A DNA stretch of 64,000 nt from Acetobacteroides hydrogenigenes (GTDB taxonomy: Bacteria; Bacteroidota; Bacteroidia; Bacteroidales; ZOR0009): contig NZ_SLWB01000008.1 in NCBI RefSeq assembly GCF_004340205.1, positions 62,001-126,000 of the forward strand, in the 5' to 3' direction. Each line of letters begins with the position of its first letter. The stretch's first letter is position 1. The notes beneath the pieces were generated by a model. The model was given only the letters and a program-made list of their open reading frames with translations. It had not been told where the DNA came from and did no database searches. Made by a program: the position numbers and the translations under genes. Shown piece after piece: positions 1-64,000 of this stretch.

Positions 1-1
1 C

Positions 2-1480
2 ACTACCGAGTTTCCAAACGTTTCCATCTCTAAAATAACGCGTGCGCTTAAAATGCTCGGATTTAGCGCAGTTTCGGAAACGGCACTTGGAGCAGAGGTA
101 GTATCGAAAGAGACGGCCCATTACATATCGGAGCACGATAAGGGTATTTTTATCTCATCGGCATGTCCTTCGGTAGTTGAGCTAATTTGCAAGTACTACC
201 CATCTATCAGCGACTCGATAGTGCCAATACATTCGCCGATGGTTACGCACGGTTTGATGATTAAGGAATGGTTTGGCAAGGATGCAAAAACCATCTTCTT
301 TGGACCATGTATCTCAAAAAAACGCGAAGCCGACAACTTCAAAAATATTATTGACGTAGCACTTACATTCAACGATCTGCGAGAGTGGATGAACGATGAA
401 GGCATAGACTTTGACCTAATTCCTGAAAACGAGGATACGTTTGAGCCATACACCTCGAATATGGGTTCTATTTACCCTCTTGATGGAGGAATGGTGGCTG
501 GAGTATCGGCGGATTTGGAGAAGAACAGCACCATATATATGAACTTCTCGGGAACCGACGCTATACGGCAAACGCTTAACAGCATCGACAACTGGGACTC
601 GAGCCAAAAGCTATTTTTAGAACTGCTTTCGTGTACCGGAGGCTGCATTCATGGTCCAGGGACAGTAACTAAAAATTCAACTGCAGTAAAACGATATAAG
701 ATACAATCGGAACTTTTCCGAAAAAACAAAAGTGACGCCAAAGCTGCTGCCTACGCTCCAAGTATAAGCATTAGTCGTAGTTTCAGTAACATTTATCCAG
801 TCCAAAAAAGGCAGCATGCTGAGGCCGATCTTTTCGGATCGTTGAGCGCTATCGGAAAGCTATCTGAAAAAGATGAAATAAACTGCGGAGGCTGCGGATA
901 CGACAGCTGTCGAGACTTTGCCGCAGCGCTAATCGACGGACAAGCAGAGCGCAACATGTGCGTATCGTACATGCGCAAGGTTGCCAACGATAAAGCAACA
1001 GTACTACTTCAGAAGATGCCCTCGGGAGTCTTGCTCGTAGACGAGGACATGAAGGTTATAGAATCGAACAAGAGCTTTGCCAAGATGATGGGGCCCGAGA
1101 TCGAGATGATCAACGAAACAAACCCAGGACTTGCCGGGGCTAACGTTGCAAAGCTAGTTTCGTTTCATAAGCTTTTCTCGTCGGTGCTTAGCACGGGCAA
1201 AGACATCATGGAGCGCGATGTAAGGTTCAACGATAAGCTTTTTAAGGTATCAATATTTACCGTACTTAAGCATAAGATTGTTTGCGCCATAATGCGCGAT
1301 CTCATTGTTCCTGAAGTTCGCAACGATGAGATTGTAAAGAGAACACAAAAGGTTATCCAAGAAAACCTGGAAACCGTACAAAAAATAGCCTACCTACTTG
1401 GTGAGAATGCATCACGTACCGAAACTATGCTCAACACCATTCTGGAGGCATACCAAATTGACGAAAGCAGTGAAAGATAA
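2..1480 (+). CDS. Sensory-type [FeFe] hydrogenase with FeS and PAS domains (5' truncated)
   Basis: The frame is open to the left edge, so the N terminus is missing; the first ATG, at 53, is internal. An H-cluster domain is seen first: L1 reads SSACP (nt 155-169), L2 GPCISKKRE (from about nt 302) and L3 SCTGGCIHGPG (from about nt 629). A CGGCGYDSC four-cysteine FeS motif follows (about nt 884-961), then a PAS-like segment (about nt 1010-1300). Canonical catalytic enzymes have TSCCP in L1. Here the first, proton-relay cysteine is alanine while the cluster-ligating cysteine is kept, as in HydS-type (group C) sensory hydrogenases. The downstream SpoIIE-type phosphatase, ferredoxin and HydA genes support a role as an H2 or redox sensor that signals through the phosphatase. 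The sensory role is inferred from family and context. Confidence 0.88.
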   Translation, partial: TTEFPNVSISKITRALKMLGFSAVSETALGAEVVSKETAHYISEHDKGIFISSACPSVVELICKYYPSISDSIVPIHSPMVTHGLMIKEWFGKDAKTIFFGPCISKKREADNFKNIIDVALTFNDLREWMNDEGIDFDLIPENEDTFEPYTSNMGSIYPLDGGMVAGVSADLEKNSTIYMNFSGTDAIRQTLNSIDNWDSSQKLFLELLSCTGGCIHGPGTVTKNSTAVKRYKIQSELFRKNKSDAKAAAYAPSISISRSFSNIYPVQKRQHAEADLFGSLSAIGKLSEKDEINCGGCGYDSCRDFAAALIDGQAERNMCVSYMRKVANDKATVLLQKMPSGVLLVDEDMKVIESNKSFAKMMGPEIEMINETNPGLAGANVAKLVSFHKLFSSVLSTGKDIMERDVRFNDKLFKVSIFTVLKHKIVCAIMRDLIVPEVRNDEIVKRTQKVIQENLETVQKIAYLLGENASRTETMLNTILEAYQIDESSER

Positions 1481-2657
1481 CCCATTTTTCATAGAAGTTG
1501 ACATGTGGCAGCAAAACTGCAAGGGCCGACCAGTATGCGGCGATGTCTTCCTCTCGAAAAAGATAAAGGAGGAGAATCGCCTAGTTATGGTGCTCTCCGA
1601 CGGTTTGGGTAGCGGCATCAAAGCCAACGTACTGGCATCTCTTACTGCATCAATGGCGGTAAACTATACGCTTTTGAAAGAGCCTATCGACCGAATAGCC
1701 CATACCGTAATGAAAACGCTGCCGGTTGATAGCGAACGAAAAATTAGCTATGCCACCTTCACCATTGTAGATATTGAGTCGGACGGAGAAACAAACGTGG
1801 TGGAGTACGACAACCCATCGTTCGTACTTATCCGCAACGGCAAGGTAATTACGCCCGAAAAGGAAAGCATTACGCTTGAGGAGAGCAGCATCCGCAAAAA
1901 GGTAATGTACCGCTCACACTTCATAGCTCAAAAGGAAGACCGCATGATACTCTTCTCCGATGGGGTTACCCAATCGGGAATGGGCACGCTGCAGATGCCT
2001 TTTGGCTGGGGCGACGAGGCGGTACAGAAGTACATCATAAAGGAGCTAAAGAGCAAGCCCAACAAATCGGCCACGGCTCTTGCAAAAAAAATTGTACAAC
2101 AATCGCAAAAGAACGACATCTACCTTTCTAAAGACGACACTACATGTGCCGTAGTTTACTTTAGAGAGCCACGCCGACTCCTTATCTGCACTGGGCCTCC
2201 TTTCCACGAGCAGAAGGACAAGCACCTAGCCTCCATCGTAAAATCGTTCCCCGGCAAGAAGATCATCTGCGGAGGAACCACCGCCCAAATTCTTTCGCGC
2301 GAGTTTGGTAAGGAGATCGAGGTTGGCTTCGATGTCGGAAAATCGGGGCTCCCCCCTACCTCGTCAATGGAGGGTGTAGACCTGATTACAGAAGGAATCC
2401 TTACCATTGGGAAAGTGGCGCAGCTGCTCGACGAGCACACAACAGGAGAAGTAGAGGGCGATGGTCCAGCTATTGAGATAGTAAAGATGCTGCTACAAAA
2501 CGACATCATCGACTTTGTGGTAGGTACAAAAATCAACATAGCCCACCAAGACCCCAACCTTCCGGTAGAGCTCGAGATTCGGAGAAATGTAGTAAAACGA
2601 ATCGTAAGGCTACTCGAAGAAAAGTTTTTGAAAGAGGTAAGGCTACAGTTTATTTAG
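1458..2657 (+). CDS. SpoIIE-family (PP2C-like) serine phosphatase of the hydrogenase operon
   Basis: The N-terminal half is a PP2C/SpoIIE phosphatase domain: GDVFLSKK, then VMVLSDGLGSG with a metal-binding Asp, ILFSDGVTQSG, and DDTTCAVVYF near its end. The C-terminal roughly 170 residues (from RRLLICTGPP) form a second conserved region that I cannot assign beyond its occurrence in this gene type. The start is uncertain. TTG at 1458 has a GGAGG 10 bp upstream and overlaps the hydrogenase by 23 bp; GTG at 1470 or ATG at 1503 are alternatives, and an ATG at 1398 would force an 83 bp overlap. The gene lies between a sensory hydrogenase and a catalytic one, so it probably passes the sensor state to a downstream regulator by dephosphorylation. 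No partner kinase is visible in the window. Confidence 0.85.
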   Translation: MTKAVKDNPFFIEVDMWQQNCKGRPVCGDVFLSKKIKEENRLVMVLSDGLGSGIKANVLASLTASMAVNYTLLKEPIDRIAHTVMKTLPVDSERKISYATFTIVDIESDGETNVVEYDNPSFVLIRNGKVITPEKESITLEESSIRKKVMYRSHFIAQKEDRMILFSDGVTQSGMGTLQMPFGWGDEAVQKYIIKELKSKPNKSATALAKKIVQQSQKNDIYLSKDDTTCAVVYFREPRRLLICTGPPFHEQKDKHLASIVKSFPGKKIICGGTTAQILSREFGKEIEVGFDVGKSGLPPTSSMEGVDLITEGILTIGKVAQLLDEHTTGEVEGDGPAIEIVKMLLQNDIIDFVVGTKINIAHQDPNLPVELEIRRNVVKRIVRLLEEKFLKEVRLQFI

Positions 2658-2743
2658 ACGGAAGTTACAGACGCTAGAGAAGTTCCCCAATGGGTACTCT
2701 TCCAGTTAAAACACATAAAAAAACGAAGCTAACAACTAACCTT

Positions 2744-2995
2744 ATGACAACTGTAAAAATATGTTCCGGCACGCTCTGCTACGTAATGGGCGGATCGGAG
2801 CTTTGGACACTACCAGAGGCTCTTCCTGCAGAGCTAAAAGACAGAGTTACCGTTAAAGGATCGCCATGCTTGGGATACTGCAACAACGAAAAGCCGGTTA
2901 AGGCACCATACGTAGAGGTAAACGGGAAGGTGATCCGAGAAGCATCGGTATCAAAAATAATAGAGGTAATAAAGGACGAAATAGGAGGAAAGTAA
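2744..2995 (+). CDS. Small thioredoxin-like [2Fe-2S] ferredoxin (NuoE/HydC type)
   Basis: This is an 83-residue protein with the cysteine pairs CSGTLC and CLGYC. That is the four-cysteine pattern of thioredoxin-fold [2Fe-2S] ferredoxins related to NuoE and to the small subunits of NAD-dependent hydrogenases. The ATG at 2744 is preferred to one at 2690 because the conserved fold begins at MTTVKICSG and the upstream residues look like leader sequence. Its stop overlaps the hydA start codon by one base, which implies translational coupling. It is likely an electron carrier or subunit for the hydrogenase that follows. The family is seen directly; the electron partner is inferred from the operon. 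Confidence 0.88.
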   Translation: MTTVKICSGTLCYVMGGSELWTLPEALPAELKDRVTVKGSPCLGYCNNEKPVKAPYVEVNGKVIREASVSKIIEVIKDEIGGK

Positions 2996-4425
2996 TGGCT
3001 GTAACCAACAACGCAATGCTAATTCGCCGCGAGCTAATGACCAGGCTCGCGAAAATGCTCAACGAAGGTACTATCGAGAAGGAAATTGATCGAATTCCTA
3101 TCGAAATGCGACCACGGCATAGCGAAACATCGCGCTGCTGCATTCACAAAGATCGTGCAGTTATCAAGTATAAGCTAATGGCGCTGCTCGGGTTTAACAT
3201 CGAAGACGAAGAGGACGAGCTTACTCCGCTCTCGGAATACGCCCGAATGGCCCTTGAACGTGAGAAACTTACCGACACCATGCTTACGGTAGTTGACGAG
3301 GCGTGCAGCTCGTGCGTAAAGGCAAACTACGTGGTTACGAACATGTGCCGTGGCTGCGTTGCCCGACCATGTACGATGAACTGTAACAAGGACGCCATCG
3401 TGTTTGTCAACGGACAGGCGGTTATCGAATCGAGCAAGTGCGTAAACTGCGGACTATGCCAAAAGGTATGCCCATTCCACGCCATCATATACCAGCCCGT
3501 TCCCTGCGAGGAATCGTGCCCCGTTGGAGCCACCTCGAAGGACGAGCACGGCATAGAGCATATCAACAAGGAGAAGTGCATCAACTGCGGGAAATGCGTG
3601 GTGGCGTGCCCATTTGGAGCGGTGATGGAAAAGACCCACTTTGCCGAGCTGTACCAGGGATTCAAGTCGGACAAGAAGGTGGTGGCGATGGTAGCACCCG
3701 CAATTGCCGGGCAGTTTAAGGTGCCGATGGAAAAGATTGTAGGCGCCCTAAAGGAGATCGGGTTTGACGATGTGGTAGAGGTTGCCCTTGGCGCCGACAT
3801 CACCACCCAAAACGAATCGGCCGAGTTTTTGGAGCGCATGGACGAAGGGGCTCCTTTCATGACCACCTCATGCTGCCCATCTTACGTCAACCTGGTAGAC
3901 AAGCACATTCCGGAACTCAAGCCATTCGTCTCGCACACCAAATCGCCCATGTACTACACCGCCGAGGTAGCCCGCCAAAAGTATCCTAACGGCGTTCTAG
4001 TTATGGTTGCCCCATGTACGGGCAAGCGCCACGAGGCCTTCTACGACCCCAACGTAGACCTAGTGCTGAGCTTCGAAGAGTTTGGCGCACTAATGGTGGC
4101 TCATGGCGTAGAGATCACCAGCACAGAGCCCGAAAGCATCAACATGGAGATTACCAACGTAGCCCGCGGATTCGGCTATTCGGGTGGCGTTACCAACGCC
4201 GTAAAGGCCTACGCTCCTACCGCCAACATCGAGCCGCTGGTGGTTAACGGAATTGATAAGGCGCAGATTCGCGCCCTTAAACAGCTCCCAAAATCGTGCT
4301 CCGGCAACTTTGTCGAGGTGATGAGCTGCGAAGGTGGCTGCGTAGGCGGCTGCAACGTTATAGCCAACCCCAAGATTGCCCTTCGACAGATTGATGAGCT
4401 GATGAAGCGAAGCAAAGTAAAATAA
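2995..4425 (+). CDS. hydA: [FeFe] hydrogenase catalytic subunit, ferredoxin-linked
   Basis: This 476-residue protein catalyses reversible H2 formation from reduced ferredoxin. The N-terminal 100 residues are not a known cofactor domain. Next come clustered cysteines (C104, C107, C118, C121, C126, C130) and two [4Fe-4S] ferredoxin motifs (CVNCGLCQKVCP at 149-160; CINCGKCVVACP at 195-206). The H-cluster domain keeps TSCCP (291-295), APCTGKRHE (339-347) and EVMSCEGGCVGGC (441-453), so all H-cluster ligands and the proton-relay cysteine are present, unlike the upstream paralogue. The layout fits group B monomeric enzymes. An AGGAGG lies 5 bp upstream of the ATG. Maturases HydE, HydF and HydG are not in this window. 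Confidence 0.95.
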   Translation: MAVTNNAMLIRRELMTRLAKMLNEGTIEKEIDRIPIEMRPRHSETSRCCIHKDRAVIKYKLMALLGFNIEDEEDELTPLSEYARMALEREKLTDTMLTVVDEACSSCVKANYVVTNMCRGCVARPCTMNCNKDAIVFVNGQAVIESSKCVNCGLCQKVCPFHAIIYQPVPCEESCPVGATSKDEHGIEHINKEKCINCGKCVVACPFGAVMEKTHFAELYQGFKSDKKVVAMVAPAIAGQFKVPMEKIVGALKEIGFDDVVEVALGADITTQNESAEFLERMDEGAPFMTTSCCPSYVNLVDKHIPELKPFVSHTKSPMYYTAEVARQKYPNGVLVMVAPCTGKRHEAFYDPNVDLVLSFEEFGALMVAHGVEITSTEPESINMEITNVARGFGYSGGVTNAVKAYAPTANIEPLVVNGIDKAQIRALKQLPKSCSGNFVEVMSCEGGCVGGCNVIANPKIALRQIDELMKRSKVK

Positions 4426-4486
4426 ACTCCTTGGTAAGATTCTTACTGGTTTACTTATAGGAGAGATTAGGTTGTGATTTAGGTTT

Positions 4487-4517
4487 GGCCGTGGGGTGGT
4501 GCCCACGGCCTTTTTTT
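4487..4517 (+). terminator. Rho-independent terminator after hydA
   Basis: GGCCGTGGG pairs with CCCACGGCC across a 5-6 base loop and is followed by seven T. It lies about 60 bp after the hydA stop and closes the hydrogenase operon. Confidence 0.9.
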
Positions 4518-4579
4518 ATCTTGGCCTTAACAAACCAGGCGGGTTCTCGGATACCTTTCGTGAAGATTGACTACAACCA

Positions 4580-4786
4580 CTAATTCTTTGCCTTCCTCCC
4601 ATTTTCGAGATATACACCTATTGCTACCCCAAAGGCAACTCCAGCGCCTACGCCTACCGAAAGCCAAAGGGCAATATCGCCCGAAACCTCGCCAACAACA
4701 ACGCCCAGCGCTGCTCCTATGGCGAATCCAAGGGCAACGCCTACGCCCATTGAGTACGTCTTCTCGTTCGTATTACGCTCTACCAT
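4580..4786 (-). CDS. Small glycine-rich membrane protein
   Basis: This 68-residue protein has a charged N terminus (MVERNTNEKT) followed by two hydrophobic glycine-rich stretches with repeated GxxxG spacing, and a basic C terminus. That pattern suggests two packed transmembrane helices of the glycine-zipper type. I do not recognise a family and no function is proposed. The minus strand is preferred over an overlapping plus-strand frame, whose product is Pro/Gln/Arg-rich and looks like a shadow. It sits 42 bp downstream of the DUF4199 membrane protein on the same strand and may be cotranscribed with it. Confidence 0.72.
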   Translation of the reverse strand: MVERNTNEKTYSMGVGVALGFAIGAALGVVVGEVSGDIALWLSVGVGAGVAFGVAIGVYLENGRKAKN

Positions 4787-4828
4787 ACTTAAAAATTATT
4801 TAAGACCTGTTGCTGACTGCATGCTGCA

Positions 4829-5317
4829 CTAGTACCTTTTCCTGCTTCGGACAAAGATGGCAACAACTGCCGAAGTGGCAACTCCCATAGCCAGCGACCA
4901 CACTACGCTTTGGATGGCAAAGTTGCTGTAGCTAAAGTACGCCTGAGCCTCCTCTACGGTTTTGAAGTAACCCGTTTTTAAAGAGTACTCTATAACGTTT
5001 GGAAAGTACTCGGGCGTAATCACGTACGAAATCACCCACTGCGAAAGCGGGCTTAAAACGGTAACAATAACGGTAACGATTACCCCCGATACGAATCCCT
5101 GCATATAGGTCATTTCTCCGCCATAGAAGCGTCTCTTCTTATCCCGAAGGGCAAGTACGTAAACCAGAATAGCGGGTAGCATAAACAGCATTGTAAGGTA
5201 CTGCTGCTTGTCGATATGGGTGCTATGTAGCCCTGTAAGCTTTTCTAGAAGCATCCAAGCCAGCATGGTGACAATAAAGATTGCCGCCCACTTTACTTCA
5301 ACGATCCTGCTCTTCAT
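4829..5317 (-). CDS. DUF4199 domain membrane protein
   Basis: This 162-residue integral membrane protein has about four hydrophobic helices (near residues 11-25, 42-57, 70-95 and 128-155) and a conserved central GGEMTYMQGFVSG segment. The pattern and length match the DUF4199 family, common in Bacteroidota, whose function is unknown. It ends in a basic tail (RSRKRY) expected to be cytoplasmic. The next gene leftward is the small glycine-rich protein; a divergent repeat array starts about 165 bp upstream. No catalytic residues are apparent. Confidence 0.85.
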   Translation of the reverse strand: MKSRIVEVKWAAIFIVTMLAWMLLEKLTGLHSTHIDKQQYLTMLFMLPAILVYVLALRDKKRRFYGGEMTYMQGFVSGVIVTVIVTVLSPLSQWVISYVITPEYFPNVIEYSLKTGYFKTVEEAQAYFSYSNFAIQSVVWSLAMGVATSAVVAIFVRSRKRY

Positions 5318-5482
5318 AGTCTTAGATATTGAAAGTTAATAATGATTCCCAGTATGCTGGAGCCCGATCTGAACTACCCGTTGCGTGCTGTTTCTACAAA
5401 ACAGGCACATTCTCATAAAGTTCACGGCTGGGGTGGGCCTCGTTTGTCAAAGACTCGGGCTCCAATAGTCTTAAGCTTTGAA

Positions 5483-5755
5483 CAAAGCTCTAATCGTGAC
5501 ACGGCAATGTCTGCTCATGGATTCAAAAGTTCCAATGCTGGCACGCCATTCTCCTACGTTGAAAGGGTAAATTCTAACAGTGGTATGGTAGATTCAAAAC
5601 CTAGCATGATATACTCCAGATATAGAAAGCTAAGCTCTTCTAATAGCATCATAAGTTCGTAGTGTGGCACGGTAAACTCCAAGTCTGATCCCAAAAGTTC
5701 CAAGAGTGGTAATAAAAACTCTAATCGTGGCAGCAAAAACTCCTTTCGAAGAACA
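5483..5755. repeat. Degenerate 21-bp tandem repeat array, about 13 units
   Basis: Units begin at 5483 and recur every 21 bp without indels to 5755. Good examples start at 5483, 5525, 5651, 5693 and 5714. The recognisable core is AARYTCYAA followed by a GTGGCA-like half. Units differ at many positions but stay in register. Frames on both strands are open through the array only because the period is a multiple of three; the products are low-complexity and match nothing I know. It fills most of the 490 bp between the DUF4199 gene and the HTH gene. See the finding on helical-period arrays. Confidence 0.8.
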
Positions 5756-5808
5756 GAATATATATTTTTTCGCTACCTTAAGGGCTTACTAACCAACACC
5801 AACAACCA

Positions 5809-6168
5809 ATGCTACAGCTAAGCTTACAGCGCATCCTATTGCAAAAAGGAGTAAAGGAGCCTGCCGTGTACTTGCAGAAAAGGGGCTACGGGAAGAAAAA
5901 GGCAAACTGGTTAGCCTTCGGAAAAAATCGCACGATTAGCCTAGACGAACTGGAGCAGTTCTGCGTAGAATTCGGCTGCACGCCTAATGAGCTGCTCACC
6001 TGGACACCTTTGCGCAACGAAGAGGACACCCCAGACCATCCGCTACGTCCACTTCGCCACACAGACGAAGTCCTTCCTGTAATTGAGCTAATGAAGGATA
6101 TCTCCAACGAGGGGATCGCACAGCTAGAGCGCTACATAAAGGAACGCAAGAGCGTCCAGCAAAAGTAG
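5809..6168 (+). CDS. HTH (XRE/Cro-C1-like) DNA-binding protein
   Basis: In this 119-residue protein, residues 1-65 resemble a compact Cro/C1-type helix-turn-helix: an amphipathic first helix, then SLDELEQFCVEFGCTPNELL, the usual end of such domains in Bacteroidota. The C-terminal part (DEVLPVIELMKDISNEGIAQLERYIKERK) is a helical tail that could mediate dimerisation. The target is unknown. It starts 53 bp after the 21-bp array, so autoregulation through the array is possible but untested. The fold assignment rests on the helix pattern, not on a strongly diagnostic motif. Confidence 0.8.
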   Translation: MLQLSLQRILLQKGVKEPAVYLQKRGYGKKKANWLAFGKNRTISLDELEQFCVEFGCTPNELLTWTPLRNEEDTPDHPLRPLRHTDEVLPVIELMKDISNEGIAQLERYIKERKSVQQK

Positions 6169-6284
6169 CAGCAGGCAACGGGCTTCACGAGAATTTTTCC
6201 AACGGTCGCCAAGTTAAGGCCATTCATCCCGTTGGGAGCATACCCTCCCATTTTTCGCGCAAAATTGGCGGGGACAGTACTCTT

Positions 6285-6318
6285 TTTGTACCAAAAGAGC
6301 ATTCATTTGATAAATTTG
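6285..6318 (+). promoter_or_regulatory. Candidate promoter, TAAATTTG -7 element
   Basis: TAAATTTG at 6311-6318 matches the Bacteroidota -7 consensus TANNTTTG. A TTTG lies at 6285-6288 as a possible -33 element, with a spacing (22 bp) slightly longer than usual. It would drive the hydrolase gene at 6462 with a leader of about 135 nt. Confidence 0.4.
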
Positions 6319-6461
6319 TGCCACCCTAAACGGAGCAAGGGCAAACGCCCCCGCAGCAAAGAGCCCTTGGGTTCCCCCACATTTAGGAAACCAGCAGCAG
6401 GCAGCCGCCAGCAACAGCCGCCAGCAGAATGCACCCGACCAACCGTTAAAACACAGGATAT

Positions 6462-8219
6462 ATGAAACTTTTACTAGTAGCAGCCGCCTCGTTGCTAATT
6501 GCGCTACAGGCCGCCTCGCAACCGCTGCAACGGGTAATGCCCGAGCAGGTGGGCATGGATTCGCAAAAGCTGCGCTACGCCGACGAGGCCATCAACAGGG
6601 CCATCGACAGCAAGCAAATCCCAGGAGCCGTTTTGGCCGTTGTTCGGCAAGGGAAGATGGCCTACCTAAAGGCCTACGGCAGCAAGCAGGTGTACCCAAC
6701 CGTGGAACCCATGACGGTTAACACGGTATTCGACATGGCATCGTGCACCAAGCCCGTCTCCACTGCAATATCAGCCATGATACTCGTAGAGCAGGGCAAG
6801 ATTCGGCTGCTCGACAAGGTTAGCCTTTACATTCCATCGTTCACCGACAACATTCGGATTATCGACCTTCTTACGCATACTTCGGGTCTACCTGCCTATG
6901 CGCCAATATCCGAGATTAAGGCTAAGCACGCCGCTCCAAGCCCCAGTACCCTAATAGAGTACATTGCCACCTGCAAGCGCGACACCACCCCCGAAACTTC
7001 GTTTAAGTACAGCTGCTTAAACTTCATTACCTTGCAGAAGATTGTAGAGGAAGTTAGCGGTAAAAGCCTAAGAGACTTCGCCAAGGAAAATATTTTTGAT
7101 TTACTGGGGATGCGCCATACCGACTACAACCCAACAGGGGAGATGCTGGAGCTATGTGCTCCTACCGAGAAGCAAAAGGACGGAACGGTTCTTAAGGGGA
7201 TCGTCCACGACCCGCTGGCACGAGAGATGAATGGGGGAATATCAGGCAATGCTGGATTATTCTCCTGCGCCGAAGACCTAGCCATGCTATCGGCAGCACT
7301 TCTTGGTAACGGAGAGTATAACGGCAAGCGAATTCTCAGCCCTATGGGCGTTCAGGCGCTAACCCATGTGCCGCAGAGCATGAGTTCATTTGGTCGATCG
7401 CTGGGCTGGGATGTGTCATCGGCATTCGCCTCCAACAAGGGCGACCTGTTCGGGCCAAACGCCTACGGGCATACTGGCTACACCGGCACCTCAATCGTAG
7501 TAGACCCCGACAGCCAAACGGCGGTTATCCTCTTAACCAACCGCGTTCATCCTCAGGATAAGGGAGAAGTAACCCGTCTACGCTCGCTTGTTGCCAACGC
7601 GGTTGCCGCCTCGATATATCCCCCTGCTCGCAAGTATACCGATCACTACTACAAGCGGATGCTCGAGTTCGAAAAGGAGCCTCCTGTAACCGATAACGAA
7701 ATTGTAATGTTAGGCGACAGCATGACTGAAAATGGTGGCGATTGGGCATCGTTGCTAAACGCCAAGCATGTGCGCAACCGCGGTATTATTGGCGACGAAG
7801 CCATGGGCGTGTACGATCGCCTGTACCAGATTCTACCCGGTAAGCCTAAAAAAATATACCTGATGCTTGGAGTAAACGACGTATCGCACAACCTTTCGGC
7901 CGACAGCGTGGTTGCGCTGCTCACCAAGGTTATCGACCGGATTCAAACCGAATCACCCAAGACTAAGCTGTACCTACAAAGCTTACTGCCCATCAACGAA
8001 TCAGTTGGGCGCTATAAGTCACTAATAGGCAAAACCGATTTAATTCCGCGGATTAACCAAAAGTTGGAAGCCGTAGCTGCTCAACGTAAGATCCCATTCC
8101 TCAACCTATTCCCTTATTTTACAGAGAATGGCACCAATACGCTGCGCAAGGAGCTAACAAACGACGGCCTACACCTTACCAGAGAAGGATACGAGATTTG
8201 GAGTAAACAATTGAAGTAG
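6462..8219 (+). CDS. Secreted serine hydrolase (beta-lactamase/PBP fold) fused to SGNH/GDSL hydrolase
   Basis: This 585-residue exported protein has a signal peptide at about residues 1-19 ending ASQ. Domain 1 (about 25-385) is a class C beta-lactamase or penicillin-binding-like serine hydrolase with SCTK (S94, K97), a Tyr motif at Y183 and HTG (337-339) in place of KTG. Domain 2 (about 412-585) is an SGNH esterase with LGDSMTENG (S420), GVND (470-473) and DGLH (D568, H571), so both catalytic sites look intact. The pair could act on substituted peptidoglycan or glycans, one domain cutting a peptide or ester bond and the other removing acyl groups. Substrates are not shown by sequence. A terminator follows at 8277. 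Confidence 0.88.
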   Translation: MKLLLVAAASLLIALQAASQPLQRVMPEQVGMDSQKLRYADEAINRAIDSKQIPGAVLAVVRQGKMAYLKAYGSKQVYPTVEPMTVNTVFDMASCTKPVSTAISAMILVEQGKIRLLDKVSLYIPSFTDNIRIIDLLTHTSGLPAYAPISEIKAKHAAPSPSTLIEYIATCKRDTTPETSFKYSCLNFITLQKIVEEVSGKSLRDFAKENIFDLLGMRHTDYNPTGEMLELCAPTEKQKDGTVLKGIVHDPLAREMNGGISGNAGLFSCAEDLAMLSAALLGNGEYNGKRILSPMGVQALTHVPQSMSSFGRSLGWDVSSAFASNKGDLFGPNAYGHTGYTGTSIVVDPDSQTAVILLTNRVHPQDKGEVTRLRSLVANAVAASIYPPARKYTDHYYKRMLEFEKEPPVTDNEIVMLGDSMTENGGDWASLLNAKHVRNRGIIGDEAMGVYDRLYQILPGKPKKIYLMLGVNDVSHNLSADSVVALLTKVIDRIQTESPKTKLYLQSLLPINESVGRYKSLIGKTDLIPRINQKLEAVAAQRKIPFLNLFPYFTENGTNTLRKELTNDGLHLTREGYEIWSKQLK

Positions 8220-8276
8220 GGGATAGCTGCGAAGGTTTAAGTCACCGCCCCTGTAGAGATCAACTAAAAGAACTAT

Positions 8277-8316
8277 AAAGCGAGAGGTAAGAGAAATCGT
8301 CTACCTCTCGCTTTTA
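8277..8316 (+). terminator. Terminator after the two-domain hydrolase
   Basis: AAAGCGAGAGGTA and TACCTCTCGCTTTT form a long stem around a 12-base loop, followed by a T-rich run. Confidence 0.85.
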
Positions 8317-8641
8317 TTTTATGTGCAGGCTTCCATCAAACCGAATTATTCTAGAAGCCCATGTGGACTTCAAAACGAATGGTCAGGGATATGCAAAGCA
8401 ACCCTACAATGGTTGAATTGTAGAATAAAAGAACATCATAACATGTTTTGCCTCTCTCACATTCAAAACAGAGCACAGAAATGAGCCATCTGATTTTTTT
8501 TCGTCAAACGTACCTACTATTATATAACTTTTTTTAACTTTATAATCGCGACAGATAGCCGCAACACCCGAATAGGAGCATACCAACGCCCTATTAGGCC
8601 AAGCTAACAGCCCTAAATTATTAACCTAAAAATGCCTAACA
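8317..8641. other. Intergenic region, no gene seen
   Basis: This is AT-rich DNA upstream of the NYN-LOTUS gene. The last 40 bp hold a typical A-rich Bacteroidota leader (TTATTAACCTAAAAATG). Short frames are present on the minus strand but have no coding character. No clear TANNTTTG element was found. Confidence 0.5.
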
Positions 8642-10048
8642 ATGAATGCAACAACAGACGTAAATGCGCCCTACAACACCGCCATCTTCTACGATGTCGA
8701 AAACCTGATTAAGGGTTACGGGTTCAGCAAGAAGATAGTCCAAGGGCTATCGCTCCACGACATCCTAAAAAAGATTGGTGAAACGGGCAAAACAGGAAGG
8801 ATTGCCAGCCATAAGGCCTATGCCAACTGGCTGAACCCAACTCTTGCGTTCCTGCATGCCGAGCTTATAGATCTCGACATTGAGCCTATTACGGTGACAA
8901 GCCCCAAGGGTGGTGTCATAAAGAACGTTGCAGATATCCGCCTTGCCATAGATGTGGTAGATACGCTGCACAACCATCCCGAGATAACAACCTACGTCAT
9001 TATTTCGGGTGATGGAGCCTATGCCAGCCTAGCCCGCAAGCTGCACGAGTACAGTAAGGTGGTTGTAGGATGTGCCTACAAGCAGTCCACCAACAAGATG
9101 TTTGCCTCGGCCTGCGACCATTTTATTTGGATTGAAGATCCCGAAGTGGACAACGACAAGGTAGAGGTACGCGTTTCTGATACGCGTAGCCAGCACCTCA
9201 TTGAGAAACTGAACGGCAAGGAAGCGAACGAAAGCAACCTTATCTGGATTCGTATAAACGAGCTCCTGGCCGCCTTCGTTGCCTCGAAGGAGTATAAGCG
9301 ATCGCTGGAGAACGGCATTAACCCCTCGGTTATTCGCGAGTTTATTGGGGCTGCCATCCCCAACTTTAATCCTACAATGCTCGGGTTCGACCGCTTTATA
9401 GACTTCCTTGCTCACGCCATCGACAATACCGACCTAGCCATCTACCTATTCCCACCTTCCGATATTAGGATTGGCCTAAAGAGCGCCAAACCGCTTAACT
9501 CTGTAACGCTAAGCAAGGGTAACATAAAGCGCTTTGGGCACGACGATTGTGGCGAGATACGCGACCAGCGAATACGGCGGTTAACCCGTGACGTGAAGTC
9601 GATATCATCTAACGCCAGCACCAAGGAAATAGTGGAAAAATTAAAGGAAGTTATAGAGTGGATAGCTGCCGATTCCGAGTTCAGGGCCAGCCTAACCGAA
9701 GGCGTCAATCCTGCAACCTTCGACTGTGCTATCCGCGAGATTATTGTTGGCTTTACCAATAGCCGACTAGGTTTCTCTAGGCTCTCCGACCTGCTCAGCT
9801 GGCTTACCTGGGATACCGAGCTTTGTATCGTACAGAACCAGGAGAACAAATCAATTTGGAAGGTGCTCCTTCGATCGAATATCCCGGCAGGCTACGCAAC
9901 GTACGAAAGTAAAATGATTCCACAAGGCGACATCGAAGAAGAAAAGGCAAAAGCAACGCCGCTAACCCCTTGGGAACTGAATACTCCACCCAAAGAGAAA
10001 ACAAGTATTATTTGGCAGCTATCGAACCTATTCAGGACGAAGCACTAG
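8642..10048 (+). CDS. NYN (LabA/DUF88-like) nuclease-fold protein with two OST-HTH/LOTUS domains
   Basis: This 468-residue protein starts with a NYN domain (about 11-160) carrying the acidic residues expected of PIN-like RNases: YDVEN (D18, N21), NVADIRLAIDV (D98) and SGDGAY (D124). The usual SGDxD motif has Ala where the second Asp is expected, so activity may be altered. Two OST-HTH/LOTUS-like modules follow, at about 196-270 (EYKRSLENGINPSVIREF) and 320-400 (EFRASLTEGVNPATFDCA); they are internal duplicates. NYN plus LOTUS proteins are thought to act on RNA. A perfect hairpin terminator follows 13 bp after the stop. The biological target is unknown. Confidence 0.88.
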   Translation: MNATTDVNAPYNTAIFYDVENLIKGYGFSKKIVQGLSLHDILKKIGETGKTGRIASHKAYANWLNPTLAFLHAELIDLDIEPITVTSPKGGVIKNVADIRLAIDVVDTLHNHPEITTYVIISGDGAYASLARKLHEYSKVVVGCAYKQSTNKMFASACDHFIWIEDPEVDNDKVEVRVSDTRSQHLIEKLNGKEANESNLIWIRINELLAAFVASKEYKRSLENGINPSVIREFIGAAIPNFNPTMLGFDRFIDFLAHAIDNTDLAIYLFPPSDIRIGLKSAKPLNSVTLSKGNIKRFGHDDCGEIRDQRIRRLTRDVKSISSNASTKEIVEKLKEVIEWIAADSEFRASLTEGVNPATFDCAIREIIVGFTNSRLGFSRLSDLLSWLTWDTELCIVQNQENKSIWKVLLRSNIPAGYATYESKMIPQGDIEEEKAKATPLTPWELNTPPKEKTSIIWQLSNLFRTKH

Positions 10049-10060
10049 CCTAAGGTATAA

Positions 10061-10098
10061 ACACAAACGACCCCGATTCACATCGGGGTCGTTTGTGT
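10061..10098. terminator. Strong bidirectional terminator, shared by the NYN-LOTUS gene and cassette A
   Basis: A 16-bp perfect stem (ACACAAACGACCCCGA and its complement) surrounds a 6-base loop. It ends the NYN-LOTUS gene on the plus strand and the predicted leftward RNA of cassette A on the minus strand. Confidence 0.8.
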
Positions 10099-10176
10099 CT
10101 AACCAATCACCTAAATCTATGAAAAAAACTGTCTAATCATGAGTGTAAAACCTTTGGTTCTCTACCAACGTTTTAC
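10061..10176 (-). ncRNA. Candidate small RNA A (leftward, about 115 nt)
   Basis: On the minus strand, TATGTTTG (10188-10181) is a consensus -7 element. Transcription from about 10176 would begin directly with a hairpin whose arms are GTAAAAC and GTTTTAC (10145-10176). A conserved stretch reading CATAGATTTAGGT follows, and the RNA ends in the terminator at 10061-10098. Cassette B at 10346-10567 repeats the same layout, so the arrangement is unlikely to be chance. No protein of more than a few codons is encoded. The opposite reading, a plus-strand leader with ATG AAA AAA ACT GTC TAA, remains possible. Confidence 0.45.
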
Positions 10177-10180
10177 GATA

Positions 10181-10255
10181 CAAACATACTGCATAAAAAG
10201 TGCGATAGGAGTTAAGGTCTTGTTAGACCTCGTTAATGCTTCGTTAATTGTTAAA
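10181..10255 (-). promoter_or_regulatory. Promoter/operator A: -7 box plus phased GTTA repeats
   Basis: The minus-strand -7 box TATGTTTG is at 10181-10188. On the plus strand, GTTA starts at 10211, 10222, 10232 and 10243, spacings of 11, 10 and 11 bp, with an extra copy at 10250. The first site lies 23 bp from the box. The geometry is identical in cassette B. Direct repeats one helical turn apart are typical of OmpR/PhoB-family response-regulator sites; the regulator here is unknown. Confidence 0.6.
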
Positions 10256-10345
10256 CCTAAACCATCTTCGCTTTTAACGGCCGTTAAAAGCAGCGTTCTA
10301 AGCAGCGTACTTACGACTAAACGTTAGACATCGGAACTTTATAAA

Positions 10346-10380
10346 ATAAGAAGCCCCGATGTCTCATCGGGGCTTCTTAT
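10346..10380. terminator. Terminator of cassette B
   Basis: AAGCCCCGATG and its complement pair around a short loop. The T-rich side is better on the minus strand (TTCTTATTTTAT). The CCCCGAT core is shared with the terminator at 10061. Confidence 0.75.
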
Positions 10381-10494
10381 GTCTAACCAATAACCTAAAG
10401 TCTATGAAAAGGCTGTTTCTACTATTATTCAAACTCTATGGTTTTCTGCGAAAGCATCGCGTGTCCTTCTCGGGTGGCGTTCTGCTTGCTTTAC
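10346..10494 (-). ncRNA. Candidate small RNA B (leftward, about 150 nt)
   Basis: The layout is the same as RNA A: a minus-strand -7 box TATGTTTG at 10506-10499, a 5' end starting GTAAAG, internal stem-loops, then the conserved stretch CATAGACTTTAGGT and a CCCCGAT/ATCGGGG terminator. The conserved part covers the 3' third of both RNAs; the 5' portions have diverged. A plus-strand frame here (start 10404) encodes about 46 basic and hydrophobic residues without a known match, so a small protein on the other strand is not excluded. Confidence 0.45.
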
Positions 10495-10498
10495 AGTA

Positions 10499-10566
10499 CA
10501 AACATACTGCTAGAAATGAGCTGTTGGGGTTAAGGATATGTTAGAGCTGGTTAACATGATGTTAAA
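10499..10566 (-). promoter_or_regulatory. Promoter/operator B: -7 box plus phased GTTA repeats
   Basis: The minus-strand TATGTTTG is at 10499-10506. Plus-strand GTTA sites start at 10529, 10540, 10550 and 10561, again spaced 11, 10 and 11 bp and again 23 bp from the box. It matches operator A in every distance although the sequence between the sites differs. Confidence 0.6.
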
Positions 10567-10866
10567 TGTAGGTGGAGGGAATTTGTGGTATAATCCCATA
10601 TTTTTGATTTCTAGGTATATTGATATCAAACATCTTGTTAAAACGCTTTTCCTCTCACTAAGTAAGGCTATCTTGAAAAAGAATCGGTGAGCAAGAAAGG
10701 CTACCTAAAAGCATTTGTTTAGCCCTATTCAGCTGCACCAAGTGTAGCATTAACAATAACTTCATTTAACGACTTTCGTTTTGCAGTCCCTTATAATCCG
10801 TTGGAAAAAACTCTCAATTGGAATATCTTTGCTGAATTATTGAATGTTATAAAATAAACCCACGGA
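10567..10866. other. Intergenic region upstream of speDE
   Basis: This is AT-rich sequence with no gene-like frame and no hairpin of note. A promoter for the polyamine operon must lie here, but I cannot pick one with confidence. Confidence 0.4.
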
Positions 10867-12150
10867 ATGTCAGCATTAGGAAGGCACATTTTGGTTGAGT
10901 TTATGGGATGTAATCCCGAAATCCTCAACGACGTGTTTGTTATCGAGCAAGGAATGGTGAAAGCCGCTACCAAAGCAGGGGCAACGGTTATTAACTCCAC
11001 CTTTCACCACTTTTCCCCTTACGGAGTATCGGGAGTAGTGGTTATTCAGGAAAGCCACTTAGCCATTCACACATGGCCCGAATACGGTTACGCCGCTGTC
11101 GATTTGTTTACCTGTGGCGATTCGGTAGATCCTTGGATCTCCTTCGACTATCTAAAGAAGGTGTTCGAATCGTCCAACTACTCGGCCCTAGAAATGAAGC
11201 GAGGCTCGCTAAACCTACTTCAACGCATGCATTTCGACATGAACAACATCCGCGAAGAGGCCAAGAAGCACATCAACCCCGAGACCTTTAACCGTAACGT
11301 ATGGTTTACCGACAAGGACGAAAACCAAGCGCTATCGCTACGTTACACCGGTGAGGTGCTTTACGATAAAACTTCAGAGTTCCAGCGCACGCGGATTATC
11401 GATACCTATGCATACGGAACAACGCTCACCATCGATAACATGGTAATGTGTACTGAGAAAGACGAAAGCCACTACCACGAAATGATAAGCCACCCCGCCA
11501 TTCTTTCGCATGGTCATATCAAGAAGGTGTTAGTGATTGGAGGAGGCGATGGAGGAACCATTCGCGAAGTGCTGAGGCACTCTTCGGTAGAAAAAGTTAC
11601 CATGGTGGAAATCGACGAGAATGTTATCGAGGCGTCCAAAATGTACCTACCATCGGTATCGCGCAGCTTTAACCACCCAAAGCTTAAACTTATTGTTGGC
11701 GACGGTATTAAGTTTGTAGAAGAAGCAAAGCCCGAAAGCTACGACCTTATTATTGTAGACGGCTCTGATCCTGTTGGCCCAGCCGAAGGCCTTTTCTCGA
11801 AGAAGTTTTACGAAAGCTGCTTCAACGCGCTAACGCCCAATGGTATTTTGGTTACCCAAGCAGAATCGCCACTATTCAACGATCGAGCCTTTGTAGAGTT
11901 AAACGGATGCCTAAAAGAAGTATTCGGAAACGAAAAAGTAAAAACGCTTCTATTCCATATCCCAACCTATCCATCGGGAACTTGGAGTTTCCAACTAGGT
12001 GTTAAGGGCGATATTGATGTTACCAATGTAAAGGACGAGTGCGCCGAAACATTTGGGAACAACCACCTGCTAAACTACTACAACGCAAACGTACACCGAG
12101 GTGCTTTTGCCCTGCCCAACTTTGTAAAACGAATGCTAAACGAGCTATAA
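10867..12150 (+). CDS. Fused S-adenosylmethionine decarboxylase-spermidine synthase (SpeD-SpeE)
   Basis: This 427-residue protein holds two consecutive steps of spermidine synthesis. Residues 1-120 are a SpeD proenzyme: [15 protein letters not shown] contains the E62-S63 self-cleavage site that creates the pyruvoyl group, with H68 and C83 as expected catalytic residues. Residues about 145-420 are a spermidine synthase: GGGDGG at 226-230 binds decarboxylated SAM, D248-E250 lie in the next strand, and VDGSDP (298-302) carries the catalytic Asp. The fusion would channel decarboxylated SAM to the aminopropyl transfer. The agmatinase-type gene starts 2 bp after the stop and may supply putrescine. 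Confidence 0.94.
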
Positions 12151-12151
12151 T

Positions 12152-13180
12152 ATGGAGTTTAACCCTAACGGAGTTGGACAGCCCAACGGCAACTACTTTG
12201 CCCTTCCTTACTCGCCCGAAGAGGCAAATGTTGTACTACTTTCGGTGCCCTGGGATGTTACCACATCGTATGCACCCGGCACGGCAGATGGTCCACAAGC
12301 TATCCTAAATGCTTCACCACAGCTAGATTTACACGATCCATTCGTGAAGGATGCCTGGAAGGTTGGCATCGGAACCTTACCTATTGATGAGGGCTGGCGC
12401 GACAAATCGGCCGAATTACGAGAGCTTGCTGAAGATGTCATCGAACGCTTAGAAAATGGAGAGCCTGAGGATTCACCGGCCATCGTCAAGCATCTTAAAA
12501 CCATAAACAGCGCTTCAGAGTCGCTTAACGACTACGTTTACGCCGAAGCAAAAAATTGGACTGAGAAAGGAAAGATTGTAGGTGTAGTTGGCGGCGAGCA
12601 TAGCGTTCCATTTGGGCTAATAAAGGCGCTATCGGAAAAGCACGAGAGTCTGGGAATTCTGCACATCGATGCGCACTGCGACCTACGCGTTGCCTATGAA
12701 GGATTCAACTACTCGCATGCATCCATCATGTACAACGTGCTCGACAAGATTCCCGCTGTGGATCGTTTAGTGCAGGTTGCGGTTCGCGATTTTAGCGAAG
12801 AGGAAATCTCTTTAGCTATGAGCCATCCGAAGATCGTTCCATTTACTGACTTCGAACTCTGCGAAGAAAAATTTCAAGGAATGAGCTGGCACGACCAATG
12901 CGAACAGATTATCGAGCAGCTGCCTAAAAAGGTGTACATCAGCTTCGACATCGATGGGCTTACTCCCGATTGCTGTCCAAACACCGGCACCCCAGTTCCT
13001 GGAGGGCTTACCTTCCAAGAGGCCATCTACCTGCTAAAGTTAATTGCTGAGAGTGGGCGTAAGATCGTAGGATTCGATCTTGTGGAGGTTGCTCCTGACG
13101 ATAAGGGAGAATGGGATGCTAACGTAGGCGCCCGTATGCTTTATAAGCTATGCAACCTAGCATATAAATCGAACCAATAA
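12152..13180 (+). CDS. speB: Agmatinase/arginase-family ureohydrolase
   Basis: This 342-residue binuclear Mn enzyme has the metal ligands GGEHS (H150), DAHCD (D173, H175, D177) and SFDIDGLTP (D266, D268). Compared with short agmatinases it carries an insertion of about 60 residues (80-140), predicted helical, before the GGEHS motif. Agmatinase makes putrescine and urea from agmatine, which fits its place directly behind the SpeD-SpeE fusion. Sequence alone does not exclude another guanidino substrate such as arginine or a carboxylated intermediate. A strong terminator follows at 13186. Confidence 0.88.
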   Translation: MEFNPNGVGQPNGNYFALPYSPEEANVVLLSVPWDVTTSYAPGTADGPQAILNASPQLDLHDPFVKDAWKVGIGTLPIDEGWRDKSAELRELAEDVIERLENGEPEDSPAIVKHLKTINSASESLNDYVYAEAKNWTEKGKIVGVVGGEHSVPFGLIKALSEKHESLGILHIDAHCDLRVAYEGFNYSHASIMYNVLDKIPAVDRLVQVAVRDFSEEEISLAMSHPKIVPFTDFELCEEKFQGMSWHDQCEQIIEQLPKKVYISFDIDGLTPDCCPNTGTPVPGGLTFQEAIYLLKLIAESGRKIVGFDLVEVAPDDKGEWDANVGARMLYKLCNLAYKSNQ

Positions 13181-13185
13181 TACGC

Positions 13186-13220
13186 GACGAAGGCTGCTAT
13201 AAAGCAGCCTTCGTCTTTTT
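13186..13220 (+). terminator. Terminator of the polyamine operon
   Basis: GACGAAGGCTGC and GCAGCCTTCGTC form a perfect 12-bp stem with a 6-base loop and a T5 tail. Confidence 0.92.
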
Positions 13221-13237
13221 AAAAATACAACAGGGAA

Positions 13238-13633
13238 ATGCCTGCTACAAACAACAAGCAGATGTCTATACTTCTAATTTTGGGATTGATACTTCTAGGA
13301 ATAGCCGCAGGCTACTTTAGCGGACTTGTCGGGATTGGAGGTGGTATTATTATTGTTCCTGCACTTGTTTTACTGTTTGGCTTTACACAATATGCAGCAC
13401 AGGGTACCACACTGGCACTTCTTGTACCTCCGATTGGAATTCTCGCGGTATGGAAATACTATCAAAGTGGGTACGTAAACGTCAAAACAGCAGCAATAAT
13501 TTGTGTCGGATTTGTCATAGGGAGCTATCTGGGTAGTAATACAGCCGTTAGTATTCCTCAAGAAACATTACGAAAAATATTTGCCATTCTTCTTGTTGCC
13601 CTAGGCATAAGGATGTTTATTGGGCATAGTTAG
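13238..13633 (+). CDS. Half-size TSUP (TauE/SafE-like) membrane transporter
   Basis: This 131-residue protein has about four hydrophobic helices and the signature GLVGIGGGIIIVPAL near residue 30, typical of each repeat of the sulfite exporter TauE/SafE family. Full-length members have two such repeats in about 250 residues, like the gene at 31147; this one has only one, so it would have to dimerise. An alternative start (MSILLILG) lies 8 codons downstream at 13262. Substrate unknown. It is separated from the polyamine operon by a terminator. Confidence 0.85.
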   Translation: MPATNNKQMSILLILGLILLGIAAGYFSGLVGIGGGIIIVPALVLLFGFTQYAAQGTTLALLVPPIGILAVWKYYQSGYVNVKTAAIICVGFVIGSYLGSNTAVSIPQETLRKIFAILLVALGIRMFIGHS

Positions 13634-13683
13634 AATTCAGAACGCAGCCTATCTGTACATAAAGTTCAGCACAAAATATCTAA

Positions 13684-13716
13684 CAAAAATGGAGTCACAA
13701 TTTCTCATGACTCCAT
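13684..13716 (-). terminator. Terminator of the lipoprotein gene at 13754
   Basis: ATGGAGTCA and TGACTCCAT pair across a 10-base loop. Read leftward they are followed by TTTTTG. Confidence 0.8.
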
Positions 13717-13753
13717 CATTCCAAATAAAACTAACACACAAAACTTAGCATTC

Positions 13754-14848
13754 CTAAACAGGATTTGTTAAACTTGGACCATAAGCAACGGCATGTACAA
13801 TAAACCATACTCCGTCTCCATTAGTATCTGCAACATCTACTGTTAAGGTGTAAGTACTTACAAGAGGATCGAAGCAAATAGTATTACCATATTGTCCAGG
13901 AGCCAATGTTGTAGGTTTATAATCGCCTGCATATACATGAGCCTCTTCAATGGCATATCCAGAATTTAAGGTGTAGGTAACTATAGCCTGCAAACCGTTA
14001 TAGGTAATAGTAACACTACCAACTTTGATTCCTTTGGATGTGTAGTTCAATCCAGCACCAACCCACAAATCATATGTTGTAGTTCCTGCTGTAGTAAGAT
14101 TTATAGCCCAACCCCAACGGTTTTTAGTTAAGTTGAGGCTTGGAAGTTTTTCGGGATTAGATTTCTTATCTGTAGTGAATACCCATCCTCCCTTAGCAAA
14201 TGCTGTTCCTAACTTATTTGTTGAAGGAGGAGGTGGTGGTGTTTCACAGCAAGCAGGAGTGTATATTCCGTAGAACCACCATGCTGACCCTGGCCCTGGT
14301 ACATCACCTCCAAATGCGGTTTCTCCACCAGAAGGATTTCCACTTCCATCGCAAACCAAAACGTCAGCATGAACGACAACATAAATAGGCTGTACCCCAC
14401 ATTTTGTAGCATCATAGAATGGGATAAGGTTTAGAGGTACTGTAAATGTATGGGTGTTTCCACTTGTTACAGTTGCCTTATATGGGAATCCGCCTGCACT
14501 TGGACGGGTAATTCCACCTCCATCTAGATTCTCCAAGTTTGTTCCTAGCCACATCTTAATATTTTCAGATACGGCTTGGAATCCACACGTACTAGTGACT
14601 GTTACGTAAAGGTTTGTTGCATCGTTTGCAATCACAACATTACCTGCATTAATAGTCTTACCGGCCCAAAGCGTCACTGTATCAGAACCACAGAAAGTAG
14701 TTGGAACTCCTGGTGCAAAGACTACACCTCCACTAACTTCCATTACGCCAGAATCAGCCGTTAAGAGCGGATCCTGCATCTCCTCGCTACACGAAGTTGT
14801 GGCAAATAGAGCAAGCGCTACTGCCAAAACTTGTACAATCTTTCTCAT
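13754..14848 (-). CDS. Predicted lipoprotein with two beta-rich parts and a proline linker
   Basis: The chosen start gives a type II signal peptide MRKIVQVLAVALALFATTSC, with the lipobox cysteine at residue 20; an upstream ATG at 14881 would only add 11 residues. The mature part has an N-terminal beta-rich, cysteine-containing region (to about 195), a short PPPPP linker, and a C-terminal beta-rich region with WGWAINL and DLWVGAGLNY segments. I do not recognise a family. The TTADSG-type spacer after the lipobox is as expected for a surface or periplasmic lipoprotein. It is monocistronic, with a terminator at 13684. Confidence 0.82.
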   Translation of the reverse strand: MRKIVQVLAVALALFATTSCSEEMQDPLLTADSGVMEVSGGVVFAPGVPTTFCGSDTVTLWAGKTINAGNVVIANDATNLYVTVTSTCGFQAVSENIKMWLGTNLENLDGGGITRPSAGGFPYKATVTSGNTHTFTVPLNLIPFYDATKCGVQPIYVVVHADVLVCDGSGNPSGGETAFGGDVPGPGSAWWFYGIYTPACCETPPPPPSTNKLGTAFAKGGWVFTTDKKSNPEKLPSLNLTKNRWGWAINLTTAGTTTYDLWVGAGLNYTSKGIKVGSVTITYNGLQAIVTYTLNSGYAIEEAHVYAGDYKPTTLAPGQYGNTICFDPLVSTYTLTVDVADTNGDGVWFIVHAVAYGPSLTNPV

Positions 14849-15081
14849 GGCGCTCATGTTTTTGGTTAGTATTACATCCAATATTCATCTACCATAAGTT
14901 ACGGTTGGCCATTCCTCTTGTCAAGCAAGAAGAGTTAATTCTGCAAGCCATTATTACACTTTAAATAGTTAGAAAAAGCTCCTACAGCTAAAAGAAAAGA
15001 ACAATCCAACCTTGTAGAGCATGGATACAAAAATTCCTTATGCAATATGCCTAAGGATATAAATAGGGTCTGCCTAAAAGT

Positions 15082-15108
15082 AAAAAAGCGCAGACATTGC
15101 CTGCGCTT
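15082..15108 (-). terminator. Terminator of the PepSY-like gene
   Basis: AAGCGCAG and CTGCGCTT form the stem; on the minus strand a T6 run follows. It lies about 20 bp past the stop of the 15130 gene. Confidence 0.85.
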
Positions 15109-15129
15109 AAATCTAAAAAAACGAATAGG

Positions 15130-15726
15130 CTAAAGCAGCTTGAAAAGTTCTATATTACCACTTTCATCAACTTTAATGATCATGCGCTTCTTCCCATTTT
15201 GTAATTCTACAAAATAGTTGTCTCGATCTAACTCTCGACCATAGAATTGTATGCCTTCGCTAGCATCGCTGCCACGGTAGTCTATAAAGTACACTGAATT
15301 TATAGTGTAGTCTTTATACTTTGATTTGAGATGTTTTTGCCCTTTAGATGGAAGATCTGCAAACGTTTTATCCATGCTGGTTGCTATTAAATTCGATTGG
15401 TTGTAATACGCAACCATTTTCTGTCCGTTCTTAACAAATTCCACAATGTCGTAATGCGTAGTTTTTGACCAAACTGGAGATAGATTCTTTCCAAAATCGA
15501 CTTCAAATTGTCGTTTTGAAAATTCACTTACTTGATTTTTTTTGGCAGCTCTTAAATCCTTCTTATTTTCTTTCAACTCCTTTCTCGTTTCTTTCACTTC
15601 TTTCCTTGTCTCTTTTACCTCTTTTTTTGTCTCTTTAACTGCCTTTTTTTCATTTTCCTGAGCATTTACCATAAATGGAATAGATGCCAAAAGGAATGTT
15701 GCGGCTAAAACCGCTACTTTTTTCAT
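15130..15726 (-). CDS. Exported protein with Lys/Glu heptad repeats and a PepSY-like C-terminal domain
   Basis: This 198-residue protein has a signal peptide at about residues 1-22 ending VNAQ. Four near-identical heptads follow (KETKKEV, KETRKEV, KETRKEL, KENKKDL), predicted to form a charged single helix or coiled coil. Residues 65-198 resemble the PepSY-like or beta-lactamase-inhibitor-like periplasmic domains of Bacteroidota (YFIDYRG, then a GYxxxEL-like pattern), an assignment I make by overall shape only. The heptad region is encoded by a 21-bp tandem repeat, which could change length by slippage. Function unknown. Confidence 0.8.
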   Translation of the reverse strand: MKKVAVLAATFLLASIPFMVNAQENEKKAVKETKKEVKETRKEVKETRKELKENKKDLRAAKKNQVSEFSKRQFEVDFGKNLSPVWSKTTHYDIVEFVKNGQKMVAYYNQSNLIATSMDKTFADLPSKGQKHLKSKYKDYTINSVYFIDYRGSDASEGIQFYGRELDRDNYFVELQNGKKRMIIKVDESGNIELFKLL

Positions 15727-16239
15727 AACTGCGTGTTTTAGGGGTTAACACAACTAATTTAGGACAAATGCAAGTAAAAAAGTACAGTAGTTGGTTAATT
15801 GAAACAATTAAGAATTTGACGAAAAAAAACCAAATGGCAAGGTTTATTGATCAAAATTGAATAGTTAACTTAATAAGTATAAGAAAACATCCACAACACA
15901 AAAACAAGAAAAAGAGAATTCTACTAGGATCACAAAGCTAACAACATTCAAAATTATTCGACCAATACAGCTCTTTAACATTATCTTTCGGCTATTTATC
16001 TCAATATATCACCAAAATTTTATTGTAAGAAGGAAGAACTAATAGCTTAAAGAGTATCAATTCTAAAATGCGAACCGAAGAACTAATCAAAAAATGACTA
16101 AGTCGAGATCCCTTTATATTTAGAAAACAAGCTGCCATCGTTAGTTTAAAACCTTTTGCTGATATTGAGTACAAAAAAAAACATACAATCTGTTTGTCAC
16201 TGCAGATCGTTTGAATAAGTGACATGTCTAATGTATGCG
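15727..16239. other. Intergenic region between divergent genes, no gene seen
   Basis: Very AT-rich. A 74-codon minus-strand frame (16001-16225) has no signal peptide, start context or known motif and is not called. Divergent promoters for the 15130 gene and the AraC-type regulator must lie here. Confidence 0.5.
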
Positions 16240-16247
16240 TATCTTTG
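16240..16247 (+). promoter_or_regulatory. -7 promoter element of the AraC-GyrI gene
   Basis: TATCTTTG matches TANNTTTG exactly and lies 20 bp before the ATG at 16268, giving a leader of roughly 14 nt. No -33 box at the usual distance was found. Confidence 0.5.
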
Positions 16248-16267
16248 AAGGGTAATCTGCTTATGTA

Positions 16268-17212
16268 ATGAATAGATATCAGAAAGAGTACATATACCGA
16301 ATAAATCGTGTAATAGACTTCATTGAAGCAAACATAGACAAAGAGCTGACGTTAGAAAAACTCTCGGAAGTTGCTAACTTTTCGCCGTTTCACTTTCACC
16401 GTATTTTCTCGGCATTTACTAGGGAAACGCTTAACGGTTTTATAAAGCGTAAGCGTATAGAGCGGGCTGCGAGCATACTCCTTAGCGAACCAGAAAGACC
16501 TATTGCCGAGATCGCCTACTACTGTGGTTACAGCAGTCCATCAGTATTTTGCCGAAACTTCAAAGATCGGTTTAAGGTTAGCGCCCAAGAATTTCGTAGC
16601 GGTTGGAATCAAAATAGCAAGAACGGTCAATTGGATAGCAAGAATGATAAGCTCGATGAATCGTCGATGGCGTACGTTTGTGACATCGAAACACAAACAA
16701 TTTGGAGGAACGATATGAAAAACGTTATCGAGATTAAGGAAATGCCAGCAATGAACGTCATCTACTGCAGGCATAAGGGAGAATTCAACCAGATTGGCAC
16801 CGCCTATGAAAAGCTGTTTAAATGGGCAGGTCCAAGAGGGTTACTTAACCATCCCGAATGTAAAGGAATTACCTACTACCACGACGACCCCAAGGTAACT
16901 GCACAGGAGAACATTCGCCAGAGCGCCTGCATCACCATATTTGAGGATGTTAAAACCGGAGGTGAAATTGGCAAGATGCAAATTCCAGGAGGGCGGTATG
17001 CTGTTGGACACTTCGAAGTCAACGAGCAAGAGTTTCAGGAGGCATGGGATACGATGTGCCGTTGGGTAGCGCAAAGCGGCTACCAGCCAGCGGATGCCAG
17101 CCCCTACGAGCTGTACCACAACAACCACGAGGAGCATCCTGAAAAGAAATTTATTGTGGATATATGCATTCCGGTGAAGGTTTTGTTGAATCGAAGTAAA
17201 AAAGAGCAATGA
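16268..17212 (+). CDS. AraC-family regulator with GyrI-like effector domain
   Basis: In this 314-residue protein, residues 1-110 hold two helix-turn-helix motifs of the AraC/XylS type (LTLEKLSEVANFSPFHFHR and PIAEIAYYCGYSSPSVFCR). Residues about 155-310 match a GyrI-like/SOUL-type small-molecule-binding domain (GEFNQIGTAYEKL, PGGRYAVGHFEV, YELYHNNHEEHPEKKFIVDI). The order, HTH first and GyrI-like last, is that of Rob/SoxS-related multidrug-responsive regulators. Its target is not evident: both neighbours are transcribed separately. A terminator follows about 110 bp downstream. Confidence 0.93.
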   Translation: MNRYQKEYIYRINRVIDFIEANIDKELTLEKLSEVANFSPFHFHRIFSAFTRETLNGFIKRKRIERAASILLSEPERPIAEIAYYCGYSSPSVFCRNFKDRFKVSAQEFRSGWNQNSKNGQLDSKNDKLDESSMAYVCDIETQTIWRNDMKNVIEIKEMPAMNVIYCRHKGEFNQIGTAYEKLFKWAGPRGLLNHPECKGITYYHDDPKVTAQENIRQSACITIFEDVKTGGEIGKMQIPGGRYAVGHFEVNEQEFQEAWDTMCRWVAQSGYQPADASPYELYHNNHEEHPEKKFIVDICIPVKVLLNRSKKEQ

Positions 17213-17320
17213 GCCTTGCTGAATTAGTAATAAAGTACCTCTTCACTATTCTAAACAGCATCATTGATCTGGCACTTGAATTACCGAGACATCTATTTAT
17301 AAGAAGATAGATGTAATAGT

Positions 17321-17355
17321 AACCCCTAATAGAAATTATCCTATTAGGGGTTTTA
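17321..17355 (+). terminator. Terminator after the AraC-GyrI gene
   Basis: AACCCCTAATAG and CTATTAGGGGTT form a 12-bp stem followed by TTTT. Confidence 0.85.
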
Positions 17356-17601
17356 TGAAACTAGCAAGTTCTAGACATGCTTTCGATAAGTAAAGGTAGT
17401 CTATTCCCATTTTTATTCTTTTCGTTAGGAAGATTATCGATAGCAATTAAGTAGTCTCTATGGCAGGAAATTTCTAGGTAAGCCACTGCCCAAATCGACG
17501 AAGTATAATCGGATAAAATAGTTCAAATCTACTTGTGAAACCATGACCGTTAATTTATATCTTAAATAACAATATCGTTTGGTTAAGGAAGAACCTTTCT
17601 T

Positions 17602-17745
17602 CGGAATGTCATCCCGTGCTTATCCCGGAACCGAGCGTAGCAAGTTCAGCGTAACTAATCTAAGAAGTCGCCCATAGGGCATTATATAAGAATCTATTGG
17701 ATTTCTATTTAGAGTCGGGACAAGCCCGGCATTACAGTGCTGAAT
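17602..17745. repeat. Imperfect terminal inverted repeat element, about 140 bp (MITE-like)
   Basis: The left end (TGTCATCCCGTGCTTATCCC) and the reverse complement of the right end (TGTAATGCCGGGCTTGTCCC) match at most positions over about 22 bp. The interior has no gene. The sequence type (GGGACAAGCCCGGCATTAC) is a familiar dispersed intergenic motif in bacteria. Copy number in this genome cannot be judged from one window. Confidence 0.55.
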
Positions 17746-17849
17746 GAACGTTATGTTTAAGCAAATGACATTGTGTTAAACAATGCTGTATTGGCATAAT
17801 ATTTGTTGTATTATTAAGTGTTCCTATGTTGAATTTAAATTAACAAAAC

Positions 17850-18473
17850 ATGAAAACGCTAAAAGCAATCACACTTTCATTGGTACTGCTAGTGCTAATA
17901 ACAGCCTGCAGCAAGGACGAAGAAATTAAAAATCCAGAATTTAAACTTGCAACTCCTGATGTTATTGATGAGATAGACTATCAGGTATATTCCGCTGCTA
18001 TTTCACAAGTATATCAAAACTTGACGTATATAGTAGTTTTTCAACCCACATCATCCATCAAATCCATTACACCTTCAGACACAAAATACAAAGACATTCT
18101 TATAGGTGAATTTCCTAATATCGATCAAAACATTTTCTCCGATTTCGTTGCAAAAAACGATAAAATTTACAACTTAGATTTGAAATTTAATGTTGTTCCA
18201 AAGCCATTCAAACTCTTTTCATCAGAAGAAAGCGTTTATTATTTCAAAACACTAAGCTTAGATAACGGGTGGAAGGAATTTCACAATCGATACGGACAAT
18301 CAAATGGGATAATTGATCTTTCCAGAATTGGATTTAACAGCGCAAAAGATCAGGCAATTCTTGAAACAGGATACTATACGGCCTCTAATGCAGCAGAAGG
18401 TGCAATTGTTTACCTTGTAAAAGAAAATAATATTTGGAAAGTCAAAAAGGTTGTTTTAACCTGGGTGTCATAG
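17850..18473 (+). CDS. Predicted lipoprotein of unknown function
   Basis: This 207-residue protein has a lipoprotein signal peptide ending LLVLITAC, with the lipidated cysteine at residue 20. The mature part is alpha/beta with no recognised family. The C-terminal segment (GAIVYLVKENNIWKVKKVVLTWVS) has the look of a sheet found in NTF2-like or similar periplasmic domains, but that is a guess. It is a single gene, ended by a shared bidirectional terminator with the peptidase gene that converges on it. Confidence 0.8.
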   Translation: MKTLKAITLSLVLLVLITACSKDEEIKNPEFKLATPDVIDEIDYQVYSAAISQVYQNLTYIVVFQPTSSIKSITPSDTKYKDILIGEFPNIDQNIFSDFVAKNDKIYNLDLKFNVVPKPFKLFSSEESVYYFKTLSLDNGWKEFHNRYGQSNGIIDLSRIGFNSAKDQAILETGYYTASNAAEGAIVYLVKENNIWKVKKVVLTWVS

Positions 18474-18504
18474 AGCACACTAGTACTTACATTTAGGCTA
18501 AAAT

Positions 18505-18548
18505 AAAAGAAGAGGGTGTCAATGAAACGTTGAACACCCTCTTCTTTT
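18505..18548. terminator. Bidirectional terminator between convergent genes
   Basis: AAAAGAAGAGGGTGT and ACACCCTCTTCTTTT form a 15-bp stem that provides a T-run in both directions. Confidence 0.9.
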
Positions 18549-18567
18549 ATTTAAAATACAGAGAATT

Positions 18568-20604
18568 CTACTTTACATTATCCACAGCCTTGCTGGCGGC
18601 ATTTAGGAGTGCGGCGGTGGAGATTTCGCTGCCAACGGCCCCCTTCATCCAAAGTTGAGGCACAATGCGGCCTTGGGTGAACATGCGGTTAACCTCGCTG
18701 GCAAAGTTCTTACCCTCTACCTGCTCTTCTACTTGGAACTGGATTAGCTGTCCAATAGGATAAGCGCTTAGGTAAAGCGGTATCTCAATCATGTGGCTAT
18801 AGATGGCTAGCACTGGTTCGTCTTTGCTGCCAAATACATCGGCGTAGTACTGGTTCCATACGGTTTTGGCAATGGCGATGGTCGCATCCTTAAGCTCGGC
18901 AGCAGTAGCCGTAGGGTGGGCGTACATCCACTTCCAAACCTCCATATCGACAATTGAAACTCCCATAATCTCGTAGGCCGACCAGGCGTTGTCCAAAATG
19001 TTTAGATCGCGCTTGCGAGGGTTGTTCTCGGGGATACCCAACAGCTCGAGGTCGCGCTTCTGGAAAAGGAAGGCCAGCGCCTCGGTAAACGAGGTGTTGG
19101 GCACACCGTTTAGCATATAGCTATCCACCAACTCCATGGTGATGGTTTGCTCTACATTGTGGCCAAACTCGTGTACGGCGATGTTGTAGCCCTTGTAGTC
19201 CATTCCGGCCTTGCCAACACGTGTGCGAAGAAGGCTGTAGTCACCCTTCATGCCCGTTCCGGCAGCATGTCCGGCGCCGCGCGATCCTTCAACCTTTATG
19301 CGCGACTGTAGGAACTGCTGCTGCTCGGGCGTAAAGCCCAGCTCGCCAAGGATGCGAGGCATATCGGCCTTGAAGGCATCGGCAGTTGGATACTTGGCGC
19401 GGGTTTTGGCGCTTAGCTCATCCTCGTTGATGCTGCTGCGCGACTTAAACCCATCGTACCAGATATCGAATGGCTGCAGCTTGCGGCCAAGGCGGCTCGC
19501 GATGAGCTTGCCCACCTTGCGAATCTCTGGAGATGCGAGGTACTCGCGGAAGAGCTTCTCGACATCGGCCTGAGGGATCTCCATACCGTACTCGAAGTTG
19601 CTCTGCAGGAAGGTTGGCTTGCCGGGGTAGTACTGGTCGAACTCCTTTGTTACGTTGAAGTTGTTTAGTAGCACCTGGTAGCGGGTGTTGGGCTCGCTGG
19701 CAGCGGTAACGGGCTTGCCGTTGTCGGTAACCACGTTGGTAACGGGGTTCCACTGGTACTTGCCCGAGTTGATCACATCCTTAGGGATGGACTGGTCGAT
19801 GATGCGCTTCATAACGGCGTACACCAGCTGCTGCTTCTGCAGGCCGGTTTGCTTGTTGGCGTAGTTCGACTTCAGCTCGTCGCGAAGGCCCCAGTGGGTG
19901 ATCAGCTTCATGTCGGCGGGGAAGAGCGACTGCCCCTTATCGGTAAGCAGGTTGCCCATGTAGATGTTGTAGTCGGAGATGTACTTCTCGGCATCCACCG
20001 AAATCTTGGTAGCGCGCTGCTTTAGCTCGGCAGGGATGCGCGAGGTGAACATGTCGCCCATGCGGGCGTAGGCCCACTGCTTGCGGCTCCACTTTGGCCC
20101 CATCTGGGTTTTCTCGGCCAGCGAGTAGGTGGGAAAGTTGAGCGACACCATAAAGGCCATCTTGTTGGCGTAAAGGTCGTCGGCCAGGTGGGCAAATGGG
20201 TTAAACGAGCCCACAATTTCGTCGATAGGCTCCACAGGCCCCCAGTCGAGGTCGAGCGGCTTCTTCAGGTCCATCGTCATGCGGAGGTTGTAGCCGTTCA
20301 TGATCTCGAAGGCGCGCGACAGCTTGTTGAAGAGCGCATCGAGCTTTGCGGCATCGGCCTCGTAGCCATCGGTTACAAACTGCTCGAAGTTGGCCACCGA
20401 ACCATCGCTGGCTCGCCAAAGCATGGCGGTTTGCTCAACGCCTCGCTTAATGCGGAACGATTCGTCTTGCCCGTACTTCGCCTCAAGCGTCGTGATCATC
20501 TTTTGTACCGACGAGGTGGGTATCGGTGTTGCATCCAGCTGCTGAGCGTTAGCGCCTAGCGCACCCATCAGCATCGAAAGAGAATACATCAGCAACTTTT
20601 TCAT
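18568..20604 (-). CDS. Exported M3-like zinc metallopeptidase (gluzincin)
   Basis: The start at 20604 gives a signal peptide (MKKLLMYSLSMLMGALGANA) that the upstream ATG at 20637 would bury. The mature protein is about 655 residues, mostly helical. HEFGH at H478-H482 (nt 19159-19173) is the zinc site, and a Glu in the following helix (TSFTEALAFLF) is the likely third ligand, as in gluzincins such as the M3 oligopeptidases. Family-level specificity is not clear. It probably degrades peptides in the periplasm or at the surface. Codon use is GC-richer than its neighbours. It converges on the 17850 lipoprotein gene. Confidence 0.87.
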   Translation of the reverse strand: MKKLLMYSLSMLMGALGANAQQLDATPIPTSSVQKMITTLEAKYGQDESFRIKRGVEQTAMLWRASDGSVANFEQFVTDGYEADAAKLDALFNKLSRAFEIMNGYNLRMTMDLKKPLDLDWGPVEPIDEIVGSFNPFAHLADDLYANKMAFMVSLNFPTYSLAEKTQMGPKWSRKQWAYARMGDMFTSRIPAELKQRATKISVDAEKYISDYNIYMGNLLTDKGQSLFPADMKLITHWGLRDELKSNYANKQTGLQKQQLVYAVMKRIIDQSIPKDVINSGKYQWNPVTNVVTDNGKPVTAASEPNTRYQVLLNNFNVTKEFDQYYPGKPTFLQSNFEYGMEIPQADVEKLFREYLASPEIRKVGKLIASRLGRKLQPFDIWYDGFKSRSSINEDELSAKTRAKYPTADAFKADMPRILGELGFTPEQQQFLQSRIKVEGSRGAGHAAGTGMKGDYSLLRTRVGKAGMDYKGYNIAVHEFGHNVEQTITMELVDSYMLNGVPNTSFTEALAFLFQKRDLELLGIPENNPRKRDLNILDNAWSAYEIMGVSIVDMEVWKWMYAHPTATAAELKDATIAIAKTVWNQYYADVFGSKDEPVLAIYSHMIEIPLYLSAYPIGQLIQFQVEEQVEGKNFASEVNRMFTQGRIVPQLWMKGAVGSEISTAALLNAASKAVDNVK

Positions 20605-20776
20605 CTGAATAAAATTGTTTTTAACGGTTAGATGCAACCCGCATCAGTAGGTTTTATTCATGCATGCTTGCAGCTGCTAGCCATGCGGGTTTCATTGATT
20701 GTTGAAAATTCTAGTCTGACGTAAAAGTAAAAAAATAAGTTAACAAGAGCTGATGTTCATCCCTTAATGTTACCGG

Positions 20777-21196
20777 GGTTTTCAGCTTGCACGAGTGCGA
20801 GAACGTTTCACCAGCCAAGGTTTTCAGCTTTCACGTCTGCGAGAACGTTTCACCAGCCAAGGTTTTCAGCTTTCATCAGTGCGAGAACGTTTCACCAGCC
20901 AAGGTTTTCAGCTTTCACGTCTGCGAGAGCGTTTCACCAGCCAAGGTTTTCAGCTTTCACGAGTGCGAGAGCGTTTCACCAGCCAAGGTTTTCAGCTTTC
21001 ATCAGTGCGAGAGCGTTTCTCCAGCCAAGGTTTTCAGCTTTCACGAGTGCGAGAGCATTTCCGCTCCCTCGGTAACGAGCTTTCACGTCTGCGAGAAGGT
21101 TCATGGGACCTCGGGAACGAGCTTTCACGATTGCGAGAGCATTCCCGACCTCTCGGGAATCAGCTTTCATATCTGCGAGAAGGTTCCCGAGGTCTT
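20777..21196. repeat. 42-bp tandem repeat array, 10 units
   Basis: Ten units start at 20777 and recur every 42 bp exactly. Units 1-6 are nearly identical, with core AGCTTTCAC then TGCGAGA, and spacer ACCAGCCAAGGTTTTC. Units 7-10 keep AGCTTTCA and TGCGAGA but replace the rest, including an inverted pair TTCCCGA/TCGGGAA in units 9 and 10. A three-to-four-base site between the two cores varies (CGAG, CGTC, TCAG, CGAT, TATC). All three plus-strand frames are open because 42 is divisible by three; one could encode 14-residue repeats with SFHxCE, but there is no start context or signal peptide. Confidence 0.9.
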
Positions 21197-21288
21197 GGAC
21201 ATCGGGATGCATAGGGCTTTTCCTAGACAAAAACTCCTTGCGCGTCCCCCATAAAATGCTTTACTTTATAGCCGCATAAAACAGAACC

Positions 21289-21639
21289 ATGTTTCAGTTT
21301 GGCTTATTCTCTACGCATTTACCCTACATCATTACGATAGCAGCCTACCTGCTTTCGTACGGGTTTTATACGCTTAGTAAGCCCAAGGAGTGCGCGTCCG
21401 AATCCGATGTGGCTGTCGCTCCTTCTTCTAGTACAGCAAGGTTCGATAATGCCGTCAAGCAGGGTTCCTACAATGCCTCGCGCCATTTTCAGGTGCAGCA
21501 GGCTGCTCTTCCAGAACAAAAGGAGTCGCCTTCTTTTACCAATGAGGCTCAAACCCGAATAAGCACGCCCGCCACTTTACTCGTAACCCAATTCTATAAG
21601 GTTTACGAGTTGTTTTCTCGTCCTCCTACACGCGGTTAG
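21289..21639 (+). CDS. Small predicted membrane-anchored protein
   Basis: This 116-residue frame has one hydrophobic N-terminal helix (about 9-28, YIITIAAYLLSYGFYTL) followed by a polar, low-complexity region. No family recognised. It lies 130 bp before the TonB-dependent receptor on the same strand. It could be a real small partner of that receptor or a chance frame; the clear membrane helix favours a gene. Confidence 0.5.
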   Translation: MFQFGLFSTHLPYIITIAAYLLSYGFYTLSKPKECASESDVAVAPSSSTARFDNAVKQGSYNASRHFQVQQAALPEQKESPSFTNEAQTRISTPATLLVTQFYKVYELFSRPPTRG

Positions 21640-21767
21640 TACACCATTGGATTATGCTCCCTTGTACAAGGCGAGTTACGGCCGCTATGGTCGGCACATT
21701 CGTGCACTAACACCGTATAGAAAACCTGCAAACGGTGCAAAACCACCGATGCAGAAAACGAGAAATC

Positions 21768-23894
21768 ATGATAAAAAAGCAAACCGCAACACTATTCATA
21801 CTACTTTTTGCTGGGCTATCGGGGGTAGCACAGCGCCATATGGTGCCTAACGACACCACTAAAATATCCAACTACGAGCTGGGAGAAGTGCAGGTAAGCG
21901 CCTCGCGCAACAACGCTAAGCTAAAGGAGATTCCAGCATCGATTTCGGTAATATCGTCGAAAGCGTTAGACGAAACAGGAATAAAAACCCTTAGCGGCCT
22001 TACGGCTACAATCCCCAACCTTTTTATGGGCGATTACGGCTCTAAGCTCACCTCGCCCATCTACATTCGAGGAATAGGCTCCAAAATCAACGCGCCATCC
22101 GTTGGGCTGTACGTCGACCGCGTGCCCTTCTTCGAAAAATGCTCTTTTGCCTTCGACTTCTTCGATATCGAGCAGGTTGAGGTGCTGCGTGGCCCACAGG
22201 GTACGCTCTACGGGCGCAACACGATTGGGGGAATCATCAACGTGATCACCAAATCGCCGATGACCTACCAGGGAACCTCTCTTAACCTATCGGCCGGAAC
22301 CTACGGGGACTACACCATTAGCGGAGGCCACTACGGTAAGGTGGGCGACAGGTTTGGCTACTCGTTGGCGCTTAACTACCAGCATAACGACGGATTCCAT
22401 ACCAACAGCTTCAACAATACGCTGGTGGATAACCTCAGTTCATTGGGGGGACGCAACCGGCTAATCTGGAATATCAGCAAGAAGCTCTCGGTAGAGAACA
22501 TTGCCTCCTTCGAGCGTAGCCGTCAAGGGGGATACCCCTACGCGCTGCTCGACCCTGCAACAGGCAAGGCCAATCCGATAAAGTACAACGAATACAGCTA
22601 CTACAACCGCGACCTATTCTCCGATGCGGTGGTGGTAAAGTACGATGCGTCCAGCTACGAGGTGCTATCAACCACCGCCTACCAATACCTGCACGATCAT
22701 CAGGCCATAGACCAAGACTTTTCGGAAACGTCGCTCTACTTCATCAACTACTTTCAGAAGCAGAACATGATTTCGCAGGAGGCGATCATCCGCTCGAAAG
22801 GCCCAAAGCGCATTCATTGGCTCTTTGGAGCCTACGGGTTCGCACAGTTCTTCGACAGCAACGTGGAGGCTACCTACTACACCCGGAATATGAAGGATCA
22901 AAAGGCCTACCTTCACGATATCATGGGCTATGCGCTGTTCCATCAGCTAACTGTCAACGATTTTTTTGTAAAGAATTTGAGCCTCACGGCGGGGATTCGC
23001 CTCGATGCTGAAAAGGACGTGCTCGACTTTAAGTACGACATTGTAGCAAACGGCATCAAAACAACCAAGGAGGACGTAACCTACCCAGCTGATAAGACTT
23101 TAGAGATTATCCCCAAAGTTGCGCTTAGCTACCATCTTGGGAAAAGCAACATATATGCAGCCGTATCAAAAGGGTATAAGACCGGAGGATTTAACACCTC
23201 CTTCGAGCGTCCAGAGGACCACTCTTTCGACCCAGAGCATAGTATTAACTATGAAGTTGGCATAAAAAGTCCGTTGTTCGGAAGCCTATTCTATGGCGAT
23301 TTGGCCCTATTCTACATCGACTGGCGAAATCAGCAGATATCCCAACCCGTAATTCCAAGCGGGAAGGGGCTTATGCTTAAGAATGCTGGAGAGTCGAGCA
23401 GTAAGGGTTTCGAAGTATCGCTACGCATGCTTCCAGTTGCCGGGTTCGATGCGTCTATCAGCTACGGTTATACCGATGCCTCCTTCACCAAGTACATACA
23501 GGTTAAAGGGCAAGACACCACAGACTTTGCCGGCAACTATATTCCCTATGTCCCCAAGCACTCACTTGGCATCCAAGTAGGAAAGACGATAAACCTTACG
23601 GGTTGCCCTGTCTTTGATAAGATCAGGCTAGGGGTAACATATCGAGGAGCAGGTCCCATCTACTGGACCGACCTCAACAACCACCACCAGCCCTACTACG
23701 GCATCCTTGATGGTCGAATTTCGTTCATCAGAAAACACCTTCAAGTTGACCTATGGGGACGTAACCTAACCGATACAGAGTATGAGTCCTACTATTTCGA
23801 GATGCAGAATCCGAAAGATCCCAAAATAAAGAACAGCTTCATTCAGACAGGTCGACCAATGCAGCTGGGGGTAAGCCTGTCGGTAAACATTTAG
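21768..23894 (+). CDS. TonB-dependent outer-membrane receptor (probable porphyrin/haem-type)
   Basis: This 708-residue protein has a signal peptide at residues 1-22 from MIKKQTATLF; the ATG at 21735 would place 11 charged residues before it. A plug domain follows (LGEVQVSASR, then VEVLRGPQGTLYGRNTIGG), then a 22-strand-type barrel ending in an aromatic-poor but typical terminal strand (LGVSLSVNI). There is no carboxypeptidase-like N-terminal extension, so it is not SusC-like. The downstream genes are an MFS carrier, HemN and protoporphyrinogen oxidase, suggesting uptake of a tetrapyrrole. That substrate is inferred from context. Confidence 0.92.
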   Translation: MIKKQTATLFILLFAGLSGVAQRHMVPNDTTKISNYELGEVQVSASRNNAKLKEIPASISVISSKALDETGIKTLSGLTATIPNLFMGDYGSKLTSPIYIRGIGSKINAPSVGLYVDRVPFFEKCSFAFDFFDIEQVEVLRGPQGTLYGRNTIGGIINVITKSPMTYQGTSLNLSAGTYGDYTISGGHYGKVGDRFGYSLALNYQHNDGFHTNSFNNTLVDNLSSLGGRNRLIWNISKKLSVENIASFERSRQGGYPYALLDPATGKANPIKYNEYSYYNRDLFSDAVVVKYDASSYEVLSTTAYQYLHDHQAIDQDFSETSLYFINYFQKQNMISQEAIIRSKGPKRIHWLFGAYGFAQFFDSNVEATYYTRNMKDQKAYLHDIMGYALFHQLTVNDFFVKNLSLTAGIRLDAEKDVLDFKYDIVANGIKTTKEDVTYPADKTLEIIPKVALSYHLGKSNIYAAVSKGYKTGGFNTSFERPEDHSFDPEHSINYEVGIKSPLFGSLFYGDLALFYIDWRNQQISQPVIPSGKGLMLKNAGESSSKGFEVSLRMLPVAGFDASISYGYTDASFTKYIQVKGQDTTDFAGNYIPYVPKHSLGIQVGKTINLTGCPVFDKIRLGVTYRGAGPIYWTDLNNHHQPYYGILDGRISFIRKHLQVDLWGRNLTDTEYESYYFEMQNPKDPKIKNSFIQTGRPMQLGVSLSVNI

Positions 23895-23896
23895 AC

Positions 23897-24042
23897 AGGG
23901 AGTAGGGAGAAGTGAGTAGGGAATAGCTTTTAAGACCTACGTTAGGCGAAGGCTCGTACCTTCGTCAATCCTATCATTGCAGGCTAAAGCCTGCAGCATA
24001 GATTCGAGTACGTTTGATAGAGACGCGATTAATCGCGTCTCT
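23897..24042. repeat. Intergenic block: GAGTAGGGAATAG-type repeat and three palindromes
   Basis: GAGTAGG-type short repeats occupy about 23897-23932, the same sequence family as the minus-strand run at 38185. Three hairpins follow: CGAAGG/CCTTCG (23947-23964), TGCAGGC/GCCTGCA (23978-23995) and a perfect 24-bp palindrome with arms AGAGACGCGATT (24019-24042). They resemble dispersed intergenic elements. None has a T-tail, so they are not clear terminators. Confidence 0.65.
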
Positions 24043-24079
24043 ACATTATAACAATAGGTAAAAAAACAGTAACGAATAG

Positions 24080-25288
24080 ATGAACCCAAAAAGTTGGCAA
24101 AAATTTCCGGTGCTCTTTAGCCTCTACATCGCGCAGTCGATTCCAATGAGCTTCTTCTCAACGGTCGTGCCCGTAATTATGCGGCAGGAGAGCTACTCGC
24201 TGCAGTCGATTGGTCTTTTGCAGCTGGTGAAGCTACCCTGGATAGTTAAGTTCCTCTGGGCCCCCTTTATCGACAACCACACCCGCTCGCTGAAGGATCT
24301 TCGCCGTTGGGTGATCGTATCGGAGCTGTTTTATGCGGCTATAATAATAGGTATAGGCTACTTCAACCTGCAAACCGACTTTAAGCTAATCGTTATGCTG
24401 ATGGTGGTGGCCTTTATCGCCTCGGCCACACAGGATATTGCCGTAGACATCTACGCCATTCTTATGCTAAAACCATCGGAACGATCGCTTGGCAACAGTA
24501 TGCAATCGGGAGGCTCATTTGCCGGAAGCATTTTGGGTACGGGCGTTCTGCTGATTGCCTACCACTACTTCGGATGGAACTACCTGCTGATTCTTTTGGC
24601 AGCCTTTGTAGCCTTCGCCATTGCCCCCATGCTGCTTTACCGCAAACCGCTGGCATCGCACGAAGCCATCACCAAGCGGGTAACGCTAGCCGACATCTAC
24701 CGCTTCTTTGCCGAAAAGGGAAAGCACAAGTGGGTGCTCGTACTGATTTTCTACTACTCGGGAATCATAGGGATACTAACCATGCTAAAGCCCTACTTGG
24801 TTGATTTAGGCTACAACGTTAAGCAGATCGGCTTTATGTCGGGGATATTCGGAACATCGGTTGCTGCTATTAGTGCACTCTGTGCAGGTATGGTGGTTAA
24901 GTGGATTGGTCGCAAAACATCTATGTATATATTCCTGCTGGTTAGCTTTGCCGCTGCGATATTATTTTGGTTCATCTCGCAGGGTACGCCAACCGTTGTA
25001 AGCCTATATGCGGCAGTTGGACTACTGTGGTGCGGATACGGCCTTTCGACGGTTATCATCTACACAATATCTATGGATAAGGTACGTAAAGGGTGCGAGG
25101 GAACCGACTTTACCCTGCAAATTGTGGTAACACACCTCAGCAGCCTTATCTTTGCAGTGGTTAGCGGCAAATTGACCGACAAAATTGGCTATACCAACCT
25201 CTTCGGCATCGAGGCGCTGCTTAGCCTGTTTACCCTTATTGTTATCACATACGCTTTTCGTCAATACAAGGAAAATGAAAATATCTAG
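24080..25288 (+). CDS. MFS transporter, AmpG/PAT-like
   Basis: This 402-residue protein has 12 predicted transmembrane helices. The N-terminal part (SLYIAQSIPMSFFSTVVPVIM, then LLQLVKLPWIVKFLWAPFID) matches the AmpG-like branch of the major facilitator superfamily, which in other bacteria imports muropeptides or acetyl-CoA-type substrates. Here it sits between a TonB receptor and HemN and overlaps hemN by 14 bp, so the pair is translationally coupled. A porphyrin or related compound is therefore a reasonable substrate guess for inner-membrane import. Confidence 0.88.
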   Translation: MNPKSWQKFPVLFSLYIAQSIPMSFFSTVVPVIMRQESYSLQSIGLLQLVKLPWIVKFLWAPFIDNHTRSLKDLRRWVIVSELFYAAIIIGIGYFNLQTDFKLIVMLMVVAFIASATQDIAVDIYAILMLKPSERSLGNSMQSGGSFAGSILGTGVLLIAYHYFGWNYLLILLAAFVAFAIAPMLLYRKPLASHEAITKRVTLADIYRFFAEKGKHKWVLVLIFYYSGIIGILTMLKPYLVDLGYNVKQIGFMSGIFGTSVAAISALCAGMVVKWIGRKTSMYIFLLVSFAAAILFWFISQGTPTVVSLYAAVGLLWCGYGLSTVIIYTISMDKVRKGCEGTDFTLQIVVTHLSSLIFAVVSGKLTDKIGYTNLFGIEALLSLFTLIVITYAFRQYKENENI

Positions 25289-26654
25289 CCAACTCCTGCA
25301 AAAGTACAACGTACCCGTTCCAAGGTACACCAGCTACCCACCTGCCAACCACTTCAGCAGCGAGTTTGGCGAATCAAATTATATCCAGATGCTCGACGAG
25401 TCGAACAGCGGCACGCCACAGCATTTGGCCTTCTACTTCCACATTCCTTTTTGCAAGAAGATCTGCTTCTACTGTGGTTGCAACGCTTACACCATGGGGC
25501 GCCCCGAGCAAACCGAAGTGTACCTTCGGGCAATCAAAAAGGAGTTCGCTTTGGTAGCAAAGCATATTGATCCTGCCCGCAAGGTGTCGCAAATCCACTT
25601 TGGTGGTGGCACTCCAAACTCCATCGAGGCTTCTATGCTTAAGGAGCTGGTGGATATGGTTGCCGGCAGCTTCAGCTTTATCGACAAGCCCGAGATTGCC
25701 ATAGAGTGCAACCCTGCGTACCTCACCCACGCGTACGTTGATGCGCTCAAGCAGGCAGGCTTCAACCGCTTTAGCCTCGGCATTCAGGATTTCAACGACG
25801 ATGTGCTCCGCACCGTTAACCGCGACTCTTCGCGCATACCCGTCGACGAGCTGGTAGCCTACATCAAAAAGGACAGAAGCGACATTGGCGTTAACCTCGA
25901 CTTTATTTACGGGCTGCCGGGACAAACGGTGGAGAGTTTCCTCGAATCGGTAGAGAAAGCCGCAGCCATTCTCCCCGATAGGCTTGTCACCTTCTCGTAC
26001 GCCCATGTGCCCTGGATGAAGAAGCACCAGATGATACTCGAGAAGCGCGGGCTGCCATCATCCGAAGTAAAAATGGAGATGTTCCTTAGTGCCTACGAGC
26101 TGCTAAAGCAAAAGGGCTACCAGCCCGTTGGCCTCGACCACTTCGTACTACCCACCGACGAGCTATTCGCATCGCTCGAAAGTAAGGAGCTCCATCGAAA
26201 CTTCCAAGGATACTGCACCCGCCGCACCACCGGACAGGTGTACGCCTTTGGGGTAACAGCCATCAGCCAACTCGAAAAGGGGTATGCCCAGAACGTAAAG
26301 GATATCGCAGAGTATATCGCCACCATCGAAAACCACCATCTCCCCATAGAAAAGGGCTACACCCTTACCGCGGGCGAAATGGTTACCCGCGAAGCCATCA
26401 CCGAGCTAATGTGCAACAAGCGGGTTAGCTGGAGCGATGTCGCCAACAAGCTGGGGGTGCCCGCTGAAGAGGTTAGGGCGCAGATAGCCGTTAACGAAAA
26501 TACCCTAGCAGGCTTTGCCGCCGATGAGCTTATTGCCTACACCTCCGACGAGATTACGGTTACCGAGCTGGGGGCGATCTTTATCCGTAACATTGCCGCA
26601 TCGCTCGATAGCGCCTACCAGCAGCAGGCAAACAGCTACACCAAAACCGTATAG
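25275..26654 (+). CDS. hemN: Oxygen-independent coproporphyrinogen III dehydrogenase
   Basis: This 459-residue radical SAM enzyme converts coproporphyrinogen III to protoporphyrinogen IX without oxygen. The cluster motif is C60-x3-C64-x2-C67 within HIPFCKKICFYCGC, with the following C69 as in genuine HemN. The N terminus (MKISSQLLQKYNVPVPRYTSYP) holds the RYTSYP segment also typical of HemN. GGGTPN and a C-terminal HemN domain (LGVPAEEV region) are present. The ATG at 25275 overlaps the MFS gene. Length matches HemN (about 457) rather than the shorter HemW. Confidence 0.95.
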   Translation: MKISSQLLQKYNVPVPRYTSYPPANHFSSEFGESNYIQMLDESNSGTPQHLAFYFHIPFCKKICFYCGCNAYTMGRPEQTEVYLRAIKKEFALVAKHIDPARKVSQIHFGGGTPNSIEASMLKELVDMVAGSFSFIDKPEIAIECNPAYLTHAYVDALKQAGFNRFSLGIQDFNDDVLRTVNRDSSRIPVDELVAYIKKDRSDIGVNLDFIYGLPGQTVESFLESVEKAAAILPDRLVTFSYAHVPWMKKHQMILEKRGLPSSEVKMEMFLSAYELLKQKGYQPVGLDHFVLPTDELFASLESKELHRNFQGYCTRRTTGQVYAFGVTAISQLEKGYAQNVKDIAEYIATIENHHLPIEKGYTLTAGEMVTREAITELMCNKRVSWSDVANKLGVPAEEVRAQIAVNENTLAGFAADELIAYTSDEITVTELGAIFIRNIAASLDSAYQQQANSYTKTV

Positions 26655-26655
26655 C

Positions 26656-28038
26656 ATGCAGAAAAATATTACCTCCGACGTAACCGTTATTGGCGCCGGA
26701 CTTACCGGGCTTACCGCCGCCTTCTACCTAAAGAAGGCAGGCAAAAGCGTAACCGTAGTAGAGCGCAGCCACCGCGTGGGCGGCGTTATCCGCACCTTTA
26801 GCCACGATGGGTTTACCTACGAGGCTGGTCCCAATACGGGCGTTCTATCGTCGCCCGAGTTGGTGCAGCTGTTCGACGATCTCGGCAACAGCTGCGCGCT
26901 CGAAACCGCGAACCCCAACGCCAAGCGCCGCCTGATATGGAAGAATGGCACATGGAATGCCCTTCCTTCGGGTCTTGGCTCAGCCATCGGCACGCCGCTA
27001 TTCTCGTTTGGCGACAAGCTGCGTATTCTTGGGGAGCCATTCCGCAAGCCGGGAAATAACCCCTACGAAACCCTCGACCAGCTGGTGCTCCGCCGCATGG
27101 GGCGCAGCTTTCTCGAGTACGCCATCGACCCGTTCATCTCCGGCATCTACGCGGGCGACCCTTCGCTGCTGGTGCCTAAGTTTGCGCTGCCCAAGCTCTA
27201 CAACCTAGAGCAGAACTACGGCAGCTTTATCCGCGGAGCAATGAAGAAGGGCAAAGAGCCTAAGAGTGCTCTTGAGAAACGGGCTACAAAGGATGTCTTC
27301 TCGGTAAGCGGGGGGCTGCAAAGCCTCGTTGATGCACTTGCCGCCGCAATCGGAAGCGAGAACATCATCCTGAATGCCGAGAACACCCAGATTACCCCGC
27401 ACGAAGACCGCTACCAAATATCGGCAACCGCTACCAATGGCGATGCCATTTGCATCGAATCATCGAAGGTGGTATCAACGGCTGGCGCCTACGAGCTTCC
27501 CTCTCTATTTCCTTTCCTAGGTGCCGACGAGCTTGCGCCCATCACCAACCTCCGATATGCCAAGGTGGCGCAGGTGGTAGCCGGATTTAGGGAGTGGAAC
27601 GGCATTCCGCTTAACGGATTTGGGGGATTGATTCCCTCGAAGGAGAGGCGTAAGGTGCTGGGCATCCTCTTCCCCTCCTCTATCTTCCCCAACCGTGCAC
27701 CCGAAGGCGGAGCGCTGCTCTCGATTTTTGCTGGAGGCATCAAGAACGAGGCGGTGTACAACCTAAGCGACGAAGAACTGAAGCAGGTTGCCATGCGGGA
27801 GATCTCCGAAACCTTGAGCACCAACTCCAAGCCCAACATGCTGGAGGTGTTCCGCTACCCCCATGCCATAGCGCAGTACGAGCGATCGTCGGAGGAACGA
27901 TTTGCCGCCATCGAAAAGATAGAGACCGCCTGCCCAGGGCTTATCCTTGCCGGCAGCATCCGCGACGGCATTGGCATGGCTGATAGGGTTAAGCAGGGAG
28001 TGAACATAGCCAAAGAAATTGAAACCAGTAGACTTTAG
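26656..28038 (+). CDS. hemG: Protoporphyrinogen oxidase (FAD, HemY/PgoX type)
   Basis: This 460-residue flavoprotein is the next step after HemN, oxidising protoporphyrinogen IX to protoporphyrin IX. The N terminus carries the FAD-binding VIGAGLTGLTAAFYLKKAG, followed by ERSHRVGGVIRT. The C terminus has GSIRDGIGMADRVKQG, the second FAD contact. The first codon is 1 bp after the hemN stop. An earlier start at 26515 lies inside hemN and is rejected because the fold begins at MQKNITSDV. The enzyme family is the oxygen-type HemY, though Bacteroidota homologues work in anaerobes. It is often labelled hemG in annotation. Confidence 0.93.
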   Translation: MQKNITSDVTVIGAGLTGLTAAFYLKKAGKSVTVVERSHRVGGVIRTFSHDGFTYEAGPNTGVLSSPELVQLFDDLGNSCALETANPNAKRRLIWKNGTWNALPSGLGSAIGTPLFSFGDKLRILGEPFRKPGNNPYETLDQLVLRRMGRSFLEYAIDPFISGIYAGDPSLLVPKFALPKLYNLEQNYGSFIRGAMKKGKEPKSALEKRATKDVFSVSGGLQSLVDALAAAIGSENIILNAENTQITPHEDRYQISATATNGDAICIESSKVVSTAGAYELPSLFPFLGADELAPITNLRYAKVAQVVAGFREWNGIPLNGFGGLIPSKERRKVLGILFPSSIFPNRAPEGGALLSIFAGGIKNEAVYNLSDEELKQVAMREISETLSTNSKPNMLEVFRYPHAIAQYERSSEERFAAIEKIETACPGLILAGSIRDGIGMADRVKQGVNIAKEIETSRL

Positions 28039-28075
28039 ATGTTAGATATTAGACGCTAGATTCCCGATGCCCCCC

Positions 28076-28374
28076 GGTTACAGGTTTTTGGGCGTCGGTT
28101 ACATAGTTTTACCGCCCAGTAACAAGGTTTTGGGTGCCGGTTACATAGTTTTACCGCCCGGTTACAAGGTTTTGGGCGCCGGTTACAGGTTTTACCCCTC
28201 CGGTTACAGTAACCGACCACAAAAATGTTGTAACCGACGGGGCAGTAGCTCCCGGGACGGGTATTTCATAGCTACAGGGCACCTAAACTAAGGTACCGAC
28301 GGCAAGAACTTAGCTACCGGGTAGTCAATCTTAGCTACTGGCATCTAAAACTTAGCTACCGAAGGGTAGAAATG
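28076..28374. repeat. 21-bp tandem repeat array, about 14 units in two phases
   Basis: Units starting with GGTTACA recur at 28076, 28097, 28118, 28139, 28160, 28181 and 28202. They alternate between AGTTTTACCGCCC-like and AGGTTTTGGGCGCC-like tails, so the sequence also has a 42-bp order. GTAACCGAC repeats at 28209 and 28230. A second family starting AGCTAC or AGGTAC follows at 28270, 28291, 28312, 28333 and 28354, again every 21 bp. The two families are linked by a short off-register segment. No coding function is apparent. Confidence 0.88.
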
Positions 28375-28437
28375 AAGAAAGGGGCAAGCCGAAGCGTGCC
28401 CCTGTATGGTTGGCTGTAAATCTAGCAAACGTTTTAT

Positions 28438-28597
28438 CCTCCCCCTGCCCCCTCCGAAGGGGGACAGCCTCCGAATAGGGGTTAGCTGGGTATTCTTTAA
28501 CTTCTTTAATCCCACGAAAGCGGGATGTCGCTACGCTCCACTTCCGAATAACTTCGGTATAGCTTCCGTTTACCTTCCGAATAGCTTCTACCGAATA
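28438..28597. other. Low-complexity intergenic segment with short direct and inverted repeats
   Basis: It holds CCCTCCGAAGGGGGA, a CCCACGAAAGCGGG hairpin, and TTCCGAATA/TTCCGTTTA repeats spaced 22 and 11 bp (about 28543-28585), immediately before the rRNA methyltransferase stop. No gene on either strand other than shadows. Confidence 0.5.
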
Positions 28598-29785
28598 TTA
28601 CTCCACGTACAGCACCAGTCCCTTCAGGTACTCGCCCTCGGGATGGTAGATGTTGATGGGGTGATCGGCCGGCTGGGTAAGCTGGTGCAGGATGCGCACG
28701 TTGCGCCCGCTGATGGCGGCTGCGGTAAACACCGAGTTGCGGAAATGCTCCTTGGTAACCACCTGCGAGCAGCTAAAGGTAAAGAGGATTCCCCCCGGTT
28801 TAATCTTGTGGAAGGCAAGCGCATTGAGCCTACGGTATCCCAAGAGCGCCTTGTTGAGCACCTTGTTGTGCTTAGCAAACGCTGGAGGATCGAGGATGAT
28901 GAGGTCGTACTTACCGTCGATGGTGCGGAGGTGCTCAAAGGCATCCTCGGCGTAGGAGGTGTGGTTGTGGTTGATCCCAAAGTTTATCTCCACGTTGCGA
29001 TCCACCATATCCATCGCCTTCTTAGAGCTGTCTACAGAGTCAACGCTGTTAGCGCCACCTGCTAAGGCGTATAAAGAGAATCCTCCGGTGTAGCAGAACA
29101 TGTTGAGCACGTCACGACCCTTGGAGTACTTGCCCACCAGCTCGCGGTTATCGCGCTGATCGAGGAAAAAGCCGGTCTTCTGCCCCTCCTCCCAGCTAAC
29201 GTTGAACTTGATGCCGTTCTCGAGCACAGGCGTATCGATAGCTGATCCGAAGATGTACTCATCCTTGGCGTTTAGCCCAGCCTTAAAGGGGAGCGTTCCC
29301 TCGCTCTTATCGTAAATTGCCTTGATGCGGTTGCCGTAAACCTGCTTGATGCCCTCGGCGATGTAGTCACGCGAAAGGTACATGCCCACCGAGTGCGACT
29401 GCACCACGGCAGTATCGCCGTATATGTCAACAATAACACCAGGAAGGTTATCACCCTCACCGTGAATCAGGCGGTAGCAGTTGGTGGTGGCGCTATTGGT
29501 CAATCCTAGGGCTGCGCGAGCCTCGAATGCGCGACGAATCCTAGCATTCCAAAACTCCTGGTTGATATCAACCGGATCGAACGAAAGGATACGAACGGCG
29601 ATAGAGCCAATCTGGTAATGTCCCAGCGCGATGAACTCGTTGCTGGCAGTGTACACCTCAACCACGTCGCCCTCCTTAGGGTTACCGATGATATGACGTA
29701 TGGCACCTGAGAAAATCCAAGGGTGGAAGCGCAAAAGAGATTCCTCCTTTTTGGGCTTCAAAAAAACCTGTGCGGTTACTTCCAT
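28598..29785 (-). CDS. 23S rRNA (cytosine-C5) methyltransferase, RlmI-like
   Basis: In this 395-residue protein, the N terminus (about 1-75) is a PUA-type RNA-binding domain (VFLKPKKEESLLRFHPWIFSGAI, GDVVEVY). The remainder is a class I SAM-dependent methyltransferase: VLNMFCYTGGFSLYALAGGA binds SAM, LIILDPPAF is the NPPF-like motif IV, and FTFSCSQVV carries the expected nucleophilic cysteine. RlmI methylates C1962 of E. coli 23S rRNA; length and order match. It is the last gene of a leftward operon with the RNase D-like and DUF5063 genes, spaced by 1 and 2 bp. Confidence 0.92.
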   Translation of the reverse strand: MEVTAQVFLKPKKEESLLRFHPWIFSGAIRHIIGNPKEGDVVEVYTASNEFIALGHYQIGSIAVRILSFDPVDINQEFWNARIRRAFEARAALGLTNSATTNCYRLIHGEGDNLPGVIVDIYGDTAVVQSHSVGMYLSRDYIAEGIKQVYGNRIKAIYDKSEGTLPFKAGLNAKDEYIFGSAIDTPVLENGIKFNVSWEEGQKTGFFLDQRDNRELVGKYSKGRDVLNMFCYTGGFSLYALAGGANSVDSVDSSKKAMDMVDRNVEINFGINHNHTSYAEDAFEHLRTIDGKYDLIILDPPAFAKHNKVLNKALLGYRRLNALAFHKIKPGGILFTFSCSQVVTKEHFRNSVFTAAAISGRNVRILHQLTQPADHPINIYHPEGEYLKGLVLYVE

Positions 29786-29786
29786 C

Positions 29787-30377
29787 TTATAAAGATATAC
29801 CTTTAATGTCTTCTATGAGTTTGAGGTAGATTTCGCGGCTCACCCAAGCATCGGTGGCGGCGTACAGCTGCTGGGCATGGGTTAGCACGGGGCTTTCCCA
29901 GTTAGAGAGCTGCTGCGATTTAGAGATTCTAAAGTTTAGGACGATGGCCGACATCTTCTTAAGGCTCTTTGCCTCGATGCCGTAGGCGTCCATCATTTTT
30001 TGGATATCAACAAACCCATTTGGGATAAAGGGCGTAAGCTTTTGCAGCGCCGTAATATCGTCGCGGATGGCGGCGCCAACCTTTTTAATGTCGGTTCGCT
30101 GAAGGATGCTGGCCACCTCTACGGGTAGTCCAATCATATTTAGCCTAAAAAGAAAGCATTGCTTACCATCACTGAGCTGAAGCAGCGCAACCCTATTACG
30201 TTGCCCCTTCTTAAAGTTGGGACGGGTTTCGGTATCGCAGCCCAGCAGCTTGGCATTGGCCAAGTAGGCTACCGCATCAGCAACCTTATCGGGGCTGTCA
30301 ACAACATGTATTGTCCCCTCAAACGCTCGGATGGGGAGCTCGTTTAGCTCCTCTTTGCTTATGGATGCTGAATACAT
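29787..30377 (-). CDS. 3'-5' exonuclease, RNase D-like (DEDDy)
   Basis: This 196-residue single-domain exonuclease has motif I LGCDTETRP (Asp and Glu), motif II in KKVGAAIRDDITAL and motif III YAATDAWVSREIY with the DEDDy tyrosine. There is no HRDC domain, so it is shorter than RNase D of E. coli. It probably trims structured RNA 3' ends. It sits between an rRNA methyltransferase and a DUF5063 protein in a tight leftward operon, which suggests an RNA-maturation role. Confidence 0.92.
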   Translation of the reverse strand: MYSASISKEELNELPIRAFEGTIHVVDSPDKVADAVAYLANAKLLGCDTETRPNFKKGQRNRVALLQLSDGKQCFLFRLNMIGLPVEVASILQRTDIKKVGAAIRDDITALQKLTPFIPNGFVDIQKMMDAYGIEAKSLKKMSAIVLNFRISKSQQLSNWESPVLTHAQQLYAATDAWVSREIYLKLIEDIKGISL

Positions 30378-30379
30378 AC

Positions 30380-30982
30380 TTACTCAATATTTCGATGGCT
30401 ATCCTGGAATCGATTGAAGAAGCTGCCCCGTTGCTCAGAAACATCCTCCTCTTCTTCCATTTCAGAGCTAAAGTAGACAACCCGATGAATGGCTTTAAGG
30501 GCAATTACCGACTTATACCCCCAATACTCGGCAAAGCTATTCTTTAGCTCGTAAAGGGCATCGTTGATGCTCTCCTCATTGCCAAAGCGGTAAAGTTCTA
30601 AGAAATCCTTCAGATCTTGGTAGATGTCGGCAAGCATTTCGCTAATGGAGAGCTGCTCGCCACCTTCAGTGTCAAAAAGTTTTTCGGTATACACCTCATA
30701 GAAATCGTCCTTGTCACCAAGAAGCTCGGCAATACCATTTCGAATGTAAGTCCAGTCGGTTTCCGATACAAATTTCTCCACCTCCTCGTCGAAAAGCTGA
30801 TCAACCTCGGGTAGTAGGCAACCCTTTAGGTAGATAAGCGGAAGCAGCTTCTGCGCGTGATTAAGAAATTCGTACTGGTCGAACTCGCCTGCTCGTTCCA
30901 AAAATGCCGTGTACTCCTTGGCGAGGGTAACAACCTCAACCACGTTCTTGGAGTATATCAAAGCATTCTGTTGTTCGCTCAT
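30380..30982 (-). CDS. DUF5063 domain protein
   Basis: This 200-residue, very acidic, all-helical soluble protein has no catalytic motif. The pattern (LIYLKGCLLPEVDQLFDEEVEKFV, then LADIYQDLKDFLELYRFG, and a C-terminal WGYKSVIALKAIH) matches DUF5063, a family found next to RNase D-like exonucleases in Bacteroidota. It is first in a three-gene leftward operon. Function is unknown; a partner of the exonuclease is plausible from the conserved neighbourhood. Confidence 0.87.
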   Translation of the reverse strand: MSEQQNALIYSKNVVEVVTLAKEYTAFLERAGEFDQYEFLNHAQKLLPLIYLKGCLLPEVDQLFDEEVEKFVSETDWTYIRNGIAELLGDKDDFYEVYTEKLFDTEGGEQLSISEMLADIYQDLKDFLELYRFGNEESINDALYELKNSFAEYWGYKSVIALKAIHRVVYFSSEMEEEEDVSEQRGSFFNRFQDSHRNIE

Positions 30983-31063
30983 TTACGTCAATTTTAATAC
31001 GCAAAGATAGTAAATGCGATAATTCCTGCTACTCTTTGCGAAAGCGGGAACGGTTCTTCTAGC

Positions 31064-31071
31064 TATATTTG
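31064..31071 (+). promoter_or_regulatory. Candidate -7 promoter element
   Basis: TATATTTG fits TANNTTTG, 75 bp upstream of the TSUP start. The leader that follows contains three GAAGTTAGA-like repeats (31086-31125). Confidence 0.4.
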
Positions 31072-31146
31072 TGGGTTCTCGAAGAAGTTAGATGGATAAA
31101 AAGAAGTTAGACGAAGTTAGATGAATATCTAAAATCAAGATACATT

Positions 31147-31899
31147 GTGGATATTATAAATTACCTATTGGTAGCCCTTGTTGGCGTTCTGTGCGGTTTT
31201 ATCAATATACTAGCGGGTAGCGGCTCGCTGATATCGCTCCCTATTCTGATGGGGTTTGGCTTATCGCCACATGTAGCCAATGCCACCAACCGAATAGGGA
31301 TTCTTCTCCAAAATCTTGTTGGCTCGGCCAGCTTTGCCAAGCAAAAAGTGCTTCCGGTTAGGGAGGGGCTTGTTCTTGCCATCCCTGCCAGCATCGGTTC
31401 TATTGTTGGAGCCTACATGGCGGTGGATGCCCACGAGGATGTTATCCGCTGGATGATTCTTTCCCTCTATGCGGTGATGTTCTTCCTGGTGTTTTATGGG
31501 CCTAACAAGTGGCTACGCCCTAAGAGCGATCAACCGCTGAGATTACGCCCTCGCGACATCATCATCTTTACTGCCATTGGCTTTTACGGTGGATTTATTC
31601 AGGCAGGCTTAGGCTACTTTCTCCTTGCAGGACTTGTGCTCAGCATTGGCAACGACCTCATTACAGCCAACGCCCTAAAGGTTTTTTTAGCCTTTGTGCT
31701 TACCATTTTTGCCCTTGCCATATTCTTCTACAACGGACAGGTAAACCTCCCCTACGGCATCAGCCTAGGTATTGGCAACATGATTGGCGGCTGGCTTGGG
31801 GCAAAGTATGCGATTAAATGGGGAGCTAAGGTTATCCGCTATTTCCTTTTGGGAATGCTTATCTTTTCGGTCGTTTATATGATAATCTTCCAGATGTAG
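31147..31899 (+). CDS. TSUP (TauE/SafE family) transporter, full length
   Basis: This 250-residue protein has about eight transmembrane helices and two internal repeats (LCGFINILAGSGSLISLPIL and GFIQAGLGYFLLAGLVLS), the full two-repeat form of the family. The family exports sulfite, sulfoacetate and related small anions; the substrate here is not indicated. The start is GTG at 31147 (MDIINYLL), the best-placed codon before the first helix. The next gene begins 3 bp downstream, so they share a transcript. Confidence 0.9.
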   Translation: MDIINYLLVALVGVLCGFINILAGSGSLISLPILMGFGLSPHVANATNRIGILLQNLVGSASFAKQKVLPVREGLVLAIPASIGSIVGAYMAVDAHEDVIRWMILSLYAVMFFLVFYGPNKWLRPKSDQPLRLRPRDIIIFTAIGFYGGFIQAGLGYFLLAGLVLSIGNDLITANALKVFLAFVLTIFALAIFFYNGQVNLPYGISLGIGNMIGGWLGAKYAIKWGAKVIRYFLLGMLIFSVVYMIIFQM

Positions 31900-31902
31900 C
31901 GT

Positions 31903-32889
31903 ATGGCACGACGATGCATAATACTGCTGATGGTAATCTTTTGCTGCGCCACCTCAAACGCGCAGAAGGACTCCATCCGCATCGCCTTCTACAACTGCGA
32001 GAACTACTTCGACTCGTTCCGCGACTCTTCCATCAACGATGCCGAGTATACACCCGATGGTGCACGCCGCTGGACCTATTCGCGATTCCTTGCCAAGCGG
32101 AACAGCATCTTTAAGGTGTTTGCCTCGATGAGCAACCCCAATCCTCCTGAGGTTATTGGACTTTGCGAGGTAGAAAATCGCTTTGTGCTCAACCAACTCT
32201 GCTATGAAACACCTCTCTCAAAGTTCGAGTATGCTGTGGTACACCAAAATTCGTCGGATGTCCGCGGAATAGACGTTGCGCTCATCTACCAGAAGAATCG
32301 GCTAAGGCTTCTCAACTACCGATGCTTTAATCCGAATGTTTTAGATACAAGCCTGCGCACCCGCAGCATACTATACTCCCAATTTAAGTGGGGCGAGTTC
32401 GATACGCTGCACGTTTTCGTCAACCACTTCCCCAGCAAACTGGGAGGCGAGCGCTCCAACAGATCGCGCATGCTGGTAGCCCGCCTGCTAAAGTCGAAAG
32501 TTGATTCGATTCTTTCGAAGAACCAATCGGCGAGCATCGTCATCACCGGAGACTTTAACGACTTACCCCAAAGCGATGCGCTGAATGTTCTTAACGATAG
32601 CCTACTCGTAAACCTTGCAGCCCCGCTAGCAAAAGAAGGTCGCGGTTCCATAAAGTTCGATGGTACATGGGAACTCATTGATCAATTTATCGTCTCTAGA
32701 GGTTTAATAAATGGAGATACTCCCGTAATGATAAAAGGATGCCAAACCATCTACTCCGCTCCCTTTATGCTAGAGGACGACCTCGACAATGGAGGCCAAA
32801 AACCACGCCGAACCTTCAAAGGTTACCGCTACAACGGAGGATATTCAGACCATTTGCCGGTATTTATCGAATTATTGCGAACACTTTAG
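31903..32889 (+). CDS. Exported endonuclease/exonuclease/phosphatase-family protein
   Basis: This 328-residue protein has a signal peptide at about 1-20 (ending SNAQ). The EEP-fold motifs are present in order: FYNCENYF, GLCEVENR with the metal-binding Glu, VNHFPSKLGG with catalytic His, TGDFNDLPQSDAL, and YSDHLPVF with the terminal catalytic His. It could be a secreted nuclease or phosphodiesterase; sequence does not say which. Translationally linked to the TSUP gene. Confidence 0.92.
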   Translation: MARRCIILLMVIFCCATSNAQKDSIRIAFYNCENYFDSFRDSSINDAEYTPDGARRWTYSRFLAKRNSIFKVFASMSNPNPPEVIGLCEVENRFVLNQLCYETPLSKFEYAVVHQNSSDVRGIDVALIYQKNRLRLLNYRCFNPNVLDTSLRTRSILYSQFKWGEFDTLHVFVNHFPSKLGGERSNRSRMLVARLLKSKVDSILSKNQSASIVITGDFNDLPQSDALNVLNDSLLVNLAAPLAKEGRGSIKFDGTWELIDQFIVSRGLINGDTPVMIKGCQTIYSAPFMLEDDLDNGGQKPRRTFKGYRYNGGYSDHLPVFIELLRTL

Positions 32890-33039
32890 CAGAATTGCAG
32901 TAGCACAACAACCTCTTAACAATAAAATAACAAACCACCCCAATACTACAGGCTCTAAAATGCTAGATTTACGCCTGCCGTTCAGATGACAAGTTGGCTT
33001 TACTCTTGCATCGAAAATAACATTTATCGAACCCCATCT

Positions 33040-33807
33040 ATGAAAGACATCTTTATCTCTTTAATCATGGCTACTATTGCAACATCGGGCTTTTCGCAAG
33101 CCGAATACATCGCTCACCGTGGAGCATCGCACCTCGCCCCCGAGAATACGGTAGCAGCTGCTAAGCTGGCCTGGGAGCAAAACGCTGATGCCGTAGAGCT
33201 AGACATCTACCTTACCAAGGACAACCGCATAATGGTAATGCACGACAAAAACACCAAACGAACCACCGGAAAGAATATGGCAATCTCAGAGTCCCATTCG
33301 GATAGCCTCCGAATGCTTGACGCAGGATCATTTAAGGATATAAAGTATAAAGACGAAAAAATTCCTTTCCTCGAAGAAATGATTGAAACCGTTCCTGCTG
33401 GGAAGAAGCTGGTTATCGAACTTAAATGTGGCATCGAGGTGCTGCCCTTCCTTAAAAAGGTAGTCGAGCAAAGTGGCAAGCAGCAGCAATGCCTCTTTAT
33501 AGCCTTCGACTGGAAAACCATTGTTGATACAAAAAAACAGTTCCCTCATAATGCCTGCTACTGGCTAAGCAGCAAAAAAGAGGGGCTTTCAGAAAAGATG
33601 AGAGAGGCAAAAGCCGTAGGCCTCGATGGGCTAGACCTCGGCTACAGGGCTATCGACGAGCAGGTAATGCAGCAAGCAAAAGAGCTAGGGCTGGAGATCT
33701 TGGCTTGGACCGTTGACGCCCCCTCCGAGGCCAAGCGCCTAATAGAACTTGGAGTAAAAGGCATTACCACCAACCGCCCTGGTTGGCTAAAAGAAAATAT
33801 CCATTAG
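33040..33807 (+). CDS. Exported glycerophosphodiester phosphodiesterase
   Basis: This 255-residue GDPD-family hydrolase releases glycerol 3-phosphate from phospholipid headgroup esters. AHRGASHLAPENT holds the first catalytic His with the metal Glu, VELDIYLTKD the acidic pair and VMHD the second His. The chosen start at MKDIFISLIM gives a signal peptide ending GFSQ; an ATG at 32986 would extend it with 18 unlikely residues. Terminator at 33839. Confidence 0.93.
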   Translation: MKDIFISLIMATIATSGFSQAEYIAHRGASHLAPENTVAAAKLAWEQNADAVELDIYLTKDNRIMVMHDKNTKRTTGKNMAISESHSDSLRMLDAGSFKDIKYKDEKIPFLEEMIETVPAGKKLVIELKCGIEVLPFLKKVVEQSGKQQQCLFIAFDWKTIVDTKKQFPHNACYWLSSKKEGLSEKMREAKAVGLDGLDLGYRAIDEQVMQQAKELGLEILAWTVDAPSEAKRLIELGVKGITTNRPGWLKENIH

Positions 33808-33838
33808 CATTTGTCCTTACAACAATAGCAAGCCACTC

Positions 33839-33902
33839 GCGAGAAATCCTCATTCACTACAAGACATCCGGGCTCATGGTAATTGAGGATTTCTCGCTCT
33901 TT
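33839..33902 (+). terminator. Terminator of the GDPD gene
   Basis: GCGAGAAATCCTCA and TGAGGATTTCTCGC pair over a loop of about 30 bases, followed by TCTTTT. Confidence 0.75.
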
Positions 33903-34217
33903 TCGCTCTTCTAAGACAACTTTATTGCCTTCACTTCTCCCAAAAGATTACAAATAGGCTGCAACTATATTTGCCTCTCAAGCACCAAAACTGCTCATGC
34001 AACCTAAACTTTTCGCCTAACAAAAAGCAGCAGCAAACAGCCTGTACCGTCCTCTTTACCAAGCAAACGACTTCCCTCTAGAAGCACTCATACTTTAGGT
34101 GTGTAAATGCCTTTTGTGCAGAATGCAGCCACATTCGACTGCTGAAATGTTAATCAACGGTTGTAACTAAATAGAGGTTTCCGCGTCATACCCCCAAAAC
34201 AGAAACAACAACGCAAA
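33903..34217. other. Leader region of the TonB-dependent receptor
   Basis: TATATTTG at 33966-33973 is the only consensus -7 element here; it would leave a leader of about 240 nt. I see no gene and no riboswitch that I recognise. Confidence 0.4.
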
Positions 34218-36674
34218 ATGAAACCTATCTATTTTGTTAAAGCTATTCTACTGGTGATTTTGATTGCCGCTGCAGAGACATTATCCGCAGACGTGAACAA
34301 AGGAAATATAACAGGAAAGGTTATAGATAAACAGAACAACCAGCCCATTCCATTTGTAGCTGTTACGCTGGGCCAGCTACCCGACTCCTCCATTAAGAAG
34401 TCGGTTTTAACCGACGAAAAAGGCTCCTACACATTCGACAAGGTAGCCGATGGCAGCTACGTTATCACGGCCCACATGGTAGGCTACAGCCGTAAGCACT
34501 CGAAGCCGATTGCCTGCAAGCAGAACTCCGTAAAAGTAGAAGTCCTAGCACTCGAGAACAACGCCGTTCTAAAAGAAGTAACCGTAAACGGAAGGCGCCC
34601 AGAAATAGAGCAAAAAGCCGACCGCACCGTGCTAAACATCGAAAATAGCGCTACGGCATCGGGCGAAAACGCCTACGAGGTGCTCCGTAAAGCCCCAGGA
34701 ATAAATATTGACAAGGACGACAACATCTCGCTAAAGGGTAAAGAAGGCGTAATGGTTACCATAAACGATAAGCCAACCTACCTATCGGGACAAGAATTGG
34801 CCAACTACCTCAAGACTCTTCATGGAACCGAAATAGAAAAGGTGGAGCTTATTTCTTCGCCGCCTGCCCGCTACGAAGCAGCAGGAAATACCGGCATCAT
34901 CAACATAAAGATGAAGAGAAGCAACAAAATTGGGGTTAACGGAACGGCCAATGCCGGACTAACCATGACCAACAAGATGGGCGGAAATGCCGGTGTATCC
35001 CTAAACATGCGTAAGGGAAAGATCAGCACCTTCGGATCGTTTAATGGAAGGAAAGGCTACTACAAGAGCACTCTATTCCTAGATAGAAAAACAAATACCG
35101 ACATAGCTCAGCTTATACAGAATGGCAAAGGTGATGGCGATTACGACATTTACAACTTCCGTGCAGGGGTCGACTACGAGCTGAACAAGCGCCACACGTT
35201 TGGGGTGATGGCAAGAGGCTCTAAGTACTGCGAAGATGGCAGCCTAAACACGCGTACCGATTTATACCTCCGAGATGGCAGCCTTAACAAGTACCTAAGC
35301 AGCACTTCTACCGAAGATAACAACAATAACAACTACACGCTTAACGCAAACTACAAAATGAATATCGATACGGTTGGGCGCTCGCTGAATGTTGATATCG
35401 ACTACGTGGAGTACCGAAATAGGTCGAACCAGCTCAACGATACCTACTATTTTAAGCCAACCGGCGAGACGTTCTCTCCTTCCCTCCTCCTAAAAAATCA
35501 AACCCCATCCGACATCTACATCAAGTCGTTTAGGGTCGACTACACCCATCCTTTTGCAAAGGGCGTGCTGCTTGAGTCGGGGGTTAAGGGTAGCACCGTA
35601 AACAGCGACAACGACCTGAGGTACGACAAGTACAACCACACCGCTAGCGCCTGGGAGGTAGACAACGAGCGCTCGAACCACTTTAAGTTCGACGAAAGCA
35701 TCCTAGCAGGGTACGCCTCGCTATCGTACGAAAAGAACAGCTGGAGCGTAAAGGGGGGCCTGCGCGCCGAGCAAACCTGGAGCAAGGGAAACTCAGTAAG
35801 CATAAACAAGGTTACCAAGCGCGACTATCTGGATGTCTTCCCCACCCTTTTCATCCAAAGAACCATCAACGAAAGCAACTCCGTAAACATTAGCTACAAC
35901 AGGCGCATCGACCGTCCAAACTACGACAAGCTAAACCCGTTCGTATTCCGAATTGACGAGTACACCTACAAGGAAGGAAACCCTTACCTAAAGCCTCAGT
36001 ACACCGACAACATCGAGCTAACCCACGCCTGGAGGAACAAGGTGTTTACCAGCCTAGGGTACTCCCACACCAAGGACGTGCAAAACGAGGTGCTCGAAGA
36101 GGTCACCGACCCCAACAATCCTCAGGCAATAAAGGCCACCAAGCTTTACGAGCGCAACCTCGACGAGCTGAACAGCTTTACCCTTAACGTTAGCGCCAAC
36201 CTGAACCCGGTGTCGTGGTTCAGAACCAACAACAACATTACGGCGATGTACAACGACTACAAGCGCGACAGCAAGGGATCGGGAAACAGCAAGCTGATGT
36301 ACATGATCTACTCCAGCAACAGCTTCATCCTTCCCAAACAGTACATCTTCGAGGTGATGGGAACCTACAACAGCGCGATGGCCTACGGCCTTATCGACAT
36401 AAAGCCCCGATATGCGGTAAACATCGGCCTGCAAAAGAAGTTCCTAGACAACAAGCTAACCGCAAAGTTCTCCTTCGACGATGTTTTCAAAACCGTCAAC
36501 AGCAAGGCCGTTGCCAAGTACGACGGCATGGACCTCTACACCAAGAGCACCTGGGCAAGCCAACGAATTAGCCTGTCGCTTACCTACCGTTTCGGAAGCA
36601 AGGATGTAAAGGCGGCCCGCCAGCGCAGCACCAGCTCGGAAGAGGAGCTAAACAGAACCGGAAAAGGAAAGTAG
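34218..36674 (+). CDS. TonB-dependent receptor / outer-membrane beta-barrel protein with CarboxypepD-like domain
   Basis: This 818-residue protein has a signal peptide at about 1-24, a carboxypeptidase-regulatory-like beta sandwich (GNITGKVIDKQNNQPIPFVAV, about 28-115), a plug region (GENAYEVLRKAPGINID, SSPPARYEAAGNTGIINI) and a C-terminal barrel of the OMP_b-brl_3 kind, ending in a polar tail. These proteins are common in Bacteroidota and often accompany extracytoplasmic signalling systems. Here there is no SusD-like partner and no anti-sigma factor nearby. Substrate unknown. Terminator at 36726. Confidence 0.93.
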   Translation: MKPIYFVKAILLVILIAAAETLSADVNKGNITGKVIDKQNNQPIPFVAVTLGQLPDSSIKKSVLTDEKGSYTFDKVADGSYVITAHMVGYSRKHSKPIACKQNSVKVEVLALENNAVLKEVTVNGRRPEIEQKADRTVLNIENSATASGENAYEVLRKAPGINIDKDDNISLKGKEGVMVTINDKPTYLSGQELANYLKTLHGTEIEKVELISSPPARYEAAGNTGIINIKMKRSNKIGVNGTANAGLTMTNKMGGNAGVSLNMRKGKISTFGSFNGRKGYYKSTLFLDRKTNTDIAQLIQNGKGDGDYDIYNFRAGVDYELNKRHTFGVMARGSKYCEDGSLNTRTDLYLRDGSLNKYLSSTSTEDNNNNNYTLNANYKMNIDTVGRSLNVDIDYVEYRNRSNQLNDTYYFKPTGETFSPSLLLKNQTPSDIYIKSFRVDYTHPFAKGVLLESGVKGSTVNSDNDLRYDKYNHTASAWEVDNERSNHFKFDESILAGYASLSYEKNSWSVKGGLRAEQTWSKGNSVSINKVTKRDYLDVFPTLFIQRTINESNSVNISYNRRIDRPNYDKLNPFVFRIDEYTYKEGNPYLKPQYTDNIELTHAWRNKVFTSLGYSHTKDVQNEVLEEVTDPNNPQAIKATKLYERNLDELNSFTLNVSANLNPVSWFRTNNNITAMYNDYKRDSKGSGNSKLMYMIYSSNSFILPKQYIFEVMGTYNSAMAYGLIDIKPRYAVNIGLQKKFLDNKLTAKFSFDDVFKTVNSKAVAKYDGMDLYTKSTWASQRISLSLTYRFGSKDVKAARQRSTSSEEELNRTGKGK

Positions 36675-36725
36675 AAGCCGATTACTTATTTCGCTCGCAT
36701 ATAAGCAGTACAAGCAGTTTGAACC

Positions 36726-36760
36726 AAGGGTGTCTCAGCAATGGGACACCCTTACTTTTT
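36726..36760 (+). terminator. Terminator after the OMP receptor
   Basis: AAGGGTGTC and GACACCCTT pair over a 10-base loop, followed by ACTTTTT. Confidence 0.85.
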
Positions 36761-36936
36761 GCCATGCGGCAGGGAGGATAGCCCTATATGCCGATCGGCT
36801 AACCGTAAAAGGATGCTTCCTTGGGATAAAAAGGCCTCAACAGCCGCCAACAGCCCCCCTCTATGCGTTAACGGTTTACGACAAGAACCTCCATCACCCC
36901 TGCATAGCACTTCCCCTAAAAGGCATAAGCATTCAC

Positions 36937-37192
36937 GGCGCCGGGAATCCACCAACACCATCACAAAAGATATTCACGCCGCCGGGAAACAGCTACACCA
37001 TTCTACATACAAGCACCCGGCACCGGATATACACTCTCCAACAACGAAAGCCACACTCCCGGCGCCGAGCATGCATTAACACTACCGCAAATCCTAATTC
37101 ACGGCGCCGTGTACTCACTAATACCATTATAAATACTAATTCACGGCGCCGTGAATGCATTACTCCATACAGGAAAACAACTTCACGGCGCC
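36937..37192. repeat. Array of seven palindromes (core GGCGCC) at 41-42 bp spacing
   Basis: The core GGCGCC (or a one-base variant) occurs at 36937, 36978, 37019, 37061, 37103, 37145 and 37187. Distances are 41, 41, 42, 42, 42 and 42 bp. The best copies read TTCACGGCGCCGTGAA, a perfect 16-bp palindrome. The sequences between palindromes differ and are AC-rich, so only the palindromes and their spacing are kept. Long frames through the array are products of low complexity. Confidence 0.9.
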
Positions 37193-37341
37193 GTGAATAA
37201 CCTGCGCAACCAAAAGCAGCATATGAAAATCTCTAGGACTGCCTTACCCGAATAGGGAAAGCGTAGGCCGAGGGTAAGCATCAACGAAAAAGAATCGGGC
37301 AGCGCGAGCCATACGGCCGATCATGGCTTCCAAAGCTGCAG

Positions 37342-38106
37342 CTACCGCACAAACACCCATCGGTCGCCCTCCGAAAGGTCGGGGCTAAAGGCGTATCGGC
37401 CGTAGTCGAAGGTTTTGAGATCCTCTACATCGCCAATTGCCTGCTCGGCCATGAAGCGCACCATCATTCCACGGGCGCGCTTGGCCATCAGCGCCACAAC
37501 GCGGGGCTTGTCGCCCTTATACTCCATAAAGACGGGGGTAACAATACGGGCGTTGAGCGATGCTGGGATAATCGACTTGAAGTACTCCTCCGAGGCAAGG
37601 TTCACGAGCGTTGCATCGGCCTCGGCAGCCAGCTCGTCGTTGAGCGAATCGGTGATCTGCAAGCCCCAAAACTGGTAGAGGTTCTTGGCACCATCGACGG
37701 AGAGCTTGCTGCCCATCTCCAATCGGTAGGGCTGGATAATATCTAAAGGACGAAGCACACCGTACAGGCCCGAAAGGATGCGGAGGTGCTGGCCGAGGTA
37801 GCCCACCTGTGCGTCGTTAAGCGAACGGACGTCGAGACCATCGTACACATCGCCATCGAAAGCGTACACCGCCTGACGGGCGTTGTCGAGCGTAAACGGC
37901 TGATGCCACTGCTGGAAGCGCTCGAAGTTGAGCTCGGCTAGCTTGCTGCTGATGGACATCAGCGAGCCGATTTCGGCAGGATGAAGCTGGCGCAGCGCCT
38001 CAACCAACCGTTCCGAACGATCGAGGAAGCGAGGCATGGTAAAATCTGCTACCGGAACAGGCTTCCGGTAGTCGAGCGATTTTGCTGGAGAGATGATGAT
38101 TTTCAT
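37342..38106 (-). CDS. yaaA: Peroxide stress protein YaaA
   Basis: This 254-residue protein of the YaaA/DUF328 family has the starting motif MKIIISPAKSLDY, the central GLYGVLRPLDIIQPYRLEMG signature and a C-terminal FMAEQAI...FDYGRYAF pattern. In E. coli YaaA lowers free iron and oxidative DNA damage and has a DNA-binding helix-hairpin fold. Length and signature match throughout. It is a single gene, separated from tsaD by a repeat-rich 126 bp gap. Confidence 0.95.
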   Translation of the reverse strand: MKIIISPAKSLDYRKPVPVADFTMPRFLDRSERLVEALRQLHPAEIGSLMSISSKLAELNFERFQQWHQPFTLDNARQAVYAFDGDVYDGLDVRSLNDAQVGYLGQHLRILSGLYGVLRPLDIIQPYRLEMGSKLSVDGAKNLYQFWGLQITDSLNDELAAEADATLVNLASEEYFKSIIPASLNARIVTPVFMEYKGDKPRVVALMAKRARGMMVRFMAEQAIGDVEDLKTFDYGRYAFSPDLSEGDRWVFVR

Positions 38107-38184
38107 GGCACGATTAGATGCAAGATGTTAGATTTTAGACTTTAGACACAAGACGCAAGATTGAAGACCTTTTACAAAGATCGG

Positions 38185-38232
38185 CCCTATTCCCTATTCC
38201 CTACTCACTACTCACTACTCACTACTCACTAT
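38185..38232. repeat. Heptanucleotide microsatellite (CTACTCA)n
   Basis: CTACTCA is repeated about five times next to CCCTATT repeats, directly against the tsaD stop codon. The minus strand reads GAGTAGTGAGTAG, as in the block at 23897. A TAGATGTTAGATTTTAGAC-like run lies just to the left. Confidence 0.8.
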
Positions 38233-39252
38233 CTACATTTTGATTCGCGTAACCGGGGCCACATCCAGCGAGGTGCGCTCGCCGTTTAGGTACTTAAAGT
38301 ATCCGGTGATGCCAATCATGGCGGCGTTATCGGTGGTGTAGCCAAACTCCGGGATAAACACCTTCCACTTGCGCTTCTTCCCCTCTTCTACAAGCGTGCT
38401 GCGCAAGCCCGAGTTGGCCGAAACGCCACCGGCAACAGCAATCTCCCTGATGCCGGTTAGCTTGGTAGCCTTTACGAACTTATCCATGAGCACCGCGATA
38501 ATGGTGTGCTGAATGGAGGCGCAAAGATCGGCCTTGTTCTCCTCTATGAAGTTGGGATTCTCGGCAACCCTATCCCTTAAGAAGTATAGGAACGATGTTT
38601 TTAGCCCGCTAAAGCTGTAGTTGAGCTCCGGGATCTGCGGCTTGGCAAACTTAAAGGCTTTAGGATTGCCCTCGGCAGCTAGCTTATCGATGAAAGGACC
38701 ACCAGGATAAGGTAGCCCCATTACCTTAGCGCACTTGTCGAAGGCCTCGCCGGCAGCATCGTCGAGCGTTTGTCCAATGATTTCCATCTCCAATGGTCCG
38801 CGTACGACCACAATCTGCGAGTGGCCACCCGACACCAGCAGGCAAAGGAAGGGAAACTGGGGATGGTTCGGCTCCTCACCCGGCTTTTGAATAAAGTGAG
38901 CAAGGATGTGCCCTTGAAGGTGGTTAACCTCAACCAGCGGAACGTTTAGCGATATCGATAGCCCCTTTGCAAACGACGTACCCACCAGCAGCGATCCCAG
39001 CAGCCCAGGACCATTGGTAAAGGCAATGGCATCAACCTCGCCGACCCCAACGTTGGCCACCTCCAGCGCCCGATGCACAACCGGAATAATATTTTGCTGA
39101 TGCGCACGCGAGGCCAGCTCCGGAATAACCCCACCGTACTTTTGGTGGACATCCTGGTTGGCGATTATGTTGGAGAGCAGCACCTGATCGCGAATTACCG
39201 CAGCCGAAGTGTCGTCGCACGAAGATTCTATTGCCAAAATTGTAATTGCCAT
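38233..39252 (-). CDS. tsaD: tRNA N6-adenosine threonylcarbamoyltransferase
   Basis: This 339-residue ASKHA-fold protein makes the essential t6A37 modification of ANN-decoding tRNAs, with TsaB, TsaC and TsaE. Motifs: SSCDDTSAAVI near the N terminus, H111 and H115 in VNHLQGH (metal ligands), GGHSQIV (phosphate loop), and AGGVSANSGLR with a late D. Length is as in other bacteria. It is divergent from tamB, 48 bp apart. Confidence 0.97.
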   Translation of the reverse strand: MAITILAIESSCDDTSAAVIRDQVLLSNIIANQDVHQKYGGVIPELASRAHQQNIIPVVHRALEVANVGVGEVDAIAFTNGPGLLGSLLVGTSFAKGLSISLNVPLVEVNHLQGHILAHFIQKPGEEPNHPQFPFLCLLVSGGHSQIVVVRGPLEMEIIGQTLDDAAGEAFDKCAKVMGLPYPGGPFIDKLAAEGNPKAFKFAKPQIPELNYSFSGLKTSFLYFLRDRVAENPNFIEENKADLCASIQHTIIAVLMDKFVKATKLTGIREIAVAGGVSANSGLRSTLVEEGKKRKWKVFIPEFGYTTDNAAMIGITGYFKYLNGERTSLDVAPVTRIKM

Positions 39253-39285
39253 AGCTTAAAGCTGTGTAAAAAAATTTATTTGTGC

Positions 39286-39293
39286 TAGTTTTG
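39286..39293 (+). promoter_or_regulatory. Candidate -7 element of tamB giving an almost leaderless mRNA
   Basis: TAGTTTTG fits TANNTTTG and ends 7 bp before the tamB ATG, so transcription would start within 0-3 nt of the start codon. Confidence 0.35.
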
Positions 39294-39300
39294 TGTCTGT

Positions 39301-42300
39301 ATGACAAAAAAGGCACTTCTAAAAAAAGTTTTTAAGATACTCTCCATAACGGTACTGATATTAATATCGATACCGCTATTTCTTTTTTTAGCCTTAAAGA
39401 GCCCAAAAGTACAAACTTTCGTCGTACATGAGATAACCAACATCCTTTCCGAGAAGTTTAACGCCAAAATTAGCATCGAGTCCGTTGATTATGCGTTCTT
39501 CAACAAGCTAAAGCTCAACAAAGTTTACGTGGAAGATCAGCATGGCGATACGCTGCTGTATTCGGGGAAGATTTATACATCGCTTCGCGGGTACAACCTC
39601 AAGAAAAGATTTATATCGATTGGCACGGCCGAGCTCAACACCGGTAAATTCTACCTTCGGCAGGATTCAACCGGAGTGCTCAACCTCAAGTTCATAATCG
39701 ACGCCCTCTCCAGCAAGGACACCACCAAAAAGAAGAAGGAATACAGCTTTAAAGTTCGAAACTTTAAGCTGGTAGACTTCGCCTTTAAGTACCGAAAATG
39801 GAAGCCAAGGGTAAAGCCCTACGGCATGAACTATACCGATCTCGACATCCGCTACATCAACCTCGACCTGCGGAATATCCGTATTGTAGGATCCAAGATA
39901 CTCGCCAAGATGGAAAATCTTAGCGCCTACGAGAAGTGCGGATTCCTGCTAAAGCGCCTTAACGCCGATGTCGACTTTTCACCTAAAGAGATTAAGCTGT
40001 CCAATACAACAATCAACACCCAAAGCAGCAGGGTAAAGGCTTCATACATCATATTCCGGTTTAACGGATTTAGCGACTGGAAGGACTACGTACATAAGGT
40101 AAAAATGGACGCGCTGTTCAACAACGCCTTTGTTGACTTTAAAACAATATCCTACTTTGCCCCTACCCTTCGTAAGTGGAACTTTAAAGGATATCTCGAC
40201 GGAAGAGTTAGAGGTCCAGTTTGCAACCTCCGTAGCGACTACCTAGAGTTTAAAACCGGCGATAGCACGAAGCTAACGCTAAACTTCTCGATTGTAGGTT
40301 TACCCAAAGCCGAGGAAACGGTTTGGAGAGGCAACGTGCACGAGCTAACCTCTAACGGCAGGGAACTCGGACAGACCATAAAAACCTTTGTTGGCGCGCA
40401 CGGCGAATCCGTAGCCGGCATCATGGCTAAGATGGGCAAGCTAAAGTTGAACGCCTACTTTAGCGGTAAATTTGCAGCGTTCACCTCTTCGTCTGAAATA
40501 GCGTCATCAATCGGCAACGTTGTTGCCTCGCTCGACACCAAAGCCAGCAATGGTCATACCAACGCCTATGCCTTAAACATCAGCACCAACAACCTCAATC
40601 TAGGCCATATTATCGATTCGAAAGAGGTTGGCAACGTTACAGGAGCACTCAAATCTGTAGGTGCAACAGAAGGAAGGCTGGTAAAGAGTTCGACAACAGA
40701 AGCCAACTTTAGCAGTTTCTACATTCACGGTTACGACTACAAGGACATTGCCCTGACTCTAAACCGTGAAGGAAAACTCTACGATTACCTCGTTCGAGTA
40801 AATAGCCGCGATGCCGACTTCACCTGCGCTGGAAGCTACAACTTTGGCACCACACCAAGCAGAACAATAGCCTCAATTAAGGCAAATCACATAAACCTCC
40901 ATGAGATAAACCTTGTAAAGAGCGACACCATAACCTCAATCAAAGGTCTTTTTAATGTTGATTTTACAGGAACAAACCTCGACAACATAAACGGATCGGC
41001 AACCCTACACAATGCCACCTTTAGTACCCGTAACAAGAATATTCTTGTAGGGATGGCCAATGTTCATCTCCGAAACGAAGCGACAGGAAAAGAGCTGCAA
41101 GTAGAATCCGACCTTGTTGATGGAGAAATCAAAGGAAATTCATCTATCAAAGATTTAGGGAAGGCTATCGGGCACTTTACTTGGCTATACTTTTCGAATA
41201 TAGCCAAGCCGGAGGCTCATAAACCAACGCTTGCTCAAAAAGCACGAACAACTGAAGTAAAAACACCAGCCCCCACAGCAAAAGAGGCTCAGATTTACTA
41301 CGTAAACATTAAGGTAAAAAAGGTAAACGACATCCTTAACCTCTTTATCCCAAAGTTGAAAGTAGAAAAATCGTCTACGCTATTAGCCACAATAAACACA
41401 AGCAACAACACCTTCGATGTAAAACTAATATCACCGCAGCTACAGCTGGGAACCAACCAGTTTAACAAGGTTAACCTACAAGCCGTAGGGTCGCCTTCTA
41501 ATATGCGCACAACCCTAACTTGCGGAAAATATCAGCAACAAGGCTTTGCCTTAAACAACATCACCCTCGAAGCTATGGGGGCTGCCAACAAGATCAACAC
41601 AACTATCAACTTCAACAACAACACCAAGGATGCTCGCAACGAAGGCGAAGTGAAGTTTATAACTATGTTCGACAGAAATGCCCATTCATCAAAGCCTCAC
41701 ATCAAGGTCGATTTCATAAAATCGCTTCTAACCATTAACGACACACCTTGGAAAATTGGACAAGCCACGGTTAGCATCGATAGCACAACGATTCAGATAG
41801 AAGACTTCAAGGTTACCCACAACCAGCAGAAAATTGCAGTTGCCGGTAAAATCTCGAAGGATAAAGAAGAGCAACTCCACTTTATCGTTAACAACTTCGA
41901 CGTTCAAAACTTCAAGTCTTTTTTTCAAAAATCGGGATACGATATTCGAGGAGCATTAAATGGTATTGCGACCTTAAAGAATATATACGATAGCCCGATG
42001 CTCTTCAGCAACATCAAGTTTGACGAGGCCTATATTAATGGTAGATCGGTAGGAAGCCCTGAACTAGTAAGTTCGTGGGACGAGGTAAGCCGTAAAGTAA
42101 GCTTGCTTTCGACCAATACCATCAACGACAAAGAAGTGTATAGGCTCTCGGGGACGATATCCCCCGAAACAAAAGATCTGAACCTAGATCTCAGAATAAA
42201 TCAGCTACGCCCCTTCTTGCTCGAACCCTTTACCAAAGGAATCGTATCTAATATGAAGGGCAACATTAGCGCAGACCTAGCTATCACGGGCAAAACCAGC

Positions 42301-43866
42301 AGCCCTATAGTAAATGGAATGGCATATCTTAACGACATACAAGCCAAAATCGACTTTTTAAATACAACATATAGTATAACAGCCCCTATCGCCATCTCGC
42401 CAACAGAATTTAGTATTAAGAATGATACGCTAAACGATGGCTTGGGCAATATTGCGGTTGTTAATGCATCTGTAACGCACAAAAACCTCAAGAATTTCAA
42501 GTTTAACATCAACATTCAACCGCAAAAACTACTCGCGCTAAATACCACCGCAAAACAAAACAAGGTATTCTACGGAACGGCCTACGCCTCTGGATTGGTA
42601 CAAATACTTGGAGATTTGCGAAACCTTGAAATGCGAATCAACGCCCTTACTGAAAAGAATTCAAGAGTATTTATTCCTCTTAGCAACAGAACTCAGATTC
42701 AAGACCAGAGCTTTATTACCTTCATTAAGCCAAAAGAAAAAGATGTTGACAACGAGAGCTCATCAGAAAACCTCAATCCAAAGCAAACAATAAAACAAAG
42801 ATCTAACCTTAAGATCTACCTTGATCTACAAGTTACACCCGATGCCGAAGCACAAATACTGCTCGATCCAAACTCTGGCAATGTCCTAAAAGCGCAGGGT
42901 AACTCAAACCTAAGCATGGAGGTCAACCCTTCTTCCAACATTTTTCAAATTAGGGGTAACTACGTTATTCAAAAAGGGAACTTTCGTTTTTCGTTGCTAA
43001 ATCTTGCTTCAAAAGACTTCTCAATAGACCAGGGGAGCTCAATTTCTTGGTCGGGAAGCCCATCAAACGCTACAATTAACGTTACTGCACGCCACAAGGT
43101 TAGAACCACTCTTGGCCCAATACTTGCAGGTCTCGACCAACTTGAGCAAAACAGAGTCCAGCGCCATAACGTCGATTGCAAGATTATGCTTGATGGCATG
43201 CTTTTGAACCCAAACATAAAATTAGGTGTAGAACTTCCCGAAGCAGATGCATCAACCCAAACCCTACTACAAGCCGCCCTCAATACCGAAAGTCAAATGC
43301 AGAAGCAGTTTGTTAGCTTGCTCATGTTCGGACAATTTTTCCCCGAACAAACAAACACCAGCAACGATAATCCAATAGGTTCATACGCCAGCAAAGGGAT
43401 GGCTGCAGATCTTCTGTTTAACCAACTAGCAAACCTAGTGTCCCAAATATCCAACTCCGTTAACTTCGGAATAAAATACACACCTGCAACCGCAACAACG
43501 GAACAGGAGTATGAGATATCAACATCGCTTAAGTTCAACGAATGGGTTACTGTTAATGGGACTGTTGACGTTGCCAATAACTCAAAATCAACCGGCAGAG
43601 GTGTTGCTGGAGACTATGACGTTGAAGTAAGGCTCGACAAAAAGGATAAGGTAAAGTTTAAAATGTTTTCGCACGAAAAGCAAGACAAACTACTCAACAA
43701 CATTCAAAGCAGACAAGGTGTTGGGGTTTTCTTCCAAAACCAGTTTAACTCGTTCGGAGACCTCTTTAAAAAGAAAAAAAAGAATGCCAAAACACCTCAA
43801 GCATCAGACACTCTTCTCCACGACAAGGTAAAAAAAGACTCATCGGAAACACAAAAAAAGAGATAA
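39301..43866 (+). CDS. tamB: TamB/DUF490 family translocation and assembly module protein
   Basis: This 1521-residue protein has one N-terminal membrane anchor (about 12-30, LSITVLILISIPLFLFLAL) and a long beta-rich periplasmic region made of AsmA/TamB-like repeats. The C-terminal third has the DUF490/TamB signature (NLSMEVNPSSNIFQIRGNYVI, GRVRGP, NSVNFGIKYTP) and ends in a basic tail. TamB-like proteins bridge the inner and outer membranes and move phospholipids or help insert outer-membrane proteins. It precedes the ExbB/ExbD/TonB genes, with a likely separate promoter between. Confidence 0.92.
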   Translation: MTKKALLKKVFKILSITVLILISIPLFLFLALKSPKVQTFVVHEITNILSEKFNAKISIESVDYAFFNKLKLNKVYVEDQHGDTLLYSGKIYTSLRGYNLKKRFISIGTAELNTGKFYLRQDSTGVLNLKFIIDALSSKDTTKKKKEYSFKVRNFKLVDFAFKYRKWKPRVKPYGMNYTDLDIRYINLDLRNIRIVGSKILAKMENLSAYEKCGFLLKRLNADVDFSPKEIKLSNTTINTQSSRVKASYIIFRFNGFSDWKDYVHKVKMDALFNNAFVDFKTISYFAPTLRKWNFKGYLDGRVRGPVCNLRSDYLEFKTGDSTKLTLNFSIVGLPKAEETVWRGNVHELTSNGRELGQTIKTFVGAHGESVAGIMAKMGKLKLNAYFSGKFAAFTSSSEIASSIGNVVASLDTKASNGHTNAYALNISTNNLNLGHIIDSKEVGNVTGALKSVGATEGRLVKSSTTEANFSSFYIHGYDYKDIALTLNREGKLYDYLVRVNSRDADFTCAGSYNFGTTPSRTIASIKANHINLHEINLVKSDTITSIKGLFNVDFTGTNLDNINGSATLHNATFSTRNKNILVGMANVHLRNEATGKELQVESDLVDGEIKGNSSIKDLGKAIGHFTWLYFSNIAKPEAHKPTLAQKARTTEVKTPAPTAKEAQIYYVNIKVKKVNDILNLFIPKLKVEKSSTLLATINTSNNTFDVKLISPQLQLGTNQFNKVNLQAVGSPSNMRTTLTCGKYQQQGFALNNITLEAMGAANKINTTINFNNNTKDARNEGEVKFITMFDRNAHSSKPHIKVDFIKSLLTINDTPWKIGQATVSIDSTTIQIEDFKVTHNQQKIAVAGKISKDKEEQLHFIVNNFDVQNFKSFFQKSGYDIRGALNGIATLKNIYDSPMLFSNIKFDEAYINGRSVGSPELVSSWDEVSRKVSLLSTNTINDKEVYRLSGTISPETKDLNLDLRINQLRPFLLEPFTKGIVSNMKGNISADLAITGKTSSPIVNGMAYLNDIQAKIDFLNTTYSITAPIAISPTEFSIKNDTLNDGLGNIAVVNASVTHKNLKNFKFNINIQPQKLLALNTTAKQNKVFYGTAYASGLVQILGDLRNLEMRINALTEKNSRVFIPLSNRTQIQDQSFITFIKPKEKDVDNESSSENLNPKQTIKQRSNLKIYLDLQVTPDAEAQILLDPNSGNVLKAQGNSNLSMEVNPSSNIFQIRGNYVIQKGNFRFSLLNLASKDFSIDQGSSISWSGSPSNATINVTARHKVRTTLGPILAGLDQLEQNRVQRHNVDCKIMLDGMLLNPNIKLGVELPEADASTQTLLQAALNTESQMQKQFVSLLMFGQFFPEQTNTSNDNPIGSYASKGMAADLLFNQLANLVSQISNSVNFGIKYTPATATTEQEYEISTSLKFNEWVTVNGTVDVANNSKSTGRGVAGDYDVEVRLDKKDKVKFKMFSHEKQDKLLNNIQSRQGVGVFFQNQFNSFGDLFKKKKKNAKTPQASDTLLHDKVKKDSSETQKKR

Positions 43867-43891
43867 TAGCTCAGATTGCAATTCTATTCGA

Positions 43892-43899
43892 TAGTTTTG
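43892..43899 (+). promoter_or_regulatory. Candidate -7 element before exbB
   Basis: TAGTTTTG matches TANNTTTG 105 bp upstream of the exbB ATG. No -33 box is clear. Confidence 0.35.
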
Positions 43900-44003
43900 C
43901 AACCTGAATACGGAGAATATGAAGAACACTCTCCTATGTTAATTCTTTGTCGACTATAAACATTTTACTATTTTCGACAAAACTAAAGCCCAAAATAAAA
44001 GTT

Positions 44004-44705
44004 ATGATTTTAAACACTTTACTTCAAAGTAGCGTTGCTGCAGATACAGTAACTCAGGTTGCAACACAAGCGGCTCAAACAGGTGGCCTATCATTTTGGT
44101 CGTTAATGGTTAAGGGCGGTCCTATTATGATACCTCTTGGCCTACTATCAGTACTAGCTGTTTACATCTTTGTAGAGCGCTATATGGCCATAAGAAAAGC
44201 GAGCAAGTACGATACCAACTTTATGAATCGTATTCGCGAGTACATCCACGAAGGGAAAATTGAAACAGCACTCAACCTTTGCCGCCAGAACGACACTCCA
44301 ATTGCTCGTATGATTGAAAAGGGAATCGAGCGCATTGGCCGTCCTCTGAACGACGTAAACACAGCCATAGAGAATGTAGGAAACCTAGAGATTGCTAAAC
44401 TTGAAAAGAATCTACCACTATTGGCAACCGTTTCGGGAGGTGCCCCAATGATAGGCTTCTTGGGCACAGTTGTTGGTATGATTGACGCCTTCTACAAGAT
44501 GTCTGCAGCAGGCAATAACCTAAACATCGGACTTCTTTCTGGTGGTATTTATACGGCAATGGTTACCACTGTAGGTGGACTTATTGTAGGTATCATGGCC
44601 TACTTCTGCTATAACATTCTCGTTGCCCGCATCGAAAAGTTGGTGTTTAATATGGAAGCTAATTCTATGGTTTTCATGGATCTGCTAAATGAACCTGCGA
44701 AGTAG
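44004..44705 (+). CDS. exbB: MotA/TolQ/ExbB proton channel protein
   Basis: This 233-residue protein has three transmembrane helices: one near residues 30-50 (GPIMIPLGLLSVLAVYIFVE) and two in the C-terminal half (ATVSGGAPMIGFLGTVVGMID and GGIYTAMVTTVGGLIVGIMAY), the second pair being the ExbB/TolQ channel signature. The start at MILNTLL is chosen; the earlier ATG at 43947 adds a hydrophilic stretch without homology. It forms the proton-driven motor with ExbD (23 bp downstream) and TonB. Confidence 0.93.
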   Translation: MILNTLLQSSVAADTVTQVATQAAQTGGLSFWSLMVKGGPIMIPLGLLSVLAVYIFVERYMAIRKASKYDTNFMNRIREYIHEGKIETALNLCRQNDTPIARMIEKGIERIGRPLNDVNTAIENVGNLEIAKLEKNLPLLATVSGGAPMIGFLGTVVGMIDAFYKMSAAGNNLNIGLLSGGIYTAMVTTVGGLIVGIMAYFCYNILVARIEKLVFNMEANSMVFMDLLNEPAK

Positions 44706-44728
44706 TAAACTATTAAAACCAGTAGAAA

Positions 44729-45130
44729 ATGGCAATTAAACGAGGGTCGAAGGTCGATACTAGCTTTAGCATGTCATCCATGTCCGACATGGTGTTTTTG
44801 CTGCTAATCTTCTTTCTTGTAACCTCCACATTAGTAAGTCCCAATGCGCTAAAGCTTCTGCTTCCCAAAAGCAACAGCCAAGTGCAGGGAAAACCTATAA
44901 CGAGCATCTCGATAGACGACATTAACGGAGCGTATTACTACTACATAGAGGCCCAGCCTGTTGCCTTCGAAAACATCGAAAGCACGTTACAACAGAAGCT
45001 GATGAATGAAGAAGAAAAGACCATTGCTCTCCATGTAGATGGTAGCATCCCAATGGATGAAGTAGTAAAGGTGATGAACATTGCAAAGAATAACAACTAC
45101 AAGCTTATTCTTGCAACAAGTCCAGAGTAA
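44729..45130 (+). CDS. exbD: ExbD/TolR family biopolymer transport protein
   Basis: This 133-residue protein has a single N-terminal transmembrane helix (SMSDMVFLLLIFFLVTSTL) that contains the essential Asp of the ExbD family (SDMVFLLL), followed by a periplasmic domain with MDEVVKVMNIAKNNNYKLILAT, the usual end of ExbD. It lies between exbB and tonB with only short gaps. Confidence 0.93.
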   Translation: MAIKRGSKVDTSFSMSSMSDMVFLLLIFFLVTSTLVSPNALKLLLPKSNSQVQGKPITSISIDDINGAYYYYIEAQPVAFENIESTLQQKLMNEEEKTIALHVDGSIPMDEVVKVMNIAKNNNYKLILATSPE

Positions 45131-45133
45131 AAT

Positions 45134-45934
45134 ATGGTTAACTCCAACTCATCGAAGATTGCAGGATTGTTTGCTACAGCTATTTTTCATGCTGCAGTTT
45201 TGCTTTTGCTGCTCCTATTTGGGCTTAAGCCTCAGCTGCCTATACCTCCAGAAGAGGCTATCCTAATAAACTTTGGAGATAGCGATGTAGGAAGCGGCTT
45301 TGTAGAGCCTTCGGCAACCAATCAAGTTGCACAAGTTGCTCCTAGCCAACAATCCGCAGATCAGGAAAATCCTATTACGCAAGATTTTGAAGAAGCACCA
45401 ACGCTTCCAACAAAAACATCCATCAAAAAGAAAGTTCCTGCGAATAAGCCAACAGTTCAAACACGAACAGAAGCAGCACCCGTTGCACCCGTCGAAAAGC
45501 CTCGCGAAGTAAACAAGCGTGCTCTTTTCCCAGGAAAAAGCAACTCAGGTCTTCCCTCACAAGGAGAAGGAGATGGAAAAGGGATCGGCAATCAAGGAGA
45601 TCCAAATGGCTCTCCAGATAGCAAAAGCCGTATAGGAGGTAGTACGGGAAGTTCCAATGGGCACTCCTTCAGCCTTAGCGGAAGACGCATAGTTGGAGGG
45701 TTTCCTAACCCTGCTTATAACGTTCAGGCCTCGGGGAAAGTTGTCGTTTCTATAACCGTAGATCAAAACGGGAATGTAACTAAGGCAACTTATTCTCCCA
45801 AAGGATCTACCACCTCCGATTCTAGGCTTATACAAGCAGCGATCTCAGCTGCCCTTCGAGCCCGATTCAACGTAGACAAAAATGCGCCCTCCATTCAAAC
45901 CGGGAATATTACTTACATCTTTAATTTACAATAA
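45134..45934 (+). CDS. tonB: TonB-family energy transducer
   Basis: This 266-residue protein has an N-terminal anchor (about 8-31), a long Pro/Lys-rich spacer (about 60-170), then the TonB C-terminal domain (GKVVVSITVDQNGNVTKATY, about 195-266). It transmits proton-motive force from ExbB-ExbD to outer-membrane receptors such as those at 21768 and 34218. Start is 3 bp after exbD. An inverted repeat terminator overlaps its stop. Confidence 0.92.
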   Translation: MVNSNSSKIAGLFATAIFHAAVLLLLLLFGLKPQLPIPPEEAILINFGDSDVGSGFVEPSATNQVAQVAPSQQSADQENPITQDFEEAPTLPTKTSIKKKVPANKPTVQTRTEAAPVAPVEKPREVNKRALFPGKSNSGLPSQGEGDGKGIGNQGDPNGSPDSKSRIGGSTGSSNGHSFSLSGRRIVGGFPNPAYNVQASGKVVVSITVDQNGNVTKATYSPKGSTTSDSRLIQAAISAALRARFNVDKNAPSIQTGNITYIFNLQ

Positions 45935-45962
45935 AAAGAGCGAGATTTTCTCGCTCTTTTAC
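45933..45962 (+). terminator. Terminator of the exbB-exbD-tonB operon
   Basis: AAAGAGCGAGA and TCTCGCTCTTT pair around a 4-base loop with a T tail. It ends 11 bp before the pgeF start. Confidence 0.85.
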
Positions 45963-45972
45963 TTTTGCCTTT

Positions 45973-46776
45973 ATGATAGAGCTAACCCAAGCACCACTAA
46001 CGCTTACTTTCGAACTTTTTGCCAACCGAAATGATGTTTTAGCATTTGTGACAACCCGTGTAGGAGGAGAAAGTTCCGATCACCTTGCATCCTGCAACAT
46101 AGGAATCTCCGAATTTGAACCTGCATCGACTACAATAAGTAACCGACAGAGAATTTGCACGGCTCTAAACATCGACTTCGAGAAAATGACGTTTCAGAGC
46201 CAGGCACATAGCGACTCTATAACCGTAGTAGATAGCAATAATGCAGGTGCTGGAAACCGTATAAAAACTCAATCTATTTCAAACTCCGATGCCCTAATAA
46301 CGCAAACAAAGGGAATTACGCTCTTTGCGCAAGCCGCCGATTGCGTCCCCATTATTCTATATGATACTAAGAATAAAGTAGCAGCAGCCATTCATGCTGG
46401 ATGGAGGGGAACTATTAAAAGAATCGCTCAAAAGACAGCACAAAAGATGATTGCTGAATTTGAATGTAATCCCCAAAACATAATTGCAGGAATAGGCCCA
46501 TCAATAGGACGATGCTGCTACGAAGTAGGTTCCGAAGTTGTAGATGCTGTATCATCCAGCTTTCCCAACTCAGCAAACTTACTTATCTCGCATAATAGTA
46601 AGTACCATTTTGACTTGTGGGAGGCGAACAAGGAGCAGCTAGAAGAAACAGGCATACCTATCCAAAATATCGAAGTTGCCAAGATATGCACAAAATGCAA
46701 CAACACCCTCTTTTTCTCATCAAGACACGACAACGGACGTACAGGTAGATTTGGAATAGGAATCACGATAATATAA
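45973..46776 (+). CDS. pgeF: Peptidoglycan editing factor (purine nucleoside phosphorylase/laccase-like)
   Basis: This 267-residue member of the YfiH/PgeF family has QAHSDS, AADCVPIILYD with the zinc cysteine, AIHAGWRGT with the zinc histidine, and GPSIGRCCYEVG. PgeF removes misincorporated amino acids from peptidoglycan precursors; family members also act on purine nucleosides. It is immediately behind the tonB terminator with its own presumed promoter. Confidence 0.95.
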   Translation: MIELTQAPLTLTFELFANRNDVLAFVTTRVGGESSDHLASCNIGISEFEPASTTISNRQRICTALNIDFEKMTFQSQAHSDSITVVDSNNAGAGNRIKTQSISNSDALITQTKGITLFAQAADCVPIILYDTKNKVAAAIHAGWRGTIKRIAQKTAQKMIAEFECNPQNIIAGIGPSIGRCCYEVGSEVVDAVSSSFPNSANLLISHNSKYHFDLWEANKEQLEETGIPIQNIEVAKICTKCNNTLFFSSRHDNGRTGRFGIGITII

Positions 46777-46797
46777 ACGGACATAGATTTAAATGAA

Positions 46798-46828
46798 AAT
46801 TCCCAGAAAGCATAACTTCCTAGGAATT
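46798..46828 (-). terminator. Terminator between convergent genes
   Basis: AATTCCCAGAAAG pairs with CTTCCTAGGAATT with two mismatches. Read leftward it is followed by TTTTCATTT. Confidence 0.6.
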
Positions 46829-46849
46829 CCATTTATAGATTCAAAATTT

Positions 46850-47971
46850 CTACTTTGAAGCGACAAGACTTTCAAGCGGCTCAAAGAATCTCTTCAGCTT
46901 TTCATGAGGGACCGAAACGCATATACGAGCATACTTATCTGCATTCTCTAACTCCTTGGCAAAGAAACGCAAAGAAACGCTAGCAATACGGTTCTTCATC
47001 AGCTCATCGTAACTCATATTTAGTATGGTAAATATACCAACTGGGGTTGATTCCTGATAAAACTCTTCGGCAAGAAAGCCCTTTTCACGTAGATATGCTA
47101 TATTCTTAGTTATTCCCTCTACAGTTTTTTGCTTAAACTCGGCAACAGCTTTTTTCCCTTCTCCGGTAGTCAAAAGTCGAAGCACGAGCTGCTGAGCAAA
47201 ACCGTTAATACCGTTAGTGGCAAAAAGCAAGCGTAAGAGTATCTCCTTATTGAATACCGGATTGTTGCAGTGAATAAATCCTAAACGAATACCACTAAGG
47301 CCCACCGATTTGCTAAAACTTTCTGTAATTACCACATTTTCTAGAGGTAAAAGACGCTCGTAGAAGCTATCATCAGCATCCTTAAAAATACGTCGATATG
47401 GGCAATCGCAAAAAACAACAACATCGTTATCGTTTAAAAACTTAATAAGTTCAAAGAGCTTCTCATCATCGTATTTATCCCCAACAGGATTGCTCGGATC
47501 GCAAATAAGCACAGCGTTACCACGAAGCTCATCTATCATCCCCTTAAGAGACGATAAAGAGTGGTATAGCCCAGGTTGTTTCCCGCGCATCTGCATAATC
47601 ATGAAGTAGGATTCCCAAATTATTTCAGGAACGAATACTTTATCAACCTTTACAGTTTGGAAGGCCATATCAATTGCAGCCATCCCTCCTCCTGTAATAG
47701 AAATCTGATTAGGATTGGCCTTACCTCCAAAGTATTCCTTATTAATTGCATCTTTAAGTGCAGGAAAGCCTGTAGTTGGAGGATAGATCTGAATTTCAGG
47801 CGAATTGAAATCAATCGATTTGACTACTTCGCTTAAATCAATGTTTACAACTGCATTAATTCCCCTATTTAGGGCTAAGTATTCCTGCCCTGTCTCCTGA
47901 GTTAAGCGACGGACCAAATCGCCGATTTCAACAATAGCACATTGCTCGGTGCCACTTACAATTACTTCCAT
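46850..47971 (-). CDS. PLP-dependent aminotransferase, class I/II fold
   Basis: This 373-residue fold-type I aminotransferase has SITGGGMAAIDMA binding the cofactor phosphate, DPSNPVG, DCPYRRIF, and ESFSKSVGLSGIRLGF with the PLP lysine. The start at 47971 (MEVIVSGTEQ) is preferred over 47992. The closest overall pattern is the aspartate/histidinol-phosphate aminotransferase group; the substrate is unknown. It is transcribed away from the curli locus and separated from it by 1.1 kb of AT-rich DNA. Confidence 0.88.
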   Translation of the reverse strand: MEVIVSGTEQCAIVEIGDLVRRLTQETGQEYLALNRGINAVVNIDLSEVVKSIDFNSPEIQIYPPTTGFPALKDAINKEYFGGKANPNQISITGGGMAAIDMAFQTVKVDKVFVPEIIWESYFMIMQMRGKQPGLYHSLSSLKGMIDELRGNAVLICDPSNPVGDKYDDEKLFELIKFLNDNDVVVFCDCPYRRIFKDADDSFYERLLPLENVVITESFSKSVGLSGIRLGFIHCNNPVFNKEILLRLLFATNGINGFAQQLVLRLLTTGEGKKAVAEFKQKTVEGITKNIAYLREKGFLAEEFYQESTPVGIFTILNMSYDELMKNRIASVSLRFFAKELENADKYARICVSVPHEKLKRFFEPLESLVASK

Positions 47972-47992
47972 TTTCTGTAAATATTTAAACAA

Positions 47993-49042
47993 GTGTTCGT
48001 TCTCGGATGCAATATAGAAAAATAAGAATTCGATTCATCACCCCCCTACTTTAGAGGGGGCTGCTAATAAATAATAGCAATCATACCCTATAAGCATTAC
48101 CATATTCAACGATACTAAAAATAACAGCTATAGATTAAAACGCATCCCACGAATTTGCTTTAATTCGAAAACAACGCAAAATCAACAAAAACAACCAGTT
48201 TAGTTTTATTTAACCATTTTAAAAGAAACTAATTTTGCACAGAATTCATAAATCCATCAGTAACGCTTCTTCCATTTTTATGTCCAAAATATTTTGCTTG
48301 TTTTTATAAAAAAGCGATTTATGATTCGACTACTATCAAAAAATTAACATCACAACCAACCTACTTACTAAAAAGATCGTCCCCTTTCAAAAGAAAACCT
48401 CTTTTTAATACCCCACCCAAGCCATAAAATACCAGGTAGGTATAACAAAAAAACCGTTTAGGTGCTGTTTTTTGTAAAATAGACATTCATTTTATTGCCC
48501 AAATCCACATAAATAACGTTGATTTATCGTCAAATTTATTTTAAATAACTAATAATACTTTAACCAACATAAAACAAATCAAATATAATTTACAAAAATC
48601 AAGAATTAATAAAATATAAATTACAGCATTAACATATTAATAACAAAATACAAACTTTAATTATGCTAACATTAACCAACCATTAATATATCTCATACTA
48701 TTTAAATTTAAAGAGGCAACAATTGTAATTAAAAATACAAATTAAAATCACCTTTACTAGTAATTTATACAAAACATAGTTCATCCATAATTCATTTACA
48801 AAAATTACACAACAGCATCTTTAAAAGCAGAACGCATCAATCCAAAATCACAAAGCATCAACTTTATAGTCGTACTACTACAAAAAGAATTTAAGAAAAG
48901 CATTCGCACAAATTAATTAGAATTAAAAGATATGACATTTTTTAATTTAAAACTTATGTGTTTTACCAATACATACCGCAAAAACCATATTTTATACAAA
49001 ACACAAAGCTCATTTTTCAATTAACAAAATGACAACAATTAA
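47993..49042. other. AT-rich intergenic region upstream of the curli locus
   Basis: About 1.05 kb with no gene-like frame and much higher AT content than the flanks. It contains a short CCCCCCTACTTTAGAGGGGG hairpin (about 48042-48061), then long A/T tracts up to the curlin promoter at 49043. The size and A-tract density suggest a nucleoid-protein-silenced or highly regulated promoter region, but I see no defined operator besides the box at 49043. Confidence 0.5.
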
Positions 49043-49089
49043 TATGGAAATACCTAATTGAATACAATTTCATTTCGGAGATAACTTTG
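49043..49089 (+). promoter_or_regulatory. Curlin regulon promoter 1
   Basis: TATGGAAA (49043-49050), 2 bp, CCTAATTG (49053-49060), 21 bp, TAACTTTG (49082-49089). The last is the -7 element; CCTAATTG holds the -33 element. The same parts at the same distances precede the genes at 51087 and 55144. TGTCAGT follows near the expected start site. Confidence 0.85.
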
Positions 49090-49132
49090 CGCTTGTCAGT
49101 AAATTTTATTGTCAAACCAAAACATTTGTATC

Positions 49133-50263
49133 ATGAAAAAGGTCAGTATTATTATTGTGCTTGCAATGCTTGCAATTGGAGTCAGCGCACAGGAATTTCA
49201 TCATCCACAACCAACCGTAACGGGCAATAGTGCTGTTCTAAATCAAGAAGGTTGGAGGCAATGGGGATTTATCTACCAGTTTGGGGATGGCAACAAAGCA
49301 ACCATCAACCAAGGCCTTGTAGCAACACCTACAGGTGAAGCTGTAATGAATCATCAAGAGGGCAGTTTTGGCAACACCGCTTTTATTACGCAGATTGGAT
49401 TTAACAACGAAGGCACCATCAACCAAACGGGACATGGCAACCTAGCCACCCTTTGGCAGCTTAACTGGGGCTGGTACCATGGCAGCCCATATGCTGATAT
49501 TGTAAACAGCCATCATGGCCCAAAACCAGGTGCTAAAGGCATTATCAACCAAACTGGCAGCCACAACATCACATCGGTTCTTCAGCTAAGCGGTAGCAAC
49601 CTAACAATTAATCAAGGTGGCGAGCACAACTACATTGGTGGAGCAAGCTACGCAAACTTCTGCGGAAGCTTGCAGCACTACAGCTACCAGCAAAGCTGCT
49701 GCCCTAACTTCATGTTCCAACCTCTAATTGTAGGCGAAGGCGAAACCCTAGAGCTTACCCAAACCGGCCAAGGCGAATACTTCTTTGGCATTGGGGTACT
49801 TAAAGGTGACCGAACAATTGTTCAAGGAAACAACGGCGGATGGCCTTACAGCAAACATGGACATCACCACTCGAATCTTGACTACAACGCCATTTGGCTG
49901 GCACAAGACGGCGGTAACGCCATCCTAACCCAAAATGGCAGGTACAACAAGATTTGGTTAGACATGGACGTACTAAAGGGCACCGACGGACCAACCGTAT
50001 CTATAACCCAAAACGGCTACAAGAACTACGTTGCTAAGTTCAGTGGCCCATGCGACAACTGCGCTACGGGTCCAGCCGAGTTTAACGGCGATATGATGAC
50101 CGTAGTCCAAAATGGCGACCACAACAGGCTAAGCGTTGAGAGCGATGGCTACAAGAACATGATTAACGTTACCCAAAACGGATCGTACAACTTTGGCATG
50201 ATCGTTCAAAAGGGCATTACCTATCAGCACCAGTTTACCAGCTACTGTGGCGGATGCCAATAA
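49133..50263 (+). CDS. Curlin-like amyloid repeat protein 1 (cysteine-containing)
   Basis: This 376-residue exported protein has the signal peptide MKKVSIIIVLAMLAIGVSA. The mature part has about 18 beta-strand repeats of the curlin kind (xINQxGxxN) interrupted by a central insert with Cys (CCPNFMFQP) and GEGETLELTQTGQ. The C terminus carries CDNCATGPAEFNGD and ends in CGGC, a pattern repeated in the 55144 protein. Curlins polymerise on the cell surface into amyloid fibres after export by CsgG. The mRNA could start as MSNQNICI from an upstream TTG, but that stretch is conserved as DNA leader in all three genes. Minor subunit or nucleator is my guess. Confidence 0.9.
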   Translation: MKKVSIIIVLAMLAIGVSAQEFHHPQPTVTGNSAVLNQEGWRQWGFIYQFGDGNKATINQGLVATPTGEAVMNHQEGSFGNTAFITQIGFNNEGTINQTGHGNLATLWQLNWGWYHGSPYADIVNSHHGPKPGAKGIINQTGSHNITSVLQLSGSNLTINQGGEHNYIGGASYANFCGSLQHYSYQQSCCPNFMFQPLIVGEGETLELTQTGQGEYFFGIGVLKGDRTIVQGNNGGWPYSKHGHHHSNLDYNAIWLAQDGGNAILTQNGRYNKIWLDMDVLKGTDGPTVSITQNGYKNYVAKFSGPCDNCATGPAEFNGDMMTVVQNGDHNRLSVESDGYKNMINVTQNGSYNFGMIVQKGITYQHQFTSYCGGCQ

Positions 50264-50337
50264 GCGCCATCTACCTATAATCCTAACAATACCAATGATG
50301 CTAGGATAATGCATTATGCTAACTTCATGCTGACGAG

Positions 50338-50372
50338 CCCCGGATGAACCGCAACATCCGGGGTATTTTTTT
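50338..50372 (+). terminator. Terminator of curlin gene 1
   Basis: CCCCGGATG and CATCCGGGG form the stem, followed by TATTTTTTT. The same stem sequence is used after the 51087 gene. Confidence 0.9.
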
Positions 50373-50993
50373 GTCGTTTAGGAACAGAAATACCAGCAAC
50401 AAAAAAGGCAAGACCTACCCATTTAGCCACAAGAGCACTTCCTTATTTTGTTACAGAACATAACATAATTATAGCTTATTAAAAGCACTTATTAGTAGTT
50501 TAAAACATCGATTTGCAATACGCTTACGACACCTAATAAATTACAATTCACACTAAGCAACATCTCAATTATAAATGTTACCATTAACAAACCAACAAAC
50601 CTGTATAAATTCGCGTATTTTGCTTGAATTTAGCTTGAATTTAAACATCCTACAAGTAGTTATTAAAGATACTACACAAATATACATTTGAAATACCAAT
50701 AAAGCCACCGAATCCACCAACCTACTTAAACAAATAAAATCACGCTTAAAATTATATAAAGCACAACATAAAAAAACACAAATTCGCACCGCAATCCCAC
50801 TCGTTGAGGGGATAACCTACTAAAGCGCACATCTGAATATTTGTCCAAAATCAAATTCTTTAACCTACATTTTTTATTTTAAGCCATCAATTATCAAATG
50901 ACAGTATATTTCACCCAATTGTTATACAACAAACGCTATTTAATCAAAATACAAAGTCAATTTCAAAATGTAATTTAATTTTTAATTAAAGAG
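50373..50993. other. AT-rich intergenic region between curlin genes
   Basis: About 620 bp with no gene seen and long A/T tracts, similar in character to the region before 49043. A minus-strand frame of 74 codons (50565-50789) lacks any coding sign. Confidence 0.5.
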
Positions 50994-51040
50994 TATGGAA
51001 ACACCTAATTGCGCCTAATTTTAATTCGGAAATACCTTTG
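50994..51040 (+). promoter_or_regulatory. Curlin regulon promoter 2
   Basis: TATGGAAA (50994-51001), 2 bp, CCTAATTG (51004-51011), 21 bp, TACCTTTG (51033-51040). Same architecture as at 49043 and 55047; TGTCAGTAA follows. Confidence 0.85.
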
Positions 51041-51086
51041 CTCTTGTCAGTAATATAATTTATTGTCGAACCAAAAATTTAAGATC

Positions 51087-52613
51087 ATGAAAAGAGCAGG
51101 TTTATTGCTAGGATTATTTCTAATTGGTGCTGTAGCATTTGCGCAAAACAACACGGCAATACTTAATCAAAACGCAAACAACCACTACGGTCAGGGCTAC
51201 ATTTTCCAAATCGGGATGCAGAACCATGGAACCGTAAACCAGCTAGGCAGCTGGTATGTATATGGTAAGCTCAACCAATTTGGATGGGGCAACATGGGTA
51301 CAATCACACAGGCTTTATCCGTAGGAAGCGATGCAACCATCGATCAGATGGGATGGAAAAACAACGCTACAATCACCCAAGCCGCCGATGGATGGGGCTG
51401 GTGGTGGTTCATGCCATCTGATGCGCACATTTCTCAATTGGGCATAGCCAACGTGGCCACCATCAACCAAACAATGTCGAATGGCGATGAGGCTATGATT
51501 ATGCAGCACGGCATGAAAAACACTGCTGCTATCACCCAAACCAAAGACTGGTATGATAATGCTCAAATCACCCAATACGGGAAGTACAACATGGCCACCG
51601 TTAACCAAACTAATGGCATGCTAAGTACAGCAATAATCAACCAGGTTCCTTACAGCAAGAACAACGTTGCTACCATTAACCAGCATGGCAACTATGGTGT
51701 ACTAGGCGAAATAGTTCAATACGGCAAGTACAATGCTGGCACTATTAACCAACACCATTCGTGGTTTAGCACGGCATATGTATTCCAGACCAACCACAAA
51801 AACGTTGCTACCATCACCCAAACTATGGCTGATTTATCTAACGCAAGCATCACCCAAACAGGTGGACACAACGCCGGCGAAATCAACCAAACCAACACGT
51901 TTGCTAGCAGCGCTGACATCAACCAGCCTGGCTACTTCAACCATGCTACCATCAACCAAACCAACACGGCGTTTTCTAGCGCTACCATCACTCAGCCCGG
52001 ATGGTTCAACACGGCTATTATAAGTCAAAACAGCAACCACGTACACGCCGACATCCTACAAGGAGGCATGTTCAACCATGCAGATATCTTCCAAGATGGC
52101 AAGTACCTATGGGCTAGCATAGATCAGTATGGGATGTTCAATGCGGCAATCATCAAGCAGTATGGAAAGAACCACATAGCCTACATACTACAGGGTGGAG
52201 CGTTCAACAAAGCATTCATCACCCAAACTGGTGGCAAGTGGATGGCTAACAAGGCCGACATCTTCCAATACGGATTCTTTAACATGGCCACCATCAACCA
52301 AGACGGATGGGGCAACCAAGCTTCGATTACCCAACCCGGATGGTCGTGGTTTGCAGCCGGTATTATTACCCAAGCAGGGCATAAGAACAGGGCTAACGTA
52401 ATCCAGTACTCCTTTAGCAATGTAAACATCAACCAAGAGGGAAGCCACAACGTGGTTGATCCAGCTACCGTATGGTATAGGAATACGCTAAAAGTTGATC
52501 AGGTTGGCAGGTACAACAGGCTAACCGTTGATGGAAGATCGTACAACAGCACCATGATCGTTACCCAACATGGCGTTGGCAACTACGGCTTCATTATGCA
52601 ACGCGACTTCTAA
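51087..52613 (+). CDS. Curlin-like amyloid repeat protein 2 (long, cysteine-free)
   Basis: This 508-residue exported protein has the signal peptide MKRAGLLLGLFLIGAVAFAQ. Almost the whole mature protein consists of about 40 short strand repeats of roughly 11 residues (xATINQxGxxN and variants such as SITQPG, DIFQDG). CsgA of E. coli has five 22-residue repeats, so this subunit would make a much longer beta-solenoid. It contains no cysteine and is rich in Asn, Gln, Trp and Tyr. The repeat number and purity make it the likely major fibre subunit. Repeat copies differ enough that assembly collapse is not expected. Confidence 0.92.
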   Translation: MKRAGLLLGLFLIGAVAFAQNNTAILNQNANNHYGQGYIFQIGMQNHGTVNQLGSWYVYGKLNQFGWGNMGTITQALSVGSDATIDQMGWKNNATITQAADGWGWWWFMPSDAHISQLGIANVATINQTMSNGDEAMIMQHGMKNTAAITQTKDWYDNAQITQYGKYNMATVNQTNGMLSTAIINQVPYSKNNVATINQHGNYGVLGEIVQYGKYNAGTINQHHSWFSTAYVFQTNHKNVATITQTMADLSNASITQTGGHNAGEINQTNTFASSADINQPGYFNHATINQTNTAFSSATITQPGWFNTAIISQNSNHVHADILQGGMFNHADIFQDGKYLWASIDQYGMFNAAIIKQYGKNHIAYILQGGAFNKAFITQTGGKWMANKADIFQYGFFNMATINQDGWGNQASITQPGWSWFAAGIITQAGHKNRANVIQYSFSNVNINQEGSHNVVDPATVWYRNTLKVDQVGRYNRLTVDGRSYNSTMIVTQHGVGNYGFIMQRDF

Positions 52614-52670
52614 CCATCCTCACTTAGCTGTTCGTAAACAGCTACTACTACAATAATTTCAAGCTGACAA

Positions 52671-52704
52671 CCCCGGATGTACGCGTACTTCATCCGGGGT
52701 TTTT
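52671..52704 (+). terminator. Terminator of curlin gene 2
   Basis: CCCCGGATG and CATCCGGGG pair over an 11-base loop, followed by TTTTTC; near-identical stem to the one at 50338. Confidence 0.88.
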
Positions 52705-53133
52705 CGTATGCCTATACGCCAGCCGTACGCCCCGCAAAGCGCGCAAGAAGCGCAAAGGAGGTTCTGCAGAAGGCCTTCTCTAGCAGTATAGGTAGAGGTA
52801 GGGCTGCGGAGCTTGCCGGAAGCTTTAGCTCGATGGAGCTAATCCAAATTCTGGTCAGAAGGCCTCTACTTTTAAAGACCATTCCTTTTTAGAGCTTACT
52901 TGGATTCCAGCTTAGATCACACAACAAGCACGGGATTGCTGCACTTATTCATAGCCCTCGCTTAGCCAGAGGGCTATTTGCTTGGCGTCTTCGCCCCTCG
53001 CCCCTTTGCAGCAGCATTAGGGCTTGTATACGGCAGCTACCAACAAAAGACCTAGCCAGCAGCGCTTCACGTTGTCCGCAAGAAGCGTTATCGGCACAGG
53101 CTACAACCCGCAAACGTTTTTCGTCAAAAACGC
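52705..53133. other. Intergenic region between curlin gene 2 and the 41-bp array
   Basis: GC content returns to genome-typical values. It contains AGAAGGCCTTCT-type short palindromes and no gene-like frame. Short frames on both strands are low-quality. Confidence 0.4.
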
Positions 53134-53362
53134 CCTCAAATAATTTACGCGGAAGCATTTCTCGCCGAAAACAGCATCATGTAGCTTACGCGAGCATGTT
53201 TTTCGTCAAAAATCACCTCAAATAATTTACGCGGGAGCATTTTTGGCCGAAAACAGCCTCAAATAATTTACGCGAGCACATTTTTCACGAAAAACTACCT
53301 CAAATAATTTACGCGGGAGCATTCTTCGTCAAAAACGGCCTCAAATAATTTACGCGAGCAGG
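53134..53362. repeat. 41-bp tandem repeat array, 6 units
   Basis: CCTCAAATAATTTACGCG (with one diverged copy) starts at 53134, 53175, 53216, 53257, 53298 and 53339, exactly 41 bp apart. Each full unit also carries an inverted pair TTTTT/AAAAA around CGTC or GGCCG. A degenerate half unit precedes it at about 53115. The period is not a multiple of three, so a repeat protein is ruled out. Confidence 0.92.
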
Positions 53363-53565
53363 ACTTCTTAAAGGAGACCAGCAGCTGCACAATACCCAAA
53401 GGGCTAATCAACCTCCAAACTATGCGATACAGCTTACTGCAACCACTTTATGCCAAAAAAACCAAGCCATGCAGCATTGTTTTATGAATATTTTTTTTGC
53501 GTTAGCTGTTGGAATTACCCTGTTTTTTACATTTATTTAACATGTAATAAAAAAAACAAAAACGT

Positions 53566-54306
53566 ATGAAAACAAATTCTGTTTACCTAACCAAGATGCA
53601 AGTTGGCGAAGTGTTCAACTTCATTAAGCTGATAATTTTTATCCTTAGCCCGGTTCCCAACCTCAACGCTAGGCTAAAGGAGCTGGTAACGGGCCTTGCA
53701 AAGACCATGGCCGACATGGAGGGGGTGATATCGAGCCCAACCTACATCGCCGAAACCAAGAATAAGAAGGCCAAGGATGCAAAGCGCGATAGCGAATACC
53801 TCTGCTTTAAGACTTTTATAGAAGCCTTCATTCACAGCTCCAACCCCACCACCTACGAGGCGGCCAACCTCATCTTCAAGGCGCTTAGGGATGCCGGGAA
53901 CGTACAGAGCATGAAGCTCGACAAGGAAACAACGGCTCTATACGGGCTAAACGACCTATTTACCACCAACGAGCGCTACATAGCGGCCCTGCAAGCGCTT
54001 AGCGCCAAGCCAATGTGGGATGCCGTGATGGCCGCTCAGGCCGAGTTCGAAGAGGTGTACCACCTCCTCAGCAACGTAAAGGTTAAGGAATCGGAAGACG
54101 TTGCCGCCTACGAGCTGGCAAAGGTAGCCCGCAGGCAAAGCGCTGACATCCTGGAAATGCTCGATGCGCTTAACCTAGTAGATCCGAAACCCGAGTACGA
54201 CGAGCTAATTGCCAAAATTAACCACGAAATTGACGTTGTAATGCAGCAGCTGCATGCGCGCCAAACGCTGGCAGCCAAGGCAAAAAAGGAGCAAAGCGAG
54301 CCTTAA
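53566..54306 (+). CDS. DUF6261 family protein
   Basis: This 246-residue, soluble, all-helical protein has no signal peptide. The arrangement of long amphipathic helices and the segment SSPTYIAETKNKKAKDAKRDSEYLC fit DUF6261, a family of unknown function found in Bacteroidota, often in several copies. It lies inside the curli locus between curlin genes but has its own region upstream, lacks the curlin promoter boxes and has its own terminator. So its place may be accidental. Confidence 0.78.
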   Translation: MKTNSVYLTKMQVGEVFNFIKLIIFILSPVPNLNARLKELVTGLAKTMADMEGVISSPTYIAETKNKKAKDAKRDSEYLCFKTFIEAFIHSSNPTTYEAANLIFKALRDAGNVQSMKLDKETTALYGLNDLFTTNERYIAALQALSAKPMWDAVMAAQAEFEEVYHLLSNVKVKESEDVAAYELAKVARRQSADILEMLDALNLVDPKPEYDELIAKINHEIDVVMQQLHARQTLAAKAKKEQSEP

Positions 54307-54337
54307 AAAGACTAGAAACGCACACAAAGCAGAGGTA

Positions 54338-54369
54338 AAGGCCGAACCCATGGGTTCGGCCTTTTTTTT
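54338..54369 (+). terminator. Terminator of the DUF6261 gene
   Basis: AAGGCCGAACCC and GGGTTCGGCCTT form a perfect stem with T8. Confidence 0.93.
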
Positions 54370-54370
54370 G

Positions 54371-54487
54371 TCACGGATTTAAGGGATTCCGTAGATTACA
54401 CGAAAAAACTACTGAACACGTTTAGCAAGCCCTACTAGTGCGTAAAAAGCATCTCCGTGTAATCCTTCAATCCGATATAATCCACGA
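54371..54487. repeat. Inverted-repeat element, copy 1
   Basis: The left arm starts TCACGGATTTAAGGGATT (54371-54402) and the right arm, CGTGTAATCCTTCAATCC (54456-54487), is its imperfect complement over 32 bp. The loop has no gene. A second copy follows 152 bp later. Confidence 0.75.
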
Positions 54488-54522
54488 TTCAAACGATGTA
54501 CGGCTAGCCGCCACTGTCTGGA

Positions 54523-54638
54523 TCACGGATTTGATGGTTTTATCTGATTACACGGGAAAGAATCTATGCGCAACGATTAGCGTAGTCGTTATGCAGAGAA
54601 CGTCTCCGTGTAATCCTTCAATCCGATCAATCCGGGGT
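54523..54638. repeat. Inverted-repeat element, copy 2
   Basis: The left arm is at 54523-54554 and the right arm at 54607-54638. The right arm is nearly identical to that of copy 1, including CGTGTAATCCTTCAATCC. The flanking ACGATGTACGGCT is duplicated too, so the whole unit of about 152 bp has been tandemly duplicated. Confidence 0.75.
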
Positions 54639-55046
54639 TCTGACGATGTACGGCTTCTTCGGCATTCCCCCACCATCAACAGCTAAAAGCAGCGTTCAAA
54701 AGACCCCAAAATCGAAAGGTTACGCTTTACCCCTTCCAATAGCTCAAATAGCCCTAAAAAAAATGCAAGCTTTTACTAAAACCTTACAAAGCATAAAAAT
54801 CAGGGTTAACGTTTTTACTTAAAAAGTAGGGAATTCCCCCATAGACTTTTAAGGTATCCAAATTTTTAACGGTAAAGTAGCGGCAGTATGCGTTAAGGCT
54901 ACTACAAGCTCAATAACAAAACAGGAGCTAAACCTTAACGTAACCTGTAAATAGAACTTAAACGAACGCTTAAGAACGTAAAATTAGCTGACCTAAAAGA
55001 AAATTAATACCGTGTTATAAAAGAAAATCTAACAAGCGTAAAAGAG
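54639..55046. other. Intergenic region upstream of curlin gene 3
   Basis: About 400 bp without a gene. The AT content rises toward the promoter at 55047, as before the other curlin genes. Confidence 0.4.
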
Positions 55047-55093
55047 TATGGAAAATCCTAATTGAGTCGGCGGAAGGGCGTGGGGTAACTTTG
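55047..55093 (+). promoter_or_regulatory. Curlin regulon promoter 3
   Basis: TATGGAAA (55047-55054), 2 bp, CCTAATTG (55057-55064), 21 bp, TAACTTTG (55086-55093). The 21-bp spacer is GC-rich here, unlike at the other two, so the boxes stand out as conserved. Confidence 0.88.
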
Positions 55094-55143
55094 ACCTGTC
55101 AGTTTGAAAAACTTTTTAAATGTCAAACCAAAAAACTAAAGTC

Positions 55144-56151
55144 ATGAAAAAGTACGCGATTCTTTTAGTACTAGTAGTTATTGCAACAGCTGCAATGGCA
55201 CAATTCCAAAATGCGACCTTAGGTCAATACGGAAACATGAACGCTGCCAAAATCGAACAAATTGGATTCTTTAACGGAGCTGATGTACTCCAAGTAGGCT
55301 TCTACAACGGAGCAAAAGTTGAGCAAAAAGGCGCTTTTGAATTTGCAAAAGTTGAACAATTTGGTTCTCTTAACTACGCTAGCCTTAAGCAAAATGGCAT
55401 GTTTATATATGGAACCATTGGGCAGTACGGCTTCCACAACCTAGCAAAGGTTAAACAAGCATCTTTCAGCTATGCTAACGTACTACAAGCTGGTAGCTTC
55501 AACATTGCAGCAGAAGTTAACAACGTAAAATTCTCCTGCTGGCAGCCTGCCTACGTTAACTGGTGCTTCAACCGTTGCGACCTTACCCTTAAGGGAAGAC
55601 CATACTACAATTCAATTAATCTTGGCGAAGGTACCTTCTTCACGCTTAAGCAAATTGGCGATGGCAACCGCTTATTCACAGATGGAACACTACATGGAGT
55701 ACAAACTATTGCTCAACATGGATACTGGAATTTCATCTATCTACAACAAAAGAATGGGGTAAGCGACCTAAGACAAAAGGGTATCGGAAACATGATTTGG
55801 CTAAAAATGGGTATAAATGCAGACTATGCAAAGGTTTCTCAGTATGGCTATGCTAACCGTGTTGCCCTCGACCAACAAGACGGAAAATCGTGGATCTACC
55901 AACGTGGCGCATTCAACTCTGTTGCCTACTACGGACATGGCATCTGCGACAACTGCCCAACCGAACTTGCAAAATTTGAAGGTGATGATCTAAAGGTTGT
56001 TCAAATAGGCGTTAACAACAGATTGAGCCTAAAGAGCGAATCATTCGGAAGCAACGTAACTGTAACCCAATGGGGTAACAGCAACTACGGCACTGTAATT
56101 CAAGCAAACTATGGTTCAAACAACAATGGTCCTTGCAACGGTTGCCACTAA
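55144..56151 (+). CDS. Curlin-like amyloid repeat protein 3 (cysteine-containing)
   Basis: This 335-residue exported protein has the signal peptide MKKYAILLVLVVIATAAMAQ. The N-terminal half has regular repeats ending in Gln-x-Gly (AAKIEQIGFFNGADVLQVG). The central insert has CNRC and LGEGTFFTLKQIGDGN, and the C terminus has CDNCPTELAKFEGD and ends CNGCH. The latter two blocks match those of the 49133 protein residue by residue, so these two are paralogues of one kind and the 51087 protein is another kind. It is the last curlin gene before csgE. A role as minor subunit or anchor is inferred. Confidence 0.9.
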   Translation: MKKYAILLVLVVIATAAMAQFQNATLGQYGNMNAAKIEQIGFFNGADVLQVGFYNGAKVEQKGAFEFAKVEQFGSLNYASLKQNGMFIYGTIGQYGFHNLAKVKQASFSYANVLQAGSFNIAAEVNNVKFSCWQPAYVNWCFNRCDLTLKGRPYYNSINLGEGTFFTLKQIGDGNRLFTDGTLHGVQTIAQHGYWNFIYLQQKNGVSDLRQKGIGNMIWLKMGINADYAKVSQYGYANRVALDQQDGKSWIYQRGAFNSVAYYGHGICDNCPTELAKFEGDDLKVVQIGVNNRLSLKSESFGSNVTVTQWGNSNYGTVIQANYGSNNNGPCNGCH

Positions 56152-56205
56152 TCTAATTAAATAACACTACATCATCCATTAATGGTTAGATGAAGTCAAA
56201 CTGAG

Positions 56206-56236
56206 CCCTGGCCGTAACAGTACGGCCGGGGTTTCT
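56206..56236 (+). terminator. Terminator of curlin gene 3
   Basis: CCCTGGCCGT and ACGGCCGGGG pair around a short loop; the T-run is weak (GTTTCT), so some read-through is possible. Confidence 0.75.
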
Positions 56237-56387
56237 AAGAGAATAAAGCAGATACCATAATTATATGTATAGCTATAAAACAACCACAAAGGCTTAGGCG
56301 GAGTAGTAAAAATATTTTTGCAGCAGAACAAACGGATCTCATATGATCTTTTAAACTAGAAAAATGGACATAGGGATACTGGTGCTT

Positions 56388-56395
56388 TAAATTTG
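56388..56395 (+). promoter_or_regulatory. -7 element of candidate small RNA
   Basis: TAAATTTG matches TANNTTTG in a gap that encodes no protein and ends in a strong terminator at 56533. Confidence 0.4.
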
Positions 56396-56401
56396 CAGGA
56401 G

Positions 56402-56533
56402 AAGGCATAATGGCATCTCCGAAAATTATAGAACACCATAGAAGAAGCTAATACTACATCCCCTTAATAGGACTAATCATTGTCTTATTTCAGAATTGAG
56501 CCCTGGTTGTAGCGACTACTACCAGGGTTTTTT
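56402..56533 (+). ncRNA. Candidate small RNA between curlin gene 3 and csgE
   Basis: A consensus -7 element at 56388 and a strong terminator (CCCTGGTTGTAG/CTACTACCAGGG, then T6, 56501-56533) bracket about 130 nt with no open frame of note. Its 3' end (TTGAGCCCTGG) resembles the terminator of curlin gene 3 (CTGAGCCCTGG), so it may derive from a duplicated curlin 3' region. It could be a regulatory RNA or just the remnant of a lost curlin gene. Confidence 0.4.
56501..56533 (+). terminator. Terminator upstream of csgE
   Basis: CCCTGGTTGTAG and its near-complement form the stem, followed by TTTTTT. It isolates csgEFG transcription from curlin gene 3. Confidence 0.88.
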
Positions 56534-56632
56534 AGGTTCAAAAGCTATGATTTTGTTAAAACAGAGCTCATTTTAAACCTAATCGTTTAACCTGAGGTTA
56601 GTAAAAAGAAACATTTAAAAGACCATTAGCAT

Positions 56633-57127
56633 ATGAAGGGTATAGCATTCACGGTATTTCTGTTTCTGTCGGTGTTGAGCACCCCTCTACTTGCTCAAAC
56701 CGATACTACCAAAAAAGATGCTAAGACACAAGCCATACTCGAAGAGCTAGTAAGTAAAATTGAAAATGGCAAAAAGAACAGTAAAACCTCATTCGAGGAG
56801 ATAGCCGGAGGGATAGTTCTTGATCAAACAAAAACACGAGCAGGCAAAGACTTCTACGACTTGTTTATCCAAAACCTTGTACTACCCGACAATGTCATGG
56901 ATTACACCATAGTTATCGACGAAACGCCTGGTCTTGGAACATCAACCATAGTAAAGGTAACGATTAACAATTTCGAGATATTTGGCAACTACCTACAGCC
57001 CAAACGCGATTTGATAGAAGAAACAGCCAATGAGGCTGTAGAGCTTGCCGCCGAGTTTATTGTAAACTACAACCAAATACAGCTGGAGTTGAGCAATAAG
57101 GAACAAACCGGAACCGGAATATTTTAA
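56633..57127 (+). CDS. csgE: Curli assembly protein CsgE
   Basis: This 164-residue exported protein has a signal peptide ending LLAQ at about residue 22. The conserved CsgE core is seen in FYDLFIQNLVLPDNVMDYTIVIDE and later VKVTINNFEIFGNYLQPK. CsgE caps the CsgG pore on the periplasmic side and delivers curlins. E. coli CsgE is about 129 residues; the extra length is at the N terminus after the signal peptide. It is followed by csgF after 11 bp and csgG after another 16 bp, one operon. Confidence 0.94.
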   Translation: MKGIAFTVFLFLSVLSTPLLAQTDTTKKDAKTQAILEELVSKIENGKKNSKTSFEEIAGGIVLDQTKTRAGKDFYDLFIQNLVLPDNVMDYTIVIDETPGLGTSTIVKVTINNFEIFGNYLQPKRDLIEETANEAVELAAEFIVNYNQIQLELSNKEQTGTGIF

Positions 57128-57138
57128 ATTGACCAGAT

Positions 57139-57558
57139 ATGAAAGCACTAAGAGTTGTATTGCTACTTGTTTTTATTTCTTGGACAGGTAGCGCATTGTC
57201 CCAACAGCTGACGTTTTCGTTCGTCAATCCTTCTTTTGGAGGAAGCCCTCTAAATGCCAGCTGGCTTATGCAGTCTGCACAAGTTCAATCGGACTATAAG
57301 CAAAAAGAAACATCAGCACAAGAGAAATCACAGTCAGATCTTGATGATTTTGCCAGCAATCTCAACAACCAGATCCTCTACTCTCTATCCAACGCCATTA
57401 TTCAAAAACAATTTGGAACTGAAGGCAAGCTAAAAGAAGGCGTGTATAACATAGGTAAGTACCGCATCAACATCGGCTCTGGAGCCGGAGGCGTTACGGT
57501 AACAATCTACGATAATTCTAATGGGAACCAAACTCAAGTAACAGTCCCTAATTACTAA
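57139..57558 (+). CDS. csgF: Curli assembly protein CsgF
   Basis: This 139-residue exported protein has a signal peptide at about 1-21 (ending ALSQ). The mature N terminus, QLTFSFVNPSFGGSPLNASWLM, carries the hallmark FxNPxFGG that inserts into the CsgG barrel. It couples pore exit to fibre nucleation at the cell surface. The length equals that of E. coli CsgF. Confidence 0.96.
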   Translation: MKALRVVLLLVFISWTGSALSQQLTFSFVNPSFGGSPLNASWLMQSAQVQSDYKQKETSAQEKSQSDLDDFASNLNNQILYSLSNAIIQKQFGTEGKLKEGVYNIGKYRINIGSGAGGVTVTIYDNSNGNQTQVTVPNY

Positions 57559-57574
57559 CTATCATCGAAAGATA

Positions 57575-58954
57575 ATGCAAACCACAACAAAAATTAGGCT
57601 ATTAGCAGGAGTTGCTGCCTTAGCATTTATAGCTAGCTGTGCCAACTACACGAGCCAGCCCTATAAGCCTGAGCGTGCTAGGTTAGGGCCCGAAACACCA
57701 ATGAAAAAAACGCTAACCCAGCTACCTATACCAAAAGAGAAGGTAGTTGCAGCAGTATATAAATTTAGAGACCAAACAGGGCAGTACAAAATGTCGGAAT
57801 CAGGAGGATCATGGTCTACTGCCGTAACGCAAGGGGCTACAACTATACTTATCCGTGCGTTAGAGCAGTCGGGCTGGTTCATCCCTATCGAGCGAGAAAA
57901 CATCAACAATCTGCTAAACGAGCGCAAGATAATCCGGTCTAGTAGAGCTCAATTCGAAGGCAAAGAAACAGACCTTCCTCCTCTTTTATTTGCAGGAATC
58001 CTGCTAGAAGGCGGCATTATATCCTACGAAACCAACTTGCTTACGGGTGGTTTAGGGGTTCGCTATTTCGGCATTGGGGGTAACACCCAGTATCGAATGG
58101 ACCGAGTAACCATTTACCTAAGAGCTGTATCCACCTCAAGTGGAGCCGTATTAAAAACGGTTTACACCTCTAAGACTATCTTGTCGCAGGAAATAAAGGC
58201 GAACGTTTACCGCTATGTAAGCCTAACTAAGCTGCTAGAAGCAGAAACTGGTTTTACCTACAACGAGCCCTCGGAACTATGTATTACCGAAGCCATAGAA
58301 AAGGCTGTACAGTCGCTTGTCATCGAAGGTGTCAAAGAAAAGTACTGGCAACTTCAAAATGCGAAGGATACGCTAAGTTCCCCAATAGTGAACTATGCAA
58401 AAGAAAGCTCCATGAATGACGACATAGATGTCTTTGGAAACACAACAGCCAATCCTCAGCAAGTTGCAGGACAGGTCAGTGTTGGAGCATCGTCTGGAGT
58501 AGAGCAGTACAACGGAGACTTTGCCTACAGTAACTATCAGCCATTTGCATTCATAAATACAGATATTACTTTGTCGAAGGTTCTTTCTTTTGGACAGAAT
58601 CTTGGTTACCGCTACTCTTATAAAAAGAACTACTTTTCGCACCAATTCCTCGATGCATCTGTAGACTTAAAGTTCTCTATGTTCCCGTACCATAAAGGAA
58701 CTCCAATTTTTGTACTAAAGGGTGGAACTTGCATTACAGTCAAATCTAAAGATGTCCGTAGCAACACCAACGTTTACCCCTATATTGGAGCAGAACTGGG
58801 CTTTAAGTATCGCCTCAACAAGAACTTCAGCCTTAACCTCACCGGGATGTACAGCTACATGCTTACCGATGAAATAGATGGAATTAAGAATGGAGATATG
58901 AACGACAAGTACTGGGGTGCAAAGTTGGGCTTTTTCTACCACATAAATTTTTAA
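57575..58954 (+). CDS. csgG: Curli secretion pore CsgG with C-terminal barrel-like extension
   Basis: This 459-residue outer-membrane lipoprotein has a lipobox ending FIASC. Residues about 40-270 match CsgG: VAAVYKFRDQTGQYK, ATTILIRALEQSGWFIPIERENINNLLNERK, GGIISYETNLLTGGLGVRYFGIGG with the pore-lining transmembrane region, and RYVSLTKLLEAETGFTYNEP. E. coli CsgG ends near residue 277. Here about 190 further residues follow with alternating-hydrophobic strands and a terminal aromatic (GAKLGFFYHINF), typical of a small OMP barrel. The extension could anchor or gate the pore. It is translated with csgF and the 58973 lipoprotein. Confidence 0.93.
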   Translation: MQTTTKIRLLAGVAALAFIASCANYTSQPYKPERARLGPETPMKKTLTQLPIPKEKVVAAVYKFRDQTGQYKMSESGGSWSTAVTQGATTILIRALEQSGWFIPIERENINNLLNERKIIRSSRAQFEGKETDLPPLLFAGILLEGGIISYETNLLTGGLGVRYFGIGGNTQYRMDRVTIYLRAVSTSSGAVLKTVYTSKTILSQEIKANVYRYVSLTKLLEAETGFTYNEPSELCITEAIEKAVQSLVIEGVKEKYWQLQNAKDTLSSPIVNYAKESSMNDDIDVFGNTTANPQQVAGQVSVGASSGVEQYNGDFAYSNYQPFAFINTDITLSKVLSFGQNLGYRYSYKKNYFSHQFLDASVDLKFSMFPYHKGTPIFVLKGGTCITVKSKDVRSNTNVYPYIGAELGFKYRLNKNFSLNLTGMYSYMLTDEIDGIKNGDMNDKYWGAKLGFFYHINF

Positions 58955-58972
58955 CCACTTAAGTAAAAGAAC

Positions 58973-60493
58973 ATGAGAACAAAGAACAAGATATTATCAG
59001 CAATACTACTGTTATCCTTCGCCGTTGCAGTGGCAATATCATGCGAAAAGGATCCATTTCCAGTAAGCGAATATGGACGCATTACAGGAATCGTTACAGA
59101 TGGTAAAACACAAACACCGCTAAAAGGAGTAACGGTGTCAACTAACCCTGGGAGTTCTACTGCTGTTACCAACGATAATGGCGAGTATACGCTTAGCAAC
59201 GTAAAAATAGGAACAGTAACAGTAAACGCTGAAAAGGCCAACTATACAACCTACTCAGCTCAAATTGAAATTCGCAAAAATGTAACTACCACGGCAAACA
59301 TTTCAATGCAGCAATCTGCCAAAACTATTGGGGCTGTAACCCTAACTGGATCTATCCCCGACAGTAATGCCGTAGACATTAAGCCCAAAATAACCATATC
59401 GTGGAAAGTTAAACGCGAAGAACCTCTCGATGCTATATCCTACAAAGTAACGCTTAAGGAGATAGGAAGCAATATCGAAAAGGTATTCAACAACATCTCC
59501 GATACCGCCCTTGTAGTACAAGGGCTCAAGTTCTCCACCAAATATGCATGGAAAGTAGCGGCGGTGTACAACAACGCAGTTGTAGACACTAGCACAACTT
59601 GGACATTTAAAACAATGACAAGGCCCAACATGTCAGTTTTTTTTTCGAGGAGCTCGTCTAACGGGCTCTATCAAATTATTGCAACCGACCCTGACATGAG
59701 CTATGAGGAGGTTGTTACTGAGAAGTACGAAAAAACAGCATTTGCCCCCGTTGCTTACAAGAATCAAAACCTAATACTTTTTACCTCCTACCACGAAAAC
59801 CTTCCATACGTATTTGGAATTTTTCGAGACGGAACCGGAGTTATGAAAATATCTCCGTTCCCAAACATGTCAGCATACTCTGTTGGCAATGGATACTCAT
59901 TCTACAACCATGGGAATAGTATCCTTTACACCTACATGGATCGCCTATACGCCATAAATACAGATGGGACCAACAATAGACAAATTGCAACAGCTCCAAC
60001 AAATCGTCAGTTCACCAATGTAGACTGGTGTCCTGAAACCGGGAAGATTGTGGTTCGCACAGTTGGCCCTATGCCATACGAGTCTGAATTCTACACGATG
60101 GATAACGACGGGTCTAACATGCAACTACTTATTGGGGGTGTTACAGGAATGCTTGAATCTCCATCATTCTCTCCAAACGGGAAATATCTAGTATATAGCC
60201 AAGATGTTAGCGGAGTCATCGACATTTCGGGTCAAAAAATTCAATCGCACATATTTCTAAAGAATCTAACCGACGACTCTGCACCTGTAGATCTCACATC
60301 GAATGGAGAAGGCAACACCTCGAATGGCACCAACGATCTATATCCACGGTTTGCACCCGATAACCGACAAATTATTTTCGTTAATAGACCAAACTTAGGC
60401 ACTGCAATTGGCGACATATATAAAACTGATATTTATAATGGAGGTAGAACGTCAGTGGTTACTAATGGAACCTTCCCGTTTTGGTCGTTCTAA
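58973..60493 (+). CDS. Lipoprotein with carboxypeptidase-like, FN3-like and PD40/TolB-like repeats
   Basis: This 506-residue lipoprotein has a lipobox (VAISC, cysteine at residue 24). Domain order: a carboxypeptidase-regulatory-like beta sandwich (GRITGIVTDGKTQTPLKGVTV, about 36-110), an FN3-like domain (about 118-217, ISYKVTLKEI...FSTKYAWKVAAVYN), then beta-propeller-like WD40/PD40 repeats (SPSFSPNGKYLVYSQD, YPRFAPDNRQIIFVN). Such proteins bind glycans or peptides at the surface. It begins 18 bp after csgG, so it is probably part of the curli operon and may tether or process the fibre. A bidirectional terminator follows. Confidence 0.85.
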   Translation: MRTKNKILSAILLLSFAVAVAISCEKDPFPVSEYGRITGIVTDGKTQTPLKGVTVSTNPGSSTAVTNDNGEYTLSNVKIGTVTVNAEKANYTTYSAQIEIRKNVTTTANISMQQSAKTIGAVTLTGSIPDSNAVDIKPKITISWKVKREEPLDAISYKVTLKEIGSNIEKVFNNISDTALVVQGLKFSTKYAWKVAAVYNNAVVDTSTTWTFKTMTRPNMSVFFSRSSSNGLYQIIATDPDMSYEEVVTEKYEKTAFAPVAYKNQNLILFTSYHENLPYVFGIFRDGTGVMKISPFPNMSAYSVGNGYSFYNHGNSILYTYMDRLYAINTDGTNNRQIATAPTNRQFTNVDWCPETGKIVVRTVGPMPYESEFYTMDNDGSNMQLLIGGVTGMLESPSFSPNGKYLVYSQDVSGVIDISGQKIQSHIFLKNLTDDSAPVDLTSNGEGNTSNGTNDLYPRFAPDNRQIIFVNRPNLGTAIGDIYKTDIYNGGRTSVVTNGTFPFWSF

Positions 60494-60518
60494 AGAACCT
60501 AGCAATTATGAGACATAC

Positions 60519-60564
60519 AAAAAGGGCAGATTTGAAAAATGACCTCTCAAATCTGCCCTTTTTT
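60519..60564. terminator. Bidirectional terminator between the csg operon and the LuxR-type gene
   Basis: AAAAAGGGCAGATTTGA and TCAAATCTGCCCTTTTTT form a 17-bp stem with T-runs in both directions. Confidence 0.92.
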
Positions 60565-60576
60565 ATATACAATAGA

Positions 60577-61689
60577 CTACACCTGAACAAATTTATTTTT
60601 AATAGCAAATAGCACCAATTCAATAATATTCTTGGATCCTGTTTTTTCCATTAAGCTAGCGCGATATTTTTCTACAGTTTTCTCTGATATACACAACTTA
60701 TCTGCAATCTGTTTCATAGGCAACCCTAGTATCGACAGTTCCAAAACTTCGAGTTGTCGTTTAGTAAAAATCAATTCGTTAGCGCCACCAACACCTCCTC
60801 TATAGCATATCCCATCAGAAGTATATTTTTGTCCCAATAAAAATGAGCCCCGATTCAAAACAGCGTTTTTTAATTCGGGATCGTTTGACATATCGATCAA
60901 ATTCGGTATGTCTATATTACCCAAAAGACCAGAAACATTAGTTTTTTGAAAGACAATAAGAGCAGAACGCTTTGCAAAAAGCGTGTTTAGCGAAGAAAAC
61001 ACCAAGTTGTATTCCTCATAAGAACCACATCTCTTTACCCGAAGGCTAAGCTCTTCGCGACTTTCGTTACCAGCAAAAATCTTGTAGGAAAGCCGTTGCA
61101 AAATAGACCTATCGACTCCCACCACATCCCAAACAAAGCATTTACCATCTATATTAAAAATATTACGAAATGAATTATTCGCATTTACGATATAAAAATC
61201 GGTATCGTAAATGACAATAGGAAAAGAAACTTGATCAAAAGATTTTAGGAAAATTCGCTCCGACTCCCTTTTCATCCTAACATACTTTTTCACTCTAACA
61301 TCTATAATTCTCTGCAGATCACAAAGACGTAGAGGCTTATCAAAGACACCATCAACTCCCATTTCTAAAGCAAACTGTATATTCTCCAGATCGACATCTT
61401 CCGATATTACAACAAAAGGAATATCAAAAGTTAGCCAGCTCTCCTTTACTATATTAAAGAAAGCAAATGACTTAAAGCAATTAGGACACGCATGATATAT
61501 AATAAGGTCAGGCGAACATTCAAATGCCTTTTGAATCCCATCGGTACTTGAATTTGCAGCATAGCAGTCATACCCAAACTGAAGTACGGATTCTTTTAGC
61601 GTTGCCAAATAGCTGTCATCTTCGCCTACAATAAGAATAACCTCCTTATCTTTCATACGAACATCATTAAAGAGTGCCTTCCAATCCAT
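60577..61689 (-). CDS. LuxR-family regulator with degenerate receiver and PAS-like domain
   Basis: In this 370-residue protein, residues about 15-130 have the receiver fold (ILIVGEDDSYL, PDLIIYHACP, VVISED, GVFDKPL), but the phospho-acceptor position reads YH instead of LD, so the usual Asp is missing; the Lys in DKP is kept. A PAS-like segment follows (FPIVIYDTDFYIVNANNSFRNIF). The C terminus is a LuxR helix-turn-helix (FTKRQLEVLELSILGL, KQIADKLCISEKTVEKYRASL). An alternative start is MKDKEVILIV at 61656. It converges on the csg operon. E. coli CsgD, the curli activator, is also a LuxR protein with a degenerate receiver, so a role in curli control is a reasonable inference. Confidence 0.9.
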   Translation of the reverse strand: MDWKALFNDVRMKDKEVILIVGEDDSYLATLKESVLQFGYDCYAANSSTDGIQKAFECSPDLIIYHACPNCFKSFAFFNIVKESWLTFDIPFVVISEDVDLENIQFALEMGVDGVFDKPLRLCDLQRIIDVRVKKYVRMKRESERIFLKSFDQVSFPIVIYDTDFYIVNANNSFRNIFNIDGKCFVWDVVGVDRSILQRLSYKIFAGNESREELSLRVKRCGSYEEYNLVFSSLNTLFAKRSALIVFQKTNVSGLLGNIDIPNLIDMSNDPELKNAVLNRGSFLLGQKYTSDGICYRGGVGGANELIFTKRQLEVLELSILGLPMKQIADKLCISEKTVEKYRASLMEKTGSKNIIELVLFAIKNKFVQV

Positions 61690-61905
61690 TCGTTGGTAAT
61701 AACCGACATTCTTATGTAATATGCATTTTACTTACAATCGTAATTCTAATATATAAAGGCTTCGACCCCTCAAAAAGTTTCATTTGCCTACTACTTTGTA
61801 ACCAAATATTTTTGACGTTACTCTCCGTTTTCCTTGTATTTCTAGATACTCAATCAAGGAAGATCGAATTCTCAGGAAAAAGAAAAAGAAATTGATCAGA
61901 AAAAT

Positions 61906-61913
61906 TAACTTTG
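61906..61913 (+). promoter_or_regulatory. -7 promoter element of the NfnA-like gene
   Basis: TAACTTTG matches TANNTTTG, 33 bp before the ATG at 61947. It overlaps the TTG codon at 61911, which argues against that codon as the start. Confidence 0.6.
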
Positions 61914-61946
61914 CCAAACCTATATGAATTAACCGACAGGCTAACA

Positions 61947-62822
61947 ATGTTCAGAATAACAAAAAAAACGCTTTTAGCGCCCAACATCTACCTAATGGAT
62001 GTTTACGCGCCAAGAATCGCAAAAGCGGCAAAACCAGGCCAATTCCTTATAGTAAGAGTACATGAAAAAGGGGAACGTATACCTCTAACCATTTGCGATT
62101 ACAATGTAGAAGAAGGAACCGTAACCATAGTAACACAAACTGTTGGAGCATCAACCAACCTAATTTGCGCTAAAGAAGAAGGAGATGCATTCCTCGATGT
62201 TGTTGGCCCTTTAGGAAGGCCAAGCGAGTTTGTTGAAGAAACCCTAGATGATCTAAAATCAAAGAAAATACTGTTTGTTGCAGGAGGAGTTGGTACGGCT
62301 CCAGTATACCCTCAGGTAAAATGGCTACATCAACAAGGAGTTGATGTTGATGTAATTATTGGAGCAAAAAGTAAAGAACACATCATACTTAACGAGCAAA
62401 TGAGCGCTATAGCCAAAAACGTTTATATTGCAACCGACGATGGCTCGTTAGGGACAAAAGGCCTTGTCACTACTGTTCTTACAGATCTAATCGAAAATAA
62501 GGGGAAAGCCTACGACGTTGTTGTGGCTATCGGCCCAATGATTATGATGAAGTTTGTATCGCTCACCACTAAAAAATACAACATCAAAACTATAGTATCG
62601 CTAAATACTCTTATGGTTGATGGAACAGGTATGTGCGGAGCATGCCGCGTATCTGTAGGTGAAAAGATCCTATTTACCTGCGTTGATGGACCTGAATTTG
62701 ACGGACACCTCGTTAATTTCGATGAAGCAATGCGCCGTCAGATTATGTATAAATCGGCAGAAGGACAAAAGTTGCGCAAGCAAGAAAAGGAATCGGACGA
62801 AAGCTGCCAATGCGAAAAATAG
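61947..62822 (+). CDS. FAD/NAD-binding oxidoreductase, NfnA-like (sulfide dehydrogenase-like subunit)
   Basis: This 291-residue protein of the ferredoxin-NADP reductase superfamily has an FAD domain (GQFLIVRVHEKGERIPLTICD), an NAD(P)-binding domain (ILFVAGGVGTAPVYPQV) and a C-terminal [2Fe-2S] site with CGACRVSVGEKILFTC. It pairs with the GltA-like protein that starts 12 bp later. Together they match NfnAB, which moves electrons between ferredoxin, NADH and NADPH by flavin-based bifurcation, or the equivalent subunits often annotated as glutamate synthase. The start at 61947 is chosen because the TTG at 61911 falls in the promoter. Confidence 0.9.
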   Translation: MFRITKKTLLAPNIYLMDVYAPRIAKAAKPGQFLIVRVHEKGERIPLTICDYNVEEGTVTIVTQTVGASTNLICAKEEGDAFLDVVGPLGRPSEFVEETLDDLKSKKILFVAGGVGTAPVYPQVKWLHQQGVDVDVIIGAKSKEHIILNEQMSAIAKNVYIATDDGSLGTKGLVTTVLTDLIENKGKAYDVVVAIGPMIMMKFVSLTTKKYNIKTIVSLNTLMVDGTGMCGACRVSVGEKILFTCVDGPEFDGHLVNFDEAMRRQIMYKSAEGQKLRKQEKESDESCQCEK

Positions 62823-62834
62823 AGGAATACTAAT

Positions 62835-64000
62835 ATGGCAAATAAAATACCACGAATACCTGTTCGCGAACAAGACCCGAACATCAGAAGAACCAACTTC
62901 GAGGAAGTATCGTATGGCTATAACAGCGAGGAGGCAATGCTCGAAGCCACACGCTGCCTTAACTGCAAAAAGCCTAAATGCGTTACAGCATGCCCAGTAT
63001 CAATCAACATACCTGCATTTATTCAGGAAATAGCCAAAGGAAACTTTGTTGATGCCGCAAAAGTTATAGCAGCAGACAGCAGTCTTCCTGCCGTTTGTGG
63101 TAGAGTTTGCCCTCAAGAGTCGCAATGCGAAGGCGATTGCATTCTTGGCGTAAAATCGGAGCCTGTTGCAATTGGCAAACTTGAGCGCTTTATTGGAGAC
63201 TATGCCAATGAGAACCAACTAAATCTAGCCGAAGTTGCTGCTCCAAATGGATTCAAGGTTGCCATCATAGGTAGTGGTCCTGCAGGATTAGCCTGTGCTA
63301 CAGACCTTGCCAAAATAGGCTACGAAGTCAAAATTTTTGAAGCGCTCCATAAAGCTGGAGGGGTACTAGAATATGGCATTCCTGAGTTTCGCTTGCCTAA
63401 AGAAAAGGTTGTAAAGGCCGAGATCGATAACGTTAGAAGGCTTGGCGTTAAAATTGAAACGGACGTTGTCATAGGTCGAACTGTTACTATTGATGAACTA
63501 ATAAACGAAGAAGGGTACCATGCCGTATTTGTAGGTTCAGGGGCTGGTCTTCCAAAGTTTATGGATATTCCAGGAGAAAATCTAAACGGAGTTGTATCCG
63601 CCAACGAATTTCTTACCAGAACCAACCTAATGAAGGCTTACGATGAATCATACGACACCCCCATTTTTGTTGGAAGCAACGTAGTTGTAGTTGGTGGAGG
63701 TAATGTTGCAATGGATGCAGCACGCACAGCAGCACGTTTAGGTGCTAATGTTACAGTCGTTTATCGCCGCTCAAAGACAGAACTACCTGCACGTGTAGAG
63801 GAAGTTCACCATGCCGAGGAAGAGGGCATCGTTTTCAAGTTGCTCACAAATCCAACAGAGATTATTGGCGACGAAAAAGGATGGGTAAAAGCAATAAAAT
63901 GCATTAAAATGGATCTGGGAGAGCCAGACGCATCTGGACGTAGACGCCCCATTGAAGTTCCAAACTCTGAGTTTGAAGTCAAAACTGACGTCGTAATCAT
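62835..64000 (+). CDS. gltA: NADPH-dependent glutamate synthase small-subunit-like protein, NfnB-like (3' truncated)
   Basis: The frame starts at ATG 62835 and runs off the right edge after 388 codons with no stop. N-terminal cysteines CLNCKKPKCVTACP and a second set CGRVCPQESQCEGDC bind [4Fe-4S] clusters (family knowledge). FAD binding is at VAIIGSGPAGLACATDL (about 142) and NADPH binding at VVVVGGGNVAMDAARTAARLG (about 285). Full-length homologues are about 460-470 residues, so some 75-80 residues are missing. With the gene before it, it forms the NfnAB pair, which links NAD(P)H pools to ferredoxin and thus to the hydrogenase at the left edge. Confidence 0.93.
   Translation, partial: MANKIPRIPVREQDPNIRRTNFEEVSYGYNSEEAMLEATRCLNCKKPKCVTACPVSINIPAFIQEIAKGNFVDAAKVIAADSSLPAVCGRVCPQESQCEGDCILGVKSEPVAIGKLERFIGDYANENQLNLAEVAAPNGFKVAIIGSGPAGLACATDLAKIGYEVKIFEALHKAGGVLEYGIPEFRLPKEKVVKAEIDNVRRLGVKIETDVVIGRTVTIDELINEEGYHAVFVGSGAGLPKFMDIPGENLNGVVSANEFLTRTNLMKAYDESYDTPIFVGSNVVVVGGGNVAMDAARTAARLGANVTVVYRRSKTELPARVEEVHHAEEEGIVFKLLTNPTEIIGDEKGWVKAIKCIKMDLGEPDASGRRRPIEVPNSEFEVKTDVVI

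Follow-up and report, generated by a model that had tools for sequence, protein, structure and literature searches.

The interval between an NYN-domain gene and a gene for an AdoMet decarboxylase-spermidine synthase fusion in Acetobacteroides hydrogenigenes holds two cassettes that look alike, which raises the question of what they produce and under which regulator. A sequence-only reading of the window (the whole stretch of 64,000 nucleotides analysed) had taken them for promoter-leader-terminator units encoding tandem small RNAs (sRNAs) under one response regulator.

Layout of the twin cassettes

The pair of cassettes is real and occupies minus-strand positions 10058-10565 of the window. In each, four direct repeats of the TTAAC type are followed after 22 bp by TATGTTTG, then by a stretch that varies, the conserved core and a CCCCGAT hairpin. 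The features are:

8642..10048 (+), NYN-domain gene, convergent neighbour, which adjoins the cassettes in both congeners
10247 to 10058 (-), cassette 1, the downstream unit
10211..10247 (-), cassette 1 regulator box of four TTAAC-type half sites, a perfect match to the four-repeat pattern
10181..10188 (-), cassette 1 promoter -7 box TATGTTTG
10058..10175 (-), cassette 1 predicted sRNA of about 118 nt
10099..10128 (-), cassette 1 conserved core with the anti-start seed, from the cassette alignment and FopS seed likeness
10061..10098 (-), cassette 1 CCCCGAT hairpin, presumed terminator, common to the convergent gene end, from fold and covariation
10565 to 10342 (-), cassette 2, the upstream unit
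10529..10565 (-), cassette 2 regulator box of four TTAAC-type half sites, a perfect match to the four-repeat pattern
10499..10506 (-), cassette 2 promoter -7 box TATGTTTG, of the TANNTTTG type
10342..10493 (-), cassette 2 sRNA of about 150 nt, predicted from promoter and hairpin, with the 5' end guessed at about 5 bases past the -7 box
10383..10410 (-), cassette 2 conserved core with the anti-start seed, from the cassette alignment and FopS seed likeness
10347..10379 (-), cassette 2 CCCCGAT hairpin, presumed terminator, from fold and covariation
10867..12150 (+), AdoMet decarboxylase-spermidine synthase fusion gene, the other neighbour, kept in congener G002

The minus-strand -7 box and the conserved segment with its CCCCGAT hairpin were thus located in each cassette, as the sequence-only reading had described. 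On the plus strand the GTTA motifs start at 10211, 10222, 10232 and 10243 in cassette 1 and at 10529, 10540, 10550 and 10561 in cassette 2, which keeps the claimed 11-10-11 spacing in both; the gap to the -7 box, given before as 23 bp, was recounted as 22 bp in both. The further claim that all distances are equal stood for the repeat spacing, the repeat-to-box gap and, nearly, the core-to-hairpin distance (46 and 48 bp), but failed in the transcribed part, where box-to-core distances of 64 and 97 bp differ by 33 bp and box-to-hairpin distances are 110 and 145 bp. Direct repeats about one helical turn apart, upstream of each promoter, agree with the proposed half-site geometry of OmpR/PhoB-type regulators. 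When the four-repeat pattern was scanned across the 3.86 Mb genome, as had been suggested, 8 matches were obtained at up to 3 mismatches (1 in the reversed control), and the only perfect ones were these two cassettes.

The region of cassette 1 (10058-10176) folded at -48 kcal/mol (z -7.0) and that of cassette 2 (10342-10486) at -45.8 kcal/mol (z -5.7). A terminator scan listed terminator-like sites here on the plus strand only, since the T-rich part of the minus strand sits inside the stem; minus-strand termination is presumed from the full hairpins.

Conservation in the genus

The relatives searched comprised two congeners (G001 and G002) and 57 further genomes related at the level of the order only. 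Beside the same NYN-domain gene, G002 carries three cassettes and G001 one; the AdoMet decarboxylase-spermidine synthase fusion gene was not seen in the G001 stretch. In the alignment of all six cassettes, the repeats, the promoter letters and the core were conserved, and the stretch from promoter to core was variable in both length and sequence. The hairpin was assessed in five cassettes, leaving aside G002_A, a degenerate copy that lacks the usual hairpin: 93.5 percent of cells were paired, and 6 of the 16 pairs had changes on both sides, compared with 0-3 in slid versions.

As the sequence-only reading had also held, no protein is evident: by eye, no open frame is kept among the aligned cassettes. 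This bears on the idea that the conserved block is read from the plus strand, as a leader with ATGAAAAAA small frames that would be peptide genes. Two plus-strand frames, 62 and 61 aa long, and ATGAAAA at every core fit such an idea. However, the ATG frames are unrelated in length and sequence (46 aa in cassette 2, 10 aa in G002_B and 31 aa in G002_C), the frame in cassette 1 reads by eye as MKKTV followed by a stop, promoter and repeats are oriented along the minus strand, and like cores elsewhere are followed by minus-sense hairpins. We rejected the peptide genes and kept the reading as minus-strand sRNAs.

The regulator box beside an RprXY-like gene pair

In this genome the same box, with 2 mismatches, separates a gene for an exported protein from a divergent histidine kinase gene, and each congener has it in the same setting with 1 mismatch. 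In the genus a response regulator gene lies 3' of that kinase gene. Across the order, three repeats followed by TANNTTTG occurred in 68 of 393 genomes, with two (G166 and G177) in the reversed control. A divergent kinase homologous to the genus kinase was present at 24 of the 30 loci inspected, and behind it an RprY-like regulator in nine of the ten foreign loci fetched at greater length.

The regulator of the pair on contig C4 matched the RprY model best, at 275 bits, which is below the curated cut-off of that model (NCBIfam NF051850, 370 bits); by sequence it is an RprY-like paralogue. The genome holds two more RprY-like regulators, on C14 (357 bits; 52 percent identical to the C4 regulator) and on C1 (276 bits). 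As recognition regions are alike among the three, any of them may be the acting paralogue. Among the stretches examined, a box of at least three repeats at its own promoter was found for the C4 pair only, and the C4 regulator groups with the box-side regulators of G347 and G130 (support 100/99) in a tree in which 7 of the 11 inner forks are unresolved.

Two other views of the box were weighed. Its half-site form and spacing, which we take to resemble those of Bacillus PhoP and cyanobacterial boxes, might mark it as a phosphate (PhoB) box and the transcripts as phosphate-starvation RNAs; the regulator of the pair beside the conserved boxes is RprY-like, not PhoB-like (275 bits, compared with 156 for the Bacteroidota PhoB model), and this view was rejected. 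Repression of the sRNA promoters by the regulator would fit the discussion, in excerpts of PMC3646045 and PMC6032018, of Porphyromonas gingivalis RprY as a repressor of chaperone genes. Against this, the distance from the last half site to the -7 box is 22 bp (21-23 bp among the matches listed, with 18-24 bp allowed), an activator-like placement upstream and clear of the promoter core, and we consider repression improbable and activation the preferred sign.

Other promoters with related boxes were seen. In G001 (L108, C4:80955-80991, minus strand), a four-repeat box with one mismatch lies about 22 bp before TATATTTG and faces a gene that reads by eye like miaB, possibly a further regulon member. 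In this genome (L265, contig C1, minus strand from 2348), two TTAAC repeats precede TACATTTG by about 22 bp; the gene that follows reads like one for an S46-type peptidase and adjoins another RprXY-like pair. Many box promoters at loci L124-L153 drive small exported proteins, divergent from the kinase, which are lysine- and cysteine-rich or repeat-like and whose function is not known.

A seed like that of FopS

The conserved core is antisense to start-codon regions of the form UAACCUAAAU..CUAUGAAAA. When it was compared with the R1' seed consensus, about GTGTTTTTCATAGTATTAGATTTAAGGTTAACAAA, printed in the FopS paper (PMC11697453, seen in excerpt), likeness was found, and shuffled sequences scored as high in 0 of 500 cases for cassette 1 and 5 of 500 for cassette 2. 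For the congener copies, the shuffles as high were 0 for G002_B, 0 for G002_C, 0 for G001 and 53 for G002_A, each of 500. A scan of the whole window with the FopS consensus gave its best score (38) at a gene start at 5308 and its second (34) at cassette 1, and six Markov copies of the window, on one strand, reached 25 to 32. Cassette 1 is thus just above the Markov range; cassette 2 (27) is not and would not stand out in a genome-wide scan. The top match (5308-5342, plus strand) is antisense to the start of the minus-strand ORF 4829-5317, a predicted membrane protein of 162 aa and a candidate target.

Across the order, TTTTCATAG followed by ATTTAGGTTA within 15 bases gave 20 matches in 16 of 393 genomes and none in the control. 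Six of them were RNA-like with a hairpin when judged by eye (G017 twice, G334, G113, G024 and G002), and the remaining 14 appear to be antisense to gene starts; most of these genes encode exported proteins, some of them SusC-like, and a few encode cytosolic ones. A relaxed form of the seed gave 33 matches in 28 genomes (control 2), and by eye 18 of these genomes were sorted as sRNA-type, 8 as antisense to a gene start and 2 (G264 and G146) were left unsorted. In an accessibility computation, no clear advantage of the seed over the remainder of the RNA was seen.

Further RNAs were observed alongside. At L229, L230 and L231 (G000:C1:191745, G001:C74:3199 and G002:C1:1348486), the three congeners share a FopS-like sRNA with TTTTTTCATAGGTTAAGTTTTAGGTTAGG and a hairpin, which has TACCTTTG but no four-repeat box; this boxless third FopS-like RNA of the genus had weaker SusC pairing (z -2.0). 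An extra unit at G001:C4:47239 (L121 / L114) has a degenerate box, TATCTTTG, a hairpin and pieces of TCATAG and TTTTAGGTTA; at 3 mismatches it was found in G001 only, and 10 of 500 shuffles matched its FopS likeness. In a genome of a different family, a tandem pair with identical seeds 193 bp apart lies at L226 (G367:C33:16238 and 16431), where no box was found.

Rfam holds an OmrA-B family. No Rfam family reached its gathering score in the window, and a permissive scan of eight loci returned a tRNA, two weak BTnc231 scores and one weak SprD score. On the G001 cassette, BTnc231 scored 25.5 bits (E 0.25), short of the gathering cut-off of 80.4. Between two genes of G002 (L015, 839-966), it scored a weak 32.2 bits (E 0.005) against the same cut-off. 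The phage collection gave no match.

Box and seed together across the order

The box combined with a TTTTCAT seed gave 10 matches in 9 of 393 genomes and none in the control; two of the ten (L281 and L287) are protein starts. Outside the genus, predicted box-driven seed RNAs comprise a tandem pair in G017 and one RNA in G086; in both genomes the gap between promoter box and closest repeat is about 12 bp, shorter than in the window by one half site. One each occurs in G206, G289 and G107, which belong to one family, with FopS likeness equalled by 24, 23 and 8 of 500 shuffles. In G229, G370 and G100 the RNA is encoded divergently from the kinase gene itself, and FopS likeness beyond the demanded TTTTCAT is weak or absent (54, 20 and 366 of 500). 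The box alone led to G269, where TTTTTTCATTTC lies ahead of the hairpin. We count four families as good cases of box-driven FopS-seed RNAs and three as weak ones.

Predicted targets

Pairing was computed for 83 gene starts from the window and the fetched loci: 19 SusC, 40 other exported proteins and 24 others. A start counted as SusC when its gene, in one of the 19 loci scoring above the TIGR04056 cut-off, encoded at least 900 aa; a SusC tag by protein motif matched 0 of the 83 genes. The cassette 1 core paired with SusC starts at a mean of -17.8 kcal/mol, compared with -12.5 kcal/mol for dinucleotide-shuffled cores (z -10.3), with other exported starts at -15.9 kcal/mol (z -6.7) and with the remaining starts at -14.6 kcal/mol (z -3.3). 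For the cassette 2 core, the z values were -7.7, -8.7 and -4.0, respectively. In a sterner control with antisense sequences of the 83 real starts, the number that paired equally well with SusC was 2 for cassette 1, 5 for cassette 2, 5 for G002_B and 11 for G001. An anti-start seed is well supported. A search for a contiguous 21-base target at up to 3 mismatches matched only cassette 1 itself in the genome.

Which mRNAs would be bound is a finer matter. SusC starts had the lowest mean duplex energy with both RNAs and, for cassette 1, differed from the others (p 0.029), but were not significantly better than other exported starts (p 0.135 for cassette 1 and 0.153 for cassette 2). The RNAs may be real and box-driven with a seed that acts on exported-protein mRNAs generally, or on a few non-SusC targets, and not on SusC as a class; the z values of the other exported starts point that way, as do the non-SusC genes among antisense gene-start matches elsewhere and a 508-aa exported protein of the window, whose gene forms the best duplex with cassette 2 and the second best with cassette 1. 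Apart from the mean energies, the argument for SusC is that FopS sRNAs, with a like seed, repress SusC translation in Bacteroides thetaiotaomicron (PMC11697453, in excerpt). In this computation the bias towards SusC relative to other exported proteins is weak, and it leans mainly on this FopS precedent; we nevertheless hold the general or non-SusC targeting to be rather unlikely, and the preferred reading keeps SusC-like proteins among the probable targets.

Negative feedback on the kinase mRNA was considered and is not claimed: cassette 2 paired with the kinase start of this genome at -22.4 kcal/mol and with those of the congeners at -16.8 and -13.9 kcal/mol.

Proposed circuit

The comparison, with its box beside a kinase-regulator pair and its FopS-like core, favours the original proposal of tandem sRNAs under one response regulator. 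On balance, we think it probable that the cassettes encode tandem FopS-seed sRNAs, activated by an RprXY-type system, that limit SusC-like and other envelope proteins. The anatomy, the conservation, the box-kinase-regulator link, the seed likeness and the start complementarity above shuffled controls come out of the computation; we infer the transcription, the binding of the regulator and its sign, the acting RprY paralogue, the repression and the signal. An envelope signal would act through the kinase on an RprY-type response regulator of the OmpR/PhoB family, most likely that of the C4 pair, whose own divergent promoter carries the same box. On four half sites spaced by 11 bp, the regulator would activate TANNTTTG 22 bp downstream. 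Each predicted RNA would end at a strong hairpin, with the start-antisense seed just ahead of it, and the seed would pair with the translation start of mRNAs for SusC-like transporters and probably other exported proteins. Such pairing would block translation, and synthesis of outer-membrane proteins would fall on the envelope signal.

In gut Bacteroides, FopS sRNAs keep glycan importers in check; the excerpt of PMC11697453 gives them 14 copies and sigma-ABfr promoters, with a further transcriptional regulator stated as not known. The link of a two-component regulator box to sRNAs with a FopS-like seed is new, and among the papers listed by searches of open-licence PubMed Central full texts none was seen to connect an RprY-type regulator with an sRNA. 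As the sRNAs and the gene pair of their likely regulator share the box, an RprY-type regulator becomes a candidate for the missing FopS regulator. More tentatively, and with doubt prevailing, the circuit may be order-wide, resembling OmpR-OmrA/B but of independent origin: an RprXY-type system, acting on its own divergent promoter by way of a four-TTAAC box, would drive FopS-seed sRNAs as well (single, tandem or kinase-divergent) and shut off SusC-type importers under envelope stress, and the FopS activator of Bacteroides would belong to the same regulator family.

Comparison with known systems

The predicted RNAs are FopS-seed sRNAs and not members of FopS: the seeds are alike, and length and seed position differ. 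According to excerpts of PMC11697453 and PMC7366714, FopS and the R1 of GibS share with them the seed TTTTTCATAG..GATTTA(A)GGTTA, and FopS also shares predicted start-codon pairing on SusC-like mRNAs, several related copies and a hairpin end. However, FopS RNAs, which are bound by RbpB, are given a length of about 65-70 nt and a 5'-terminal seed, whereas those predicted here are about 118-150 nt, carry the seed directly ahead of the hairpin at a distance of 50 and 83 nt from the predicted 5' end, and come as two tandem copies with an RprY-type box.

The system resembles RprX/RprY in that the RprY model is the best match for the regulators beside the box, and differs in that the regulator of the C4 pair is a paralogue. 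In P. gingivalis, RprY binds to its own promoter (PMC3646045, PMC6032018 and PMC5706477), and excerpts of these papers gave neither a TTAAC consensus nor an sRNA target for RprY.

From OmrA/OmrB of the Escherichia coli EnvZ/OmpR system, the cassettes differ in that no sequence relation was found (no Rfam match in the window) and negative feedback on the kinase operon is not supported. The likeness, taken from excerpts of PMC4211561 and PMC12692685, lies in tandem twins with conserved ends and divergent middles, an OmpR-family regulator, and TonB-dependent outer-membrane receptors among the targets. If the proposed circuit is true, it would be a second case in which a two-component system controls tandem sRNAs directed against outer-membrane receptors.
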